From: Rhodospirillaceae bacterium
GTDB lineage: Bacteria; Pseudomonadota; Alphaproteobacteria; Rhodospirillales; Rhodospirillaceae
Reading direction: 5' to 3'
NCBI GenBank assembly: GCA_009693785.1
Contig: SHWP01000009.1
Coordinates: 1 to 64,000, forward strand
DNA: 64,000 nt
Shown: piece by piece, positions 1 through 64,000 of the stretch
Numbering within the stretch: position 1 is the first letter of the stretch
How the letters are laid out: the number at the start of each line of letters is the position of its first letter
Translations under genes and position numbers: made by a program
Notes under the pieces: model-generated
Told to the model about the DNA's origin: nothing
The model's input: the letters and a program-made list of their open reading frames with translations, nothing else
Database searches by the model: none

Positions 1-1953
1 GCCCGAACTATCCTGTGGTTTTACGAACACGCCATCCGCATTGTAACCCTCGATCACTTTCTTGAGTTGCACGAATTTCTCGTACGGGTTTATTGCCGGA
101 TCGCTCGCCCACAGATTATTGGGCAATCCCCGGCCTGAGTTATAGGCGCCCTCGTAAACCACCGGATCATCCCACAGCGCGAGATTGGATTTGGCGTTGG
201 CGCGGGCATGTCGTAGCGCCTTCAAGTCGATCGAGCCTTGCAATGGCACGGCACCTGGCCCATCGGCCACAACCTGCAACGTGCCGTCGAAATTCACCAC
301 CTTGCTGTAGCCCCGATTCATGAATGTGAGTTGCGATTGGCTATGGGCGCGATACTCGCCGCCATGGCCCGCTGTGATTACATAGGCGGTGTTTTCGAAG
401 GCGCGAGTATGGCGGCTGAGGTCCCACGCGCGGCGGCGAATGTTATGGGGCTCGGATGTGGGGTGAATGATCACTTCGGCGCCCCGCGTGACAAAGCCGC
501 GCGCGGTCTCGGGGAAGTTCATGTCGAAGCAAATCTTGGTGCCGAGTCTGCCAATCGGCGTGTCGGCCACCGGGAACAAATGTTCATAGCCGTACTTGTC
601 GACGTATTGAGTGTAAACGCTGCCTGGTGTGGTGTCGGGCAGCATTCCAAACACATCCGCGCAGTGAATCTTGCGATAGCGGTGAATCAGGTTGCCACTG
701 TCATCGAAAATAAACGCAGTGTTGAAGAATCGCCCAGGCCATTCGGGGTCGAACTCGAACACACCACCCGCCACATAGGATTTGGTGTCCTGCGCGAACC
801 TGGCCAGCTTGTCAGCCTCGGGCCCCGGAAACGAAATGCCGATGAGATGCGCCAGGTGCGACGAGCGGCTGCCGAGCGGGCTGGCCGCGCCGGTGAGAAA
901 GAATTCTGGGAACACAACCAGACGCACGGCGGGCGAACGTGCCACCCAACCGATCATATCTATTGCCGCATCAAGATTGCGCATGCGGTTTTCGAGCAAT
1001 TGCTCGGGCTTGGCCGAGCCCACCGAGACGCATTGACAGAGTGCAACTTCGTAGCGGTCTTCTTGTTTTGGCGCGGGCGGCTTGGCTTGCGCGGCCATCA
1101 AGCATTGCGATTCCTTCACCCAATCCGCTCGCGTGGCGGGTGAAGGCCGAACCCTGCCCGCCTTGGCTTTGTAGCCTGGCCCATACAACGGCATGCGCAC
1201 GGTGGCCAAGTAATTGCCCATGGGCTCTTGGCGGCGGCGGCGTAAATTTTCGAGATCAATGTCAGCAGTGAAGAACGACTCATCGCCCCCGGCGGCAACC
1301 TTGGTGCCCCACCATTCGGCCACCATCGACGCGGGCGACAACTTCACCGAAACATTGCCGCGCGTGATGGATGTGGCAGAGGCCACGGCGACATAACAGA
1401 TATTCTCGTAGGCGCGGGCCTGGCGAGCAGCCATTCGCGCTTCGAAGTTTTGATCGCGGCGTTCACGCGATGGATTGAGAATGATTTCCGCGCCAGCCAT
1501 GACAAGCGCACGCACGACTTGCGGATAAAGCACATCCTCGCCACACAACACGCCGATCTGGCCCAATGGCGTGTGGGCAACTTGAGCGCGATAAGGAATG
1601 AATGTGTCGGCGACGGTGTCGGTAAAGCCCTCAATCAGGTCGGGCATCACCTTCGCTGTGCGCAGGATTATTTTGCCGTCTGGGCTAGCGAGAAACCCCG
1701 CCGATCGCGGGGCTGCCTCTCCCGTTACGCGAACATAAGCCGAAGCACCTATATATAAGTCGTGCTCCCTCGCCAGCCGCCCTAGCAAGCCCGTGACCAT
1801 TTGCTCTGCGGGCGCGTCATGTTCGCTGCCATCGCCATGGGGCAACACGGCAAGCGCCGGTCCAGTATCGACGAGGGTACGTCTGGCCTCGCCCAATACG
1901 GCCGACAGAGTACCTTCGTCCTTCACCGTCCATGGTGTTTGCACAACAATCAT
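1..1953 (-). CDS. Tandem two-domain carbon-nitrogen hydrolase (nitrilase superfamily), C-terminus runs off the window
   Basis: Manual minus-strand translation from ATG at 1951-1953 is open to position 1 (MIVVQTPWTVKDEGTLSAVLGEARRT...). Domain 1 has VLCGEDVLYP; domain 2 has VFPEFFLTG, HRYRKIH and KICFDMNFPETARGFVTRGAEVIIHPTSEP. Not in the ORF track, probably because it lacks a stop inside the window. Confidence 0.85.
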   Translation of the reverse strand, partial: MIVVQTPWTVKDEGTLSAVLGEARRTLVDTGPALAVLPHGDGSEHDAPAEQMVTGLLGRLAREHDLYIGASAYVRVTGEAAPRSAGFLASPDGKIILRTAKVMPDLIEGFTDTVADTFIPYRAQVAHTPLGQIGVLCGEDVLYPQVVRALVMAGAEIILNPSRERRDQNFEARMAARQARAYENICYVAVASATSITRGNVSVKLSPASMVAEWWGTKVAAGGDESFFTADIDLENLRRRRQEPMGNYLATVRMPLYGPGYKAKAGRVRPSPATRADWVKESQCLMAAQAKPPAPKQEDRYEVALCQCVSVGSAKPEQLLENRMRNLDAAIDMIGWVARSPAVRLVVFPEFFLTGAASPLGSRSSHLAHLIGISFPGPEADKLARFAQDTKSYVAGGVFEFDPEWPGRFFNTAFIFDDSGNLIHRYRKIHCADVFGMLPDTTPGSVYTQYVDKYGYEHLFPVADTPIGRLGTKICFDMNFPETARGFVTRGAEVIIHPTSEPHNIRRRAWDLSRHTRAFENTAYVITAGHGGEYRAHSQSQLTFMNRGYSKVVNFDGTLQVVADGPGAVPLQGSIDLKALRHARANAKSNLALWDDPVVYEGAYNSGRGLPNNLWASDPAINPYEKFVQLKKVIEGYNADGVFVKPQDSSG

Positions 1954-2160
1954 ATCGGCCCCGAGCGCTGGAACTCTCTCGCCTTCTTATCGCTTACATT
2001 GGCCATGGGTCATAACGGGCTCAAGCCCGGCTGGAGGCAAGTGGTCGCAGTGCGGTCTGTCATTGCATGATCAAATCGCTGCGCGAACACGGCGGCCTAG
2101 CAAACGCTGCCCCTAGTCAGGACTTGGGGCCCATAACACCAGGCCTCGGTTTTGCTCAGA

Positions 2161-2436
2161 TCAATCCATCTGAAGTGAAATTTTGGTGGGATGCTCGCCA
2201 AGCACCGACAAGACGAGCCAGGGCTTTGCCTTGTTTTGGTAGACCCGCGTCGGGGTGAGCTTGCCATAACTGCTTTTCTTGACGTCCAGCACGTCTGCGT
2301 GATCGCACCCAATCACTGAAATGATCGAATACCCCGACTTCTGCCGCGTCGAACGGACCCGCTCGGCCTCGCCGGAATCCTCGCAGACATCGACCACCAA
2401 ACCATGGCGGCAGGTAATCAGGTCATAATGCGACAT
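2161..2436 (-). CDS. Small conserved-looking hypothetical protein (91 aa)
   Basis: ORF with no better alternative on either strand; no family recognised. Confidence 0.45.
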   Translation of the reverse strand: MSHYDLITCRHGLVVDVCEDSGEAERVRSTRQKSGYSIISVIGCDHADVLDVKKSSYGKLTPTRVYQNKAKPWLVLSVLGEHPTKISLQMD

Positions 2437-2569
2437 AGCGGCTCCCTTGTTTGCTCAAGCATCATGGCTGGATGCGGCGTTGCCACCCTGATGGGCGTCA
2501 ATTTTAGGTATTGCAGGCGCTAGCCGCTTGCCGCAGAAGGGCAACAGAACAGCCATTAAGCAAACACAT

Positions 2570-3619
2570 ATGAACGCTTCGCCCGGACAAACACTGCGCA
2601 CGCCGCGTCAGCTCGCAAGAATCGGATTAGTGAAGTCTACCGATGTTGCTGGATTGGAACAGGTAACAACACGCTATGCCATGGCCATTACGCCTCACGT
2701 GTTGGAGTTGTTGCGCCAACCCGAGGAAGGTAACGCCATTGCACGCCAATATTTGCCAAGCGTTCATGAATTGATCGCGACGCCGAACGAGATCAGCGAC
2801 CCCATTGGCGATGCCGCCCACAGCCCGGTGAAGGGCGTCATCCACCGCTACCCCGACCGCGCGCTCTTGATGCCGACTCAAGTCTGTGCGGTTTATTGCC
2901 GGTTCTGCTTCCGGCGCGAGGCCGTGGGGCCCGACTATGGCGCGCTAAACGACGCCGAGTTAGAGACAGCGCTGAATTACATCCGGCAATCGCCAGCCAT
3001 TTGGGAGGTTATCCTCACCGGCGGCGACCCTTTGATTCTTTCTGCGCGGCGCTTGAGCGAGATCATTGCCGCGCTTGACGATATTCCGCATGTGGCAACT
3101 CTTCGTATTCACAGCCGTGTGCCCGTGGCTGCACCCGAGCGCATCGACCAAGCATTACTCGACGTTTTAGCAGCGACACACAAACCCATCAATCTTGCCA
3201 TTCATTGCAATCACGCCGCGGAGTTAACGCCAGCAGCGGTGGCCGCATGCCAGCGCCTGCGCAAGTCTGGCGTCGCACTGTTCGGCCAGAGTGTGCTGCT
3301 TAAGGGCGTAAACGATGACGCAGTGATTCTAGAGGCACTGTTCCGCGGCATGGTTGCTGCTGGCATCAAGCCCTACTACTTGCATCAACTCGACCGGGCG
3401 CCCGGCACATCGCACTTTGCCGTGCCAATTTCACGCGGGCAGGAAATTGTGAAAAACTTGCGTGGCAAGCTCTCGGGCCTCGCGCAGCCAACCTACATAC
3501 TCGATATTCCTGGCGGTGCTGGCAAAGTTCCAATTGGCCCAGGATACCTGAGCGGTGACGATAATTATCTCATGGTCGAAGACCCTCACGGCGCAAAGCA
3601 CGCCTTGCCCGCTGGGTAA
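2570..3619 (+). CDS. Lysine 2,3-aminomutase / EpmB-like radical SAM protein
   Basis: CAVYCRFCFRR radical SAM motif, ILTGGDPL, HSRVPV, YYLHQLDRAPGTSHF; the ATG at 2570 is a better start than the TTG at 2528. Confidence 0.9.
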   Translation: MNASPGQTLRTPRQLARIGLVKSTDVAGLEQVTTRYAMAITPHVLELLRQPEEGNAIARQYLPSVHELIATPNEISDPIGDAAHSPVKGVIHRYPDRALLMPTQVCAVYCRFCFRREAVGPDYGALNDAELETALNYIRQSPAIWEVILTGGDPLILSARRLSEIIAALDDIPHVATLRIHSRVPVAAPERIDQALLDVLAATHKPINLAIHCNHAAELTPAAVAACQRLRKSGVALFGQSVLLKGVNDDAVILEALFRGMVAAGIKPYYLHQLDRAPGTSHFAVPISRGQEIVKNLRGKLSGLAQPTYILDIPGGAGKVPIGPGYLSGDDNYLMVEDPHGAKHALPAG

Positions 3620-3622
3620 AGG

Positions 3623-4300
3623 CTATCGCTTCTTCTCGAATACGAACCACTCTTTGGTAAAACGCTGGAACGGTGCGCAATCAAGATTGAACCAGCCGTC
3701 GAGGTAACTGAATTGTGTGGCTGTAATTTTCATCTGCGACCAGGAATAAATTGGCGTGCCGTTGGGCGCAGGAAACGCACACGCACCCCTTTTCATCGCC
3801 CCTGAGAATCCGTCGCCATCTGACTCAAAAAAGACATCGCAACCTTTCAGGCCTGCCATGTCGGCTGGAGTGACGCCCGATAGTTTTGCGGGATCGAGAT
3901 ATGCACCTGAAGTCTGCGTGACAAAGTCGGGTTTGTCTGCGGGCCAAATGTGCAGATTGAGGCGCAGCTTCTTTTCCACTGCATCGACTTCAAAGCCATA
4001 GATGCGCTGGCGGGTCACTTTGCCCGGCATACGCGCATCTTGCCATTCGGCATAAAAGACTTCGGGCCCGAAACTGGGCAAATCGACCTTACGGATAAAC
4101 AAGAGCGTGGCCGGGTTACGCTCTTTCTCAGGTAAGCCAATGGCCGCCTGGGCTTTAGCTTGGGAAAGGTTGTCGTAATCTCCCGCCCACAAGGCTACAA
4201 ATCTTTGAAAATCCTGTGCTGGATTGTCAGCATGTACCCGATTTGGCACTAGAAAGCCCAGAACAAAGGCAAATAAAATTGCCGGATTCAGGCGATTCAT
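3623..4300 (-). CDS. CpcT/CpeT-family (chromophore lyase-like) secreted protein
   Basis: Signal peptide; VFYAEWQD, RQRIYGFEVD, LKGCDVFFESDGDGFSGAMKRGACAF resemble the CpcT/CpeT layout. Confidence 0.65.
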   Translation of the reverse strand: MNRLNPAILFAFVLGFLVPNRVHADNPAQDFQRFVALWAGDYDNLSQAKAQAAIGLPEKERNPATLLFIRKVDLPSFGPEVFYAEWQDARMPGKVTRQRIYGFEVDAVEKKLRLNLHIWPADKPDFVTQTSGAYLDPAKLSGVTPADMAGLKGCDVFFESDGDGFSGAMKRGACAFPAPNGTPIYSWSQMKITATQFSYLDGWFNLDCAPFQRFTKEWFVFEKKR

Positions 4301-4442
4301 GGCGCGTCCTTTCATTCAGCAGCTGAAGGCGGCGGATAATCTTTAACCCGTTGGCTCCCATGGGGGATCGAGGCTACAGTATCCCCCGAACAAGGCCTAG
4401 GGAGCATAACCCAAGGCCGCATCAGCAGCGGAGTGGGATGTC

Positions 4443-5693
4443 ATGGCGGCGGCAAATCATCATCATGTTGTTATTGTCGGTGGCGGAGCGGCAGGAATTA
4501 CTGTCGCGGCAGAATTACGCCGCCACGATCATGAAGACGCACTCGATATCGCGATCATCGAACCCTCTGAGGCGCATTATTACCAGCCTGCCTTCACCCT
4601 GGTCGGCGCTGGGGCCTACAGCCTCAAAGCGACAAAAAAAGCAGAAGCGAAGCTGATCCCATCTGGTGTCACCTGGATTAGGGATGCGGCCGCAGGCTTC
4701 GACCCGGACAACAACACCGTGCTTCTCGGCTCGGGTGGAAAAGTGTCGTATGACTACTTGGTCGTCTGCCCGGGCATGAAGCTAAATTGGGATGGCATCA
4801 AAGGCTTGAAAGAAAGCCTTGGTAAGGGCGGTGTGTGCAGCAACTACTCGCCCGACACCGTGGAATATACTTGGACCTGCTTGCAGGCCATCAAGCGCGG
4901 CGACATTGCTTTGTTCACGCAGCCTGCTATGCCGATCAAATGCCCGGGCGCGCCACAAAAAATTGCCTACCTCACTGCTGATTTTTTGAAGAAGAACGGC
5001 ATCCGACAATTCGTTGATGTGAAATTTTTAACCCAGACGCCTGCGATTTTTGGCGTACCGTTTTACGCCAAGGAGTTGGTGAAGATCGCTGCCGCTCACG
5101 GCATTGATGTGCGCTATCAACACAACCTGACTGAGATTGATGCTGGCGCGCGCAAAGCCACCTTCGACATCGTTGGCGGAGATAAACAAGGCCAGAAGGT
5201 CACGTTGGATTACACCATGCTGCACGTTACCCCACCGCAAGTGGCACCCGATGCCGTGCGATCAAGCCTACTGGCCAACGCGGCAGGCTATGTTGATGTG
5301 CACGCCAATTCATTGCAACACGTCAAATACAAAAATGTATTTGGTTTGGGCGATGCCTGCTCGACCGCCAATTCGAAAACCGCCGCCGCCGTGCGCAAGC
5401 AAGCCCCAGTCGTGGTGCGCAACATCAACCACCTTTTGCGCAAGGGCCAGATCGAGGAAGCCTACGATGGCTATGCCTCATGCCCGCTGACAACGGCATA
5501 CGGCAAGGCGCTGATGGCTGAGTTCATATACGGCGGCAAGCCAACACCCACCCTGCCACTCGACCCCGCCAAGGAGCGGTGGGTGAATTGGTGGATCAAA
5601 ACCACAGGCCTGCCAATTCTATATTGGGACTATATGCTCAAAGGCCACGAGGCTTTTCCGGGGCACAACACGAAGTTTCAACCACCGGCTTAG
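4443..5693 (+). CDS. Sulfide:quinone oxidoreductase-like FAD/NAD(P) oxidoreductase
   Basis: N-terminal HVVIVGGGAAGITVAAELRR, YDYLVVCPGM, MPIKCPGAPQKIAYL, VFGLGDACSTANSKTAAAVRKQAP. Confidence 0.85.
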   Translation: MAAANHHHVVIVGGGAAGITVAAELRRHDHEDALDIAIIEPSEAHYYQPAFTLVGAGAYSLKATKKAEAKLIPSGVTWIRDAAAGFDPDNNTVLLGSGGKVSYDYLVVCPGMKLNWDGIKGLKESLGKGGVCSNYSPDTVEYTWTCLQAIKRGDIALFTQPAMPIKCPGAPQKIAYLTADFLKKNGIRQFVDVKFLTQTPAIFGVPFYAKELVKIAAAHGIDVRYQHNLTEIDAGARKATFDIVGGDKQGQKVTLDYTMLHVTPPQVAPDAVRSSLLANAAGYVDVHANSLQHVKYKNVFGLGDACSTANSKTAAAVRKQAPVVVRNINHLLRKGQIEEAYDGYASCPLTTAYGKALMAEFIYGGKPTPTLPLDPAKERWVNWWIKTTGLPILYWDYMLKGHEAFPGHNTKFQPPA

Positions 5694-7243
5694 CGCTTTA
5701 CCCAGTTTGCTGCATCGTTGGGATCGCCTTTGCCCGCATAAACGGCCGAGGCCGGATACGCATAGACGGGGCGCGTGAAAAGCGTCTGGTTCTTCGGCAG
5801 CGGCAAACGGTATTCACCCGGCAACGGAATTGTCTCTTTCGGTTTGGCGGCGATGAGTTTGTCGGGCGCCGCCCCCTTCTCTACCCAATCCTCCATCGCG
5901 CTGAGAGAATCTACGGCGTCAGGGCCGGGGCCGCCCCGGCAATGGTACATGCCGGGGATTACGAACAGTCGGAAGAACGGATCGAGTTTATCCTTGCCGC
6001 CAAAGGCTTTTTCATGAGCGGCGTACACGTCGATAGCTGTGGCAGGTGTGAGCGAGTCATCCGACCATGAATGGTAAAGCAGCAATTTACCGCCTGACTG
6101 CTGGAATGCCGCCAAGCGCTTGCCATCAGGGCCGAAGGACGGCAGTTCGTCCACCGGCGCGAGGCGAACCTCGTGTTTGGCGAAATCTAACTCTGCCAAA
6201 TTTTTAGGCGCATCGGGCCCACTGAAGCGGCGCAAATAATTGCGTGCAACACCTTCCATACCTGGTGGCTTGCCATTGAGCCTGACCAAGCTTCGCAACC
6301 AGCCCAACTCGCCGCCGCGCGAGTAACCACGACTGGCGTATTTCACCCCGCCGATGCCTGTCACGCCTGCATATATCTTGGTGGCGGCCTCAGCCTGCTC
6401 GGGCGTCAAGCATTGGCCTGCCGGAGCTTTACCGCACGTGGCTGTCGCGGGATCGAAGGCACAGGCTTCCGCATTGCCAATGATGCCGTCTTTTACCCCA
6501 TCATCCATATCGCACGCATTCAGAGCGGCCTTGTGCAGAACGCCAATTGCTGCCTCATCAAGAATGCTCGATCCATCGACGCGGGTATTAGCCTTAATTG
6601 CCCAGGTGATGTTGGGCACAGCAGCACCTGCAGCGGGCGCCCCCGCAATAATGCCATCGTAATCTTCGGGGTACATCAACGCGGCCGTGAGCCCTTGCCG
6701 CCCGCCCGTGGAGCAACCGCGATAATAGGCGTGATCGTGCGGGCGGTTGTAATAGGCTTTAGCAACAGCCTTCAGCAGTAACGTTGTGACATGCGTGGAG
6801 CGGTGTGCAAAATCTTCCATCGCTTGCGGATCATTCGCGAAGGCCATGTCCTGCTCGGCATGACCCATGTCGGTATGAGCAACGGCGTATCCGCGAACCA
6901 ATGCATCGTCAGTGCGTTCCATTTGAATCGCGCCACAGAGCCCGCCGCAACCCGCCATCATAAGTCGACCCTGCCAACCGGAGACCGGCAAACGGATTTC
7001 GACGGAGTTCTTAGGCGCAATATTTGCGACAACGCGGCAATAGCCGGGAAGGCTTTGGGTTTCGCCAACGCGTTCAGATCTTGAAATTGTTACAGCCGCC
7101 CCAACTGCCTGGGAAAAATCTTGGATTTTGAGTGAGGCGCAAACCGCATCATCAATTGCCGCCCAGGGGCTACCGCCGGGGTCTTGTGCAAGGACGGTTT
7201 GACTCAAGACCACGCCAACGACAAACACAAGGCCACGAATCAT
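5690..7243 (-). CDS. Tannase/feruloyl esterase family protein
   Basis: YYRGCSTGGRQGLTAALMYPEDYDGIIAGAPA, YHSWSDDSLTPA, GMYHCRGGPGPD; signal peptide. Confidence 0.9.
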   Translation of the reverse strand: MIRGLVFVVGVVLSQTVLAQDPGGSPWAAIDDAVCASLKIQDFSQAVGAAVTISRSERVGETQSLPGYCRVVANIAPKNSVEIRLPVSGWQGRLMMAGCGGLCGAIQMERTDDALVRGYAVAHTDMGHAEQDMAFANDPQAMEDFAHRSTHVTTLLLKAVAKAYYNRPHDHAYYRGCSTGGRQGLTAALMYPEDYDGIIAGAPAAGAAVPNITWAIKANTRVDGSSILDEAAIGVLHKAALNACDMDDGVKDGIIGNAEACAFDPATATCGKAPAGQCLTPEQAEAATKIYAGVTGIGGVKYASRGYSRGGELGWLRSLVRLNGKPPGMEGVARNYLRRFSGPDAPKNLAELDFAKHEVRLAPVDELPSFGPDGKRLAAFQQSGGKLLLYHSWSDDSLTPATAIDVYAAHEKAFGGKDKLDPFFRLFVIPGMYHCRGGPGPDAVDSLSAMEDWVEKGAAPDKLIAAKPKETIPLPGEYRLPLPKNQTLFTRPVYAYPASAVYAGKGDPNDAANWVKR

Positions 7244-7253
7244 GGCGATACCC

Positions 7254-8792
7254 TCAACGTTTGTGCCAGTTCACCGCATCGGCAGCACTGCCCGCGCCGG
7301 AATAGACGGCTGTAGCCGGATACGGAAAGAGCGGCCTGCTACTTAGCACGGTTTCTGGCTTCAATGGAAATGGCCGATAACTCTGTGCAGGAAGATTTGT
7401 TTTGTAGGCAACTAATTTATCCGGGGCCGTACCCTGCTCGACCCATGTTTCCATGGCGCTCAAAAAATCTGCCAAGTTAACCCCATTGCCGCCACGGCAA
7501 TGGGCCATTCCTGGCAGCATGAAAAGCCGGAGGAATGGTGGCAAATTATCTGCGCCAAATGCTTTCGCTTGAGCCGCATAGAAATCGAGCGAGGAGGCTG
7601 GCGTGGCGTCGGTATCGGACCAGCCATGATAGAGGAGAATTTTGCCGCCTTTGGTCTTGTACTGCGCCAGTTTCTTGCCGTCGGGGCCGTAATCTAAAAG
7701 TCCGCCAAGTGGCCCTCCCGTCGTACCATGCTTGGCGTAATCGAAGTCTGACAGTTTAGCTGTAGGGCCAATGACAGCCTCGACCAAGAACGCGGCACTG
7801 CCAGCGCGACCGGGCGGCTTGCCATCGCGGCCAATAAAGCCCGCAGTCCAGGATGCTTCGCTGCCTTTAGCGTAGCCCATCGCATAGAATGGGGAGCCGT
7901 CACCGCGCCGCGCACCATTGTAAATTTTATCGGCGGTTGAGACTTGTTCAGCAGTTAAACACTGGTCTGAGGCCGAGCCCTCACATTGCAGCGAGGCCGG
8001 ATCGAACGCACACATTTTTGGATTGCCGATAATGCCGTCTTTTAATCCATCGTCCATGTCGCAGGCAGCGACCGCCTTTTCACCCAACAGCGAGATCGCC
8101 TTGGCCGTGAGAATCGGGCCGCCATCGGGCCGCGTGTTAGAGGCATAGGCAAAAACATTGTGAGGTGTCACCATTTGTGCGGCAGGTGCACCCGCAATGA
8201 TGCCGTCAAAATCCTCAGGGTACAGCAATGCCTCGGTCAATCCTTGCCGTCCGCCCGTGGAACAGCCCCGATAGAAAGCATGATCTTGTGCGCGGCCGTA
8301 GGTTTCAGCCACGACAGCCTTGGCTAATACGGTCGCAAGATGCGTCGAACGGTGCAGCCAATCTTGCACCAGCCCTTTGTCTTTCGACCATTCGCGCTCG
8401 TCGCCCGATGGCGGAACCTTATGGCCCATGTCGGTGGTAGCAACGGCATAATTGCGCAGCAACGCATCGTCGCCCGCAGCAGAATTAATAATACCGCACA
8501 AGCCGCCACACCCAGTAAACAGAAATCGACCTGTCCAGTCTTTCGCGGGCATGCGAACCTCAACGCCGATGGAGGGCGCTATATTTGCAAGTATATGGCA
8601 GTAGCCGGGGAGATCGGGCGTCGCGGCCATAAGCTTGGCCGACTGAATTGTTACCGCCGCGCCAACAGCTTTTGAAAAATCTTGCGCCATAACGGCAGTG
8701 CAGTTTCTTTCATCAATGCTCACCGCGGCATTAGCCGCAAGTGCTGCGTTAAGTGATCCAAACAAGAATATGGCAGCAAATCGGAGCAACAT
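7254..8792 (-). CDS. Tannase/feruloyl esterase family protein (tandem paralog)
   Basis: FYRGCSTGGRQGLTEALLYPEDFDGIIAGAPAAQ, YHGWSDTDATPA, GMAHCRGGNG; signal peptide. Confidence 0.9.
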   Translation of the reverse strand: MLLRFAAIFLFGSLNAALAANAAVSIDERNCTAVMAQDFSKAVGAAVTIQSAKLMAATPDLPGYCHILANIAPSIGVEVRMPAKDWTGRFLFTGCGGLCGIINSAAGDDALLRNYAVATTDMGHKVPPSGDEREWSKDKGLVQDWLHRSTHLATVLAKAVVAETYGRAQDHAFYRGCSTGGRQGLTEALLYPEDFDGIIAGAPAAQMVTPHNVFAYASNTRPDGGPILTAKAISLLGEKAVAACDMDDGLKDGIIGNPKMCAFDPASLQCEGSASDQCLTAEQVSTADKIYNGARRGDGSPFYAMGYAKGSEASWTAGFIGRDGKPPGRAGSAAFLVEAVIGPTAKLSDFDYAKHGTTGGPLGGLLDYGPDGKKLAQYKTKGGKILLYHGWSDTDATPASSLDFYAAQAKAFGADNLPPFLRLFMLPGMAHCRGGNGVNLADFLSAMETWVEQGTAPDKLVAYKTNLPAQSYRPFPLKPETVLSSRPLFPYPATAVYSGAGSAADAVNWHKR

Positions 8793-8806
8793 TGGACTCT
8801 CCTTCG

Positions 8807-9478
8807 CTATTGCAGCGATGTCATGCGCTTGTGCACGCTCGGCAGATCATCGGAACGCCCACCAGCAACCTTATCTGTGTCGACATACAGCCAGCGGTCG
8901 ACACGCTGGTAGTTTTGCTCAGTCAACGTTAGCATGTAGCGCACGGCACGTTTGGGCTCATCGGGCTTCATGGAAAAGACGCATGCCTTTTCCTTCATCA
9001 CAGCGTTGAAAATATCGCCATCGCGAGTCCAGAACACGTCACACCCCGGCAACAAATTAGCGTTATCTTTGGTCAAGCCAGCCAGCTTACCGGGATCAAG
9101 ATGCGCCTCGCGTACGGCTTTATCGTCTTTGATGAAATACAGTTTCATCCGAATCGCGTTTTCAGCTGCATCAATTTCAAATGTTGCGATGCGTTGGCGG
9201 ATGACGTTCGTCGGATCGGCGTCACGATATTCCTCGATATAAAACACATGCTCGCCAAATGCTGGCAACGTGACAGGCTTGTTGATGGCGTAAACTTCGG
9301 TATGGCGTTCAGATTCTGGAATGCCCGCGCGCTCTTCAGCCCGGTACTGATCATGGTTATCGAACTCGCCCGCAAAGAGCCGGGTCAAATCAGCCAAATC
9401 TTGTGACGTGGGCGTGGCACTCGCCTGCGTATTCAGAACCAACAAACCTGCCAAAACAAAAGCAAACACACGGACCAC
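8807..9478 (-). CDS. CpcT/CpeT-family secreted protein (paralog of 3623-4300)
   Basis: LTRLFAGEFDNHDQY, HVFYIEEYRDADPTNVIRQRIATFEIDA, LLPGCDVFWTRDGDIFNAVMKEKACVF. Confidence 0.65.
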   Translation of the reverse strand: MVRVFAFVLAGLLVLNTQASATPTSQDLADLTRLFAGEFDNHDQYRAEERAGIPESERHTEVYAINKPVTLPAFGEHVFYIEEYRDADPTNVIRQRIATFEIDAAENAIRMKLYFIKDDKAVREAHLDPGKLAGLTKDNANLLPGCDVFWTRDGDIFNAVMKEKACVFSMKPDEPKRAVRYMLTLTEQNYQRVDRWLYVDTDKVAGGRSDDLPSVHKRMTSLQ

Positions 9479-9514
9479 GGCAACACTCCTATAGCTATGC
9501 CTTAGTCTAGCAAG

Positions 9515-10921
9515 CTATCCGCCTGTTGAGATAGGCCTTACCCATGCCGGAGCGTGATGGCCCAACGGTACTGCTGGCAATGACCACGCTGGGGGTGTGG
9601 TACTCATCTGCGCGACGGGGCTCAGAAATCCAAGCCGCCCCCAGGGCGTATCTCGTTCCAAGGACCACGCATCGATTTCACCGCGGCTGATGGGCTCACG
9701 CGCAGCCGCCGCATCGGCCAAACCAAAACTCTGAAACCACATAGCCGTGCGTGCGAGCGATGCCTTCACATGCCAACTGCCGCCCTCTTCGGCGCGACGC
9801 TGCAATGCGGCGATCACGCCTAAGGCAGCCAAATACCCGGTGCAATAATCGCTGGGCGCGGCGGGAATGACTTCGGGCTCCAGAGCATCATCAATTGTTT
9901 TGCCGCTATGTTCCAATGCCACGCCTGTGCACGACTGCGCGAGTTGCTCCCAGCCAGGACGATTTGCCCATGGCCCCGTGTGGCCATAACAGTTGATCGA
10001 CACATAAATGATGCCAGGCCGCAACTTGGCAACAACATTGGGCCCAAACCCAAGCCGCTCCATGTCACCTCTGCGATAGCCTTGTGAAAACACGTCCGCA
10101 GTTGCTAACAATCCGCGCAGTGCCTCAGCGTCCATCGGATCAGGAAGGTGCAAGAACGCAGCACGTTTGCCATGGCCCGTGTCGGGGATAAAAATCGGAA
10201 TGCTGGGTAAATGCGGCGATGAAATATGCAACACCTCAGAGCCATGCTCGGCCAAACTGCGCGCACACGTGGGTCCGGCCAAAATGCGCGTGAGGTCCAG
10301 AACTCTCACGCCACTCAAGGGCCGGTCGGCAAGTGGCAATGGTACCGGTGGCGCATCGCCAATACGTTCGATGGCTACTAATGGCTCCTGACTAACGGAC
10401 TTGCCTTGGTCATGGGCGGCCCATTCTTGCGCAGTACGCAGAATGGCACCGCATTGGCTTGCCTGGGCCAGCGTATCTTCCAACTCACCAGAGTTCCATT
10501 GTTTGACCGCAGCAGCGATTGCGACACGATCATTTTCGCAAGCTAAAATTTTCAAAGTGCCATCCCGCAGATGTGGCAAAGCGCCGTGCAGATGAATCCA
10601 ACGCCCATCCTTGCAGCGATAAATCGCCATGGTCGGCACATCGCCTTGTGCAGCTGGAAAAGGCCGGCCATCAAGCCGTAAATGACGAAAGCCCGTCAGT
10701 GATGCCGCTGCGTGACGCACATTGACTTTTATATTTTGCGACTTGCCGCCACGCTTTTGCCACAACCCCGCAGCCGCGCTGGCCACGGCACCAATGGCAC
10801 CCGCCGCAGCCTCGCCCACGCGAAAGCGTGTCGGTAACACAGGGTCTGCGCCTGTGAAGACCACCTGAGACAGTCCAAGGCTGGGAAACAGGGCCGTGAG
10901 ATCGGAAAATGCTGCGTTCAT
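9515..10921 (-). CDS. CaiB/BaiF (class III) CoA-transferase with reordered domain layout
   Basis: PLSGVRVLDLTRILAGPTCARSLAEHGSEVLHI, YVSINCYGHTGPWANRPGWEQLAQSCTG; these canonical N-terminal motifs sit in the C-terminal half. Confidence 0.85.
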   Translation of the reverse strand: MNAAFSDLTALFPSLGLSQVVFTGADPVLPTRFRVGEAAAGAIGAVASAAAGLWQKRGGKSQNIKVNVRHAAASLTGFRHLRLDGRPFPAAQGDVPTMAIYRCKDGRWIHLHGALPHLRDGTLKILACENDRVAIAAAVKQWNSGELEDTLAQASQCGAILRTAQEWAAHDQGKSVSQEPLVAIERIGDAPPVPLPLADRPLSGVRVLDLTRILAGPTCARSLAEHGSEVLHISSPHLPSIPIFIPDTGHGKRAAFLHLPDPMDAEALRGLLATADVFSQGYRRGDMERLGFGPNVVAKLRPGIIYVSINCYGHTGPWANRPGWEQLAQSCTGVALEHSGKTIDDALEPEVIPAAPSDYCTGYLAALGVIAALQRRAEEGGSWHVKASLARTAMWFQSFGLADAAAAREPISRGEIDAWSLERDTPWGRLGFLSPVAQMSTTPPAWSLPAVPLGHHAPAWVRPISTGG

Positions 10922-11015
10922 TTTGCGTGGATTGAGGTGTGCTTTATCTCGCCGTCCGTCAATGTAAGCGCTAATCTTTGCGCCGTCGCCGAGTCTTGAG
11001 GGGAAGGAACGCACC

Positions 11016-11837
11016 ATGGACGCCACGCCAGCAAAAATGCGCAAAACCTATATCGACGCCCGCCATGGGCAAATGCATGTGCGCTATGCCGGGCAGCACC
11101 ATGGCGAGCGCCGCCCACTGCTGTGCTTCCACCTCAGCCCTGTCTCGGGCGTGATTTACGAGACTTGGCTGACCGAAATGGGCCGCGACCGGCTGACCAT
11201 CGCGCCCGACACGCCGGGCTATGGCATGAGCGATTACACCCTCACTCCGCCCGAAATTAAAGACTTCGCCCAGGCCATGGGCGATGTGATGGATGCCTTC
11301 AACATCAAGGAGGCCGATGTGATGGGCTATCACACCGGTTCAAAGATCGCGGTGGAGCTGGCGCGGCAACGCCCCGCGCGCATCAAGCACCTCGTGCTGA
11401 TGTCCGCCCCCGTCTACACCGAAGATGATTTAAAGAAACAACGGGCTGCCAATTCCATGCCCGAGGCCGATGCCGAAGGAAAATTCTTGGTGGCCGCGTG
11501 GAAGGGTTTGCTGCAATGGCAGGACAAACGGGCAAGCCTCAAAGATACGCTCAAACACTTTCCCGATCACCTGCGCGGCGGGGATAAGCGCGGCTGGGGC
11601 CATCGAGCGGCCTTTGCCTACACGTACCCCAACACAATCGTCGATGTGAGCGCGCCGATTCTGGTGTTCAACCCCGAAGACGATTTGGTGGAATACACTC
11701 CGCGCATCAAGCCGTACTTGAAGAACGGGCGCGTGAAAGACCTGCCCGGATGGAGCCATCAGTTGTTGGACTTCAGCGCCAAAGAAATGGCTGCGATGGT
11801 GCGGCCGTTCTTGGATGAGGATAAATTCCCGGCTTAG
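11016..11837 (+). CDS. Alpha/beta-hydrolase fold protein with non-Ser nucleophile position
   Basis: CFHLSPVSG, DTPGYGMSDY, VMGYHTGSKIAVELA, FNPEDDL, GWSHQ. Confidence 0.85.
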   Translation: MDATPAKMRKTYIDARHGQMHVRYAGQHHGERRPLLCFHLSPVSGVIYETWLTEMGRDRLTIAPDTPGYGMSDYTLTPPEIKDFAQAMGDVMDAFNIKEADVMGYHTGSKIAVELARQRPARIKHLVLMSAPVYTEDDLKKQRAANSMPEADAEGKFLVAAWKGLLQWQDKRASLKDTLKHFPDHLRGGDKRGWGHRAAFAYTYPNTIVDVSAPILVFNPEDDLVEYTPRIKPYLKNGRVKDLPGWSHQLLDFSAKEMAAMVRPFLDEDKFPA

Positions 11838-11882
11838 TTTAGATTCTGACCGAGCGTTCACTGACCTGTGGATCGTGGGCAC

Positions 11883-11902
11883 ATTGTTTCACGTGAAACA
11901 AT
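11883..11902. promoter_or_regulatory. parS: parS-like ParB-binding palindrome
   Basis: ATTGTTTCACGTGAAACAAT is a perfect 20-bp palindrome containing TGTTTCACGTGAAACA (11885-11900), matching the widely conserved parS consensus; intergenic. Confidence 0.75.
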
Positions 11903-11968
11903 TGAGCGGGTCGAAATCTACACCAGCGCGGTATGACGCGGTGCAATATGACTGTTCCGCCTGTTAAG

Positions 11969-11994
11969 CCTGATAAAACAGGGTTTTTATCAGG
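11969..11994. terminator. Inverted repeat CCTGATAAAA-cagggt-TTTTATCAGG, possible bidirectional terminator or structured element
   Basis: 10-bp perfect arms with a 6-nt loop, flanked by a longer imperfect repeat (gcggtatgacgc / gcgttataccgc). Confidence 0.5.
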
Positions 11995-12094
11995 CGGCGT
12001 TATACCGCTGCGGAATAATTATTCACGCGCGGTATAGTGCAGCGCACCAAAGCCCCGAAGCGCTGGAACAAGATGTTCGCCGGACAGCTATAAC

Positions 12095-13378
12095 TTACCG
12101 ATACCCCAACTCGGCTGGCGCACTGAGGTTGCGATAGCGCTCACGCAATTTGGTTTGCCGCGTTTCCAAGCTTTGCGCTTGACCCTTGATGAACACGTGG
12201 GTCGGCGCGGCACCTGCTTCGAGCGGATCCATATCCCAAATCACCACGTCGGCATCCTTGCCCACGGCAAGCGTGCCATATTTATCGGCAATGCCCCACA
12301 TCTCGGCCGGATTTTTGGTGAGCGCCGCCAATGCGGCCTCACGCGGCAAGCCGTTGGCGGCGGCAATGCCCGCGTAAAACGCCGCGTTACGGCCATTGTA
12401 GGCGACGTGCTCGCCCATCACGGCGATGGCGATTTTCACGCCAGCGGCATTTAACTTCGCCGCGTTTTCAAGCGTCGCACCGAGGGATTCAAAACGGCTG
12501 GGCAAATTATCCGTGGGATCGAGAATGACCGGGATGCCAGCTTTGGCGATCTCTGCGGCTACTTTCCAGCCTTCGGCGGCGTCGAGCAGGATGACTTTCA
12601 ATTTATACTCGGCCGCCAACGCGATTACGGCCTGAATATCCGATGCGCGGTCCACATCGACAACCAATGGCATTTTGCCGTTGAGCACGGGCAATAACGC
12701 TTCGAGATCAAGGCGCGGCAACACTGTTTCGCGCGCATTGCCCTCGTCGAAATCGCTTTTGTGGCGCTCAAAATAGCGCGCATCGGCAAAGGCCTGACGC
12801 AATACCATCCACACCGCGCCGCGCGCACCACCGGTTAAGCGTTTGGCGCGCTCGCCAATATTCATGAACATCGCGATCTTGGGCTGAATGCTAAACGCCG
12901 CCCCCTCGCCTAACGACATCAGCGCCCCTTGTCCCGCAAACATGGTTTTTCCCAAATCGGGTGCAGTGATGGCGCGGGTTATGCCCTTTACGCGGGTAAT
13001 GGGGATCAATGCCGAGGCGGGATTGATGCCCGGTGCCAGGTCAAACGCGGCGCTGAACAGGGGCGAATCGGCTTCGGTATCGTTAGTCGATTTTTCCAAC
13101 TCGATTTCGAGAATGCCAAGCCGCGTGTATGAATTCATCAAACCAGGCGTGACATTGGCGCCCTTGGCATCGATCACGCTTGCACCCGCCGGAGCAGCCA
13201 GCCCCACGCCCACAGCCGAGATCACACCGTTGTCGAAGACCACCGTGCCATTAGATATGGTGCCAGCAGATACGGTATGCACCGTGCCGTTGACGATGGC
13301 GACAGGAGCAGCCTGAGCCGCAGCGGCGAACAAACTCGCGACCACAAACACGCCCGCGTGAACATGCAATGTTTTCAT
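12095..13378 (-). CDS. Amidohydrolase-like protein, probably inactive (no HxH)
   Basis: Imidazolonepropionase/cytosine deaminase-like ends (VFDNGVISAVG..., GTLAVGKDADVVIWDMDPLE) but GANVTPGLMNSYTRLG replaces the PGLIDxHxH motif; signal peptide. Confidence 0.85.
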   Translation of the reverse strand: MKTLHVHAGVFVVASLFAAAAQAAPVAIVNGTVHTVSAGTISNGTVVFDNGVISAVGVGLAAPAGASVIDAKGANVTPGLMNSYTRLGILEIELEKSTNDTEADSPLFSAAFDLAPGINPASALIPITRVKGITRAITAPDLGKTMFAGQGALMSLGEGAAFSIQPKIAMFMNIGERAKRLTGGARGAVWMVLRQAFADARYFERHKSDFDEGNARETVLPRLDLEALLPVLNGKMPLVVDVDRASDIQAVIALAAEYKLKVILLDAAEGWKVAAEIAKAGIPVILDPTDNLPSRFESLGATLENAAKLNAAGVKIAIAVMGEHVAYNGRNAAFYAGIAAANGLPREAALAALTKNPAEMWGIADKYGTLAVGKDADVVIWDMDPLEAGAAPTHVFIKGQAQSLETRQTKLRERYRNLSAPAELGYR

Positions 13379-14790
13379 CGCACGTCCTCCTTGTTGATAT
13401 AGCCCACCTCGAAGTCGGATCGGTATTGCTTGGCTGGGTCGTCGTAATCGTAGGTTAGCGCGCCATCGATGAATACCTTCTCGGCATGGCTATACACGCT
13501 TAACGGGTTAGCGCTCCAGATAACCACGTCTGCCATCTTGCCTGGCTCTAACGATCCCGTGCGGTCATCAATCGCCAGCGACTTGGCGGGATTGAGGGTG
13601 TTCCACTTGATCGCCTCGCCGTCGGAAATTTTCAAGCCCATGCGCCGCCCGGCGGCAAGCGCCTTGGCTGCATCGAGATTGAGGCGTTGAATGCCCACGG
13701 CAGAGTCAGAATGCACCACCGCGCATGCGCCCGCATCGTGCATCAACGCGATGTTCTCTTCGATGCCATCAAGCGATTCCATCTTGAAGCCAAACCAATC
13801 CGACCACATCGAGGCGCAAATGCCTTCTTTGGCCAGCACGTCGCGGACTTTGTATGCCTCAACCGCGTGATGGAATTGTGTAACTTTGTAGCCAAACTCT
13901 TTGGACATATCGATGACTTGCATCATTTCGTCGGCGCGATAGCAATGCATTTGCACCAGAATGTCGCCGCGCAGCGCCGCCGCAAGCGTGTCGAGTTCCA
14001 AGTCGCGTTTGGGCGGCTTGGCGGTCGCATCGTTTTTCTTACGCTTGGCCTCGAATTGATCCCACTCGTATTGATATTCCAGCGCCTTGATCCATGCGGC
14101 GCGATAGCCAGCAAAATTCGCCATGCGCGTCGCGGGCGTGCGGTTCTTCTCGCCATAAACACGTATGGGGTTTTCACCACAGGCCATCTTTAGGCCGTAC
14201 TTGGCGCCCGGAAATTTCATGCCTTGAACCGAACGGCTCCAAACGTTCTTCAAAATTACCGAGCGTCCGCCAAACAAATTGGCCGACCCGGGCAAGATCT
14301 CCATGGCCGTTACTCCGCCCGCCAGCGCGCGAGCGAACTGCGGGTCTTGCGGCCAAATCGAATGCTCGTCCCACACTTCGGCGGTATTCGGGTCGGTGGC
14401 TTCGTTGGTGCCTTCCACCCCAGGTACGCTGGGCGAAGGGCCCACGCCCATGTGTGAATGGGCATCGATCAGGCCCGGCGTCACGAACTTGCCCTTACCG
14501 TCAATGACCACGGCCCCCGCAGGTGCCGCACCGCCCTCGGTAACGCTAACAATCTTGCCGGCGTTCATGACAACGGTCGCATTATGAATGGTCGCCCCGG
14601 TGCCCGTATGCGCTGTGGCGCCGACTATGGCCGTCAACACCGATGGCCGTGGCGTATAGGTACTGGGATAGGGGTCAGTGATGATGTCGGCCAGGCGCTT
14701 GCCCGCAGCCGACCCGGCAAATTGCGCCGTAGCAGGCGCGGCTGCAGCCAAGGCCAAAACGCTTACTGTGGCCAGGATGTGAATGCGCAT
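13375..14790 (-). CDS. Amidohydrolase family protein (intact HxH)
   Basis: VTPGLIDAHSHMGVG, QFHHAVEAYK, AVVHSDSAVG, DRTGSLEPGKMADVVIW; start set at MRIHILATVS (signal peptide); ATGA overlap with the next gene. Confidence 0.9.
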   Translation of the reverse strand: MRIHILATVSVLALAAAAPATAQFAGSAAGKRLADIITDPYPSTYTPRPSVLTAIVGATAHTGTGATIHNATVVMNAGKIVSVTEGGAAPAGAVVIDGKGKFVTPGLIDAHSHMGVGPSPSVPGVEGTNEATDPNTAEVWDEHSIWPQDPQFARALAGGVTAMEILPGSANLFGGRSVILKNVWSRSVQGMKFPGAKYGLKMACGENPIRVYGEKNRTPATRMANFAGYRAAWIKALEYQYEWDQFEAKRKKNDATAKPPKRDLELDTLAAALRGDILVQMHCYRADEMMQVIDMSKEFGYKVTQFHHAVEAYKVRDVLAKEGICASMWSDWFGFKMESLDGIEENIALMHDAGACAVVHSDSAVGIQRLNLDAAKALAAGRRMGLKISDGEAIKWNTLNPAKSLAIDDRTGSLEPGKMADVVIWSANPLSVYSHAEKVFIDGALTYDYDDPAKQYRSDFEVGYINKEDVR

Positions 14791-14870
14791 GACGGTTCCC
14801 CCATGTACCCTTTCATGTCTTTGGGTACGGTGACATGCTGCCACCGCTTCCCGCAAGCCACCTGAGTTCC

Positions 14871-15605
14871 ATGAATTCTACCAAGAACACCGCTCACCAA
14901 ACCATCACAGGCCGTATCGCTTATCTGAGCGACCGGTCGGCCGATTCGGGCCGGGAGCGGGGCTGGGAAAATTTCAGCATTTCGGTCTTTGCCGACCGGT
15001 CCATGACACTGCGCGCCTGTAGTATGATCGCTGACACCCCGCATGTCGTGCGCGACGTAACCCAGACGGTCGACGCCGCGATGAATCCGCAAGACTGCTT
15101 TGTTCGTGTGCGCACGGGCGGCGCGTTTACGGGCTCAGGCTGGTTTCGTTGGGGCGGCGGAACGGCAGAAGGCGAAGCCTTCACCGCAGCCGAAGGGCGT
15201 GTGCGTGAACACGATTCCTATGGGCCAGGGCCTGTGATTTTTTGCAACCACTCTATTGTTGGCGATGCATGGATGACAGCTGCTTACCCATTTGCGCAGG
15301 GCAAAGGCCTCGCGGCCATCTCTAATATGTACACAGCCTCGCGAAATAAACAGGGCGCCACGGGGCCATCACTCAACCGGCTTATCATGGGCCTGATGTG
15401 GCAAGGCACCGAGACCATCACAGTCAAAGCCGGGCAATTCGAGGTCAATAAATTCAAGCTCAACGGCATTGATCGTTCTGAAGATCTCTCGCCTGAAAAA
15501 CTGGCTTATGAGATTTGGGTTCTGACCGACGGTTCGCATGTCCCGGTTTTGTCCATGTACCGGGGCGAGCGGCGGTATGAGTTGGTGACTTATGCGCGTG
15601 ATTAA
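14871..15605 (+). CDS. Hypothetical protein (about 244 aa)
   Basis: ORF divergent from 13375-14790, 14-bp overlap with the next gene; no family recognised. Confidence 0.6.
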   Translation: MNSTKNTAHQTITGRIAYLSDRSADSGRERGWENFSISVFADRSMTLRACSMIADTPHVVRDVTQTVDAAMNPQDCFVRVRTGGAFTGSGWFRWGGGTAEGEAFTAAEGRVREHDSYGPGPVIFCNHSIVGDAWMTAAYPFAQGKGLAAISNMYTASRNKQGATGPSLNRLIMGLMWQGTETITVKAGQFEVNKFKLNGIDRSEDLSPEKLAYEIWVLTDGSHVPVLSMYRGERRYELVTYARD

Positions 15606-17088
15606 AAAATTCCTGATCTTCGGTCTTGCGCTTTTGGCGGGACATTCTGCCGCTGCGGAAAAAATATTGCGTATCGGTGTGACCTCGCTACCGGGCGATC
15701 TCGGCGGGCCCTACGGAAACATTGTCATTCCCTCGCTGTTGCCATCGCTAGCAATTTACGACCCGATCGTGAAGTTCGATGCTACTGGCACTGTGGTGCC
15801 AGCATTGGCTGAATCATGGCAGATGATTACGCCGACAACTTGGCGCTTTAAATTACGCGCAGGTGTTGCGTTCTCCAACGGTGAGAAACTAGATGCGGCG
15901 GCTGTCGCGGCGGCAATTAATTACCTCGCCTCTGAGGCTGGATTATTGGAGGTGGTGGCTCAGTTGGTGGTCGACGTGAAAGAGGCCCGCGTTGTCGATG
16001 CCCTGACCTTGGATGTCGAGACCGAAGCGCCCAATGTTTTGCTCCCGCGCCGGCTTGCCGGTGTACGGATTCCTGCGCCGAACGCCTGGAAGGATCTTGG
16101 CCGTAAGGACTTTGGCCTCAAACCCGTGGGCACTGGGCCTTTTATGGTCGAAGACTGGGGCGCGGCCAAAGTTATTTTTCTGGCCAATCGCGCCTCTTGG
16201 CACGCACCGGTGATTGATCGCATTGAAATCTTGGAGGTCAACGACCTCAATGCACGCGTACTAGGTTTACGTACCGGCGCGCTTGATATTGCCTTCGATG
16301 TGGGCCCAGAGGACCGCTCCCTGATTGAATCGGCCGGTGGGCGCATCAATATCCGCAACACGGGCCGTATCCAAACCGTGGCATTTGTATCCAACAAGCC
16401 ATCGCCGGTGGCCGATGTGCGCGTGCGCCAGGCGTTGAATTATGCCGTTAACAAGCAGCGCATTATCGATGTGCTGCTGGGCGGCACTACAACACCGGCC
16501 ACTCAAGGTGCCGTAAAACAAGCCTTCGGGTTTGAGCCGTCTCTTGAGGCCTACCCCTACGACCCAGACCGCGCTCGAGCAATGCTGAAAGCGGCAGGCT
16601 ACGAACAAGGCTTCGACATGCTGCTGAACTTTCCGCCCGGCGTCATGGCTGCCGATGAGGCCTATTATCAACAGGTCGTCTCGGACCTGCGCGCAGTCGG
16701 TGTGCGGGTTACAATCGAGACGTCAACTTTTGTGCAACATATCACCCGAATCAGAACGGGGGGATGGCCGGGCCTGGGATTTGGCATGGACTTTAACAAC
16801 ATGCCGACGCTGGATGCCCTGTGGTCAATCCGCATTCATAGTTGTCTGTGGGCGGCCCCCTGGCATTGCCGCCCGGAATGGACCCCCCTCATTCGCGCTG
16901 CTGAAACGGCCACCTCGGTGGATGAACGCCTCGCCCTTACCCGGCAATTACTCAAGCTATACCATGACGAACCGACTGGGGTTTTCCTCTGGGAAATGCC
17001 TGGAATCGATGGAATTGGGCCGCGCGTGCGCAATTTCACCCCGGGGCTGGGGACTTTGAACTTCGATACAATGGACGTTGCCCCATAA
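15592..17088 (+). CDS. Periplasmic substrate-binding protein, SBP_bac_5 (peptide/opine ABC type)
   Basis: Signal peptide, AIYDPIVKFDATGTVVPALAESWQM, WRFKLRAGVAFSNGEKLDAAAV, VRQALNYAVNKQRIIDVLLGG. Confidence 0.9.
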   Translation: MRVIKKFLIFGLALLAGHSAAAEKILRIGVTSLPGDLGGPYGNIVIPSLLPSLAIYDPIVKFDATGTVVPALAESWQMITPTTWRFKLRAGVAFSNGEKLDAAAVAAAINYLASEAGLLEVVAQLVVDVKEARVVDALTLDVETEAPNVLLPRRLAGVRIPAPNAWKDLGRKDFGLKPVGTGPFMVEDWGAAKVIFLANRASWHAPVIDRIEILEVNDLNARVLGLRTGALDIAFDVGPEDRSLIESAGGRINIRNTGRIQTVAFVSNKPSPVADVRVRQALNYAVNKQRIIDVLLGGTTTPATQGAVKQAFGFEPSLEAYPYDPDRARAMLKAAGYEQGFDMLLNFPPGVMAADEAYYQQVVSDLRAVGVRVTIETSTFVQHITRIRTGGWPGLGFGMDFNNMPTLDALWSIRIHSCLWAAPWHCRPEWTPLIRAAETATSVDERLALTRQLLKLYHDEPTGVFLWEMPGIDGIGPRVRNFTPGLGTLNFDTMDVAP

Positions 17089-17155
17089 AATTGTAGTAAA
17101 CCTTCTGACACGCGCAGTCTTTTTGCTACAACTGCGGTTGGGGATATCATTGAAA

Positions 17156-17425
17156 ATGCCAGTGATCGACTTTTTCCGCCCACCCTTTGCCATACGACGA
17201 AAACTCGCGGTCAGCTTGGCAGCGGTGAATATCGTTGGCACGTTGATATACTCATCCCTGTCCTACCAGGCTGTGCGTACCAGTACGCTTGGCGCTATCG
17301 ATGAGGTTTTGTGCGCTGCGGCTGAGGGGATACAGCAAATTGTCCCGCCGCTGGTGATTAATCAAGCCGAGACTGCGGATCGCACCGAGCCCCTATGCCG
17401 CTTGGGCCAGAGTGTTCGCAAGTAA
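17156..17425 (+). pseudogene. N-terminal remnant of a methyl-accepting chemotaxis protein-like gene
   Basis: FAIRRKLAVSLAAVNIVGTLIYSSLSYQAVRTSTLGAIDEVLCAAAEGIQQIVPP resembles an MCP TM1/sensor start; truncated after about 80 aa, no HAMP or signalling domain follows. Confidence 0.45.
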
Positions 17426-17777
17426 TTTCAACGTCCTTTATTGGCCGTTCGCTGGTATTTTTGAGCGTTGCGGTCAATTCCATCGTGTTTACTTCGCTCT
17501 TGCTCCAGGAAAAGCTCACAATGTTGACGTAACTGGCCGCCGAACGCCTTTGCGGTGGCGGTGATGTTATCTGGGCCGATTGATTTGAACTAGTTGAAGT
17601 CGTCTGAGCCCCTTTCTCGCCAACATTGCTACCAATCAAGTAGAGTCCGAAAATTATCAATCCCACGAATTGCCAGAAGCCTAATTTGAACTTGACTACT
17701 TTGGCACCGCACATATGACACGCGTCTGCCTTCGTGCTAATTTCGTGTCCACATTCCTTACATGCCTTTAGAGCCAT
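17358..17777 (-). CDS. Zinc-ribbon membrane protein, probably C-terminally truncated
   Basis: MALKACKECGHEISTKADACHMCGAKVV (CxxC...CxxC), TM segment, ELTATLKNTSERPIKDVEITCEHSGPSG; ends inside the antisense of the MCP-like remnant. Confidence 0.65.
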   Translation of the reverse strand: MALKACKECGHEISTKADACHMCGAKVVKFKLGFWQFVGLIIFGLYLIGSNVGEKGAQTTSTSSNQSAQITSPPPQRRSAASYVNIVSFSWSKSEVNTMELTATLKNTSERPIKDVEITCEHSGPSGIGARCDPQSRLD

Positions 17778-18094
17778 GACTAAAATCTCCCGACATGCCA
17801 AATTTTAGTTCTATTTTGACTAACGTTTTCTATTTCTTTTTCTTTAAACGCGGCGGATGACAAAGCGCCCCAGAGGTAAATGGCCTGCTGCCGGTTTGGA
17901 CAACACTGACCGGCCCACATTGAGTGGTCCGGGTTGAATATTAATTCAAGGTTAGTTTTTCGACCAGTGTGGAGTTAGCCTGCCGAGTGCCCGGTAACGC
18001 GGCAGTCGAATCTGGCGAGCTGATCACTTCAGGAGCCGACGGCCTGCACCTGGAATCAGACTCAGAGTAAAGATTGGTTACTCTCCCTCTCGCC

Positions 18095-19432
18095 TCACCC
18101 GCCCTCATCGCCATCGATATCCTTGCCAGTATAGTCCTTGATCAGCGCGGTGGCGATCAAACTGCATACCGCACACGCCGCCACATAAATGGCAATCGCC
18201 GTGCCGGTGCCGTAACTGGCAAACAGCGTTGCGGCAATCAACGGTGCGGGGCCACCGGCGATGACCGAGGCTAATTGATAGCCCAGCGATGAGCCCGAAT
18301 AGCGCACGCGGCCCGTGAAGGCCTCGGCGATCAGGGCGGCTTGCGGGCCGTACATCATGTCATGCGGGATAAGCGACAACACGATGGCCACGAAAATCAG
18401 CGTGGGCGATTTGGTATCCAGCAGCCCGAAATACACAAAGGCGAACACGGCCATGGTCGCCGCGCCGATCAGGTACATTTTCTTGCGGCCAATGCGGTCG
18501 GACAAATGCCCCGACAAGGGGATGGTGACGAACGACAACATCGCGGCCACCAGCACGGCGGTGAGCAGAAAGTCGCGCGAGACGCCCAAGGTGGTGGTGC
18601 CGTAGGAAAAGATGAACGCGGTGAACACATAAAACGGCGCCTGCTCGCCCATGCGCAGCAGGGCCGAGAGGATGATTTCTTTGGGGTGCCTGCGAATGGC
18701 CGCTAACACCGGTTGGCGTTCGATGCGGTTGGTGGCGGCCAATTTGGCGAACGCGGGCGTTTCTAAAATGCCAAGGCGGATATACAGGCCCACGCCCACC
18801 AGCAAAATCGACAACAAAAACGGAATGCGCCAGCCCCACTCCATGAAGGCATCGCCCGACAGCGCGCTGAAGCCCAGCACAGCCGCGTTGGCCAGGAACA
18901 AACCTGCGGGAACGCCGAACTGCGGCCACGAGGCGATATAGCCGCGATGGGAATTGGTGCGCGCCCATTCCATGGCAAGCAACACCGAGCCGCCCCATTC
19001 GCCGCCCACGCCAATGCCCTGAATGAAGCGCAGCACCGTCAGCAGCACCGCGCCCCAAATGCCAATCGTCTCATACGTTGGTACCAAGGCCACCAGGAAG
19101 GTGGCGATGCCCATGAGCATAAGTGTGGCGATCAGCGTGGCTTTGCGGCCGATGCGGTCGCCATAATGGCCGAAGATGGCCGCGCCCACGGGCCGGGCGG
19201 CGAAGCCCACCGCGTAAATCAGGAACGCCTGCAAGGTGCCCATGAGCGGTTCGGACGCCGGGAAATACAGCTTGGCGAACACCAGCCCGGTGACAGTGGA
19301 ATAGAGAAAAAAGTCGTACCACTCGATGGTGGTGCCGATGGTCGAAGCGATCACCGCGCGTTTGAGTTGAACGTGATGATCCGCAGCCGAAAGCGCGAGC
19401 GCGTGTTGCGGCATGGTACTGTCAATCGTCAT
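18095..19432 (-). CDS. MFS transporter, metabolite:H+ symporter (ProP/ShiA-like) family
   Basis: TIGTTIEWYDFFLYSTVTGLVF, GHYGDRIGRKATL, RFIQGIGVGGEWGGSVLLAMEWA. Confidence 0.9.
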   Translation of the reverse strand: MTIDSTMPQHALALSAADHHVQLKRAVIASTIGTTIEWYDFFLYSTVTGLVFAKLYFPASEPLMGTLQAFLIYAVGFAARPVGAAIFGHYGDRIGRKATLIATLMLMGIATFLVALVPTYETIGIWGAVLLTVLRFIQGIGVGGEWGGSVLLAMEWARTNSHRGYIASWPQFGVPAGLFLANAAVLGFSALSGDAFMEWGWRIPFLLSILLVGVGLYIRLGILETPAFAKLAATNRIERQPVLAAIRRHPKEIILSALLRMGEQAPFYVFTAFIFSYGTTTLGVSRDFLLTAVLVAAMLSFVTIPLSGHLSDRIGRKKMYLIGAATMAVFAFVYFGLLDTKSPTLIFVAIVLSLIPHDMMYGPQAALIAEAFTGRVRYSGSSLGYQLASVIAGGPAPLIAATLFASYGTGTAIAIYVAACAVCSLIATALIKDYTGKDIDGDEGG

Positions 19433-19493
19433 GGCAAATAAGCTCCCCCAGAAGGCTCCCGGCGAACGTTAGCATAGGTGTAGAGGGGCCGCG

Positions 19494-20054
19494 CTAGGAC
19501 TTGGCGATGGAATAACGAATGGCGCGCACCTCGATTTTCTCCTCTCCTGCGGGCGTGCGCAACGTGACGCTGTCGCCCTCGCATGATTTCAACAAGGACT
19601 TGGCGATGGGCGAGACCCAACTGACCATACCAGCTTCCAGATTGGCTTCATCGATGCCAACGATGCGCACGGTTTTTTCATGGCCATGTAGGTCGGCATA
19701 AGTGACGGTTGCACCGAAGAACACCTGATCGCGGATTTTCTGAAGTGCTGGGTCGACCACCGTGGCGCTTTCGATGCGCTTGGTGAGATATCTCATACGC
19801 CGATCGATCTCGCGCAGGCGTTTCTTGCCGTAAATATAATCGCCGTTTTCCGAGCGATCGCCATTGCCCGCCGCCCACGACACCACCTCGACCACCTTGG
19901 GCCGCTCGACACGGGCGAGTTGGGTGAGTTCGTCGCGGAGTTTTTGAAAGCCTTCGGGCGTGACGTAGTTCTTCAATCCCGCGCCCAAGCCATCGGGCTC
20001 ATCTGCGAGATCGGCGTCATCGGCGTCGGACTCTTTGACGAAGGCTTTGCTCAT
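19494..20054 (-). CDS. greB: Transcription elongation factor GreB
   Basis: NGDRSENGDYIYGKKRLREIDRRMRYLTKRIESATVVDP; GreA/GreB C-terminal domain. Confidence 0.88.
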   Translation of the reverse strand: MSKAFVKESDADDADLADEPDGLGAGLKNYVTPEGFQKLRDELTQLARVERPKVVEVVSWAAGNGDRSENGDYIYGKKRLREIDRRMRYLTKRIESATVVDPALQKIRDQVFFGATVTYADLHGHEKTVRIVGIDEANLEAGMVSWVSPIAKSLLKSCEGDSVTLRTPAGEEKIEVRAIRYSIAKS

Positions 20055-20079
20055 GTGGATTGAGGTGTTTTCCTTTTAT

Positions 20080-20162
20080 TGTCATTGCCGGGCTTGACGC
20101 CTAGTTTTTATTAGCGACTAAAAGAAGCTTAGAAAAACTTGGCGTCAAGCCGGGGAATGACA
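20080..20162. repeat. Large imperfect palindrome
   Basis: TGTCATTGCCGGGCTTGACGCC (20080-20101) vs GGCGTCAAGCCGGGGAATGACA (20141-20162), 22-bp arms with two mismatches; inner TTAGcgaCTAA hairpin. Confidence 0.75.
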
Positions 20163-20194
20163 AGTAAGAATCAGTCTGGCAGCATTGATCTACC

Positions 20195-20881
20195 CTACTC
20201 CCACTTCACATTCTTCATGGCCTTGAGCTTCTCCATCACGCTGCGGCGTTGCCAATAAGGTTGCTTGCGCATCTCGGGGTCTTGCTCGCCCGCGTTATGG
20301 GCCTCGACATTGCGGATGATGGTTTCAGCCGCCTCAGGCTTGAGCACCACCACACCGTCGCTGTCGCCCAAAATAATATCGCCGGGATAGACAATCACCC
20401 CGCCGCAAATCACGGGAATATTGAGCGAGCCAGGGCCATCGGAGGTGGTGGCGGTGGCCGAGACCGCGCGCGCGAAGATGGGCATTTGCGCACGCTCACG
20501 CGCGAGCAACGCCGAGTTCATGGTGGCGCCGTCGATCACCACGCCCGCCGCCCCCGCACCCTTCGCACCCATGGTCATGCTCATGCCCCACACCGCCACA
20601 TCGGTGTAACCGCCCGCATCCACCACGATCACATCGCCGGGCTTGGCGTACTTGGGGGCCAGCTCACCCATCATGCGGTCGTACCAGTATTCAGGCCGCA
20701 CGGTCAGCGCCGGGCCGCAGATGCGCCAGGTGGGGTCGAGCGGCTTGATGCCGGGGTGCATGGTTTGACGCGGGCCCGCCTCGAAGCCCGACACACCCAC
20801 ATGCAGCTTGGCTACTTTTGCGACAAGTTCCGCCGATGGGCGCTTGAAGTCGGTAATTATGGTGTGCGTGGCGACGCTCAT
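20195..20881 (-). CDS. RraA / 4-hydroxy-4-methyl-2-oxoglutarate aldolase-fold protein
   Basis: RICGPALTVRP, KPGDVIVVDAGGYTDVAVWG, GAAGVVIDGATMNS, VNPGDII-like VYPGDIILGDSDGVVVLK. Confidence 0.85.
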   Translation of the reverse strand: MSVATHTIITDFKRPSAELVAKVAKLHVGVSGFEAGPRQTMHPGIKPLDPTWRICGPALTVRPEYWYDRMMGELAPKYAKPGDVIVVDAGGYTDVAVWGMSMTMGAKGAGAAGVVIDGATMNSALLARERAQMPIFARAVSATATTSDGPGSLNIPVICGGVIVYPGDIILGDSDGVVVLKPEAAETIIRNVEAHNAGEQDPEMRKQPYWQRRSVMEKLKAMKNVKWE

Positions 20882-20921
20882 GACAATTCCAGTTGTGATC
20901 GATTTGCTCTAATCTCGCGGC

Positions 20922-22436
20922 ATGAAGCATAGCCACATGCCCCATATTCGCAATCAGATTACCGCCACGTTCTTCGCACTGATCACCCTGTGCGCAGCGC
21001 ATGCACATGCCGAGAAACACTTGCGCGTCACCACTTATAGTTTGCCGTTGGCGCAGGGCAACGTACACCGCTCGACCAGTTCGTCAGAGATTTACATTCA
21101 CACGGCCATGTTCGATCCGCTGACCATCGTGGACGAGAGCGCCAAGGTCTTGCCGTGGCTGGCCGAACGCTGGGAATCGCGCGACCCGCTGACCTGGCGG
21201 TTTTATCTGCGCAAGGGTGTGAGCTTTTCCAACGGCGAGAAGTTCACCGCCGACGCCGTGGCCACCAACCTGAATTATCTGATCTCGCCAGAGGGCAAGC
21301 GTGAATCTGTCTCGCGCACAGTCACCTCGATCGCGCGGGTGGATATCATCGACGACTATACGGTTGATATCGTCACTCATTTTCCCAACATCATGCTGCC
21401 GGGCGAAATCGCCATGGCACGTATGATGGCGCCGGGGCAGTGGCGGCGGTTAGGTATGGAGGGCTTTGCCAAAGAGCCTGTGGGCACTGGCCCCTTCAAG
21501 GTCGACCGCTGGGATGCCGCGCGCATCGAGCTCTCGGCCTTCACCGGTTCCTGGATCAGGCCCAAGTCCGACAAACTGACGTTCCTCAAGTTGCCCGATG
21601 CGGTCTCACGCACCCAGGCTATCCTGTCAAACAATGCCGATATCGCCATCGTCATCGGGCCCGAGGACGTTGCTGTGCTGGAAGCCGCGGGTCACACGCA
21701 CCATATCAGCCGCGGCACTGGAACCATGGGGCTGGCCTTTCTGAAAGACAAAGGCGGACCAATAGCGGATAAACGCGTACGCCTTGCGCTCAATTACGCC
21801 GTCAATAAAGAGCGCTATATCGCTGCGTTGTTGAACAACGCCGTCTTGCCTGCCAGCCAAGCCACACCGTCGTATGCCATCGCCTTTGACCCGTCCTTGA
21901 AACCGTTCGAATACGACCCCGCCAAGGCACGCGCCCTACTCAAGGAGGCCGGTTACGAAAAAGGCTTTACGTTGGTGGCCGAGGCGATTTTGGGCGGCAG
22001 TGCCGCCGATACAGCAATTTTTCAATACATCGCCCAAGACTTGGCCGCCGTGGGTGTGACGTTGGAAATGCGCAGCATTCCCAACAGTGAGATGATTAAG
22101 AAGGTCAATTTCGGCGGCTGGGCAGGCCAGGCCTACAACATCGACTTCAATGTCAAACCCAGTTTGGATGCCTATCGCACCCTCGACGTCTGCCTGACCC
22201 GGGGCGGCTATTATTGCGATGAGGATTTAATGCCAATCATCCGCGCGGCGCGGGTGGAGTTCGACATGAACAAGCGCGTGGTCCTGGTGCGCCAGTTGCT
22301 CAAGCGCCTGCGCGATGATCCGCCGACGCTCTATATGCATGAAACCGTCATGTTCGACGGGCTGCACAAGCGGGTGTCGGGCTATAAACCCATGAACCTA
22401 ATCATTAACTATCATCAGATTGACGTGACCGAATAA
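20922..22436 (+). CDS. Periplasmic substrate-binding protein, SBP_bac_5 (paralog of 15592-17088)
   Basis: Signal peptide, MFDPLTIVDESAKVLPWLAERWESRDPLTWRFYLRKGVSFSNGEKFTADAV, VRLALNYAVNKERYIAALLN. Confidence 0.9.
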   Translation: MKHSHMPHIRNQITATFFALITLCAAHAHAEKHLRVTTYSLPLAQGNVHRSTSSSEIYIHTAMFDPLTIVDESAKVLPWLAERWESRDPLTWRFYLRKGVSFSNGEKFTADAVATNLNYLISPEGKRESVSRTVTSIARVDIIDDYTVDIVTHFPNIMLPGEIAMARMMAPGQWRRLGMEGFAKEPVGTGPFKVDRWDAARIELSAFTGSWIRPKSDKLTFLKLPDAVSRTQAILSNNADIAIVIGPEDVAVLEAAGHTHHISRGTGTMGLAFLKDKGGPIADKRVRLALNYAVNKERYIAALLNNAVLPASQATPSYAIAFDPSLKPFEYDPAKARALLKEAGYEKGFTLVAEAILGGSAADTAIFQYIAQDLAAVGVTLEMRSIPNSEMIKKVNFGGWAGQAYNIDFNVKPSLDAYRTLDVCLTRGGYYCDEDLMPIIRAARVEFDMNKRVVLVRQLLKRLRDDPPTLYMHETVMFDGLHKRVSGYKPMNLIINYHQIDVTE

Positions 22437-22658
22437 CAGCCCGGTGCCACAATTGCGCCAGGCTGGGCAACTTAGGGTTCTAAACCTCGAACTTCGGCAT
22501 TTATTGAAGCCCTGGAACTACAGTAGAAATTAGCCCTATGCGGAACGGTTGCTTCGGCTGCTAAAACATCATAAGCAGCGGTTGGGTTCGCTTTCTGCGT
22601 TCGCGAGACCGGGATAGATATAAGCTCGGCTGCTTCTGGGCCGGGTCTTTGGGGTGAG

Positions 22659-23683
22659 ATGAGTACAAAAAAGTTCGATAAAGACCGGCGCGGCGATATC
22701 GACATTTATCTCGGGGAGCCGAACGAGCAAGTGCGCGAAAGCATGCGCGCCATGCTGCGTGGCGAGGGCTTCCGCGCACCCGCACCTTCGCGCGCATGGA
22801 AGACCTCCTCAGCGCGTTTGCTCAGAATTCCCCTGACCTGTTGATCCTCGCCGATGACATGCACGCCTCGACCTTCCAGTTGGTGAAGGACGTCCGTCAG
22901 TTCAAGATGGGGCGTAACCCCTTCATCCTGATCACGATGATGGTTGGTTCTGAAAACGACACCAACATCAAGAAGGCCATTTTGGCTGGCTCCGACGACG
23001 TGCTGGTTAAGCCCGTCTCGCCGGGCAAGATGCTCGACCGTATCGTCCACTTCACCTTCAACCGCTCCCCCTACATTGTCACCACCGATTACCTGGGGCC
23101 CGAGCGGCGGCGCAGCACCGATGACCGGCCCTCGAAGATCCGCCAGCTGCTGGTGGTCAATACCTTACGCGACAAGGCCGAGGGCAGGCGTGTGTCCGCC
23201 TCCGAGCTAAACCGCCAGGTCGAGCGCTGCATGACCGACGTGATGGCCTCGCGCCTCGACAGCCATGGCCTCAAGCTGGGGTATATCTGCAACCTCATCC
23301 TCAAGGCCTACGAAGAAAAGAAAATAGATAAGGCGGTTCACGACAACTTGCTGGTGCTGGTGCAAGTGCTGGAAGACGCCGGCCGCACGGCAAAAATCTT
23401 GGGCGAGCCCGATCTGGCCGACATTTGCGTCGACTTGGCGCGTCAAGTCGAAGAACTGGCCGAGGCCTACGAGAACCCGCCCAGCAGCGGCCTGGCGATC
23501 TTGCGCAAACTCACCCGCGCCTTCGACTTAGCCAAACAATCCACCGAAAAGCGTTTCTCACAAAACGCGGTCAAGCCCGATCAAGCTAAGGCCGCTGCAC
23601 CGCCACCACCGCCCGCGCCGGTCGATAGCGCGGCCAAAGGTGGTGACATCACCATCAGCGCCGAAGATTTGCTCAAGGGTTAG
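22659..23683 (+). pseudogene. Receiver-domain-like protein with unrecognised C-terminal domain, interrupted by an apparent 1-nt frameshift near 22770-22785
   Basis: Frame A gives DIDIYLGEPNEQVRESMRAMLRGEGFR; frame B resumes TRTFARMEDLLSAFAQNSPDLLILADD; together they align with the intact paralog 23898-24827. Confidence 0.75.
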
Positions 23684-23777
23684 CGGCACATCAGACGCAC
23701 GTATGCCTGGTTGAGTACGCCATTCTACAATCCATAGCGCCAAGCGCCTAAACCTAAGGTAAACCGCCATCTTTTTG

Positions 23778-23810
23778 GGCACGGCCAACACCAAATATAT
23801 GTTGGCTGTG
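23778..23810. repeat. Hairpin-forming inverted repeat between the receiver-like paralogs
   Basis: GCACGGCCAACA-ccaaatata-TGTTGGCTGTGC, 12-bp arms with one mismatch (G-U capable). Confidence 0.6.
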
Positions 23811-23897
23811 CTTGCATCCCTACAACTAATCCGAGATGATTAGGCGCTGTTTGGAACGTCCTGAGCTTCACACCGCAGAATAGAATCGTACGCCGTC

Positions 23898-24827
23898 ATG
23901 CCGCGCCTCGATAAAGAGATGATGCGCAAAATCACCGTCTATATCGGTGAGAAGAACTATTACGAGCGCAATCAGCTGCGCGACATGTTCAAGGCCCAGG
24001 GCGCGACCCAAATCGTCTGCCACGCCAACCTCCATGGCCTCAAAGAGGTCATGACGCAGGTGCCGCCAGATCTGTTGCTCATCGCCGATGATTTCGACAC
24101 CGATGTGTTTAGCGCCATCAAGGAAATCCGTGGCCAGAAGCTGGGCGACAACCCCTTCATGCTGATCGCCATGCTGGTCGACGCCAACCGCCCACAGTCC
24201 CTGAAACAAGCCATTGGCACCGGGGTCGATGACATCATCGTCAAACCCCTCACGCCCGACCGCATTCAGGACCGGCTGAGACTGGTCACCTTCCACCACC
24301 AGCCCTTCATCGTTACCGACGATTATATGGGGCCACAGCGCAAGAACATGGAATTGACAGGCCGCGTGCGGCGCATCGCGGTACTGAACACTATGCTCGA
24401 GAAGGTCAACGGCCGTGAGTTCGACAAGACGACGTTGAAGCAAGCCGTCGATGGTTCATTGCAACAAGTTCTGCAAGCCAAGCTCGACCGCAAAAGCTTC
24501 CGCCTGGGCGAGGTGTGCGAACGCTTGGTGAATGCCTTCGACACGGGTAATATTAACGAAGAAGTCCAACACGACATGATCATGCTGGCCGACGTGCTGG
24601 GCGAGGCCTCGCAACTGGCGGGCAAATTGCGCGATCCATCGCTGTCGGGGTTGTGCGAACAGTTATCGGAAAATGTGCGCGGCATCGCTGATCATTACGA
24701 TGATGTCTCCTCCAGCGAAATTGACCTGATTCGCAAGGTCACATCGGCCTTCAAGATGGCCATGAACGCTGGGCCCGCCGCCGAGGAATCCCAACCCGAT
24801 GCAGTCGATCTTTCGAAGCTCAGCTAG
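23898..24827 (+). CDS. Receiver-domain-like protein with unrecognised helical C-terminal domain
   Basis: KITVYIGEKNYYERNQLRDMFKAQGATQ, PPDLLLIADDFDTDVFSAIKEIR, GVDDIIVKPLTPDRIQDRL follow the receiver fold; remainder not assigned. Confidence 0.75.
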   Translation: MPRLDKEMMRKITVYIGEKNYYERNQLRDMFKAQGATQIVCHANLHGLKEVMTQVPPDLLLIADDFDTDVFSAIKEIRGQKLGDNPFMLIAMLVDANRPQSLKQAIGTGVDDIIVKPLTPDRIQDRLRLVTFHHQPFIVTDDYMGPQRKNMELTGRVRRIAVLNTMLEKVNGREFDKTTLKQAVDGSLQQVLQAKLDRKSFRLGEVCERLVNAFDTGNINEEVQHDMIMLADVLGEASQLAGKLRDPSLSGLCEQLSENVRGIADHYDDVSSSEIDLIRKVTSAFKMAMNAGPAAEESQPDAVDLSKLS

Positions 24828-24845
24828 CTTCGTTACACTTGGCCC

Positions 24846-25871
24846 ATGACACTATCTCGCCGGGTTGTCTTGAGTGCCGGAGCGTCTGCATTGGCGGGCT
24901 CGAGCGTTTTGGCCGCGCCAGGCCAAACCCGTTTGCGCTTTGGCGCCTACTTGGCGCCTGCCAGCAATACCATCAAGTCCATCGTCGGCCCGTGGATCAA
25001 AGAGGTCGAGGCCGCTGCCGCAGGGCAGTTGGGCTTTGACCTTTATACCGGCGGATCTTTGGGGCGCAGCCCGTATGCCGCCTTCGACCTGCTGCGAGCG
25101 GGCGTGTCGGATATCGCCTTTGCACAACCCAACTACACCCCCGGCCAGTTCAAGCAGCTGCAAGTGCTGGAAGTTCCATTTCTGACGCGCAGCTCCGTCG
25201 AAGCCTCGGTGGTCGCCTGGACATTGTATGAGCGAGGCCTCGTGAAAGGGTTCGATGACGTACATGTGCTAGGCCTATGGACGGCAGAACCGGGATACCT
25301 GTTCATGCGCTTGCCCGTACGTAATTTCGACGATCTCAAGAATCTCAAAATCCGCACGGGGGGGCGCCTCGAAGGCGAATTTATCGAACGGCTGGGCGCC
25401 ACACCCGAGGCCATGTTCACCGCCGAGGTCTACGAGGCGCTTCGCCGCCACACAATTGATGGCGCGGTACAGGGCATCGTCTCGGCCCATACATTCCAAT
25501 CTTATCGGGCTGTCTCGCACGTCCTCAAGGCCCCCTTTGGTGTGATGTCGTTTGCCCTGTTGATGAACAAGCGCGCATGGGAACGCCTGCCACCAGAGTT
25601 GCAGGAAATCCTGACCGGCAAGGGCGGCCTGCACTTGGCGCTTTCGGGCGGTACGGCCTATGACAAATACGCGCGGGAAATAGACGCAAAATTTCACGCC
25701 ATCGGGACCATGACCTACGTCGAGCCGTCGCCCGAGGATATCGAACAATTGGAAGTGGCGGTGAAACCCCTGGTGGATGCGTGGATCGAGCGCACTGAGA
25801 ATGGGGCCGAAACCTATGCGGCGGCTAAAGACATTCTGGCGCAACTGCGCAGCCGCGAACGGGCGAGTTGA
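24846..25871 (+). CDS. dctP: TRAP transporter substrate-binding subunit DctP
   Basis: Signal peptide; YTGGSLGRSPYAAFDLLRAGVSDIAF, LKIRTGGRLEGEFIERLGATPEAM. Confidence 0.9.
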   Translation: MTLSRRVVLSAGASALAGSSVLAAPGQTRLRFGAYLAPASNTIKSIVGPWIKEVEAAAAGQLGFDLYTGGSLGRSPYAAFDLLRAGVSDIAFAQPNYTPGQFKQLQVLEVPFLTRSSVEASVVAWTLYERGLVKGFDDVHVLGLWTAEPGYLFMRLPVRNFDDLKNLKIRTGGRLEGEFIERLGATPEAMFTAEVYEALRRHTIDGAVQGIVSAHTFQSYRAVSHVLKAPFGVMSFALLMNKRAWERLPPELQEILTGKGGLHLALSGGTAYDKYAREIDAKFHAIGTMTYVEPSPEDIEQLEVAVKPLVDAWIERTENGAETYAAAKDILAQLRSRERAS

Positions 25872-26416
25872 TCATGCGTGAATCCAACACGCCCTCGCCG
25901 ATCGAATCGATCATCAACCGCGCTGTTGATTCCATCGCCACGCTTGGCTTTCTATGCCTCGTTTTTATCGCCTTCCTGACCATGATCGACGTGGTCCTGC
26001 GCTATCTCAATCTTGCCCGGTTTGATGGCCTGAAAGACTTGACGGAGGTCGCCTTTGCCGTGGTGATCGCATCGTGTTTTCCGGCGGGCTTGAAAAAAGG
26101 CAATGCCGTGACGGTGCATCTGCTTGGCAAGGCCTTGGGCAATCGTTGGCATGCCTGGTTCGACGTCATCGGCGCGGGGGTCATGTTGGGTCTGTTCGCC
26201 TTGCTTGCGTGGCAATTCACCGCGCTGACATTGCTGTACCAAGAAGCGGGCCGAACCACGTCGACATTGGAATGGCCCACCGCCCCCGTGTGGTGGATCG
26301 TCTCGGCACTCATGATGGCCTGTGTTGTCGTGCAACTTTGGGTCGCAGGCGCTGCGCTGCGGGCCGCGTTCAAGGGCATTCCGCGCCCGAGCCACGGCGA
26401 AAGCATCATGGAATAG
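25868..26416 (+). CDS. dctQ: TRAP transporter small permease DctQ
   Basis: FLTMIDVVLRYLNLARFDGLKDLTEVAFAVVIA; ATGA-type overlap with dctP. Confidence 0.88.
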   Translation: MIMRESNTPSPIESIINRAVDSIATLGFLCLVFIAFLTMIDVVLRYLNLARFDGLKDLTEVAFAVVIASCFPAGLKKGNAVTVHLLGKALGNRWHAWFDVIGAGVMLGLFALLAWQFTALTLLYQEAGRTTSTLEWPTAPVWWIVSALMMACVVVQLWVAGAALRAAFKGIPRPSHGESIME

Positions 26417-26426
26417 GCCGCGCCAC

Positions 26427-27749
26427 GTGGATGTAACCCTCGTTGATCCGGCCGTGATCGGTTCTCTGGCCCTTGTCGCCGTGCTGGGCATGATCGCGCT
26501 GCATGTTCCCATCGGTGCGGCCATGGCCCTTGGCGGTTTCATCGGCACTGGATTGATCATCGGTTTTGGCCCGGCGGTGGCAATTCTGGGTATTGACCCC
26601 TCGCAACAAATCGCCAGCCCCGAGTTGGCAGTGATCGCCTTGTTCTTGTTGATGGGCAACTTCGCAGGTGCGGCGGGCCTATCGGCGGATCTTTACCGCC
26701 TCGCGCAAGCCTTCATCGGTCATCGGCGCGGCGGATTGGCCATGGCCACGGTGGCCTCGTGCGCGGGGTTCGGCGCAGTGTGCGGCTCGTCGTTGGCCAC
26801 GGTGGCCACCATGGCGCGCATCGCCCTGCCCGAAATGAAACAGCGCGGCTATGCGGATTCGCTCTCCACCGGTTCGATTGCCTCAGGCGCGACACTGGGC
26901 ATCATCGTGCCGCCCTCGGTGATCATGGTGCTCTACGCCATCCTGACCGAGCAATTCATCACCGCCTTGTTTGTGGCTGCCGTCGTACCCGCCATCATCG
27001 CCACTGTGGGTTACTTGATTGCCGTGCGCGCATCTGTCGCGCTCAACCCCGAGGCCGGACCAGCGGGCCCGCGCGCACCGTGGCCGGAACGCTGGAAAGC
27101 CGTGAAAGAAAGTTGGGGCGTGCTCTTGCTCGCGGTGTTGGTCTCGGGTGGTATTTATTCAGGTATCTTCACCGTCAATGAAGCCGCCTCCGTGGGGGCG
27201 GCCTTGGCAATTATTTTCGCCTGGGCACGCGGACGGTTAAACCGCACATCATTCTTCAAGAGTTTGAAAGAAACTGCCGCCTCCACCGCGCTGATTTACC
27301 TGATCATCATTGGCGCTAATATTTTCGGCTACTGCATTTCACTCTCGCACATCCCCGATATCATCATCACCGCCATCGAGGCACTGCCGATCCCCGACCT
27401 CATGATCATTTACCTGATACTGGCCATGTATATCGTGCTGGGCGCGATCTTCGATGAAGTCGCCGCCATGGTGATTACTCTGCCCTTCGTGTTCCCCGTG
27501 ATTACGGCGATGGGTTACGACCCGGTGTGGTGGGGCATCATCAACGTGGTGGTGATCGAAATTGGCATGATCATGCCGCCCATCGGGATCAATGTGTTTG
27601 TGATGCAGGGCATGGCGCCCGGCACCAGCTTGCGCACGATTTACACCGGCGTGATGCCCTTCGTGGTGGCCGATATCATCCGGCTGATTATTCTCGTGGC
27701 GCTGCCAGCCCTAACATTATGGCTGCCGAAGCTGGTGGGGCTGATGTGA
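26427..27749 (+). CDS. dctM: TRAP transporter large permease DctM
   Basis: HVPIGAAMALGGFIGTG, CGSSLATVATMARIALPEMKQRGYADSLSTGSIASGATLGIIVPPSVIMVLYAILTEQ; in-frame GTG at 26427 is the likely start. Confidence 0.9.
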   Translation: MDVTLVDPAVIGSLALVAVLGMIALHVPIGAAMALGGFIGTGLIIGFGPAVAILGIDPSQQIASPELAVIALFLLMGNFAGAAGLSADLYRLAQAFIGHRRGGLAMATVASCAGFGAVCGSSLATVATMARIALPEMKQRGYADSLSTGSIASGATLGIIVPPSVIMVLYAILTEQFITALFVAAVVPAIIATVGYLIAVRASVALNPEAGPAGPRAPWPERWKAVKESWGVLLLAVLVSGGIYSGIFTVNEAASVGAALAIIFAWARGRLNRTSFFKSLKETAASTALIYLIIIGANIFGYCISLSHIPDIIITAIEALPIPDLMIIYLILAMYIVLGAIFDEVAAMVITLPFVFPVITAMGYDPVWWGIINVVVIEIGMIMPPIGINVFVMQGMAPGTSLRTIYTGVMPFVVADIIRLIILVALPALTLWLPKLVGLM

Positions 27750-27754
27750 CGCTT

Positions 27755-27857
27755 AGAGCGAGCCGCGTAAATTCAGAATCGAACGGCTCGCTCTATCTAT
27801 TTGTTGGCGCATCGTTTTTTGCCGAAAACCGGAAGCCCACTTTTCGGCACGATGCGC
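27755..27857. repeat. Composite palindromic repeat element (two adjacent inverted repeats)
   Basis: AGAGCGAGCCG (27755-27765)/CGGCTCGCTCT (27784-27794), then GCGCATCG...CGATGCGC (27807-27814/27850-27857) nesting TGCCGAAAA (27820-27828)/TTTTCGGCA (27841-27849). Confidence 0.8.
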
Positions 27858-28243
27858 TAGCCAAAAAGCCGGGCGGCAACAAACGCGAAGAAGAACCCCA
27901 CGGCATAGATGCCAAGCGAGCTGTAGAACGTAACTGTTCCGAATAACCTCAGGCGCTGGCACGCGAGCGCCAGCTTGGGGTCTGCCGGGCACGGCGTACC
28001 CCGATTCACATAACGCGCGACGCCAACCAGCGCCAACATCGCCCCGGCCACGCCAAAGACGATACCCTTGTGCTCGGACAATACAATAAGCTGCGGCACC
28101 GCGCTAACCAGCCCCGCCAAAGCCGCACCCGCGCCTATCGACACCAGCAAGGCTGGCAACGCGCAGCACACCAAGCATCCGCCCGAAAAGAACAGACTCA
28201 ACGTCGACGCGGCGATCTCGCGCGTGGCGATCCGATCGATCAT
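27857..28243 (-). CDS. MerT/MerC-like membrane protein
   Basis: Hydrophobic multi-TM, SGGCLVCCALPALLVSIGAGAALAGL; followed by a cysteine pair GTPCPADPKLALACQ. Confidence 0.65.
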   Translation of the reverse strand: MIDRIATREIAASTLSLFFSGGCLVCCALPALLVSIGAGAALAGLVSAVPQLIVLSEHKGIVFGVAGAMLALVGVARYVNRGTPCPADPKLALACQRLRLFGTVTFYSSLGIYAVGFFFAFVAARLFG

Positions 28244-28252
28244 AGGGTTCGC

Positions 28253-28537
28253 TTAAGGCTGGCGGTCGATACCGACCACCGCGTACCCGGCATCGGTGAT
28301 CAACTTGGTCACGGTGTCATCGGCCAGCGTGACCTCGGGCTTGGTATGAACCGTGACCTTCCGGCCTTCGAGGTCGACCTTGATGTCGGCCACGGCAGCT
28401 TGCTTCTTGAAGGATTTTTCGATGCCGGTGGCGCAAAACGCACAAACCATGCCGTTAACCGTGGCAACGATGGTTTCGGCCTGCGCCGTTGGCGCGGCCA
28501 GCATGGCAAGAATGAGGAAGTAACGTGTGTGTCGCAT
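28253..28537 (-). CDS. Periplasmic heavy-metal-associated (MerP/HMA-like) protein
   Basis: Signal peptide; VNGMVCAFCATGIEKSFKKQAAVADIKVDLEGRKVTV. Confidence 0.85.
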   Translation of the reverse strand: MRHTRYFLILAMLAAPTAQAETIVATVNGMVCAFCATGIEKSFKKQAAVADIKVDLEGRKVTVHTKPEVTLADDTVTKLITDAGYAVVGIDRQP

Positions 28538-28549
28538 GATGCACCTATC

Positions 28550-29194
28550 TTAAAACTGTTGAGCCCAATTGAACATCACTTCTCCGCGCGTATTAACCCC
28601 GCCCTCAACCAGCAATGCCTTGTAAAACAGGCGGACCAGCGGCGTGACAGCAGTGCTGCGGTTTTTGGCGGGGTGATGGTCGACCTGAACCATGATCCAG
28701 GTATTGATGTCATCGTAGTTGGCCAGATACGGCGCGAACCCGATGCGGGCGCGCTGCCAGGCCGATTTTTCGATGTGATCGGCGTACATCAAGCGCAGCT
28801 CGTAGGAGGTAAAAATGCGCCGGGTTTCGTAATCGGCTAGCATGCCCGTCCATGCCGCGAAGCGGGTTTTGCCAGGGCCCGGACCATCGTCATGCGCAAA
28901 CCCAACGCCGGTCATGGTGAAAATGTTGCCTTGGCCGTCGGGCATATTCCAACGTTTCACTAGTGTGTTCACCTGTGGTCCGAAGACGGTGAACTTGTCG
29001 CCGTGGATTTCCTTCTTGCCGTAGAAACCAACCGCGATTTTTGGCGTGAGGGTGTAATCGAGGGCAAGCGTGGAGCCGGTTTCGTCGTTCTCCTGCATGA
29101 TCATCGTGCCGCCGACGTATGAGATCGGCTTGGCGAGGGCGGATGCACCCAAGAACAACACCGTCGCAACAAGAACGCTTCTTGAAATTTCCAT
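28550..29194 (-). CDS. Secreted hypothetical protein, possibly outer-membrane beta-barrel, linked to the metal module
   Basis: Start MEISRSVLVATVLFLGASALA (signal peptide); alternating aromatic/polar pattern, C-terminal ...NWAQQF. Confidence 0.7.
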   Translation of the reverse strand: MEISRSVLVATVLFLGASALAKPISYVGGTMIMQENDETGSTLALDYTLTPKIAVGFYGKKEIHGDKFTVFGPQVNTLVKRWNMPDGQGNIFTMTGVGFAHDDGPGPGKTRFAAWTGMLADYETRRIFTSYELRLMYADHIEKSAWQRARIGFAPYLANYDDINTWIMVQVDHHPAKNRSTAVTPLVRLFYKALLVEGGVNTRGEVMFNWAQQF

Positions 29195-29294
29195 AGCAAT
29201 TAAATCCAAGGCCTGAGTGGCAGCCGTCACAAGACGACGGCTTGCGCATGACTTTAGGGTGAGGGAGCGGCGCGGAATCAAATCCCGCGAGCGC

Positions 29295-29618
29295 TCAGGC
29301 CGTTGGAGGGGGCAATAACGGTGGGCGGGCAACTGAGGTATATGCGCTGCTTGTACCGTAGCCAACAGTGGTCGTTGCGACGTGGGCCACAGGCGAGAAC
29401 GACAAATCTGCAATAACCTGATTGCCGCACATCGCGCCACAGCCCTGATCGAGGCTACAGGCATCGGGGTTACAGCCAGCATCGGGCGGGCACTGACAGT
29501 CCGACGACAGAGCCATGGACGCCGCTGCATGATGGTTCAATGCGTGCGTACCGGCGAGGCCCGCCAAGATGAGGGCCACAACCAAGACTCGCGAGACAAT
29601 GCGGCGCACGGAATTCAT
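29295..29618 (-). CDS. Small Cys/His-rich secreted or membrane-anchored protein
   Basis: N-terminal TM/signal; HALNHHAA...DCQCPPDAGCNPDACSLDQGCGAMCG; same orientation as the metal module. Confidence 0.6.
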   Translation of the reverse strand: MNSVRRIVSRVLVVALILAGLAGTHALNHHAAASMALSSDCQCPPDAGCNPDACSLDQGCGAMCGNQVIADLSFSPVAHVATTTVGYGTSSAYTSVARPPLLPPPTA

Positions 29619-29678
29619 GACGGCAGACTAACGCGGATTTTCAGGCCAAGAAAATCACAACTCCGTCAGACGGAGTCC

Positions 29679-30788
<1,110 letters not shown>

Positions 30789-30854
30789 TCAAGCTCCAGG
30801 TTAAAAATAATAGCTAAAAATGACGGCGCAGATTGGCCGAGATTCGCGCAAAGG

Positions 30855-30887
30855 AAAACCCCGGATCGGGAGTTGCCCGATCCGGGG
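30855..30887 (-). terminator. Rho-independent terminator for the VOC gene
   Basis: Perfect 12-bp stem CCCCGGATCGGG/CCCGATCCGGGG with a 5-nt loop and TTTT on the minus-strand 3' side. Confidence 0.85.
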
Positions 30888-30912
30888 TGGAATGGGTTTC
30901 AGCAAATCCTTG

Positions 30913-31989
30913 TTATGCCTGGATGACCTCGACAAGCTCGCCCACGGCCCCTTGAATCGTGAAGCCCTTGGGCCGAATCCCGCCTGGCATGGGAAAGGCC
31001 CCCTCGCCGACCGGCTTGATACCGGCGGCCTTGCACATCGCCCGGCATTTATCGAGGTCTTTAACTTGCATGGTGATCATGGCCAGGCCCGTCTTGTCGA
31101 GCGCACAGGGGTAAAGGCGCCCTTCAGGCATTTTGAATTCCCAAATCTCCATGGACACATTGCCCAAGGTCCCCCACAGGAAATAAGTTTCGCGTGGCGC
31201 GCCGATCAACTCGTTGCAATTGCGCTGATGGCAATCCATCTGGCTGGTGCGTTTCAGTCCAAACGCCTTCAAATAAAACTCCTCGACCGGGCGCTGATCG
31301 AGGCTGACTAAGGAACAGCCACCCGCTGGCGTATGCAAACTGGGCTCTTTCCACTCTGGCCGGTCGTTGCGCAAGTTGATGGTGATGAAAAGTTGCTCTC
31401 CACCAGGTCCGAACGGCGCATAACTCATGACGTCCAGATCGCGCCGATCACCCTCAGCGCGGAAGAAATAGTACCGCGGCGGTGAGATCATTGGTGTGCC
31501 TGCCGAAGCCAGTGCATGGTATGATTCCGCGGCATCGCGCGCGCCGCCCTCCATCACCAGCAAACCCGGATCCCAGCAGTTGGCCGGAGGCACTTTGCCG
31601 CCTGCCCTCGGGCGGATCTCTTCGGCGTCGGGTGCTGCTTCAAGAATACGGATGGTCGCGCCACGCGTTGATTTCGGCGAGCCAATCAAGGCACAGCGTC
31701 GGCCAGCCTTGCCAGCGCCAGGTGCGGTGGACATTGTCTCGGAAAGCTTGCTGTCCGAGAGCAATTCAAAACCCATCACCTGGGTATAGAATTTGATGCT
31801 TGCATCGACATCCTTTGAGACCGTGGTAAAGGCCGCCACCTTAACCTCAAGCGGGTTTGAGCCCTCCATCGGCACCAGGGGCCAGCCCATATGCCTTATC
31901 GGTTCGGCCGCCAATGCCTGCCCGCCTAACAAAGCCGGGGCCAGCCCAGCGCCCGCTTTCAAAATATTCCTGCGTTCAAACTTGCTCAT
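30913..31989 (-). CDS. VOC (glyoxalase/dioxygenase) family protein with Tat-like leader
   Basis: MSKFERRNILKAGAGLAPALLGGQALA leader; two VOC-like halves (VAAFTTVSKDVDASIKFYTQVMGFELL; GGCSLVSLDQRPVEEFYLKAFGL). Confidence 0.75.
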   Translation of the reverse strand: MSKFERRNILKAGAGLAPALLGGQALAAEPIRHMGWPLVPMEGSNPLEVKVAAFTTVSKDVDASIKFYTQVMGFELLSDSKLSETMSTAPGAGKAGRRCALIGSPKSTRGATIRILEAAPDAEEIRPRAGGKVPPANCWDPGLLVMEGGARDAAESYHALASAGTPMISPPRYYFFRAEGDRRDLDVMSYAPFGPGGEQLFITINLRNDRPEWKEPSLHTPAGGCSLVSLDQRPVEEFYLKAFGLKRTSQMDCHQRNCNELIGAPRETYFLWGTLGNVSMEIWEFKMPEGRLYPCALDKTGLAMITMQVKDLDKCRAMCKAAGIKPVGEGAFPMPGGIRPKGFTIQGAVGELVEVIQA

Positions 31990-32023
31990 GACAGCGCGCC
32001 CTTTATTTTGAGATGCCATAAAG

Positions 32024-32059
32024 AAAAACCGGGCAAGCGATAAATCACTTGCCCGGTTG
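32024..32059 (-). terminator. Rho-independent terminator for the TonB receptor gene
   Basis: ACCGGGCAAG/CTTGCCCGGT stem, minus-strand T-run (TTTTTCTT) downstream. Confidence 0.75.
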
Positions 32060-32084
32060 GTTGGTCGATAAATGTTCGCTCGCG

Positions 32085-34448
32085 TTAGAAGCTGTAGTTC
32101 GCCCTGATCCCAAGCATGCGCTTGTCAGGCAAGCCATAACGAATTTCTTGGCCGGTGGCGAACGTGAACAGCGCCTCCGGTCCAAGCGTCGCATCGACTG
32201 CGGTCGTGTCTTTGGTGAGGTTTTTCACGAAGGCTTCAAGGCCCATATTGTCGTTGCGAATGCCAAGGCGGAGGTTGACATTGGTCTTGGATCCCACCGA
32301 CGCGGCATTAGCGAACTCGACGAAGAATTTACCGCGATGAGTATAGTCGATGCGGCCATACCAGTCGAAATTGCTGGTTAGCTGGTCGGTATACTCGCTT
32401 GAGAGCGACCACGAATGCTTCGGTGCTTGCGGCAGCCGGTTGCCAACGCCGTTTGTGGTGCCACGGATCGTCAAGCAGTCGCCGCAGGTAAAGACGCGGA
32501 TGCTTGAATCACTGTAGCCAAAGGTGCCGGAAAAATTGAGCTGCTCGGTGACTTGGAACTCGCCTTCAAGCTCGGCCCCCTTCAGATTGACCGAACCGAC
32601 ATTGGACACGGCTTGAATCTGATTCACACCACCTGTGGGCAAGGTGAAGATGATATTGACTGGCACCTGCCCGTTTCTCCAAAACGCCTTATAGAGCGCA
32701 AGGCGGGTCTGGACACGGCCATCCAACCACGTCGATTTTAAGCCGATCTCGTAGTTGTCGAGGCGTTCTTCGTCAAACGGAATATTGACGCCGAGCGCAG
32801 TAAATTGCGCCAAGACCGACGGTGGTTGGATCGCCAAGTTCGCGTTGAAACCACCTGGACGGAACCCGCGTGACCACAGCGCATAGGCTGTGGAGTTTTC
32901 GGTGTAGTTGTAATCAACTGTTACGCGCGGTGCGACGCTCGTGAAGGTTTTCTTGAACAATGGGCCGCCACCGACAATCAGCGCGCCAGTCGATGTCGTT
33001 AAAGCCTGTTGTTCAATTTTATCCCGCTGATAGCGAACTTCACCGCTCACCGTCAGATCAGGCATCACGTCGTAGTAGACGCCACCGAAAACCGAAGGCG
33101 TGTGGCTTTCACTCCGCGTGGTGCTCGACAACACAAGATTGCCAATCGGCGTGGTGCCATAGACGCCCGCGCCGCCAGGATTTTTGAATTTCAGATAGTT
33201 CGCACCAGCGAGAAAGCGAAGGTCGCGATCGCCTGGAGATGTCAGGCGTAATTCCTGGTTAAAGTCGCGATTCCTACCCTGGACCATGACCAGCCACAGG
33301 ATGTAAGGCCGCACACCTGGGGCTGTGCTAAAGGTGTTACGAACGTTCTGTCCATCACGGAAAGAAAGGTTGGAGATCTGAGAAACTTTCTCTTTGCGGA
33401 ACGCCGTGATCGACGTGAGGTTGTAACCTTCAGGCGACGTATAATCGATCACCATGTTGGTTTGGAGAGAATCGCGCCTCAGGCCGCCGTGCTGCAAGTA
33501 ATGGGGATCAAACGCAGTCGGGAACTTGGCGACATTATCGATCAGAACACCGCGCGCCGCTGCGTCAATTGTCCATTGCGCCGAGATATATGACGCCGGG
33601 AACTGGTCGGCCTTCGGGATCGTGCCGCAAAACCACAACCCGCCATTGCGCGTGCCGCCAAGGTTGCACGGCAGGTCGGCAGGCGGTTTCATGGCAAGTT
33701 GCGCTGGCGGGCCGTCGTCATCTTTGAAGCGCGTGGCGTAAATCTTGACTTTCAAGCTATCGGTAGGCGTGAAGACTGCTTGGCCCGTAACTGATTTGGT
33801 CGACTGCTGACCCAGCTTACTGCCAGTGTCGGCAAAGTTGATGTATTGGCCACCCTTATTCATGTAATGTCCGTTGATACGGATCGCAAATCGCTCGGCG
33901 ACGACAGGGCCTTCCAAACTCACCGAACTATCTGTTGAACCGAAGCTGCTGTATTCAGCCTTTACGCGCCCTTTGAATTCATCCGATGGATCTTTGGTGA
34001 CGTAATTGACGGCGCCTGTAAAAGTCGACCGGCCAAAGTAGGCGCTTTGCGGCCCCTTCAGCACTTCGATGCGAGCGACGTCGGTCACCTCTGGCGTCGC
34101 ACTGCCGAGGACTGGCGCGCCATCGACGAACAACAATCCTGGCGCGATCGAGAAACCGCGAAAGACGATTTGTTTGCCCGAGCGGTCATTGCGCCCCGAG
34201 CCACCGCCCACCTGACTGACAGAAAATAAACCTGGCGTGAAACTCGACACTTCGGAGAGTGAGGTTAACCCGATAGACTCAATCGACTTGGCTGTGAAGG
34301 CGGTGATCGCCAACGGAACCTGCATCAAACTTTCTTCGCGCTTACGCGCGGTGACCACAATTTCTTCCAGCTTGACGTCTTGCGCCTGGACCCCTGACGC
34401 GAACATCACCAGAGCCGTCGTTAGTAGCAATCCCTTACGGCATGTCAT
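32085..34448 (-). CDS. TonB-dependent receptor
   Basis: Signal peptide, EEIVVTARKREESLMQVPLAITAF, plug and barrel motifs, C-terminal LGIRANYSF. Confidence 0.93.
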   Translation of the reverse strand: MTCRKGLLLTTALVMFASGVQAQDVKLEEIVVTARKREESLMQVPLAITAFTAKSIESIGLTSLSEVSSFTPGLFSVSQVGGGSGRNDRSGKQIVFRGFSIAPGLLFVDGAPVLGSATPEVTDVARIEVLKGPQSAYFGRSTFTGAVNYVTKDPSDEFKGRVKAEYSSFGSTDSSVSLEGPVVAERFAIRINGHYMNKGGQYINFADTGSKLGQQSTKSVTGQAVFTPTDSLKVKIYATRFKDDDGPPAQLAMKPPADLPCNLGGTRNGGLWFCGTIPKADQFPASYISAQWTIDAAARGVLIDNVAKFPTAFDPHYLQHGGLRRDSLQTNMVIDYTSPEGYNLTSITAFRKEKVSQISNLSFRDGQNVRNTFSTAPGVRPYILWLVMVQGRNRDFNQELRLTSPGDRDLRFLAGANYLKFKNPGGAGVYGTTPIGNLVLSSTTRSESHTPSVFGGVYYDVMPDLTVSGEVRYQRDKIEQQALTTSTGALIVGGGPLFKKTFTSVAPRVTVDYNYTENSTAYALWSRGFRPGGFNANLAIQPPSVLAQFTALGVNIPFDEERLDNYEIGLKSTWLDGRVQTRLALYKAFWRNGQVPVNIIFTLPTGGVNQIQAVSNVGSVNLKGAELEGEFQVTEQLNFSGTFGYSDSSIRVFTCGDCLTIRGTTNGVGNRLPQAPKHSWSLSSEYTDQLTSNFDWYGRIDYTHRGKFFVEFANAASVGSKTNVNLRLGIRNDNMGLEAFVKNLTKDTTAVDATLGPEALFTFATGQEIRYGLPDKRMLGIRANYSF

Positions 34449-34776
34449 GCGTAGCTCTCCCCCTTAAAACCATTGATGCGAAGGCACTGTATCGCAGATA
34501 CCTGAGTTAACGTGTGCACGCCTTCACCAAGACCGTGCCATTGTACACATGCCCGGGTTGCCCCGCAAATCCGCAGGATCACAATTTTGAAGCATGCCCA
34601 GGGAGTGATAAGGATTAATGCGCGTGTTAGGGGCGCTCGCAAAGTAAGATTAAGAACTTATCAGACAAGCCGTGCAGGCTTCTATTTATCCATGATTTAT
34701 TCATTGTTCGCTTCTCGCTTTTCCAAACCGCTGACCAGGCGCATGATCGGCACCCAATTTATGAGGAGAGTAGGCC

Positions 34777-36144
34777 ATGGACCGACGCGATCTCATGACT
34801 CGTACAGGAATTGGTATTGCCGCCGCCGCGGCTGCGGCGTTGTCGCCTAATGCGAACGCCGCCGGACCGGCAATGGCGATCCCGAAGGTCAATCCATCGG
34901 GCAAATTGCTGGTCAACAAAGACCGCGCCCGGCAAATCATGGAGCGCTACAAGATCGACGGCCTGATCGCGGCGACCGCCGTCAATGTGTACTACCTGAG
35001 CAACCTCACGCCCTTGAATGTGCGCTATCGCTCCGAGCTTGGCGGGTTCGCGACATTTCCACGTGACCCCGACCAGCCGAGCTTTGTGCTATGTGGAACA
35101 TCCGAGACTTTCGACATCGCCAACCGTGATCGCGAGATCCCCGAACAGATTTTCTTCACAGGAATCAAACCCGACGCCGTGGTCAAGCCTGGTATCGAAC
35201 CAGAGGCGTCGCAACCACGCGAATACATCTCAAGCAAAAATTGGCAGTTCACGGAACGCGAGACGAGATGGCTCGCGATGCAAAAGCAGGCGCTCGCCAC
35301 GGTGGCGCCTGGCGCTGGGTGGGCGATCGCGCGCGCGTTGAAACGCTCGGGTCTGACCAAAGGCCGCATCGCGGTTGATGACATGCGGATCAAATACTTG
35401 CTTGATGAAATCGGCTTTGAGGGCGTCACCATTGTTCCAGGCGATGACCTGTTTAAGTTGATCCGCATGGTCAAGACGCCAACCGAAGTCGAGATGATGC
35501 GCATCGCCGGACGCAGCAATGGCGAAGCGGCCATGGCGACCATGCGCCGGTTTGAGGCAGGCATGACCTTCGATGATTTCGAGAACATGTTTCGCCAGGA
35601 AAGCGCCAACCGCGGCAACCAAATGCTTTCGATCCTCTGCGGTATTCCCGGTGGCATGCTGCCCGACGGCGTAGCCGTTAAAGGCAGGCCTTATCTGATC
35701 GATGCGGTCAGCACCTTTGGCGAATATAACGGCGATTTCGGCCGCACGCTCGTGCTGGGCGAGCCCAGCAAGGAAACGTTGTTTCGGGCCAAGGCGATGG
35801 AGATCGGGCGCGATACGGTGTTTGCCATGGCTAAGCCTGGCGTCAAATTCTCGGCGGTACGCCAAGCCGGCTTCGACGCCATGGTCAAAGCTGGCATTCC
35901 CGAGAAGGCGGTGTTCGTAACCCCCCATTGCGTAGGCCTAGTTCATTCCGACCAACCTTTCCGCCTTTCGGGTATCGATGACACCCCGTTCGAGCATGTG
36001 CTGGAAGAGAACATGGTCCTGACCATCGACTTGCCGCACCTTGAAATCGGCTATGGCGGCGGCCATTTCGAAGACTTAATCCGCATCACCAAGACCGGCG
36101 TGGAACCGTTCAATGAATTGAGCGGTCCATTGGTCGTGGTGTAA
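34777..36144 (+). CDS. M24-family (Xaa-Pro peptidase/creatinase-like) protein
   Basis: Leader sequence; YLIDAVSTFGEYNGDFGRTLVLGEPS, TPHCVGLVHSD, EENMVLTIDLPHLEIGYGGGHFEDLIRIT. Confidence 0.85.
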   Translation: MDRRDLMTRTGIGIAAAAAAALSPNANAAGPAMAIPKVNPSGKLLVNKDRARQIMERYKIDGLIAATAVNVYYLSNLTPLNVRYRSELGGFATFPRDPDQPSFVLCGTSETFDIANRDREIPEQIFFTGIKPDAVVKPGIEPEASQPREYISSKNWQFTERETRWLAMQKQALATVAPGAGWAIARALKRSGLTKGRIAVDDMRIKYLLDEIGFEGVTIVPGDDLFKLIRMVKTPTEVEMMRIAGRSNGEAAMATMRRFEAGMTFDDFENMFRQESANRGNQMLSILCGIPGGMLPDGVAVKGRPYLIDAVSTFGEYNGDFGRTLVLGEPSKETLFRAKAMEIGRDTVFAMAKPGVKFSAVRQAGFDAMVKAGIPEKAVFVTPHCVGLVHSDQPFRLSGIDDTPFEHVLEENMVLTIDLPHLEIGYGGGHFEDLIRITKTGVEPFNELSGPLVVV

Positions 36145-36229
36145 ACGCCTGAGAACTCAACGTTCTATTCAGATTGCGCCCCCACCGCCCGCAGGCGCAG
36201 AATAACGCCTTCAAATATAGGAGGCGGAT

Positions 36230-37621
36230 ATGGTGGAGCGCAGAGACGTGTTGAAGGGTGCGGCAATGGGTGCGGCAGGGTTTGCAGTGAGCGGCGCACC
36301 CGCGCATGCGAAGCTCGCGGGCACCATCGAGATTCCCGGACAGGTCAAATACCCCGGCGTCGACGGCAAGATGCTGGTGAACAGACCGCGCGCTTACGCG
36401 ATTCTAGAGCAGCACAAGCTCGACGGCTTGATCGCGCTCAACCCCATGAATGTTTACTACCTGACCAACACCCTGCCGACGATGACCAAGTTCCGCAGCG
36501 ACTACAGCGGCTTTGCCACCTTCGCGCGCGACCCCACACAACCAAGCTTCCTGATCGCTAGCAGCGCCCAAGCCTGGGATGTGGTCAACGGCGACCGCGA
36601 GGTGCCTGAACTGATCACCTATGGCGGCAGCACCAGTTGGGACGCCCGCGCCCAAGGCGCTGTCCAACAGATGAATGTTGAGCCCAAAGCAATTTCCAGC
36701 AGTTACACGGTCCGCCCAGGTGTGCCCCTGACACCGCGTGAACAGCGCTGGGCCAATGCCCAAAAGAAATACAATGCTAATGCGGCCGCTGGCCCTGCCT
36801 GGGCGATTGTTCGCGCACTCAAACAATCGGGCCTCGCCAAAGGCCGCATCGCGATTGACGACATGCGCATCAAGTATCTGCTCGATCAAATCGGCTTCGA
36901 GGGCCCGACCTTCGTTCCGGGCGAGAGCATCTTCCGCATGATCCGCATGGTCAAAAGCGAGACCGAAATTCCCCTGATGCGCATCGCAGGCCATAACAAC
37001 GCGGTCGCCACCATGAATACGATTAAGTCCATCGAGAAAGGCATGACCTTCGCTGAAATCGAGCGGCGCTTCCGGGTTGAGTGTGCCGTACTCGGCAGTG
37101 AGATGACCTCATTTCTCGCGGGCGTGACGATTGGCTTGTTCCCCGATGGCGAAGCTGTGCCGGGCAAGGCGTTCCTGATCGATGCTGTCAGTCATTTCAA
37201 AGAATACCACGGCGATTTTTCGCGTACGGTGTGTATCGGCGAACCACCCAAGGACGTCATCGCGCGCGCCAAGGCCAACAAGGTTGGCCGCGACGCCGTG
37301 TTCGAGGCGATCAAGCCCGGCGTGAAATTCTCGGACCTGCACCGCATCGGCAAGGAAGCCCAGGTAAAGGCCGGCATGCCGCCCGAGATTCTCATCGTCA
37401 ATGCGCACACCTTGGGACTTGAGCATGGCGACAACCCCATGCGCATGGAGATGAACGGCCCGCCCATCGACCATGTGTTGGAAGAAAACATGGTGTTGAC
37501 GGTCGACCTGCCCTACATCGAAGTGGGCTGGGGTGCGGGCCATAACGAAGACCTGTTGCGCGTGACCAAGACCGGCTTCGAGCCCATGAACACCATCAGC
37601 GACCCGCTAGAGGTTGTTTGA
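36230..37621 (+). CDS. M24-family (Xaa-Pro peptidase/creatinase-like) protein, tandem paralog
   Basis: FLIDAVSHFKEYHGDFSRTVCIGEPP, VNAHTLGLEHGDN, EENMVLTVDLPYIEVGWGAGHNEDLLRVT. Confidence 0.85.
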   Translation: MVERRDVLKGAAMGAAGFAVSGAPAHAKLAGTIEIPGQVKYPGVDGKMLVNRPRAYAILEQHKLDGLIALNPMNVYYLTNTLPTMTKFRSDYSGFATFARDPTQPSFLIASSAQAWDVVNGDREVPELITYGGSTSWDARAQGAVQQMNVEPKAISSSYTVRPGVPLTPREQRWANAQKKYNANAAAGPAWAIVRALKQSGLAKGRIAIDDMRIKYLLDQIGFEGPTFVPGESIFRMIRMVKSETEIPLMRIAGHNNAVATMNTIKSIEKGMTFAEIERRFRVECAVLGSEMTSFLAGVTIGLFPDGEAVPGKAFLIDAVSHFKEYHGDFSRTVCIGEPPKDVIARAKANKVGRDAVFEAIKPGVKFSDLHRIGKEAQVKAGMPPEILIVNAHTLGLEHGDNPMRMEMNGPPIDHVLEENMVLTVDLPYIEVGWGAGHNEDLLRVTKTGFEPMNTISDPLEVV

Positions 37622-37644
37622 GCCAAGCCGGGCGGACCCCGGCC

Positions 37645-38364
37645 ATGGGGCGTGTTTCTTTTCGGGTTGGCGCTGCGGTGCTGGCTGGCGTGGCGGCGTT
37701 GGGGCTGGCGTGGTTTGCGGCCGCTGGCGAAGAGCCGCTGTACCTCACCCCCGCGCAAATCGACTTTTCAAGACTGTTGCCGCCACCCACGAGCGATGAG
37801 TCCGAGGCGACCAAGCTTGAAATCGCCGAGCTTCATCGCGTTGTTCAGGACAGTTCACCTGAGCGCAAGGCGCGCGCACGCTACGACCACGACAACGAGA
37901 ACCTCACCATCTACAACGAACTGTTCGGGCCAGGGTTTGATCTCACGCGCTTGCCATTGACCAAAAAACTGTTCGACGAGGTGCAGCACGACCGGCGGGC
38001 CGCGACCGACTTAGCCAAGGAAACATTCCACCGCCGCCGCCCCGCGGTGCAAGACCCGACGCTCGCGCATTGTGGTGAATCCTGGGATCCCTACAGTTCC
38101 TACCCCAGCGGGCATTCTGCCTGGGGGTTTTCTTCAGGCGTTGTGCTGTCCGCAATGGTGCCCGAAAAGACCTCAGCGATTCTGGCGCGTTCGCGGGAAT
38201 TCGCCGAAAGCCGCATGGTCTGCGGCATGCATTTTCGCAGCGACACCGTCGCCGGCCAAGTGGTTGGCACTGTGGTGGGCGAGCGTTTGCTCGCAAACCC
38301 CGCTTTTAAGGTGAAATTCGATGCCGCCACCGCGGAACTGCGCGCGGCGATGCCGAAACCTTAA
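37645..38364 (+). CDS. PAP2/class A acid phosphatase-like protein
   Basis: KETFHRRRPAVQD, YSSYPSGHSAWGFSSGVVLSAM, SRMVCGMHFRSDTVAGQVVGTVV. Confidence 0.85.
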   Translation: MGRVSFRVGAAVLAGVAALGLAWFAAAGEEPLYLTPAQIDFSRLLPPPTSDESEATKLEIAELHRVVQDSSPERKARARYDHDNENLTIYNELFGPGFDLTRLPLTKKLFDEVQHDRRAATDLAKETFHRRRPAVQDPTLAHCGESWDPYSSYPSGHSAWGFSSGVVLSAMVPEKTSAILARSREFAESRMVCGMHFRSDTVAGQVVGTVVGERLLANPAFKVKFDAATAELRAAMPKP

Positions 38365-40724
38365 AAACTCCCACGCAAGGTCAAAACAATATCTTGATTG
38401 AAGCGGACCCGGCGAGATTCTTGACGCAAGGCTGGCGAGAACCCACGGTTGCCGGTGTAGGTCACACGCTTGCGAATGCCCCCGGCCCGAAGGATGCGCC
38501 GGTATTCAAGCTTCGCGGTCATACCCGCGAACGCGCGCATTTCCGCGAAAGCCGTGCCGTCGAACTTTCGATTGAAGACATGCCGATAATTGATGTCAGA
38601 CGCCGCGCGCCGGCCTTCATCATCAACGCTGAGGCCATAGGCCAAATCACGCCAGCCGGTATCGTGGCGAAAACCCAACGTATAAAAGTGGTTGGCGTAA
38701 TCTTGAAACCTGGTTCGCGCGCCCGTGAAAGCATCGGTGCCACGCGTGCGGCGCACTGTGCCATTGGCATTGACAACGACCCCAGGCAGGCCCAACGCGC
38801 TGAGCCGTATGCTGGCCTTAGCCTCTAGGCCATACATACGGCCTGAGCCCGTGTTACCGACCGCCGAGACAGCACGGGCCGGGCCAACCGGGATATTATC
38901 AAGCCGGTCCGAGATATCGTTGTAAAACGCTTTGAGCGAGGCAACGCCGCCATCGTTCGGCAACCGGCGTTCATATGTCAGTGCGTATTCCCAAGCCTTT
39001 TCAGGCACGAGGTCTGGGTTGCCAGCGTTGACTACGTCCGAACGGGCATCATCGTCCTCGAATGTGGCAACGAAATTTGCGAAATCGAGCTGGCTGACAT
39101 TGCGATGTACAAACGCGCGCAGTTGCGACAGTGGCGTAATGTCATAACGCAGATCAACCCCTGGGCGCACAAAAAACAACGATCGCCGGTTATTCACGTC
39201 AACTCCGGTTTGATTGAGCTTGGAATACTCCAGCTCAAGGTTGGTATCAACGAACAGCGACGAGGTGGCTTGCCATGACAGCGTGGTGAATGATTCAAAC
39301 CGCGTCTCTTTAATTTTGGCTTTGGCGTTGAATAAAACCACGCGTCGCAAGGTGCCGCCTTGGTTGGTAAACAGATCGACCGTTTTGTCGAGTGTGTTAA
39401 TGGCGACTTCCGCACCTGCTTCAGCGTTGATCGCCTCCGACACGTCCTGGCGATAGGAGCCACGCACAATTTTCTCGGAGTTCACACGATCTTCATTTTG
39501 CAATCGTGTCAGCGTCTCCGCGCGGCCTGCCAAGGTGAGCTTAAAGGGGGTGTCGCGATCAAACGTTCCATGAGTATAAACGAAGAGGCCCTTGAATTGC
39601 CCACCTCCCGTAAAATCGTGCGTGTAGTCGCCGCCAACCTCCCACGTCTTCTTGCCTGTGTCGGCGACACGGTCATCAAAAAACAAAAACGAGGATGGCG
39701 TAACCGGCAGGGCATAGCTGTAAACGGGAAACTCTTCGACTTCTTCTTCGTTTCCATAGCGGCCATTGAGCGCCAGCCGGTCGCCGTTGGAAAAGGTGTA
39801 GCCCGTGTTCGCGGTCAAGGCCCGTTCGTCAGCGATGGTTTCGTTGATCTCGAACTGACGCTGGTAGGGAAGTTCACTGAGGTTGATATAAGTTTCGATG
39901 CGATCGCGCTGTTGATAATACGGCCTGTCTTCGACAGCGATATTATAAGTCCAGGCATCAATCGTGCCGGAATAACTGGCGCGGCCATGCCATTGCACGC
40001 GCCCTTTATTATAATGTGTTGCACTGGCTTCCCAGGAGCCCGAGCCTGTCGACTCTTTCAAAACGACATTCACCACCAACCCTTCGCTACGCACATCAAG
40101 GCCCGCGACCGCGCCACGAATGACTTCAACACGCTCGACTTGGCGGGCTTGGATTCGTTGCAAGGTCGCGGCGGTGTCATTTGTTTTTCCCGCTAGCCGT
40201 TCGCCGTTGATCAAGATTTGGTCGCCAGTTGAGCCAAAACCACGGCGCTCGACTTGCTGCCCCCCCGAAAACCCACCGCCGCCATTCCCATTGAGTTTCA
40301 CAACGTCTTGAATGCCGGGAATACGATTTAAAATATCAATCACGGTAACAGCGCCCGACTTGGCGAAAAATTCCTGCCCGTACAAAACGCGCGTTCCATC
40401 GGCGGAAACACTGACCCCCGGTGATTTGAGCACGGCCTGTTCGGCAGCAGTTACGCTTGTCTGTGGCGGTACATTTTGGGCAAGCGCACGGTTTGCCGGA
40501 CCAATCGAAATGCCAATGGTCGTGCATACCAACGCTGCACGTACCAGTGCTTGGCAGTTGCCAACACTGTTATTCGGCGGCGAGGGGATCAATTTTGGAA
40601 GACGATCGTTAATGGCAAATTTCAAAGGACCAGCCTTGTTCGCAGAACGCACAGCGGACGCCCGCATGCCATGTGTGCCTACCCAAGGCTGGTCAAGGCC
40701 ACAAGACCTTGGCTGAACTATCAT
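38361..40724 (-). CDS. TonB-dependent receptor (paralog A); true start uncertain
   Basis: VIDILNRIPGIQDVVKL, RRGFGSTGDQILINGERLAGK, RVEVIRGAVAGLDVRSEGLVVNVVLKE, C-terminal VLTLRGSF. Confidence 0.9.
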   Translation of the reverse strand: MIVQPRSCGLDQPWVGTHGMRASAVRSANKAGPLKFAINDRLPKLIPSPPNNSVGNCQALVRAALVCTTIGISIGPANRALAQNVPPQTSVTAAEQAVLKSPGVSVSADGTRVLYGQEFFAKSGAVTVIDILNRIPGIQDVVKLNGNGGGGFSGGQQVERRGFGSTGDQILINGERLAGKTNDTAATLQRIQARQVERVEVIRGAVAGLDVRSEGLVVNVVLKESTGSGSWEASATHYNKGRVQWHGRASYSGTIDAWTYNIAVEDRPYYQQRDRIETYINLSELPYQRQFEINETIADERALTANTGYTFSNGDRLALNGRYGNEEEVEEFPVYSYALPVTPSSFLFFDDRVADTGKKTWEVGGDYTHDFTGGGQFKGLFVYTHGTFDRDTPFKLTLAGRAETLTRLQNEDRVNSEKIVRGSYRQDVSEAINAEAGAEVAINTLDKTVDLFTNQGGTLRRVVLFNAKAKIKETRFESFTTLSWQATSSLFVDTNLELEYSKLNQTGVDVNNRRSLFFVRPGVDLRYDITPLSQLRAFVHRNVSQLDFANFVATFEDDDARSDVVNAGNPDLVPEKAWEYALTYERRLPNDGGVASLKAFYNDISDRLDNIPVGPARAVSAVGNTGSGRMYGLEAKASIRLSALGLPGVVVNANGTVRRTRGTDAFTGARTRFQDYANHFYTLGFRHDTGWRDLAYGLSVDDEGRRAASDINYRHVFNRKFDGTAFAEMRAFAGMTAKLEYRRILRAGGIRKRVTYTGNRGFSPALRQESRRVRFNQDIVLTLRGSF

Positions 40725-40754
40725 CTATTAATACTGCGGCTGGCAGGCCGGTCC

Positions 40755-43028
40755 CTAGAAAGTTCCGCGCAGGGTGAAAGCGATGGCCTGCTCGAACAAG
40801 GCGCTGCGCGATTCCTGACGCAGAAGCGTTGAAAGGCCCCGGTTACCCGTATAGGTGAACCGTTCGCGGTGGGCACCTGCACGCAAGAACCGGCGAATTT
40901 CCAGCTTGGCCTTGACCGCCCCAACGGCTCGCATTTCGACGAAGGCGGTGCCATCCAAGTAACGGTCCAAGAGATGATAGTAGTTAATGTCTGACGAATA
41001 GCGCTGACCTTCCTTGTCCATGGTCACGCCATACGAGAAGTCGCGCCATTCGGTGTCGTGGCGAAACCCAACCGTATAAGAATAATTGGGGTGATCTTGA
41101 TACTTGGTGCGCGCGCCGGTGAAGGCGTCGGTCGCTTGCGAATGGCGTAACGTTCCGCTGGCATTCACGACTGCCCCCGGCAACCCAAGCGCGCCCAAGC
41201 GAATACTGGTCTTGGCTTCGACGCCGTACTCACGGCCCGGCCCGGTATTACCCACTGCCGATACCGAACGTGTTGGACCAACAGCGATGTTGTCGATGCG
41301 ATCGCTGACATCGTTATAAAAGGTCTTGATCGAAACCACTCCGCCGTCGCTCGGCAACCGCCGTTCTAGCGTCAAAGCGTATTCCCATGCCTTTGTGGGC
41401 ACGATATTTGGATTGCCCGCGTTGACCACATCGGACCGGTTATCGTCGTTTTCGAAAGTGGCGACGAAGTTCGCGAAATCGAGCTGGCTAATGGTGCGGT
41501 GGGCGAAGGCGCGAAGTTGCGTGAGGGGTGTGACGTCGTAACGCAAGTCCAGCCCAGGGCGCACGAAGAACAACGAGCGGCGGTTGTTCACATCGGCGCC
41601 GGTCTGGTTGAGCTTGGAATATTCCACCTCAACATTCGCATCGACAAACAATGAAGGCGTGGCTTGCCATGATAGGTTGGTAAACGGCTCGAAGCGCGTC
41701 TCGCGGATATTAGCTTTGGCATTGAACAAGATAACGGGGCGCAGGGTGCCGGATTGATCGACAAACAACTGCACTGTCTTGTTGAGCGTATTGATGGCCA
41801 CTTCGGATCCGGCTTCGGCATTGATCGACTGAGATAGCCCCCAGCGATAGGACCCGCGCACGATCTTCTCGGAATTGGCGCGGTCTTCATTCTGCAAGCG
41901 AACCAGCGCCTCGCGTCCACCGGCGGGTGTCAGCCTAAAAGGATTGGTGCGATCAAACGCGCCGTGAGTGTAGACGAAGAGGCCCTTGAATTGGCCGCCG
42001 CCGGTAAAGTCATGGCTGTAATCACCACCAACTTCCCAGGTCTTCTCAGCCGTGTCGCGTTCCCGGTCATCAAACACCACGAACCTCGACGTCGCACCGG
42101 AAAGGGCATAACTATAAACGGGGAATTCTTCGAGTTCATCTTTGTCGCCATAGCGCCCGTTCAGCGCCAAACGATCACCGTTCGTGAAAGTATATCCGGT
42201 ATTGGCGGTCAAGATCCGCTCGTCGACGACGACCTCATTGATTTCGAACTGGCGTTGATAAGCAGCCCCGCTGAGGTTGATATATGTCTCTACGCGGTCG
42301 CGTTGTTGAAAGCGCGCGGCCTGTTCAACGGCGACATTGTAAGTCAACGCACCAGCCGATCCGGAATAACTAGCCCGGCCGCCCCACCTGACCCTGCCGC
42401 CGCTATAGTGAGTGGCGATACCCTCCCAAGACCCCGAACCAGCAGACTCCTTCAGGACCACATTGACCACCAAGCCCTCGCTGCGGACGTCAAGGCCAGC
42501 GACGGCCCCGCGAATCACTTCGACGCGGTCCACTTGGCGGGCTTGAATACGCTGCAAGGTTGTCGTGGTGTCATTGGTCTTGCCCGAGAGTCGCTCGCCG
42601 TTGATCAGAATTTGTTCGCCTGTGGAACCAAAGCCGCGGCGTTCGTTTTGCTGAAAATTGCCGCCCGGAAGCAAGCTGTTATCGAGCTTCACGACATCTT
42701 GAATTCCGGGAATGCGCTTCAAAATATCGACAGCGGTGACAGCTCCGTACTGAGCAAAAAATTCCTGGCCGTAAATGACCCGCGTGCCGTCATCGGACAC
42801 ACTCACGCCTGGCGCATTAATGGGAACTTGGATGCTGTCTGCTTGTGGCGCTGGGACCGAAGCACCTTGCGCCAAGGCGGCCTCTGTCAGGCCAACCATA
42901 AGACACGCCAAGGCCACGCAGCGCCACGTTTTGCAGTCACGCCCGCTGGCGCTCAGCAATGGTAGGCTTGGGTGCAAAAAGGAATTAACAGAGAAGATCA
43001 AAACATAAGCCTTGTTCGCTGAGCGCAC
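40755..43028 (-). CDS. TonB-dependent receptor (paralog B)
   Basis: Extensive identity with 38361-40724 throughout (RRGFGSTGEQILINGERLSGK, RVEVIRGAVAGLDVRSEGLVVNVVLKES). Confidence 0.9.
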   Translation of the reverse strand: MRSANKAYVLIFSVNSFLHPSLPLLSASGRDCKTWRCVALACLMVGLTEAALAQGASVPAPQADSIQVPINAPGVSVSDDGTRVIYGQEFFAQYGAVTAVDILKRIPGIQDVVKLDNSLLPGGNFQQNERRGFGSTGEQILINGERLSGKTNDTTTTLQRIQARQVDRVEVIRGAVAGLDVRSEGLVVNVVLKESAGSGSWEGIATHYSGGRVRWGGRASYSGSAGALTYNVAVEQAARFQQRDRVETYINLSGAAYQRQFEINEVVVDERILTANTGYTFTNGDRLALNGRYGDKDELEEFPVYSYALSGATSRFVVFDDRERDTAEKTWEVGGDYSHDFTGGGQFKGLFVYTHGAFDRTNPFRLTPAGGREALVRLQNEDRANSEKIVRGSYRWGLSQSINAEAGSEVAINTLNKTVQLFVDQSGTLRPVILFNAKANIRETRFEPFTNLSWQATPSLFVDANVEVEYSKLNQTGADVNNRRSLFFVRPGLDLRYDVTPLTQLRAFAHRTISQLDFANFVATFENDDNRSDVVNAGNPNIVPTKAWEYALTLERRLPSDGGVVSIKTFYNDVSDRIDNIAVGPTRSVSAVGNTGPGREYGVEAKTSIRLGALGLPGAVVNASGTLRHSQATDAFTGARTKYQDHPNYSYTVGFRHDTEWRDFSYGVTMDKEGQRYSSDINYYHLLDRYLDGTAFVEMRAVGAVKAKLEIRRFLRAGAHRERFTYTGNRGLSTLLRQESRSALFEQAIAFTLRGTF

Positions 43029-43112
43029 GACAGGCGCCCGCGTGCGATGTTTGCCTACCTGACGGTAGCCGCCGCCACAAGCTCTTCACCGAATTGTCAC
43101 ATCAGTTCGCGA

Positions 43113-43226
43113 TCATGAGCGTGGGCCGATGATCACGAACGCGATCACGACCAGAACCAAAATTCCCATGATCCACAATGCAATTGGATCGCGCGGCTTG
43201 GCCTTATCGGTTTGTGGTGTTGTCAT
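43113..43226 (-). CDS. Putative 37-aa single-TM microprotein
   Basis: Manual translation MTTPQTDKAKPRDPIALWIMGILVLVVIAFVIIGPRS*: charged N-terminus plus about 19-residue hydrophobic segment; below the ORF-track length cut-off; GGAG upstream. Confidence 0.5.
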   Translation of the reverse strand: MTTPQTDKAKPRDPIALWIMGILVLVVIAFVIIGPRS

Positions 43227-43425
43227 CGGTTCGAGTCTCCATGGGCTATTAACAAGATGAATATGCTCTCAGTCGACCCCAGTTTGATGATCGTCTCACG
43301 GGGCGATCCAAGGCCGTTCGCTATGCGGACATCGAGGCAAGACCGCCTAGCTCTGACATTCATCGCATAGCCTTCCAGCGGCACTCGATGAGACCTAAGA
43401 TTACCTCGCAAAAAGGGGGGCGATT

Positions 43426-44781
43426 ATGCGTCAAAAATTTAAAGCGATCTTGGGCCTGGTTGCGGGAGCTTTCTGGGCAGGTTTGGCCGTGGCTAAACCT
43501 ATCGTGTTTGAAAACGTCACTCTAATCGACGGCACCGGGCGGCCAGCGATGGCCAACAGCACCGTCGTCGTCGATGGCCACCGCATAACAGCTGTCGGCC
43601 AAGGCAAAGTGACGGTTCCGCGCGGCGCCAAACGCATTGATGGCACCGGCAAATATCTCATTCCCGGCATGATGGATCTGCACCTTCACCTGATCGGTGG
43701 AGGAGCATGGAAAGATTCCAGCGCGCAATCGGGCAAGCCGCTTGATTTCGATTTGGGTCTACAGACTCTGCAAGGCTTCCTCTATTACGGCTTCACGACA
43801 GTCTACGACGCCGGAAACAACCCCGCGTTCATCCTGCCGATGCGCGAGCGCGAACGGGCAGGAAAAATAATTTCGCCGCGCATTTTCGCGACGGGGCAAC
43901 TGCTGTCGTATCCCGGCAGTTGGAGCGTGGGCTACGCCGGGATTGGCGTGCGTGATTGGCCCGAGACCATCAAGGACCTTGATCTGCAACTCTCACGCAA
44001 ACCCGATATTCAGAAAATCACCTACGAAAGCTTCGGGGCCGGTCCCAATCCGCTGATCAAGTCTTTACCCAAAGACTTGATGGCGCAAATGATCACCTAC
44101 CTTCATCAACACGGCGTACGCACGACCGCGCACATCGCCAACGAAACCATGGCCCGGGATGCCATCGCGGCGGGCATTGATACGCTTGCGCATGCGCCAG
44201 GCGTGGGCGTGATCACGCAAGATTTTGCCAAGATGGTGGCGGAGAAAAAAATCCCGATCCAAACCACGCTATCGGTGTTCGATGAAATCTCGCAAATGGA
44301 TCAGGGCGTGGGTTTTCTGAAAACTCCCGAGTATGCCGCTACGGTGGACGCAGGCGAGATTCCAGCCCGAGAAAAGTCGCGCGAACGTTACACCAAGCTC
44401 GGTTGGCCCGCGTGGTTCACGACCATTCTGCCCTATGCCAAGCGCAACTTGAAAATGATCCATGACGCGGGTGGCATATTGGCGCTGGGCAGCGACCGCA
44501 CTTTCGCCCCGGCGGGTTTGCGGGAATTGGAGTTGGTAGTGGATGCTGGAATCTCGCCGCTCGACACCATTCGCATTGCCACGCTCAACGCAGCCATCTT
44601 TCTCGCCCGTGAAAAAGACCTCGGCTCAGTCGAAGTTGGTAAATTGGCAGATCTCGTTTTGCTGTCAGCCGATCCCACCGCCGACATTAAAAATGTGCGC
44701 AGGGTCGAGATGGTGATGAAGGGCGGGAAAATAATCGACCGGAGTAAATTGAATTTACCGGTCAACCGCAAAATAAAATAG
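43426..44781 (+). CDS. Amidohydrolase family protein (secreted, intact HxH)
   Basis: Signal peptide; YLIPGMMDLHLHLIGGG, TTAHIANETMARDAIAAGIDTLAHAPG, LALGSDRTFAP, DLGSVEVGKLADLVLL. Confidence 0.9.
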   Translation: MRQKFKAILGLVAGAFWAGLAVAKPIVFENVTLIDGTGRPAMANSTVVVDGHRITAVGQGKVTVPRGAKRIDGTGKYLIPGMMDLHLHLIGGGAWKDSSAQSGKPLDFDLGLQTLQGFLYYGFTTVYDAGNNPAFILPMRERERAGKIISPRIFATGQLLSYPGSWSVGYAGIGVRDWPETIKDLDLQLSRKPDIQKITYESFGAGPNPLIKSLPKDLMAQMITYLHQHGVRTTAHIANETMARDAIAAGIDTLAHAPGVGVITQDFAKMVAEKKIPIQTTLSVFDEISQMDQGVGFLKTPEYAATVDAGEIPAREKSRERYTKLGWPAWFTTILPYAKRNLKMIHDAGGILALGSDRTFAPAGLRELELVVDAGISPLDTIRIATLNAAIFLAREKDLGSVEVGKLADLVLLSADPTADIKNVRRVEMVMKGGKIIDRSKLNLPVNRKIK

Positions 44782-44795
44782 CGGGGCCGCCGTGC

Positions 44796-45089
44796 TTAGG
44801 CGTGCCAGTTCGAGACCAGGAACTGAGATATCTCGGGCTTGATATTGTACCAGCGCGCGTCATTGCGGGTTGAGTCGATGACGACCAGCTTGTCGTCCGT
44901 GTTCATGGCGGTCCAAACTTTGTTGCCAACCGCTTGAGCATCGAGTTCACCGTGCATATAAAACACGTTCTTGTTGATGCGCGCCCAGCTCACGCCAAAC
45001 GCTTCAACGGCCTCGCGGATTTTATCATCTCCACGTTCCGGTCTGAATAATTCAAACGCAACGAAGATGTTGCGCATCTGCGACGACAT
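44796..45089 (-). CDS. Small protein with SinR/Cas2-like fold pattern
   Basis: MRNIFVAFELFRPERGDDKIREAVEAFGVSWARINKNVFYMHGELDAQAVGNKVWTAMNTDDKLVVIDSTRND; beta-alpha-beta-alpha-beta layout. Confidence 0.5.
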   Translation of the reverse strand: MSSQMRNIFVAFELFRPERGDDKIREAVEAFGVSWARINKNVFYMHGELDAQAVGNKVWTAMNTDDKLVVIDSTRNDARWYNIKPEISQFLVSNWHA

Positions 45090-45326
45090 GACGAAACCCC
45101 TCGCGACTTTCTATAGCAGTACGATAAACATTCCCGCGGGCGCGACTCCCAACAGGTTTGTCCCAGGTTATATGCTCAGTCGTTAAGAAATATTCAATTC
45201 CATGGGTTTGGCAACCTGAAAAGAGCAGGCGCCAATTTGTCGAAATACCTGAAAATCCAAGACAAAGGCACACTTTTTGAGCGATTTACCCGCCAGGTAC
45301 TTCTAATAGCTGGTGATTGATTAGCC

Positions 45327-46403
45327 CTACCCTGCCAGCGCCGGGGCAACCTCGGTCATAAGCCGGGTCATATTCGTCATGGCCAAGTGCCGATCACCGA
45401 TGACATCGACAAATGTCGCATATCGGCGGGTACCGGTGCGTGCCATGTCCTCGCGAAACCAGGCCACCACATCGGCCACGCTGCCGATGGGGTTATTGGC
45501 CATGAGTTTGGCAACCATGGCTTCCTCGCCAGCACCCTTTTTCTCGGCGAAAGTCAGCAGGTCTTGCAGTGCAGGTCCAAAAGGCCCCGTGGTCGCCGTT
45601 GGGTCAAACGCCCCGGTGCGCCCAGCACGCAGCCAATCGCGAAAACGCGGGGTGAACTCGGCAAAGGCCTGCTCGCGCGTATCGGCAATATGCACGCAGG
45701 CACTGCCCACATGAACCGGTCTTGGGCCTTTGTGCCCAGCAGCACTGAGTGCCGCGTCATAACGTTTGACAACAGACTCACGTTCGGCATGCGTTTGGTG
45801 CCACGACAATAACAACGCCAACCCGCGCTTTGCCGAAATCATCATGGTGCTGTCATGCTGGCCCGCGACAAAAATCGGCGGATGGGGTTTGGTGAAGGGC
45901 CGCGGATACACCTTCACCGGCGGGAACGGCCACAACGACGGACTTCCATCGCTGAGCAGGCCATCGACATACTCGGCTGACAAAGCACGATGAATCACCT
46001 CGACGCCATGATCTAGCGAGGTGGCAAATTTTTCCAATGGCATGCCAAACACCATGGCGTCGAGCGGATAGCCGCCCCGGCCCAAACCTAAATCGAACCG
46101 GCCGCCCGACATGTTATCGAGCATCGCCGTTTTTTCTGCGATGGCGACGGGGTGTTGCAATGGGATGAGCGAGATGGCGTTGCCGACGCGGATTTTTGTG
46201 CTCTGCGCTAATAAGGCCGAAGCCATGACCAACGAATCTGGGCAGATTGAGAAGCCCAAGAAATGGTGCTCGTTGATCCACACCGAATCACAGCCGAGCC
46301 GTTCGGCTTCGCGCGCATAGAACAGCGCATCGTCGTAGACGGCGCGATGAGACTTACCGCCGATATCGTTGAGCGAGAGAAAGGCGCCAAAACCAACCAT
46401 CAT
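45327..46403 (-). CDS. LLM-class (luciferase-like) flavin-dependent oxidoreductase
   Basis: REAERLGCDSVWINEHHFLGF, STKIRVGNAISLIPLQHPVAIAEKTAMLDNMSGGRFDLGLGRGGYPLD. Confidence 0.92.
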   Translation of the reverse strand: MMVGFGAFLSLNDIGGKSHRAVYDDALFYAREAERLGCDSVWINEHHFLGFSICPDSLVMASALLAQSTKIRVGNAISLIPLQHPVAIAEKTAMLDNMSGGRFDLGLGRGGYPLDAMVFGMPLEKFATSLDHGVEVIHRALSAEYVDGLLSDGSPSLWPFPPVKVYPRPFTKPHPPIFVAGQHDSTMMISAKRGLALLLSWHQTHAERESVVKRYDAALSAAGHKGPRPVHVGSACVHIADTREQAFAEFTPRFRDWLRAGRTGAFDPTATTGPFGPALQDLLTFAEKKGAGEEAMVAKLMANNPIGSVADVVAWFREDMARTGTRRYATFVDVIGDRHLAMTNMTRLMTEVAPALAG

Positions 46404-46422
46404 CGCGCCCCAAACTGCGGCC

Positions 46423-47328
46423 TTATTCAGCCGCTTGCGCGGCGTCCACAACGGCCGGTTTATCTTTGAGCTTGAAGATTTTGATCGCGTTGTTTCGCAG
46501 AATCTTAGCTTTGGCCGCCGGACGGAAGTTATGGGCCTCGACTTCTTTCATGGCGCGGCGCGGGTCGACCACGGGCCAATCGGTGCCGAACATGAATTTA
46601 TCCTGGCCATAGCTGTTGGCGTAATGCACGGCCTGAGGCGGCCAATACTTCGGCGCATAAGCATCGCCCGCCATGAAGATATTTTCGTGTTTCCAGCACA
46701 TGGAAATCATTTCATCGACCCATGGCGTGCCAAGGTGAATGCCAATGAGCCTCAGTTCTGGAAAATCGATGGCGACTTGATCGAGCAAAATCGGCTTGGC
46801 CACGGTCGGTAAGCGGCGGTCTTTTTGATAGATCAGGTTTTGACCCACCTGCATCATGATCGGAATGTCGAGCTCGCAGCACTTGGCGTAGTACGGATAA
46901 ATCTGCGCCGCATCGGGCGGAATGCCAAACCAATGCGGATACCAGTGGGCGGCCACGAAGCCGTATTCTTTCACCGCCACTTCCAGATCGCGCAGGCCTT
47001 GCATGCCGCGCGTGGTGTCGACCCCGGCTGCACCCGAAAAGCGGTCGGGGTATTGTTTGCAAACTTCATAGACACGCTCGTATTTGAGTTCCGTGGAACC
47101 CTTGATGCGTAAATCGCCGCAGCGGGCCGCACACAAGATCGAGCGGGAAATGCCGGCCTCGTCCATCATTTTAATGTAGTCCTCGACTTCCACGCCCTTG
47201 CGGATGGAGGAGTCCTGGCGGACCTTGTCCTGGAAGGAACTGTCGGAAGCCACGGCCCCGCCGGTGAACTCTTTCGAGGTGCGCAAGTTGACCACGATGT
47301 CGATGGCGCCGTTTTGCGGTGCGGGCAT
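46423..47328 (-). CDS. Amidohydrolase-2 (ACMSD-like) family protein
   Basis: YPDRFSGAAGVDTTRGMQGLRDLEVAVKEYGFVAAHWYPHWFGIPPDAAQIYPYYAKCCELDIPIMMQVG, FGTDWPVVDP. Confidence 0.85.
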   Translation of the reverse strand: MPAPQNGAIDIVVNLRTSKEFTGGAVASDSSFQDKVRQDSSIRKGVEVEDYIKMMDEAGISRSILCAARCGDLRIKGSTELKYERVYEVCKQYPDRFSGAAGVDTTRGMQGLRDLEVAVKEYGFVAAHWYPHWFGIPPDAAQIYPYYAKCCELDIPIMMQVGQNLIYQKDRRLPTVAKPILLDQVAIDFPELRLIGIHLGTPWVDEMISMCWKHENIFMAGDAYAPKYWPPQAVHYANSYGQDKFMFGTDWPVVDPRRAMKEVEAHNFRPAAKAKILRNNAIKIFKLKDKPAVVDAAQAAE

Positions 47329-47504
47329 GGGCTTAGTCCTAAATATGGCCAGGAAACAAGCCAATCCCCGTAGCAGCCAGGCCCGCGCACCGTCAAGGCG
47401 GCCAGCCTATGGGCGCGGGGTGAGCTAAGATGAAAATAATATAGACGGAGCCAGCCTCCGCGCTGAATGATGGCGGCTAGAATGACAAAGAACCAAAAGT
47501 TCCA

Positions 47505-48452
47505 ATGGGGGTCCATATGCGCGGTGTTGTAATTGGTTTCGCGTTGAGCATCGCCGTGGCGGGAAGCGCCGTGGCGGCCGAAAGCATGAAACCTGGAACT
47601 GTATTCCGCGATTGCCCCACCTGCCCCGAAATGGTCGTGGTGCCGCCAGGAAGTTTCACCATGGGCTCTGATGCCAAGAACACCATGCGCGGCGGCGAAG
47701 CCCGGCCCGAGGGCCCGGCCCGTCCGGTCACTATCGCCAAGCTCTTTGCCGCGGGGCGCATGGAACTGACCAACGCGCAGTTTCGCGCCTTCGTCAAAGC
47801 CACCGGCCACGTCTCGTCGCGGGATTGCAGCATCGGACTGGGCAAAGAAGAGTTTGATAAACTCGACTTCGAAGGGCCCTTTTTTGGCCGCAAACCCGCC
47901 GATGACGAAGCCGTGGTCTGCGTGTCGTGGAACGATGCCAAAGATTATGCCGCCTGGATGTCAGGCGTGACAGGCAAGCGCTACCGGCTGTTGACCGAGG
48001 CCGAGTGGGAATATGCAACCAAGGCGGGCGCCAAGACCAAATGGCCGTGGGGCGACAACGACCTCGACGCCTGCAAGTACGAGAACACGTATGACTTAGA
48101 CAGCGCAGCAGACATGCCTGCTGGAGCCAAAGTTAATTGGGAGGCACTCGCCTGCCATGATGGCCAAGGCCGCATCGCCAAGGTTGGCTCGTATCCACCC
48201 AACACCTTCGGGTTGTACGACATGCTGGGGAATGTGTGGGAATGGGTCGAGGATTGTTCGCTCGAACTTTATCCCGCCACACCCAATGACGGCTCTGCCG
48301 TTCAAGTGGCTGCCAATTGCGAGAAGCGCGGCGTGCGCGGTGGCAGCTGGTACACCCGTCAAGACCGCCACCGCACCACCTTCCGGGGCCGCGATGCATC
48401 GACCGACCAAGCCCATCATTTCGGCATCCGCATCGCGCGCGATATTGAATAG
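47505..48452 (+). CDS. SUMF1/FGE-fold secreted protein
   Basis: Signal peptide; FRDCPTCPEMVVVPPGSFTMGSD, VVCVSWNDAKDYAAWMSGVTGKRYRLLTEAEWEYATKAG, LGNVWEWVEDC, RGGSW. Confidence 0.9.
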   Translation: MGVHMRGVVIGFALSIAVAGSAVAAESMKPGTVFRDCPTCPEMVVVPPGSFTMGSDAKNTMRGGEARPEGPARPVTIAKLFAAGRMELTNAQFRAFVKATGHVSSRDCSIGLGKEEFDKLDFEGPFFGRKPADDEAVVCVSWNDAKDYAAWMSGVTGKRYRLLTEAEWEYATKAGAKTKWPWGDNDLDACKYENTYDLDSAADMPAGAKVNWEALACHDGQGRIAKVGSYPPNTFGLYDMLGNVWEWVEDCSLELYPATPNDGSAVQVAANCEKRGVRGGSWYTRQDRHRTTFRGRDASTDQAHHFGIRIARDIE

Positions 48453-48480
48453 ACCGATACCGGCATAAGGACACATCACC

Positions 48481-49413
48481 ATGAGATTTTTTCCTCTTCT
48501 GCTATCGGTCGCAGCCGTTGTTAATCTTGCCGGATGTGCGTCATCCGGCGGGCCCACCAAAGCGTTTCGCGATTGCGCGAATTGTCCGGACATGGTCCGC
48601 GTTGCGGGCGGCACATTCCAAATGGGCTCGGATCGCGTTGAAGAAATGCGCGCGGACGAAACGCGGCCCGAAGGGCCAATCCGCACCGTCACCATCAAAC
48701 GCGCGTTCGCACTTGGCAAATATGAGGTTACCAACGCTCAATTTCGGCAATTCATCAACGCCACGGGCTACCGCCCATCGGCGGTGTGCAATACTTGGGT
48801 TGGTAAAGAAGCCCTCGCCGTAATGGATTGGCGTAACCCCGGCCATAGCAAGCCGCCCGCCGAAAATGAACCGGTGGTGTGCGCGTCGTGGTACGATGCC
48901 AAGGCCTATGTGGCGTGGCTGTCGGGTGTAACCGGAAAGCTTTATCGACTACCGACGGAAGCCGAATGGGAATATGCCGCCAAGGCTGGCAGCAGCACCA
49001 CATGGCCGTGGGGCGAAGACGAAACCCAGGCCTGCAAATATATGAACACTTACGATCTTGATGCCAAGGATAAGATCCCGCCCGAGCGTGCAGTACGTTG
49101 GGAAGCCACCAACTGCCGCGACGGATTTGCCGAGGCCGCGCCCGTGGGCTCGTTCCCAGCGAATGCCTTTGGCTTGCATGACATGCTGGGCAACGTGTGG
49201 GAATGGAACGAGGACTGCTCGCCCAAACTTTATGCCGCCAAGCCCGATGACGGCTCGGCCTATCAGCACGAGAAGTTGTGCGACATGCGCTCGGTGCGCG
49301 GCGGCAGTTGGCAAACGCGCCAAAGCCGCAACCGGCCGACCTTCCGGGGCCGCGACCCCGAACTGCGCGCCTCGCACATCTTCGGGTTCCGGGTGGCGAG
49401 AGATTTGGATTAG
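48481..49413 (+). CDS. SUMF1/FGE-fold lipoprotein-like protein (tandem paralog)
   Basis: N-terminal lipobox-like LAGCASS; FRDCANCPDMVRVAGGTFQMGSD, VTGKLYRLPTEAEWEYAAKAG, LGNVWEWNEDC, RGGSW. Confidence 0.9.
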   Translation: MRFFPLLLSVAAVVNLAGCASSGGPTKAFRDCANCPDMVRVAGGTFQMGSDRVEEMRADETRPEGPIRTVTIKRAFALGKYEVTNAQFRQFINATGYRPSAVCNTWVGKEALAVMDWRNPGHSKPPAENEPVVCASWYDAKAYVAWLSGVTGKLYRLPTEAEWEYAAKAGSSTTWPWGEDETQACKYMNTYDLDAKDKIPPERAVRWEATNCRDGFAEAAPVGSFPANAFGLHDMLGNVWEWNEDCSPKLYAAKPDDGSAYQHEKLCDMRSVRGGSWQTRQSRNRPTFRGRDPELRASHIFGFRVARDLD

Positions 49414-49427
49414 CGCATCGCACCCAG

Positions 49428-50210
49428 CTAAATCTTTGTGCCTTCTTTATCCCACACTTTCTTTTGAGCATCCCAGGCGTCAGGCGCCTTGGCGCCAAAG
49501 GCCGCGGGGTTCATTTGCCGCGTGACGATGGGCAGCGTCGAACCATCGGGCTCGAAAAATTGCCCGCCGGTTTCGACCGTGAGATTGTCGATAATTTTCT
49601 TCAGATGCGCCGCACTTTCATCGACCGTGAACACGCCCATATCGGCGGTGGATTTGGTTTTCACGAAGCCCGGATGCGCACAGGCGACCGCGATGCCGCG
49701 CGGCTTTAGCAGTAAGGACAGTTGCATCACCACCTGATTGAGCGCGCTTTTGGATGAGCGGAACAAAATCATTCCTGCGGGCGGCTTTGAGCCAATGCGG
49801 CTGGATAAGAAAAACATTTTTTTCTGCGCGCTGGCCGCCACATTCTCCACAAACGTTTCAGCCAGTTTCATCTGCGCCATAGTGTTGATCTTGAAGGCCT
49901 CCATCCAGGCCTCGTAGTTGGTATCGCCAATCGTTGAAGCCGGATTGTTGGTTTTGGCGGCATTGCCCAACAGCAGGTCGATGGGTTTGCCCTTGAGCTT
50001 CGCGCCAAGCGCGTCGATGGTGGCGAAGTTGGCAAGATCGCAGGTTTCAATACTCAATTTACCTGGGTGCGCCTTGGCAAGCGCTTGCAAGTCAGTGGCA
50101 TTCGCCGGATCGCGCACGGGGGCAATGACCTCCCATCCCTCGCGCAGATAAAGACTCGCAAACCCAAATCCGAGCCCGCGATTAGCACCCGTGATCAGAA
50201 CTGTGGGCAT
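49428..50210 (-). CDS. Short-chain dehydrogenase/reductase
   Basis: VLITGANRGLGFGFASLYL, LLGNAAKT, FLSSRIGS, FRSSKSALNQVVMQLSLLL. Confidence 0.85.
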   Translation of the reverse strand: MPTVLITGANRGLGFGFASLYLREGWEVIAPVRDPANATDLQALAKAHPGKLSIETCDLANFATIDALGAKLKGKPIDLLLGNAAKTNNPASTIGDTNYEAWMEAFKINTMAQMKLAETFVENVAASAQKKMFFLSSRIGSKPPAGMILFRSSKSALNQVVMQLSLLLKPRGIAVACAHPGFVKTKSTADMGVFTVDESAAHLKKIIDNLTVETGGQFFEPDGSTLPIVTRQMNPAAFGAKAPDAWDAQKKVWDKEGTKI

Positions 50211-50222
50211 TATAGTCCTTCC

Positions 50223-51320
50223 TTACTCCGCCTCAATCACGCCGAGTTTGCGCAAACGTTCAATCACCTGCTGCTGCAGGCCCTTGAAGTGCTCAGGCGT
50301 GGGGTCTTTGGTCATCAATGAATTGGGTGGATAGAAATCTTTGCGGGCGTAGGTCGAGGCATACAAGTCCATGCGCAGCCGTGTCGGGAAGTTATTGATA
50401 TCGGCGGCGTTACGCGCCCGGCGCAGCGCGGTGATGTTGATATCCGAGGCGGCCGCAACGGTTTCGCCAAAGCCCGCTTCATTCAGCACCCGGCCCTCGA
50501 AGTCGATGACCTTCGATAGCCCATCGCAGGTGTTGTCGAGAAACGGATAGCCGATCATGCCCGCGGAATTCGCCGAGACAACGTAGGCCAAATTTTCAAT
50601 GGCCCGGGCGCGCTTCATGATGTCCTTGGGCGTCAGGCCGGTTTTGTAAGGCTCTGAGGTGGGATGACAAAACACTTCCGCGCCACGCAAGGCAAAGCAA
50701 CGCACCAATTCGGGGTATTGGATTTCTTCCGAAGCGATGCAGGCCAAATTGCCGATGGGTGTTTTCGCCACGGGGAACAGCGCATCGGCCCCGTAAATAT
50801 CCAGATACTTATCGAGGTAATCGTGTGGCGTGGGCGTGAACATCGACGTCAGGCGGTGATAGTGCAGAATCAATTTCCCCGCCGGATCGAAAATGAACGA
50901 GCCTTGGAAGAACACATTGGGGAAGTGTTTGTCGCGCACATAGGCATTGCCAGCCAAATACACTTTGGCGTTCTGGGCAATAGCTGCTAGCGCGGTGTAT
51001 TCGGGTCCGTCGACATCCACAGCCGCCAGCCCCGCCCATTTCGGAATTGACATGCCCATGGGAACCCCGGTCATGAAATATTCCGGCAGCACAAACAATT
51101 TGGCATCGGGCCCAGCCGAAATGCGGCTGCCGGGCACTGTGACCTTGAGGCGCTCAATGCAGCGCATCATCATTGCTTGGGCAGTGGCCCGGTCTGGGCA
51201 GTCATTGACCGGATGGCAGGCGAGCTGCATGGGCACGGCTCGATAAACCAGCATTGCGGGTTCCCCTTCCCCTGGCGGCGTTGGCAGATTAGCGTGGCTA
51301 CACGGCAACGCAAATCGCAT
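50223..51320 (-). CDS. Carbon-nitrogen hydrolase (nitrilase superfamily), single domain
   Basis: FVLPEYFMTG, LILHYHRLTS, LACIASEEIQYPELVRCFALRGAEVFCHPTSEP. Confidence 0.85.
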   Translation of the reverse strand: MRFALPCSHANLPTPPGEGEPAMLVYRAVPMQLACHPVNDCPDRATAQAMMMRCIERLKVTVPGSRISAGPDAKLFVLPEYFMTGVPMGMSIPKWAGLAAVDVDGPEYTALAAIAQNAKVYLAGNAYVRDKHFPNVFFQGSFIFDPAGKLILHYHRLTSMFTPTPHDYLDKYLDIYGADALFPVAKTPIGNLACIASEEIQYPELVRCFALRGAEVFCHPTSEPYKTGLTPKDIMKRARAIENLAYVVSANSAGMIGYPFLDNTCDGLSKVIDFEGRVLNEAGFGETVAAASDINITALRRARNAADINNFPTRLRMDLYASTYARKDFYPPNSLMTKDPTPEHFKGLQQQVIERLRKLGVIEAE

Positions 51321-51412
51321 GATACCAGCGGTATGCTACAGCGCCCGACACCATCACGTTTTCGCCATGAATGATTGCGACAAATCATGGAGTTGAAAAG
51401 AACAGGTCCGAA

Positions 51413-52120
51413 ATGACGGTATTTATGAGATCAGTGTCCATGCCCACGGTGTTGATGTCGTTGGCGCTTGCGGCCTGCGGCAGCGACGGCGGTAATGGCG
51501 GGCCCGGACGGCGCGAAGCGGGGATGTATATGGAAGGCTTGGGCGGGCGCGGGCTTATCATTCGCCCCGGGCCAAGCGCGAACGAAGCTTACTCCGGCGG
51601 GATTGATCTAAAAAAGCGCGGCGACTGTGCGGGTGCAATCGCCAAGCTTACGCCCGTGGCTAACCTTGGACCTGGCTATGAAAATGCGCAGTCGGCTTTG
51701 AGCGAGTGCCTGCTCGCTGGTGCGGCAACCCCCGAAAGCAGTCAATACATGGAGGGCTTAGTGTGGCTAATCCGCGCCGCCGACGGCGGCTGGACCGATG
51801 CACAAGGCAAACTTGCCCAGATTTATGCCCTTGGCCCTGCAAATCATCGCAACCTTGATGAGGCGGCATTGAGACTGGCACTCTATCGCAGCAGCGCATC
51901 GGTGGCACGGCTTGGCTTCACGCCCTTGGAGAAAAACGTTGAAGACCGCATTGCAACTGCCGTTGGCCCCGAGCGCATGAAAGCTGCTGAGACTCGAGCC
52001 GCCACTTGGCAGCCCAAGTTGTGGGTTCCACAGCGGCCAGCACAGGACTCAGGCCCAGAAATGCGCGGCCAGCGTCGCGGGCCACCGCTACAGCAACATC
52101 TACAACTTGCTCGTAGTTAG
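51413..52120 (+). CDS. Hypothetical lipoprotein, possibly Sel1/TPR-like
   Basis: N-terminal MPTVLMSLALAACGSDGG lipobox-like sequence; helical repeats (YSGGIDLKKRGDCAGAIAKLTPVANLG, WLIRAADGGWTDAQGKLAQIYALG). Confidence 0.55.
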   Translation: MTVFMRSVSMPTVLMSLALAACGSDGGNGGPGRREAGMYMEGLGGRGLIIRPGPSANEAYSGGIDLKKRGDCAGAIAKLTPVANLGPGYENAQSALSECLLAGAATPESSQYMEGLVWLIRAADGGWTDAQGKLAQIYALGPANHRNLDEAALRLALYRSSASVARLGFTPLEKNVEDRIATAVGPERMKAAETRAATWQPKLWVPQRPAQDSGPEMRGQRRGPPLQQHLQLARS

Positions 52121-53232
52121 CGTTTTTTCTTCGCCGTTTTCTTTTTTGCCGGTTTCTTCGGTGCGGATTTTTTCTGGGCTGCCGGCTTTGCTTTTTTCTT
52201 CGCAGGCTTGGCCTTCGATTTGGCAGCTTTTGCTTTGACCGGCGCCAACTGCCCTTTCGACGGCACGCTTACGCGTTGTGTGAATTCGAACATCTCCTCG
52301 TTCGGACCCTTGGCTAGCATGGTCTTGTAAGGCATGCCGTCATCGGTGATCAGCGTCGGCGGCGTGACAATCTCCGAGCCGTACACGCGTAGCTTTTGGT
52401 GGAGTTCATCGAGGTTCTTGGCATCGTGAGTGAGCAACGAAAAGCCAAGATGGCCGGGCTTCATGCGGCCCACGAGCCGCTTGCCGGTGCGATTGAAGAA
52501 ATGCACACACAAAATTTTGCCGCTGGCTTCGGGCGGATCGCCATAAAGCAGGAAGTGAATGCGTGTGCCATCGGGCGTTCCGGTGAGGTTATTGACCTGG
52601 CTGCGATAGGCTTCGGGCGTTTCCGCATCGCCGACCGCTTTGAGGCCAAGCACCCCTGAATAAAAGGCGCGCGTGCGTGTCAGATCGCCTGCGACAACAG
52701 AGATGGTGGGAATTTCGCTAAAGGGGCCGTCAGGCGAACCGGCGCGCATCGATGTGGGGAAATGACGGTGACCGACCATGATCAACACCGGCACGCCATC
52801 GGGTCCTGAGAACAAGCACTCCTCGCTGATCGTGTCGCCGATTTGGTGTTTGACGGGTTGCGAGCGGAATTTGTAGCCCGCCATCTCGATCTTGCGCACC
52901 GAAGGCAGTATCGGATCAGCGACATAAAAGTCGATGGCCTTGGGCCCAACATCGGTGCCTGAGTCGGCATTGATCGCGCCAAAGTCGAGTCGGACTTTTT
53001 GCGTGGGCGTTGGCGTGAATTCCACCAAGCGCAGCTGCCCGATCGGGTAGCCCTTGCACGATAACACCGCCATGTTCGCCTTGGTGCCGGGCGCGATCCG
53101 CCAGGCGTTGAGCAGACTTTGCGGCACGGGGCCGGCGCGCTCGACCTTCAGCTGCATGATATCGCGAAACAGGCTTAACGCCTGTTTCATGTTGGTGACA
53201 CCCACGGTCGCAAGTCGCATTGCCGAAACCAT
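52117..53232 (-). CDS. VOC family protein with Lys/Ala/Pro-rich C-terminal tail
   Basis: MRLATVGVTNMKQALSLFRDIMQL, ISVVAGDLTRTRAFYSGVLGLKAV; tail KAKAAKSKAKPAKKKAKPAAQKKSAPKKPAKKKTAKKKR. Confidence 0.85.
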   Translation of the reverse strand: MVSAMRLATVGVTNMKQALSLFRDIMQLKVERAGPVPQSLLNAWRIAPGTKANMAVLSCKGYPIGQLRLVEFTPTPTQKVRLDFGAINADSGTDVGPKAIDFYVADPILPSVRKIEMAGYKFRSQPVKHQIGDTISEECLFSGPDGVPVLIMVGHRHFPTSMRAGSPDGPFSEIPTISVVAGDLTRTRAFYSGVLGLKAVGDAETPEAYRSQVNNLTGTPDGTRIHFLLYGDPPEASGKILCVHFFNRTGKRLVGRMKPGHLGFSLLTHDAKNLDELHQKLRVYGSEIVTPPTLITDDGMPYKTMLAKGPNEEMFEFTQRVSVPSKGQLAPVKAKAAKSKAKPAKKKAKPAAQKKSAPKKPAKKKTAKKKR

Positions 53233-53367
53233 GCCGTTCCCCTTCCTTGATCCAAACGCCAGCCAAATGTGTGCCTTCTGGGCAGTAGTCCACTGCCCAG
53301 AAGCGGGCCTATTATGGCGGGGGATGATTGAGCCGCCTAGCGCGGTTGTTTGTGATTGGAGGGGATA

Positions 53368-54237
53368 ATGCGAGCCCTGCTCGGCATATTAATTATCGCC
53401 ATAACCTGGACTGAGGCCGCCTGGGGCCAAGCTTCGGCCATTCCAGCCGACATGCGCAACCGTGTGACGACCGAGCTTGCGCCTGGGCTTTATACCTTTG
53501 GCAGCTTCGCGGCACGCAGCATTTTTGTGGTCGGCGAGGACGGTGTGATCGCAACCGATCCTGTCAACCCCGACTTCGCCAAGGACATGCGCGCGGCCAT
53601 TACCAAGATTACCGATAAGCCTGTGAAGTACGTGGTGTATTCGCATCAGCATTGGGACCACGTACGCGGCGGGAAGATCTTTAAGGATGAAGGCGCTACG
53701 TTCATCAGCCATGAAAATTGCGTGAAGCATTTCACTGCCGACCCAAACCCCGATGTCGTGATGCCCGATAAAACTGTGAAGGGTGGCGAGAGTGTTTCGG
53801 TTAAAGGCAAGACGCTGAAGTTGATGTACTTTGGGCGCAATCATGGCGATTGCATGCTGGTGATGCAGCTTGAAGGCGCAGACGTTTTATACGTAAACGA
53901 TCTGGTGACCCCCTACTCCCTCGGCCTAGGCTTCATGCCCGATTATAATCCAAAGGAATGGGCCCGCACTCTCGGCGAGTTAGAAGCCAAGCCCGATTGG
54001 CAGCGCATGGTAGGCGGACATGGGTTGGAATTTGGAAAGCGCGATGCAGTCACGCAACGCAAGCGGTTCTTAGAGCAGCTTATGGCTGCGGTGAAGCCAG
54101 AGTTCGACAAAGGCCGCAGCGCCGACGACATTGCTGCAACCATTGACCTGCCCGAGTTCAAGAACGTGCGTGGTTACAAGGAACAAATCGCGCGAGCTGC
54201 CGAACGTATTTATCACTACTATGAAATGGGATGGTGA
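53368..54237 (+). CDS. Metallo-beta-lactamase-fold hydrolase
   Basis: Signal peptide; KYVVYSHQHWDHVRGGKIFKDEGATFISHENC, GRNHGDCMLVMQ, VGGHGLEFGKRDAV. Confidence 0.92.
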   Translation: MRALLGILIIAITWTEAAWGQASAIPADMRNRVTTELAPGLYTFGSFAARSIFVVGEDGVIATDPVNPDFAKDMRAAITKITDKPVKYVVYSHQHWDHVRGGKIFKDEGATFISHENCVKHFTADPNPDVVMPDKTVKGGESVSVKGKTLKLMYFGRNHGDCMLVMQLEGADVLYVNDLVTPYSLGLGFMPDYNPKEWARTLGELEAKPDWQRMVGGHGLEFGKRDAVTQRKRFLEQLMAAVKPEFDKGRSADDIAATIDLPEFKNVRGYKEQIARAAERIYHYYEMGW

Positions 54238-54239
54238 CC

Positions 54240-55148
54240 ATGAAGCTTTCAATTCTAGCCACGGTAATATCAGCACTTTCGGCTAGCGCCTTCGCAGCCG
54301 ATGCGCCCACTCGTGAAGAGTTGTTGAGACCTGCCCCCAACCCCGCCTGGAACCGGTTCGTCGTTGGTAAAGGCGAGACTCTTGAACTTACGCCGGGCGT
54401 TTACACTTACTCGGGCAGTGCCCGGACTATTTTCATCGTCACCAAGGACGGCGTAATTGCGACCGACCCAGCGACGCCCGCCGACGCCAAGGCAATGCGC
54501 GAGGCCATTCGCAAGGTGACCGATAAGCCGGTGAAATATGTGGTCTATTCACATAACCACTGGGACCACGTGCGTGGCGGGCAAATTTTCAAGGACGAGG
54601 GCGCGAAGTTCATTTCCCACGAGAAATGCGTGCAGCATTTCAAGGACAAGCCCGATCCCGACATTGTCATGCCTGACATCACGTTCCCCAAGAACTACAC
54701 TGTGAAATTAGGTGGGCGTAAATTGGAGCTGATCTATCTCGGCCCCAATCACGGTGACTGCTTGGTGTTTATGCGCCCTGATGGCGATGCGCATAAATAT
54801 TTATTTGCCGTCGATATCGCCACGCCCGGCGGCGCGCCGCTAACATTCATGGCCGGCTACGATCCTTACAACTGGATACGGACCTTGAAAGAATTAGAGG
54901 CAATGGATTTCACCGCCATCATTCCCGGCCACGGCGTGCCCCTGGCCGATAAATCAGCCCTTACCGAGCGGCGACACTATCTGGAAGCGGTGATGGCGGC
55001 GGTAAAAAAGGCCACGGATGAGGGTATGCCCGCTGACCAAATTGCCGACAAAGTCCGGGTCCCTGAGTTCGCTTACTTGCGCGGCTACGATATTAATGTC
55101 CGGGACAACGTTCGCCGCATGCAGGCGTTTTACGGGATTGGTGAATAA
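54240..55148 (+). CDS. Metallo-beta-lactamase-fold hydrolase (tandem paralog)
   Basis: Signal peptide; KYVVYSHNHWDHVRGGQIFKDEGAKFISHEKC, GPNHGDCLVFM, IPGHGVPLADKSAL. Confidence 0.92.
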   Translation: MKLSILATVISALSASAFAADAPTREELLRPAPNPAWNRFVVGKGETLELTPGVYTYSGSARTIFIVTKDGVIATDPATPADAKAMREAIRKVTDKPVKYVVYSHNHWDHVRGGQIFKDEGAKFISHEKCVQHFKDKPDPDIVMPDITFPKNYTVKLGGRKLELIYLGPNHGDCLVFMRPDGDAHKYLFAVDIATPGGAPLTFMAGYDPYNWIRTLKELEAMDFTAIIPGHGVPLADKSALTERRHYLEAVMAAVKKATDEGMPADQIADKVRVPEFAYLRGYDINVRDNVRRMQAFYGIGE

Positions 55149-55954
55149 TGGATCAGGTTGCGCGGCGCGCGCTATTGGCTGGCGGCAGCACAGCCACTTT
55201 GGTCGCTGTTGCGCGAGCTGCTCATTGCGTTGAGGCAGCAGCCCCCAATCTTGCCGTTGATTACGTCAAGATCCGCGCACGCATGGATGGCAACCCAGTC
55301 TATTGGTTGTCGCGGGGCGTGAAGTACCTGCTGGCAAATTATCAGATCACGCCGCTGCATGGCTTCAACATGGTCTCATGCGTCGTGGCCGATAAGACAG
55401 GCGATGGCTTCACCGTGCGCACGCTTGAGGCTTCATTTGCCGTCGATGTTGCTGGCACGACGTTGGTTGATTCGTTTTTCAATCCGCTCACCAAGGCCAA
55501 TGAAAAAATCCCCGCCGTTGCACCGCTAGTGGTGGGCTACGATTTCGCACCCGATGGTGCCATGACATTGCCTGTGGCTGATCCGCGTCGTGCAAACACA
55601 GATTTTTCTGGGCAAATATTGCCGCGCGCGGGTATGAGCAGTCACATCGCCATGGAAGAACGCTTTGTGGTCCGGCCGAAAGGCGGCGGGGTCAGCGCGT
55701 TGAGCGAAGTGATTAAGTACACGGGCGTTCAATCATCATGGCAGGCTGCAAGCGGTATGTTTATGCGGGCCACCAAGACCCTGGTTGTCTTGCGAAATTG
55801 GAATTTTGGCGGTGGCGATGCGACGGCCATGCTGCTTTCGACGTACGATGGCCAAAAGTTTCTGACGTTCGATGACGTCATTGCTGAAGCAGGCCGGGAC
55901 AAGATCGAACAAGCCCAACCCGGCTTTGTGCAAAAGCTCGCCGCGTTTTTGTAA
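55148..55954 (+). CDS. DUF1838-like protein
   Basis: Overlaps the preceding stop by one base; YVKIRARMDGNPVYWLSRGVKYLLANYQITPLHGFNMVS, EASFAVDVAGTTLVDSFFNPLT; family call from memory. Confidence 0.5.
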   Translation: MDQVARRALLAGGSTATLVAVARAAHCVEAAAPNLAVDYVKIRARMDGNPVYWLSRGVKYLLANYQITPLHGFNMVSCVVADKTGDGFTVRTLEASFAVDVAGTTLVDSFFNPLTKANEKIPAVAPLVVGYDFAPDGAMTLPVADPRRANTDFSGQILPRAGMSSHIAMEERFVVRPKGGGVSALSEVIKYTGVQSSWQAASGMFMRATKTLVVLRNWNFGGGDATAMLLSTYDGQKFLTFDDVIAEAGRDKIEQAQPGFVQKLAAFL

Positions 55955-55964
55955 GACAGAGCAT

Positions 55965-56846
55965 ATGCAAGTCAGTGACATCGACGCCACCAATGCCGCC
56001 ACGCTGGCCGCTATTCGCGATGGCCGCGCTGTCGTTGACCCAGGCGCGTTTCCATACATCGGATTTTACAACGTCGATCTGTTCGATTGCCCGCCGTTTG
56101 TGATGTACACGGCCGACGATTGCCCGCGCGCGCATAACATTCTCTATCAACGTGAATTCGAGCCGATGTCGATGCTGATCTGGTGCAAGCTTGCGCGCAC
56201 TGCCACAGGCATTGTCGATTTGGGCGCACATGTGGGGGTTTATTCTTTGGCGGCGTCGGCATTGCGCCCTGATCTTAAAATTCAAGCCTTCGAGCCGAAC
56301 CCCTATGCCTACACGCGATTGCGCCTGCACAAGACCATGAATGGGTTTCAGAATCTGGTCGACCATCCCTACGGCGTAGCGCGCAAAGAAACGATGGTGA
56401 AGTTCAGCTGGCGGCTTAAGGGCAAGCACATGATTTCGTCAGGCGCCTCGATCGGGCATTACGGCCCCGAGACACCGCAACAAACTTTAATCACGCAGAT
56501 GATCTGCCTCGACGATACCGACTTTCATACCCGCATGGGCGCACGCCCGCTAATCAAGATGGATATTGAGGGGTCAGAGGATCACGCCATCGACGGCATG
56601 ACCAAGATTTTCGCGTTAAAGCCTGATTTGCTATATGAAACCAACTTACAAAAGGCCGCCGATAAGCTCACGCCGATGATGCAGGCCTTAGGTTATTCGT
56701 TCTACTTAGTGCGCGAGAAACAACGCCAATTGGTGCACCGCGACCGGCTTTACAAATCGGATTTGGAAGCCGGGGATCTCAACCAATTTCTGACCGTGCG
56801 CCCGCGCGCCGAAGTGGCGGCGATGTTTAACGTCGTCGCAGCGTAA
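55965..56846 (+). CDS. FkbM-family methyltransferase
   Basis: GIVDLGAHVGVYSLAASALRPDLKIQAFEPNPYAYTRLRLH, PLIKMDIEGSEDHAIDGM. Confidence 0.88.
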   Translation: MQVSDIDATNAATLAAIRDGRAVVDPGAFPYIGFYNVDLFDCPPFVMYTADDCPRAHNILYQREFEPMSMLIWCKLARTATGIVDLGAHVGVYSLAASALRPDLKIQAFEPNPYAYTRLRLHKTMNGFQNLVDHPYGVARKETMVKFSWRLKGKHMISSGASIGHYGPETPQQTLITQMICLDDTDFHTRMGARPLIKMDIEGSEDHAIDGMTKIFALKPDLLYETNLQKAADKLTPMMQALGYSFYLVREKQRQLVHRDRLYKSDLEAGDLNQFLTVRPRAEVAAMFNVVAA

Positions 56847-56853
56847 TTATTTT

Positions 56854-57345
56854 CTACAGCTTGGTCGGATTTGGCGCATCGCCATAGACCTCTTTCGGAT
56901 CGAAAGCCTTGGCGGCTTCTTCGTAATTGAGTTTTTCAATCACATTGCCGAGTGGTTGGCCCAAGGGCACTGAGCGGTAAAAGCAGCTTTTGAAACCGAC
57001 ATGGCAACTGGCCCCCGAGCCGCCCACACGCACGCGCAGCCACACGGCGTCTTGGTCGTCATCGATGCGCAGCTCCTCGACCTTCTGCACCAGGCCAGAG
57101 GTGCCGCCCTTGTGCCATAAAACTTGTCTACTGCGGCTAAAGTAGTGGGCCTCGCCCGTCTCGATGGTTTTGGCCAAGGCCTCGGCGTTCATGTAGCCCA
57201 CCATTAGCAACGTACCCGTCTCGGCATCGGTGGTGATGGCCGGTAGCAGGCCCTGGTCGTCAAACTTCGGGGCCAAGGTATGACCCTCCTCGACCTGCTC
57301 AACGGAGAGGCGCTTGCCAAAGGTCGGGGCTGCGGCGGGGGTCAT
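56854..57345 (-). CDS. hisI: Phosphoribosyl-AMP cyclohydrolase
   Basis: [56 protein letters not shown]. Confidence 0.93.
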
Positions 57346-57527
57346 GGGGTTGGTCCTTGATTGAGTCTGGGGCTGGAGATGCCCCCCGGGCCTCGGAAAG
57401 TCAACCAAGGGGTCTAACCAATCCGATGGCTTGATGTGGGGCAACCGGGTGGTTTTGCAATCCCAGGGCCGTTGGAGTATCACCCCAGGCATACAACCCC
57501 TTGCCCGCAGGCCCTGAAAAACCGTCT

Positions 57528-58907
57528 ATGTCATTGATTCTTTACAATACTTTGATGCGACGCAAGGAGCCGTTCACCCCCGCCGACCCGGCCCGGGTGA
57601 CCATGTATGTGTGCGGCAACACGGTTTACAGCTACGCCCACATCGGCAATGCCCGTCCGCCCGTGGTTTTTGACGTCCTGCACCGGCTGTTGAAGGCCCG
57701 GTATGGCCAGGTGGCCTATGCCCGCAATATCACCGATGTAGATGACAAGATTAACGCCGCCGCCAAGGCCCAGAAGGTGCCCATTACCGCCATTACCGAC
57801 AAATTCGCCCGGATTTACCGCGAGGATATGGCCGCCCTAGGCGTACTACCCCCCACCAGCGAACCCCACGCCACGGGCCATATTCGCGAGATTGTGGCCA
57901 TGATCGAAGGCCTCATTGCCTCGGGTCATGCCTATGCCGCGGAAGGCCATGTTTTGTTTAATGTTCCAGCCTTTGCGGCCTATGGCCAGCTCTCGGGCCG
58001 CAACCGTGACGACATGGTTGCCGGTGCCCGGGTCGAGGTTGCCCCCTACAAAAAAGACCCGGCCGATTTTGTGCTGTGGAAGCCCTCGACCCTCGACCTG
58101 CCCGGTTGGGATAGCCCCTGGGGCCGGGGCAGGCCGGGTTGGCATATCGAATGCTCGGCCATGATCGAGGCCCACCTGGGCCAAACCATCGACATTCATG
58201 GCGGCGGCAACGACCTGATTTTCCCGCACCATGAAAACGAGATCGCCCAGAGCGTGTGTGCCCATGGCGGTGCGCCGCTGGCCCGCTATTGGATGCACAA
58301 CGGCTTTCTGACCATGGACAAAGAGAAGATGTCCAAGTCGCTGGGTAATGTGCTGCTCGTCAACGAGATCCTAAAAACAGCGCCAGCCGAAGCAGTGCGC
58401 TGGGCGCTGCTGAGTGCGCACTACCGCCAACCGTTGGACTGGTCCGACGATCTCATCACTCAAGCCAAGCGCACGTTAGACCGTTTGTATTTAGCGCTCG
58501 ATCAAATCAAAGGCCTTTCTGCGGCCAACACCCAAGCCCCTGCTGCCGTCATCGCGGCGCTCGACGACGATCTCAACACACCTATTGCCATGGCCGAGAT
58601 TGCCAACGTCGCCCGCATGCTGAACTCCGCTACCACTGATGCAGACAAGGCGCGCCTGAAAGGCGAATTGCTGGCGGCAGGTGCGATGTTGGGTGTGCTG
58701 CAACAAGACCCTGCCGTTTGGTTAAAGGGCACCAGCAGCACCACTGATGTGAATGCCTCCGAGGTTGAGCAACTTATTGCCGCTCGCAATGCCGCGCGCA
58801 AAGCGCGTGACTTCAAAGAAGCTGATCGTATCCGTGATCAGATCGCCGCCTTGGGCGTGGTGATCGAAGATCGTGCCGATGGCACACATTGGCGCAAGGC
58901 AGGATAA
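57528..58907 (+). CDS. cysS: Cysteinyl-tRNA synthetase
   Basis: [78 protein letters not shown]. Confidence 0.96.
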
Positions 58908-58913
58908 AGCATC

Positions 58914-60074
58914 ATGCCCAACACCGCGCGCGCTATCGATATGCTCAAGACACTGGTGGGGTTCGACACGGTTTCGCGTAAATCGAATTTGGCCTTGATT
59001 GAGCATGTGCGCGGACTGCTTGCCGCGCACGGTATCGAGGGCCGCTTGGTGTACAACGACTCCAAGACCAAGGCGAATTTACTGGCGACCATCGGGCCCA
59101 ACGTGGCCGGTGGGGTGGTACTGTCGGGTCATACCGATGTGGTACCGGTTGAAGATCAAGACTGGCATAGCGACCCATTCCAAGTCGTGGAGAAGGACGG
59201 CAAGCTGTTTGGGCGCGGCACGTCCGACATGAAGGCTTTCGTGGCGATTGCGTTGGCCGCCTTACCCGACATGACTAAGGCAGGACTAAAACGACCCATC
59301 CATTTTGCTTTCTCTTACGACGAAGAGGTGGGCTGTGTTGGCGTGCCTTCGCTCATCAAGCTGTTGAACGCCGAGTTACCCAAGCCCAGCGCCGTCGTGG
59401 TGGGCGAGCCCACCGAGATGAAGGTGGTGACCGCCCACAAAAGCGTGACGGGTGTGCGCACGGTCATCACGGGCCATGAAGCCCATTCCTCACAACCCCA
59501 TCGCGGGGTCAGTGCGGTAATGGTAGCGGCAGAGTTGATCGAATTCCTGCGGGCCGTGAGCGCCGATGCGGCCAAGCGTGGGCCAACCAATCCGCTATTC
59601 GAGCCTGAGCACACCACCATTACCATCAACCGCATCGAAGGCGGCACCGCGCCCAATATCATGGCGGGCCATTGTGCCTTTCAGTGGGACGTCCGCTCGC
59701 TGCCCGAGGAAGACCCCACCGTTTATATCCGCCGCTTCACCGACCATTGCCGCGATGTGGTGCTGCCGCGCCTGCATAAAATCTCCACGCTCTGCAAAAT
59801 TGAATCGGTGGCACGCGCCAGCACCCCTGCCCTGAAGCCTGAAAAAAACTCAGACGCCGAACAACTCTGCCGCATGCTGACGGGCGATAACGTCACCCGG
59901 CATGTGTCCTTCGCCGCCGAGGCGGGGCAGTTTCAACATTCAGGTTTGGCGACCGTCATTTGCGGGCCAGGTTCCATCACTCAGGCCCATCAGCCCAACG
60001 AATTCATCGACGTAAGCCAGGTTGAGCTGGGCGTGAAATTCGTCGACGACTTGATCAAGCACTTAAGCCGGTAG
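58914..60074 (+). CDS. argE: Acetylornithine deacetylase (ArgE-type M20 peptidase)
   Basis: VLSGHTDVVPVEDQDW, LFGRGTSDMKAFVAIALA, SYDEEVGCVGVPSL, VGEPTEMKVVTAHKS, CGPGSITQAHQPNEFI. Confidence 0.92.
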   Translation: MPNTARAIDMLKTLVGFDTVSRKSNLALIEHVRGLLAAHGIEGRLVYNDSKTKANLLATIGPNVAGGVVLSGHTDVVPVEDQDWHSDPFQVVEKDGKLFGRGTSDMKAFVAIALAALPDMTKAGLKRPIHFAFSYDEEVGCVGVPSLIKLLNAELPKPSAVVVGEPTEMKVVTAHKSVTGVRTVITGHEAHSSQPHRGVSAVMVAAELIEFLRAVSADAAKRGPTNPLFEPEHTTITINRIEGGTAPNIMAGHCAFQWDVRSLPEEDPTVYIRRFTDHCRDVVLPRLHKISTLCKIESVARASTPALKPEKNSDAEQLCRMLTGDNVTRHVSFAAEAGQFQHSGLATVICGPGSITQAHQPNEFIDVSQVELGVKFVDDLIKHLSR

Positions 60075-60980
60075 TCAGGGCAGATCGCGCGCAACCCTGA
60101 GGCCCAACTGGCCATAACGATCAGCAGGCTTATAGCGCCCCCGGTTGGCCGAACGCCGGCCTCGGTATTCAACGCTCCATCCCCCGCCGCGATAAACACG
60201 ATAGGCGCAATTGTCTGTTATCAGTGCCGAGCCATCGGCAGGTGCGTTGTTATAGTTTTCGGTATGACAGTCCTCGATCCATTCCCACACATTGCCGTGT
60301 ACGTCGTGCAGCCCGAAGGGATTGGGTGGATAAGAGCCCACCGGCGCAGTTTCGGCAAAACCGTCGCGGCAATTCACCCCGGGCCAGGGCATGCCTTTGT
60401 GTACTTCGACTGAGGTCTGATCGCGCCCGTTATCGAACCGGCACAACTCGTCTTGATTGGCGCCAGAAAAGTATGGCGTGGTCGTGCCGCCACGCGCGGC
60501 ATATTCCCATTCTGCCTCGGTCAACAGGCGGTAAGGCTTGCCGGTTGTTTGCGCCAGCCATGCCACGTAGGCCTTGGCATCGGACCAATTGATGCAAACG
60601 ACGGGGTGCTCAGCGGTTTGCGCAAAATTCGGATCGCGCCAGGTCTTGCCCGCCTGCGTTTCCCACTTGGTCCCAGCCCAGACACTGCAGTCAGGACCGG
60701 TGGGATGGTTGGTCTTGCTCACAAACGCGGCGTATTGCCCGCGCGTCACTTCGAAGCGCGAGACTGCGAAGGGTTTAGCGAACGTCACCCGATGTTGCGG
60801 ACTTTCGTCAGGCTCGTGATTAACCTCGGTCACAGCCGAGCCCATCATGAACGTGCCCGCCGGGACCACGATCATCTCGGGGCATTGGCCGCAATCACGA
60901 AAATTGGCGCCAGGCGCAGGCGCGTTGCTTTGCGCCCAACCTATGCACGGCAGGAACGTCAGGATGAGAAGACAAACGAT
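60075..60980 (-). CDS. SUMF1/FGE-fold secreted protein; 5' end atypical (no ATG/GTG/TTG for the signal peptide)
   Basis: ORF track starts at 60875 inside the conserved FRDCGQCPEMIVVPAGTFMMG motif; the open frame upstream encodes SIVCLLILTFLPCIGWAQSNAPAPGANFRDCGQCPE up to the tRNA-Gly 3' end. Confidence 0.75.
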   Translation of the reverse strand: MVCLLILTFLPCIGWAQSNAPAPGANFRDCGQCPEMIVVPAGTFMMGSAVTEVNHEPDESPQHRVTFAKPFAVSRFEVTRGQYAAFVSKTNHPTGPDCSVWAGTKWETQAGKTWRDPNFAQTAEHPVVCINWSDAKAYVAWLAQTTGKPYRLLTEAEWEYAARGGTTTPYFSGANQDELCRFDNGRDQTSVEVHKGMPWPGVNCRDGFAETAPVGSYPPNPFGLHDVHGNVWEWIEDCHTENYNNAPADGSALITDNCAYRVYRGGGWSVEYRGRRSANRGRYKPADRYGQLGLRVARDLP

Positions 60981-61053
60981 GGAGCGGGTGAAGGGAATCG
61001 AACCCTCGCGTCCAGCTTGGGAAGCTGGCAGGCTACCATTACATCACACCCGC
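60980..61053 (-). tRNA. tRNA-Gly (anticodon CCC), CCA encoded
   Basis: Minus strand GCGGGTG...CCAGC-TTCCCAA-GCTGG...GGGTTCGATTCCC...CACCCGC-T-CCA; 7-bp acceptor, 5-bp anticodon stem, canonical T-loop. Confidence 0.95.
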
Positions 61054-61152
61054 ACTGAAGAAAAATCGTGCAGCACGAACGCGTGGAACATACGCGTATA
61101 ATGTCGTAGCGTGCCGGTCTGGCCAAATCAAGCGAGCGGGCAGAGTAGGATC

Positions 61153-61656
61153 ATGGAGTTTTTGGGCTTGGACCTGTGGACCTGGGTGTGTGGCGCTGTT
61201 CTGACAGCAGCCCTTGTCGCTTTATCGATTGTTGATTTCCGCACCGGCTATTTGCCCGATGTGATCGTGGCACCCTTGGGCCTGGTTGGACTGGCGGTGG
61301 CTATTATTGGCTCGCCCATCAAGGTGTCGTGGGTCATGGCGCTGATTGGGGCGGGTATTAACACGGCCTTATTTTACGGCCTACGTTGGGCGGTGAGCCG
61401 CTGGAAAGGCCGCGAGGCCATGGGGCTGGGGGATGTGAAGCTAATCGGCGTAGGTGGGCTATGGTTGGGGCCCTGGGGCTTGCCCTACATCATGGCCGCA
61501 GCAGGCATCGTCACTCTTTTTGGCGCATTGATCGCTGGGATCGTTACAGGCAAACCAGTTTGGCAAGGCGAAATGCCACTGGGACCGGGCTTGGCCTTAG
61601 GCATCCTCGGGGTATTTATCGCTGCCGTAGCGGGATGGCCTTTGGGGCCGATGTAA
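61153..61656 (+). CDS. A24-family prepilin peptidase (CpaA/short type)
   Basis: IVDFRTGYLPD and AMGLGDVKLIGVGGLWLG contain the two aspartates; multi-TM. Confidence 0.88.
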   Translation: MEFLGLDLWTWVCGAVLTAALVALSIVDFRTGYLPDVIVAPLGLVGLAVAIIGSPIKVSWVMALIGAGINTALFYGLRWAVSRWKGREAMGLGDVKLIGVGGLWLGPWGLPYIMAAAGIVTLFGALIAGIVTGKPVWQGEMPLGPGLALGILGVFIAAVAGWPLGPM

Positions 61657-61660
61657 ATGG

Positions 61661-62374
61661 CTACAACAACTTTGCAGCAACTTGACGGAGATTGTCGGCC
61701 ACGCCAAGGACATGCGGCAGGTCGAGTACATCACGCGGCAGTCTGTGTTGCAGGTCCAGCGCCCAGGTATCAATAAACGCGCCCGTGGCGGCGCGGATTC
61801 CGGTGGCTGTATCTTCCACAGCAACGGCAAGATCGGCTTCACATTCAAGGCGCTCTAACGCCGCCAAATATGGATCGGGGTTCGGCTTGCCGCGCTGAAC
61901 ACAATCACCGCCGATAACGGCATCGAACGCTGCATCCAAAGCCCAGCGCTTAAGCCAGCGTTGAGTTTCGGAAAGTGTATTCGACGTGACAATTGCTGTT
62001 GCCCAACCGCGCGCACGAACGCCCTTAATCAGGTCAACCGCACCCGGTGCAGGCGGTGCGTGCTCATACGCTGCCGCAACCAGCGCCAAATAACGCGCCA
62101 GTAGTTCATCGTTAGATTCGGGAAGGCCGTGCGCCTCGCGGAGCATCGCCAAGCCAACCGTCAATGGCGGACCATTGATGCGGTCAAACTCCTGGTCCGT
62201 GGGAGTTTTGCCACGCTGCTTTAGGAACTGAGTATAAACACCCTTGAGAACGCCCAGGCTATCGACCAACGTTCCATCAAAGTCCAGCAGCAGCGCGCGA
62301 AAGGCCGGCAAGCCGTGGCTCAATCGTAATACTGACGGGTGGCATAGGCCGCCCGGAAACCGGGCGAGAGCCAC
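61661..62374 (-). CDS. HAD-superfamily phosphatase
   Basis: LLLDFDGTLVDSLGVLKGVY, AIVTSNTLSETQRWL, GKPNPDPYLAALERL, VEDTATGIRAA. Confidence 0.9.
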   Translation of the reverse strand: MALARFPGGLCHPSVLRLSHGLPAFRALLLDFDGTLVDSLGVLKGVYTQFLKQRGKTPTDQEFDRINGPPLTVGLAMLREAHGLPESNDELLARYLALVAAAYEHAPPAPGAVDLIKGVRARGWATAIVTSNTLSETQRWLKRWALDAAFDAVIGGDCVQRGKPNPDPYLAALERLECEADLAVAVEDTATGIRAATGAFIDTWALDLQHRLPRDVLDLPHVLGVADNLRQVAAKLL

Positions 62375-63291
62375 GACGGTCGCGGAACAGATTCATATTT
62401 CTGGTTCAACTTTGCCATGAGGCTATAGCATATCTGAAATACGAATCGGCTGCCGGTTTTCGGCGGCATTCCTTTGTGAATTCCGTGCGTGTCCTCGAAG
62501 AAGGTCGCGCCAAGCGGGCCCGTGACGGTGCGAATCCATTCCGGTGGAAAAATGCCTTGAACCGTGTCGTTGGATTTCCGGTGGAATTCCATCCAACTCC
62601 AGAATCGCTCTTGCTCTTCGACGGTCGGCCAGGTTTTTGCGACCCATGGAGATAGTACAGAGGTTGTATGGCTACGTTCGACGAACATGTGCGGGCCGTT
62701 CGAGCTGTTTACATCGCTGAGATAAACGAACAGCTTCAGTTCACGAAAATCGTCCCGGTCATTGTGAAAATATTGCATGCCTGCTTCGGGCTGATTGGAC
62801 GGATATGACCACCAAGCTGTAAAGATACTCATGGTCGGCGGTGCCTGTAGATACGCTTCTGCCAGCGCCAAAAGGCGCGGATCGTGAGCGACGCGTGCAA
62901 ACGACGCGCAATTCGAGATGGACGCTTGATCGAAGCTGGCAAACCTCATGTTGTCCGGGCACTCGGCCAACTTGCCCTCGACCATGGAACTATCGCCAAA
63001 GTCATTATTCCAAAAATAGGCTTTTTGGTTCTCGAAGTGTGTATGAATCTCACTGATTTCATCGTTTGAAAAAAGCGGCGGGAACCAGGCAAACCCTTTT
63101 TCCGTCAGTTCAGCGACAACCTTTTTATCCTCAGCTGACAGATCATAGGGCTCGGCCATTTTTCCGTAGGTGCGGTTCAAAAACCCCGCAGCACTATGAC
63201 CAAGGATATCGAGATTGCGCCGGTCCAAGCCGCCCTTCAGGAAATGTTGGATCAGCGCAGCAGGAATTATTGAGTCTTTTATTTCAATCAT
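62320..63291 (-). CDS. Phytanoyl-CoA dioxygenase (PhyH)-like protein
   Basis: YFHNDRDDFRELKLFVYLSDVNSSNGPHMFVERSH, FEDTHGIHKGMPPKTGSRFVFQICY (HxD...H). Confidence 0.8.
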   Translation of the reverse strand: MIEIKDSIIPAALIQHFLKGGLDRRNLDILGHSAAGFLNRTYGKMAEPYDLSAEDKKVVAELTEKGFAWFPPLFSNDEISEIHTHFENQKAYFWNNDFGDSSMVEGKLAECPDNMRFASFDQASISNCASFARVAHDPRLLALAEAYLQAPPTMSIFTAWWSYPSNQPEAGMQYFHNDRDDFRELKLFVYLSDVNSSNGPHMFVERSHTTSVLSPWVAKTWPTVEEQERFWSWMEFHRKSNDTVQGIFPPEWIRTVTGPLGATFFEDTHGIHKGMPPKTGSRFVFQICYSLMAKLNQKYESVPRPSWLSPGFRAAYATRQYYD

Positions 63292-63438
63292 GACCTTGCT
63301 TTATCCTTTAGGCGCTCAGGGCCGTGGCGCCCATTCAAACTGTTTCACCGAACATAGATTAGGCTGCCAGCGGCGACAATGCTCGCGGACACCATTCGAC
63401 CCGCGACCGGTTAAAAATACCTTGCGCTATATCAAGAG

Positions 63439-64000
63439 TTATCCTCGTTTGAAGCCCTCGTTGCGTTGAAACCGGTCGTTGAGGGACGCAATCTCGGGAT
63501 GTTGGGCAATGAATGCGATAATATCCGCCATGGCGAACGCAGGATTAGCTGCGTAGAGCCCTTCATAAATTGCGGTCACAAACGCAAAGTCCGCAGGTTC
63601 GTCCACCGTCCAGCGATGGGCCGAGAGATCCTCGCTGTGCCTTAAATTGGCGATTTTGAACCGGCCAGGCGTTTCATATAGAAACGGCATCACGTGTTCG
63701 CGTTGCCACGCCTTCTCCGCCTCACGCCAGGCCTGTGACAGGGCGGCAAAGGTACAGACCTCCGCATCGAGACCGTCCGGAAATGTCGGCGGCTGAGTGT
63801 TGCAGGCAAAGTCAGCGCCACTTGTCAGCGCCAACTCAATCACCTGGTCGATTACGGCCCAGTCCGTAAGCGGACAATCCCCCGTCAAACGCACAACATG
63901 GCTTGGCGTAAAAGGCTCGGCCGCGCGGTAGACCCGGTCCAAAACATCCGTGAGTGAACCGCGCGAACAGATCACCTGTGCGTTTGCACAAACGCCAGCC
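63439..64000 (-). CDS. SpsF/CMP-sugar cytidylyltransferase-like protein, 5' end beyond the window
   Basis: VVRLTGDCPLTDWAVIDQVIELAL, FPDGLDAEVCTFAALSQAWREAEKAWQREHVMPFLY, HRWTVDEPADFAFV; frame open to the window end (AGVCANAQVICSRGSL...). Confidence 0.85.
   Translation of the reverse strand, partial: AGVCANAQVICSRGSLTDVLDRVYRAAEPFTPSHVVRLTGDCPLTDWAVIDQVIELALTSGADFACNTQPPTFPDGLDAEVCTFAALSQAWREAEKAWQREHVMPFLYETPGRFKIANLRHSEDLSAHRWTVDEPADFAFVTAIYEGLYAANPAFAMADIIAFIAQHPEIASLNDRFQRNEGFKRG

Follow-up and report, generated by a model that had tools for sequence, protein, structure and literature searches.

Within the window, a stretch of 64,000 nt from a contig of a Rhodospirillaceae bacterium, two paralogous genes lie in tandem on the forward strand (in the following called A and B; 33% identity between their products, E 1.6e-51). 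Based on the list of open reading frames and on comparison with orthologues, gene A (22659..23683) encodes a receiver-like domain, a single GPxRR motif and a predicted helical domain. The motif, YLGPERR, is encoded at 23090..23110 and the helical domain at 23126..23533 (from the model and the coordinates of profile matches); a His codon at 23264-23266 falls, according to the alignment, in the first long helix of this domain. Gene B (23898..24824) is an intact coding sequence of 309 amino acids. It comprises an aspartate-less receiver fold at residues 11-131 (23928..24290; assigned from the AlphaFold model, Foldseek and the active-site residues), the motif YMGPQRK (24324..24344), which from the sequence and the alignment appears to be a weakened single unit, and the second predicted helical domain (24363..24761; model and profile match).

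Both flanks of the pair are occupied by uptake genes on the same strand, which we place outside the module. Upstream lies a gene for a family-5 solute-binding protein (SBP5; 20922..22436), identified by a PF00496 match of its orthologue at locus L050. The TRAP transporter genes dctP-dctQ-dctM (24846..27749; PF03480 in DctP, E 3e-35) follow directly downstream. No histidine kinase adjoins the pair in the window. In these respects the first-pass annotation was accurate: it had put both genes at this place, just upstream of a TRAP operon and with no kinase beside them. It had, however, read through a frameshift in gene A without comment. The SBP5 gene also precedes the pair at L007, L012, L050, L055, L056, L096 and L103. 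A further family-5 solute-binding protein is encoded in the window at 15592-17088, with 39% identity to the one at 20922-22436. Beyond the TRAP genes, a MerP-like heavy-metal-associated (HMA) protein gene (28253-28537) and an adjoining small membrane-protein-like reading frame (27857-28243) are shared with L012.

The start of gene A is read in one frame from 22659 and its body in another (22796-23683, 295 amino acids), with the frameshift near 22.78 kb. Full-length, unbroken orthologues in relatives (L007:6769-7821, L008:627-1610 and L009:1268-2257) are open across this stretch. Outside the frameshift, A of the window is 76-77% identical to the L007 orthologue, a level matching that among intact orthologues (78% between L007 and L009). 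Gene A thus shows no visible decay, and the frameshift is more likely an assembly error or of very recent origin than a sign of long decay. The frameshift, a broken A/B remnant at L012 and the loss of the psp genes from the window genome could nevertheless be read as signs that the receivers are decaying here and no longer have a function. We consider this very unlikely, given the intact gene B, the undiminished identity of A outside the frameshift, the frequency of single-base errors in metagenome assemblies and the presence of intact orthologues in at least 20 genomes.

The N-terminal domains are receivers by fold. Taken singly, proteins A and B score 20-21 bits against PF00072, below the Pfam cut-off of 30.2, but 46 of 48 family members match this domain at E <=0.1, and a profile built from 12 sequences matched receivers in the PDB at E about 1e-7. 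The AlphaFold model of B, computed from an input alignment of modest depth (12 sequences), has a mean pLDDT of 74.9, and in Foldseek its receiver part matched 3lte with a target TM-score of 0.88 and an rmsd of 1.8. Model, structural match and profile agree on the (beta-alpha)5 fold of the PF00072 superfamily, which bears out the earlier description of the N-termini as receiver-like.

The residue that defines a canonical response regulator, the phosphoacceptor Asp at the end of beta-3, is missing. In an alignment of 84 relatives, from which all active-site and motif counts were taken, none of the 23 A proteins, the 19 B proteins or the 5 paralogues fused to a cNMP-binding domain has it; Ala, Ser, Gly or Thr takes its place. 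Half of the distant full-length relatives (14/28) and 8 of 9 short Cle-like proteins keep the Asp. The receivers of A and B retain one residue of the acidic pocket and the Lys. A pseudo-receiver has been defined as a receiver fold in which one of the five catalytic residues, in particular the Asp, is missing (PMC12632262), and by this definition A and B classify, from their sequences, as aspartate-less pseudo-receivers. Because the phosphoacceptor is missing in every sampled orthologue, the usual site is excluded as a place of phosphorylation and acetyl phosphate should not switch A or B through it, and we infer that both proteins would work independently of phosphorylation in the cell.

Directly after the receiver follows the motif YLGPERR in A and YMGPQRK in B. 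The first-pass annotation had noticed it as shared but did not recognise it; it corresponds, as judged by sequence, to one unit of the arginine-rich motif (ARR) of Cle proteins. In Caulobacter Cle proteins, a tandem [YF]xGP[DE][RK]R constitutes the arginine-rich motif that binds c-di-GMP (Nesper et al. 2017, PMC5677366). According to the family profile, short receivers of about 180-210 amino acids from outside the Rhodospirillales carry RPFxxTxxYFGPDRR, mostly followed by a second YxGPxRR. Two motif units, fitting the published definition of the Cle ARR (PMC5677366), are present in 7 of 9 such short relatives. One short relative, which has a single strict unit, is encoded in the window genome (G000:C42, locus L003). 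The flanking RPF[IV]xT and the GPxRR unit are common to the A/B family and these short tandem-motif receivers.

Two defining features of Cle proteins are nevertheless lacking from A and B. The tandem motif is reduced to one unit, found in all 23 A proteins and in every full-length member of the family. The helix-4 arginines are also replaced: the two positions hold Arg in 9/9 and 8/9 of the short relatives, whereas A and B have I/V/M and A/S/N there. These positions were set from the short relatives, and their correspondence to R113 of CleD is presumed. Overall, A and B appear to have arisen on the Cle side of the receiver family. They are possible c-di-GMP binders, but with neither a second ARR unit nor arginines in helix 4, binding is uncertain.

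The cNMP-fused paralogues, with a C-terminal PF00027 domain identified by Pfam, are found at L051:8105-9904, L052:7897-9531 and L062:8216-9868. An ABC-2 / ABC_transp_aux (Gld-like) transporter is encoded next to the gene at L051, and the neighbours at L052 look similar. Among the ARR proteins of a published survey, nine have additional domains, including cNMP-binding ones (PMC5677366), and the paralogues found here may be included in that set.

The region following the GPxRR motif, about 140 amino acids, is predicted by the AlphaFold models to form one short and four longer helices, with moderate model confidence (pLDDT 68). Searches against Pfam, NCBIfam, PHROGs and PDB sequences gave no consistent family, only scattered matches to single members or designed helices, and Foldseek returned only generic four-helix bundles at E of at least 0.06. 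This agrees with the original remark that the C-terminal region resembles no known output domain. A profile of this domain alone gave 97 matches, distributed over 42 of 61 relatives. Almost all lie in reading frames long enough to include a receiver too, and the shorter frames are broken copies or copies at a contig edge. By sequence, the region thus represents a putative helical domain family that is widespread in the Rhodospirillales and unnamed by Pfam.

One conserved position in this domain stands out. A His in the first long helix is present in 23/23 A and in 17/28 distant relatives, and the corresponding column holds Gln in 18/19 B and Lys in B of the window. Together with the H-x-x-K/R spacing and a weak Foldseek resemblance to the P1 domain of CheA (2ld6, 1tqg), the mid-helix His could mark a degenerate HPt-like bundle, in which A would be part of a one-protein phosphorelay and B its phospho-dead partner. 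We give this idea little credence: the CheA P1 match has an E of 0.78, on par with unrelated and designed four-helix bundles, a bulky Leu follows the H-x-x-K, the His is missing from B, and no member has a Pfam match to Hpt, although the true Hpt of a neighbouring CheA was detected at E 4e-16.

To place A and B within the family, we computed a quick maximum-likelihood tree with SH-aLRT support. It separated clades of the short Cle-like proteins (support 100), of B (99), of the cNMP-fused proteins (99) and of A, with good support for both A and B. The pair is conserved in six genera (g1, g2, g3, g8, g17 and g19), and the separate A and B clades place the A-B duplication before the divergence of these pair-bearing genera. 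A further tandem arrangement and distant copies were observed. At L077:2797-4767, distant members with the phosphoacceptor Asp form an independent tandem pair in another family of the same order. Distant members at L066, L074 and L078 repeatedly adjoin an ispD-like gene, and dusB-like and NtrB-like genes occur close by (all named from sequence only); no common partner was found in the neighbourhoods of the distant copies. A plasmid search yielded only Azospirillum proteins annotated as 'response regulator'. In the same genus as the window, the remnant at L012:7983-8781 (genome G002) joins the N-terminus of A to the C-terminus of B, as if by a deletion between the paralogues; this genome is without fliM and pspA, and its TRAP genes remain.

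Comparison of gene neighbourhoods showed that the most widespread setting of the pair is the phage shock protein (PSP) locus, pspF / pspABC-A-B, not the TRAP operon. In g3, g8 and g19, pspF faces pspA-pspB-pspC, followed by A and then B; the identities of PspF, PspA, PspB and PspC were checked by Pfam. In 11 genomes, A and the last psp gene share a strand and are no more than about 0.2-1.5 kb apart, and in 3 further genomes the psp genes lie on the same contig at 5-9 kb from A, a distance seen in g1 and g2. The order in g1, g2 and g17 is psp, other genes, rraA, SBP5, A, B and dctPQM. In the genus of the window, the pair is separated from psp; the window genome itself, an 86%-complete assembly, contains no pspA, and the pair is not part of a PSP locus there. 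In many PSP loci, a second small PspB-like gene was seen between pspC and A (L010:6455-6691, L045:7573-7809 and others).

Of 12 loci examined, 10 have a near-perfect sigma54 site upstream of pspA. No such site was found directly upstream of A or B, and no terminator between pspC and A at L010; sigma70 and terminator scans were not informative.

The first-pass annotation had proposed to look for co-occurrence with the TRAP genes. This link turned out to be confined to g1, g2 and g17, where the order SBP5-A-B-DctPQM is retained, as would be expected if A and B were dedicated regulators of the adjoining TRAP and solute-binding-protein uptake genes. In g3, g8 and g19, however, the pair occurs without TRAP, the TRAP genes are intact at L012 where A and B are reduced to a remnant, and neither protein contains a DNA-binding domain. 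Of the explanations considered here, this one is the most doubtful, and we rejected a common function with TRAP as the main reading. The suggestion of an undescribed signalling module is upheld for the conserved pair and its unnamed C-terminal domain, but the motif is known, the TRAP link is local and the receivers lack the phosphoacceptor.

The association with PSP extends to gene content. Among 37 genomes from the six genera, A and pspA occur together in 17 and A alone in 6, the window genome being one of these; pspA was never seen without A, and the other 14 lack both pspA and an intact A (Fisher p 6e-6). The counts were tallied by hand and are uncorrected for relatedness and linkage, and the p value overstates the case because clade-mates are not independent and linked genes can be lost jointly by one deletion. 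The corresponding comparison of FliM with A across the six genera gave a weaker correlation (18/5/5/9, p 0.015).

The latter comparison is relevant to another explanation, according to which A and B are Cle-like effectors that bind c-di-GMP via the GPxRR motif and act at the flagellar motor or in surface attachment, with the PSP neighbourhood being incidental. Receiver and GPxRR motif are shared with Cle-like proteins, GGDEF proteins occur in 59 of 61 relatives, and in two same-genus comparisons (G002 versus G000, G001, G003 and G004; G027 versus G005) the genome without fliM has lost or broken the pair. Yet the tandem motif and the helix-4 arginines are lacking, and across the six genera A correlates more weakly with FliM than with pspA. 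Moreover, G291 (99% complete) has the pair without fliM, five genomes have fliM without the pair, and full-length relatives are kept in fliM-negative genomes of other families (G041, G053, G055, G058 and G059). A primarily flagellar role is therefore unlikely, if less so than the alternatives discussed above.

Since the most widespread setting is a sigma54-controlled PSP locus, we suggest that A and B most likely act as a pair of adaptors that belongs with the PSP response to membrane stress, does not depend on phosphorylation and perhaps responds to c-di-GMP; we consider the chances of this reading about even. In such a scheme, A and B would descend from anciently duplicated aspartate-less receivers of Cle-like GPxRR origin in the Alphaproteobacteria, to which a new C-terminal domain of four helices was added. 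The receiver fold and the GPxRR stretch would provide a ligand- or protein-docking input that needs no phosphorylation, and the helical domain would serve as the oligomerisation and output part. As cytoplasmic adaptors, A and B would be co-produced with the PSP membrane-stress response and tune it through binding to proteins, possibly in step with c-di-GMP. The gene order and co-occurrence make a PSP function plausible; an interaction between A and B and the binding of c-di-GMP are further assumptions of this proposal.

A bolder version, which we regard as a long shot, is a new class of PSP regulators in which A and B pair via their helical domains and each contributes one GPxRR half-site to a c-di-GMP site completed in trans. 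If true, the second messenger of the motile/sessile decision would be linked to sigma54-controlled membrane-stress protection without phosphorylation. How pseudo-receivers switch is regarded as an unresolved question in the literature (PMC12632262), and PSP regulation outside the enterobacteria is poorly known. The A/B pair, two small soluble proteins, makes both accessible to testing. A full-text search of open-licence papers for PSP together with c-di-GMP and receiver domain found nothing, and the portion of the PSP survey PMC11237479 considered here names no receiver pair of the A/B kind among PSP partners.

Compared with known systems, A and B share with other bacterial pseudo-receivers (PMC12632262) the receiver fold without the phosphoacceptor Asp and without one of the two acidic residues, but differ in an output domain that has no name in Pfam or NCBIfam and in forming a conserved tandem pair. 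The REC1 pseudo-receiver of ShkA (PMC7010744) is likewise an aspartate-less receiver with a proposed or shown role as a docking domain for a small ligand, c-di-GMP; ShkA is a hybrid histidine kinase, whereas A and B stand alone without kinase domains. With Cle proteins (PMC5677366), they have in common a receiver followed directly by RPF..T..YxGP[DE][RK]R and phosphorylation residues that are dispensable or degenerate. In contrast to Cle, A and B have a single GPxRR unit where Cle has two, lack the helix-4 Arg and the phosphoacceptor Asp, carry an additional helical domain of about 140 amino acids, and are found in a PSP neighbourhood. The proteobacterial PSP system pspF/pspABC (PMC11237479) provides this setting in several genera, with the pair directly downstream of pspABC and behind the pspF/sigma54 promoter region.
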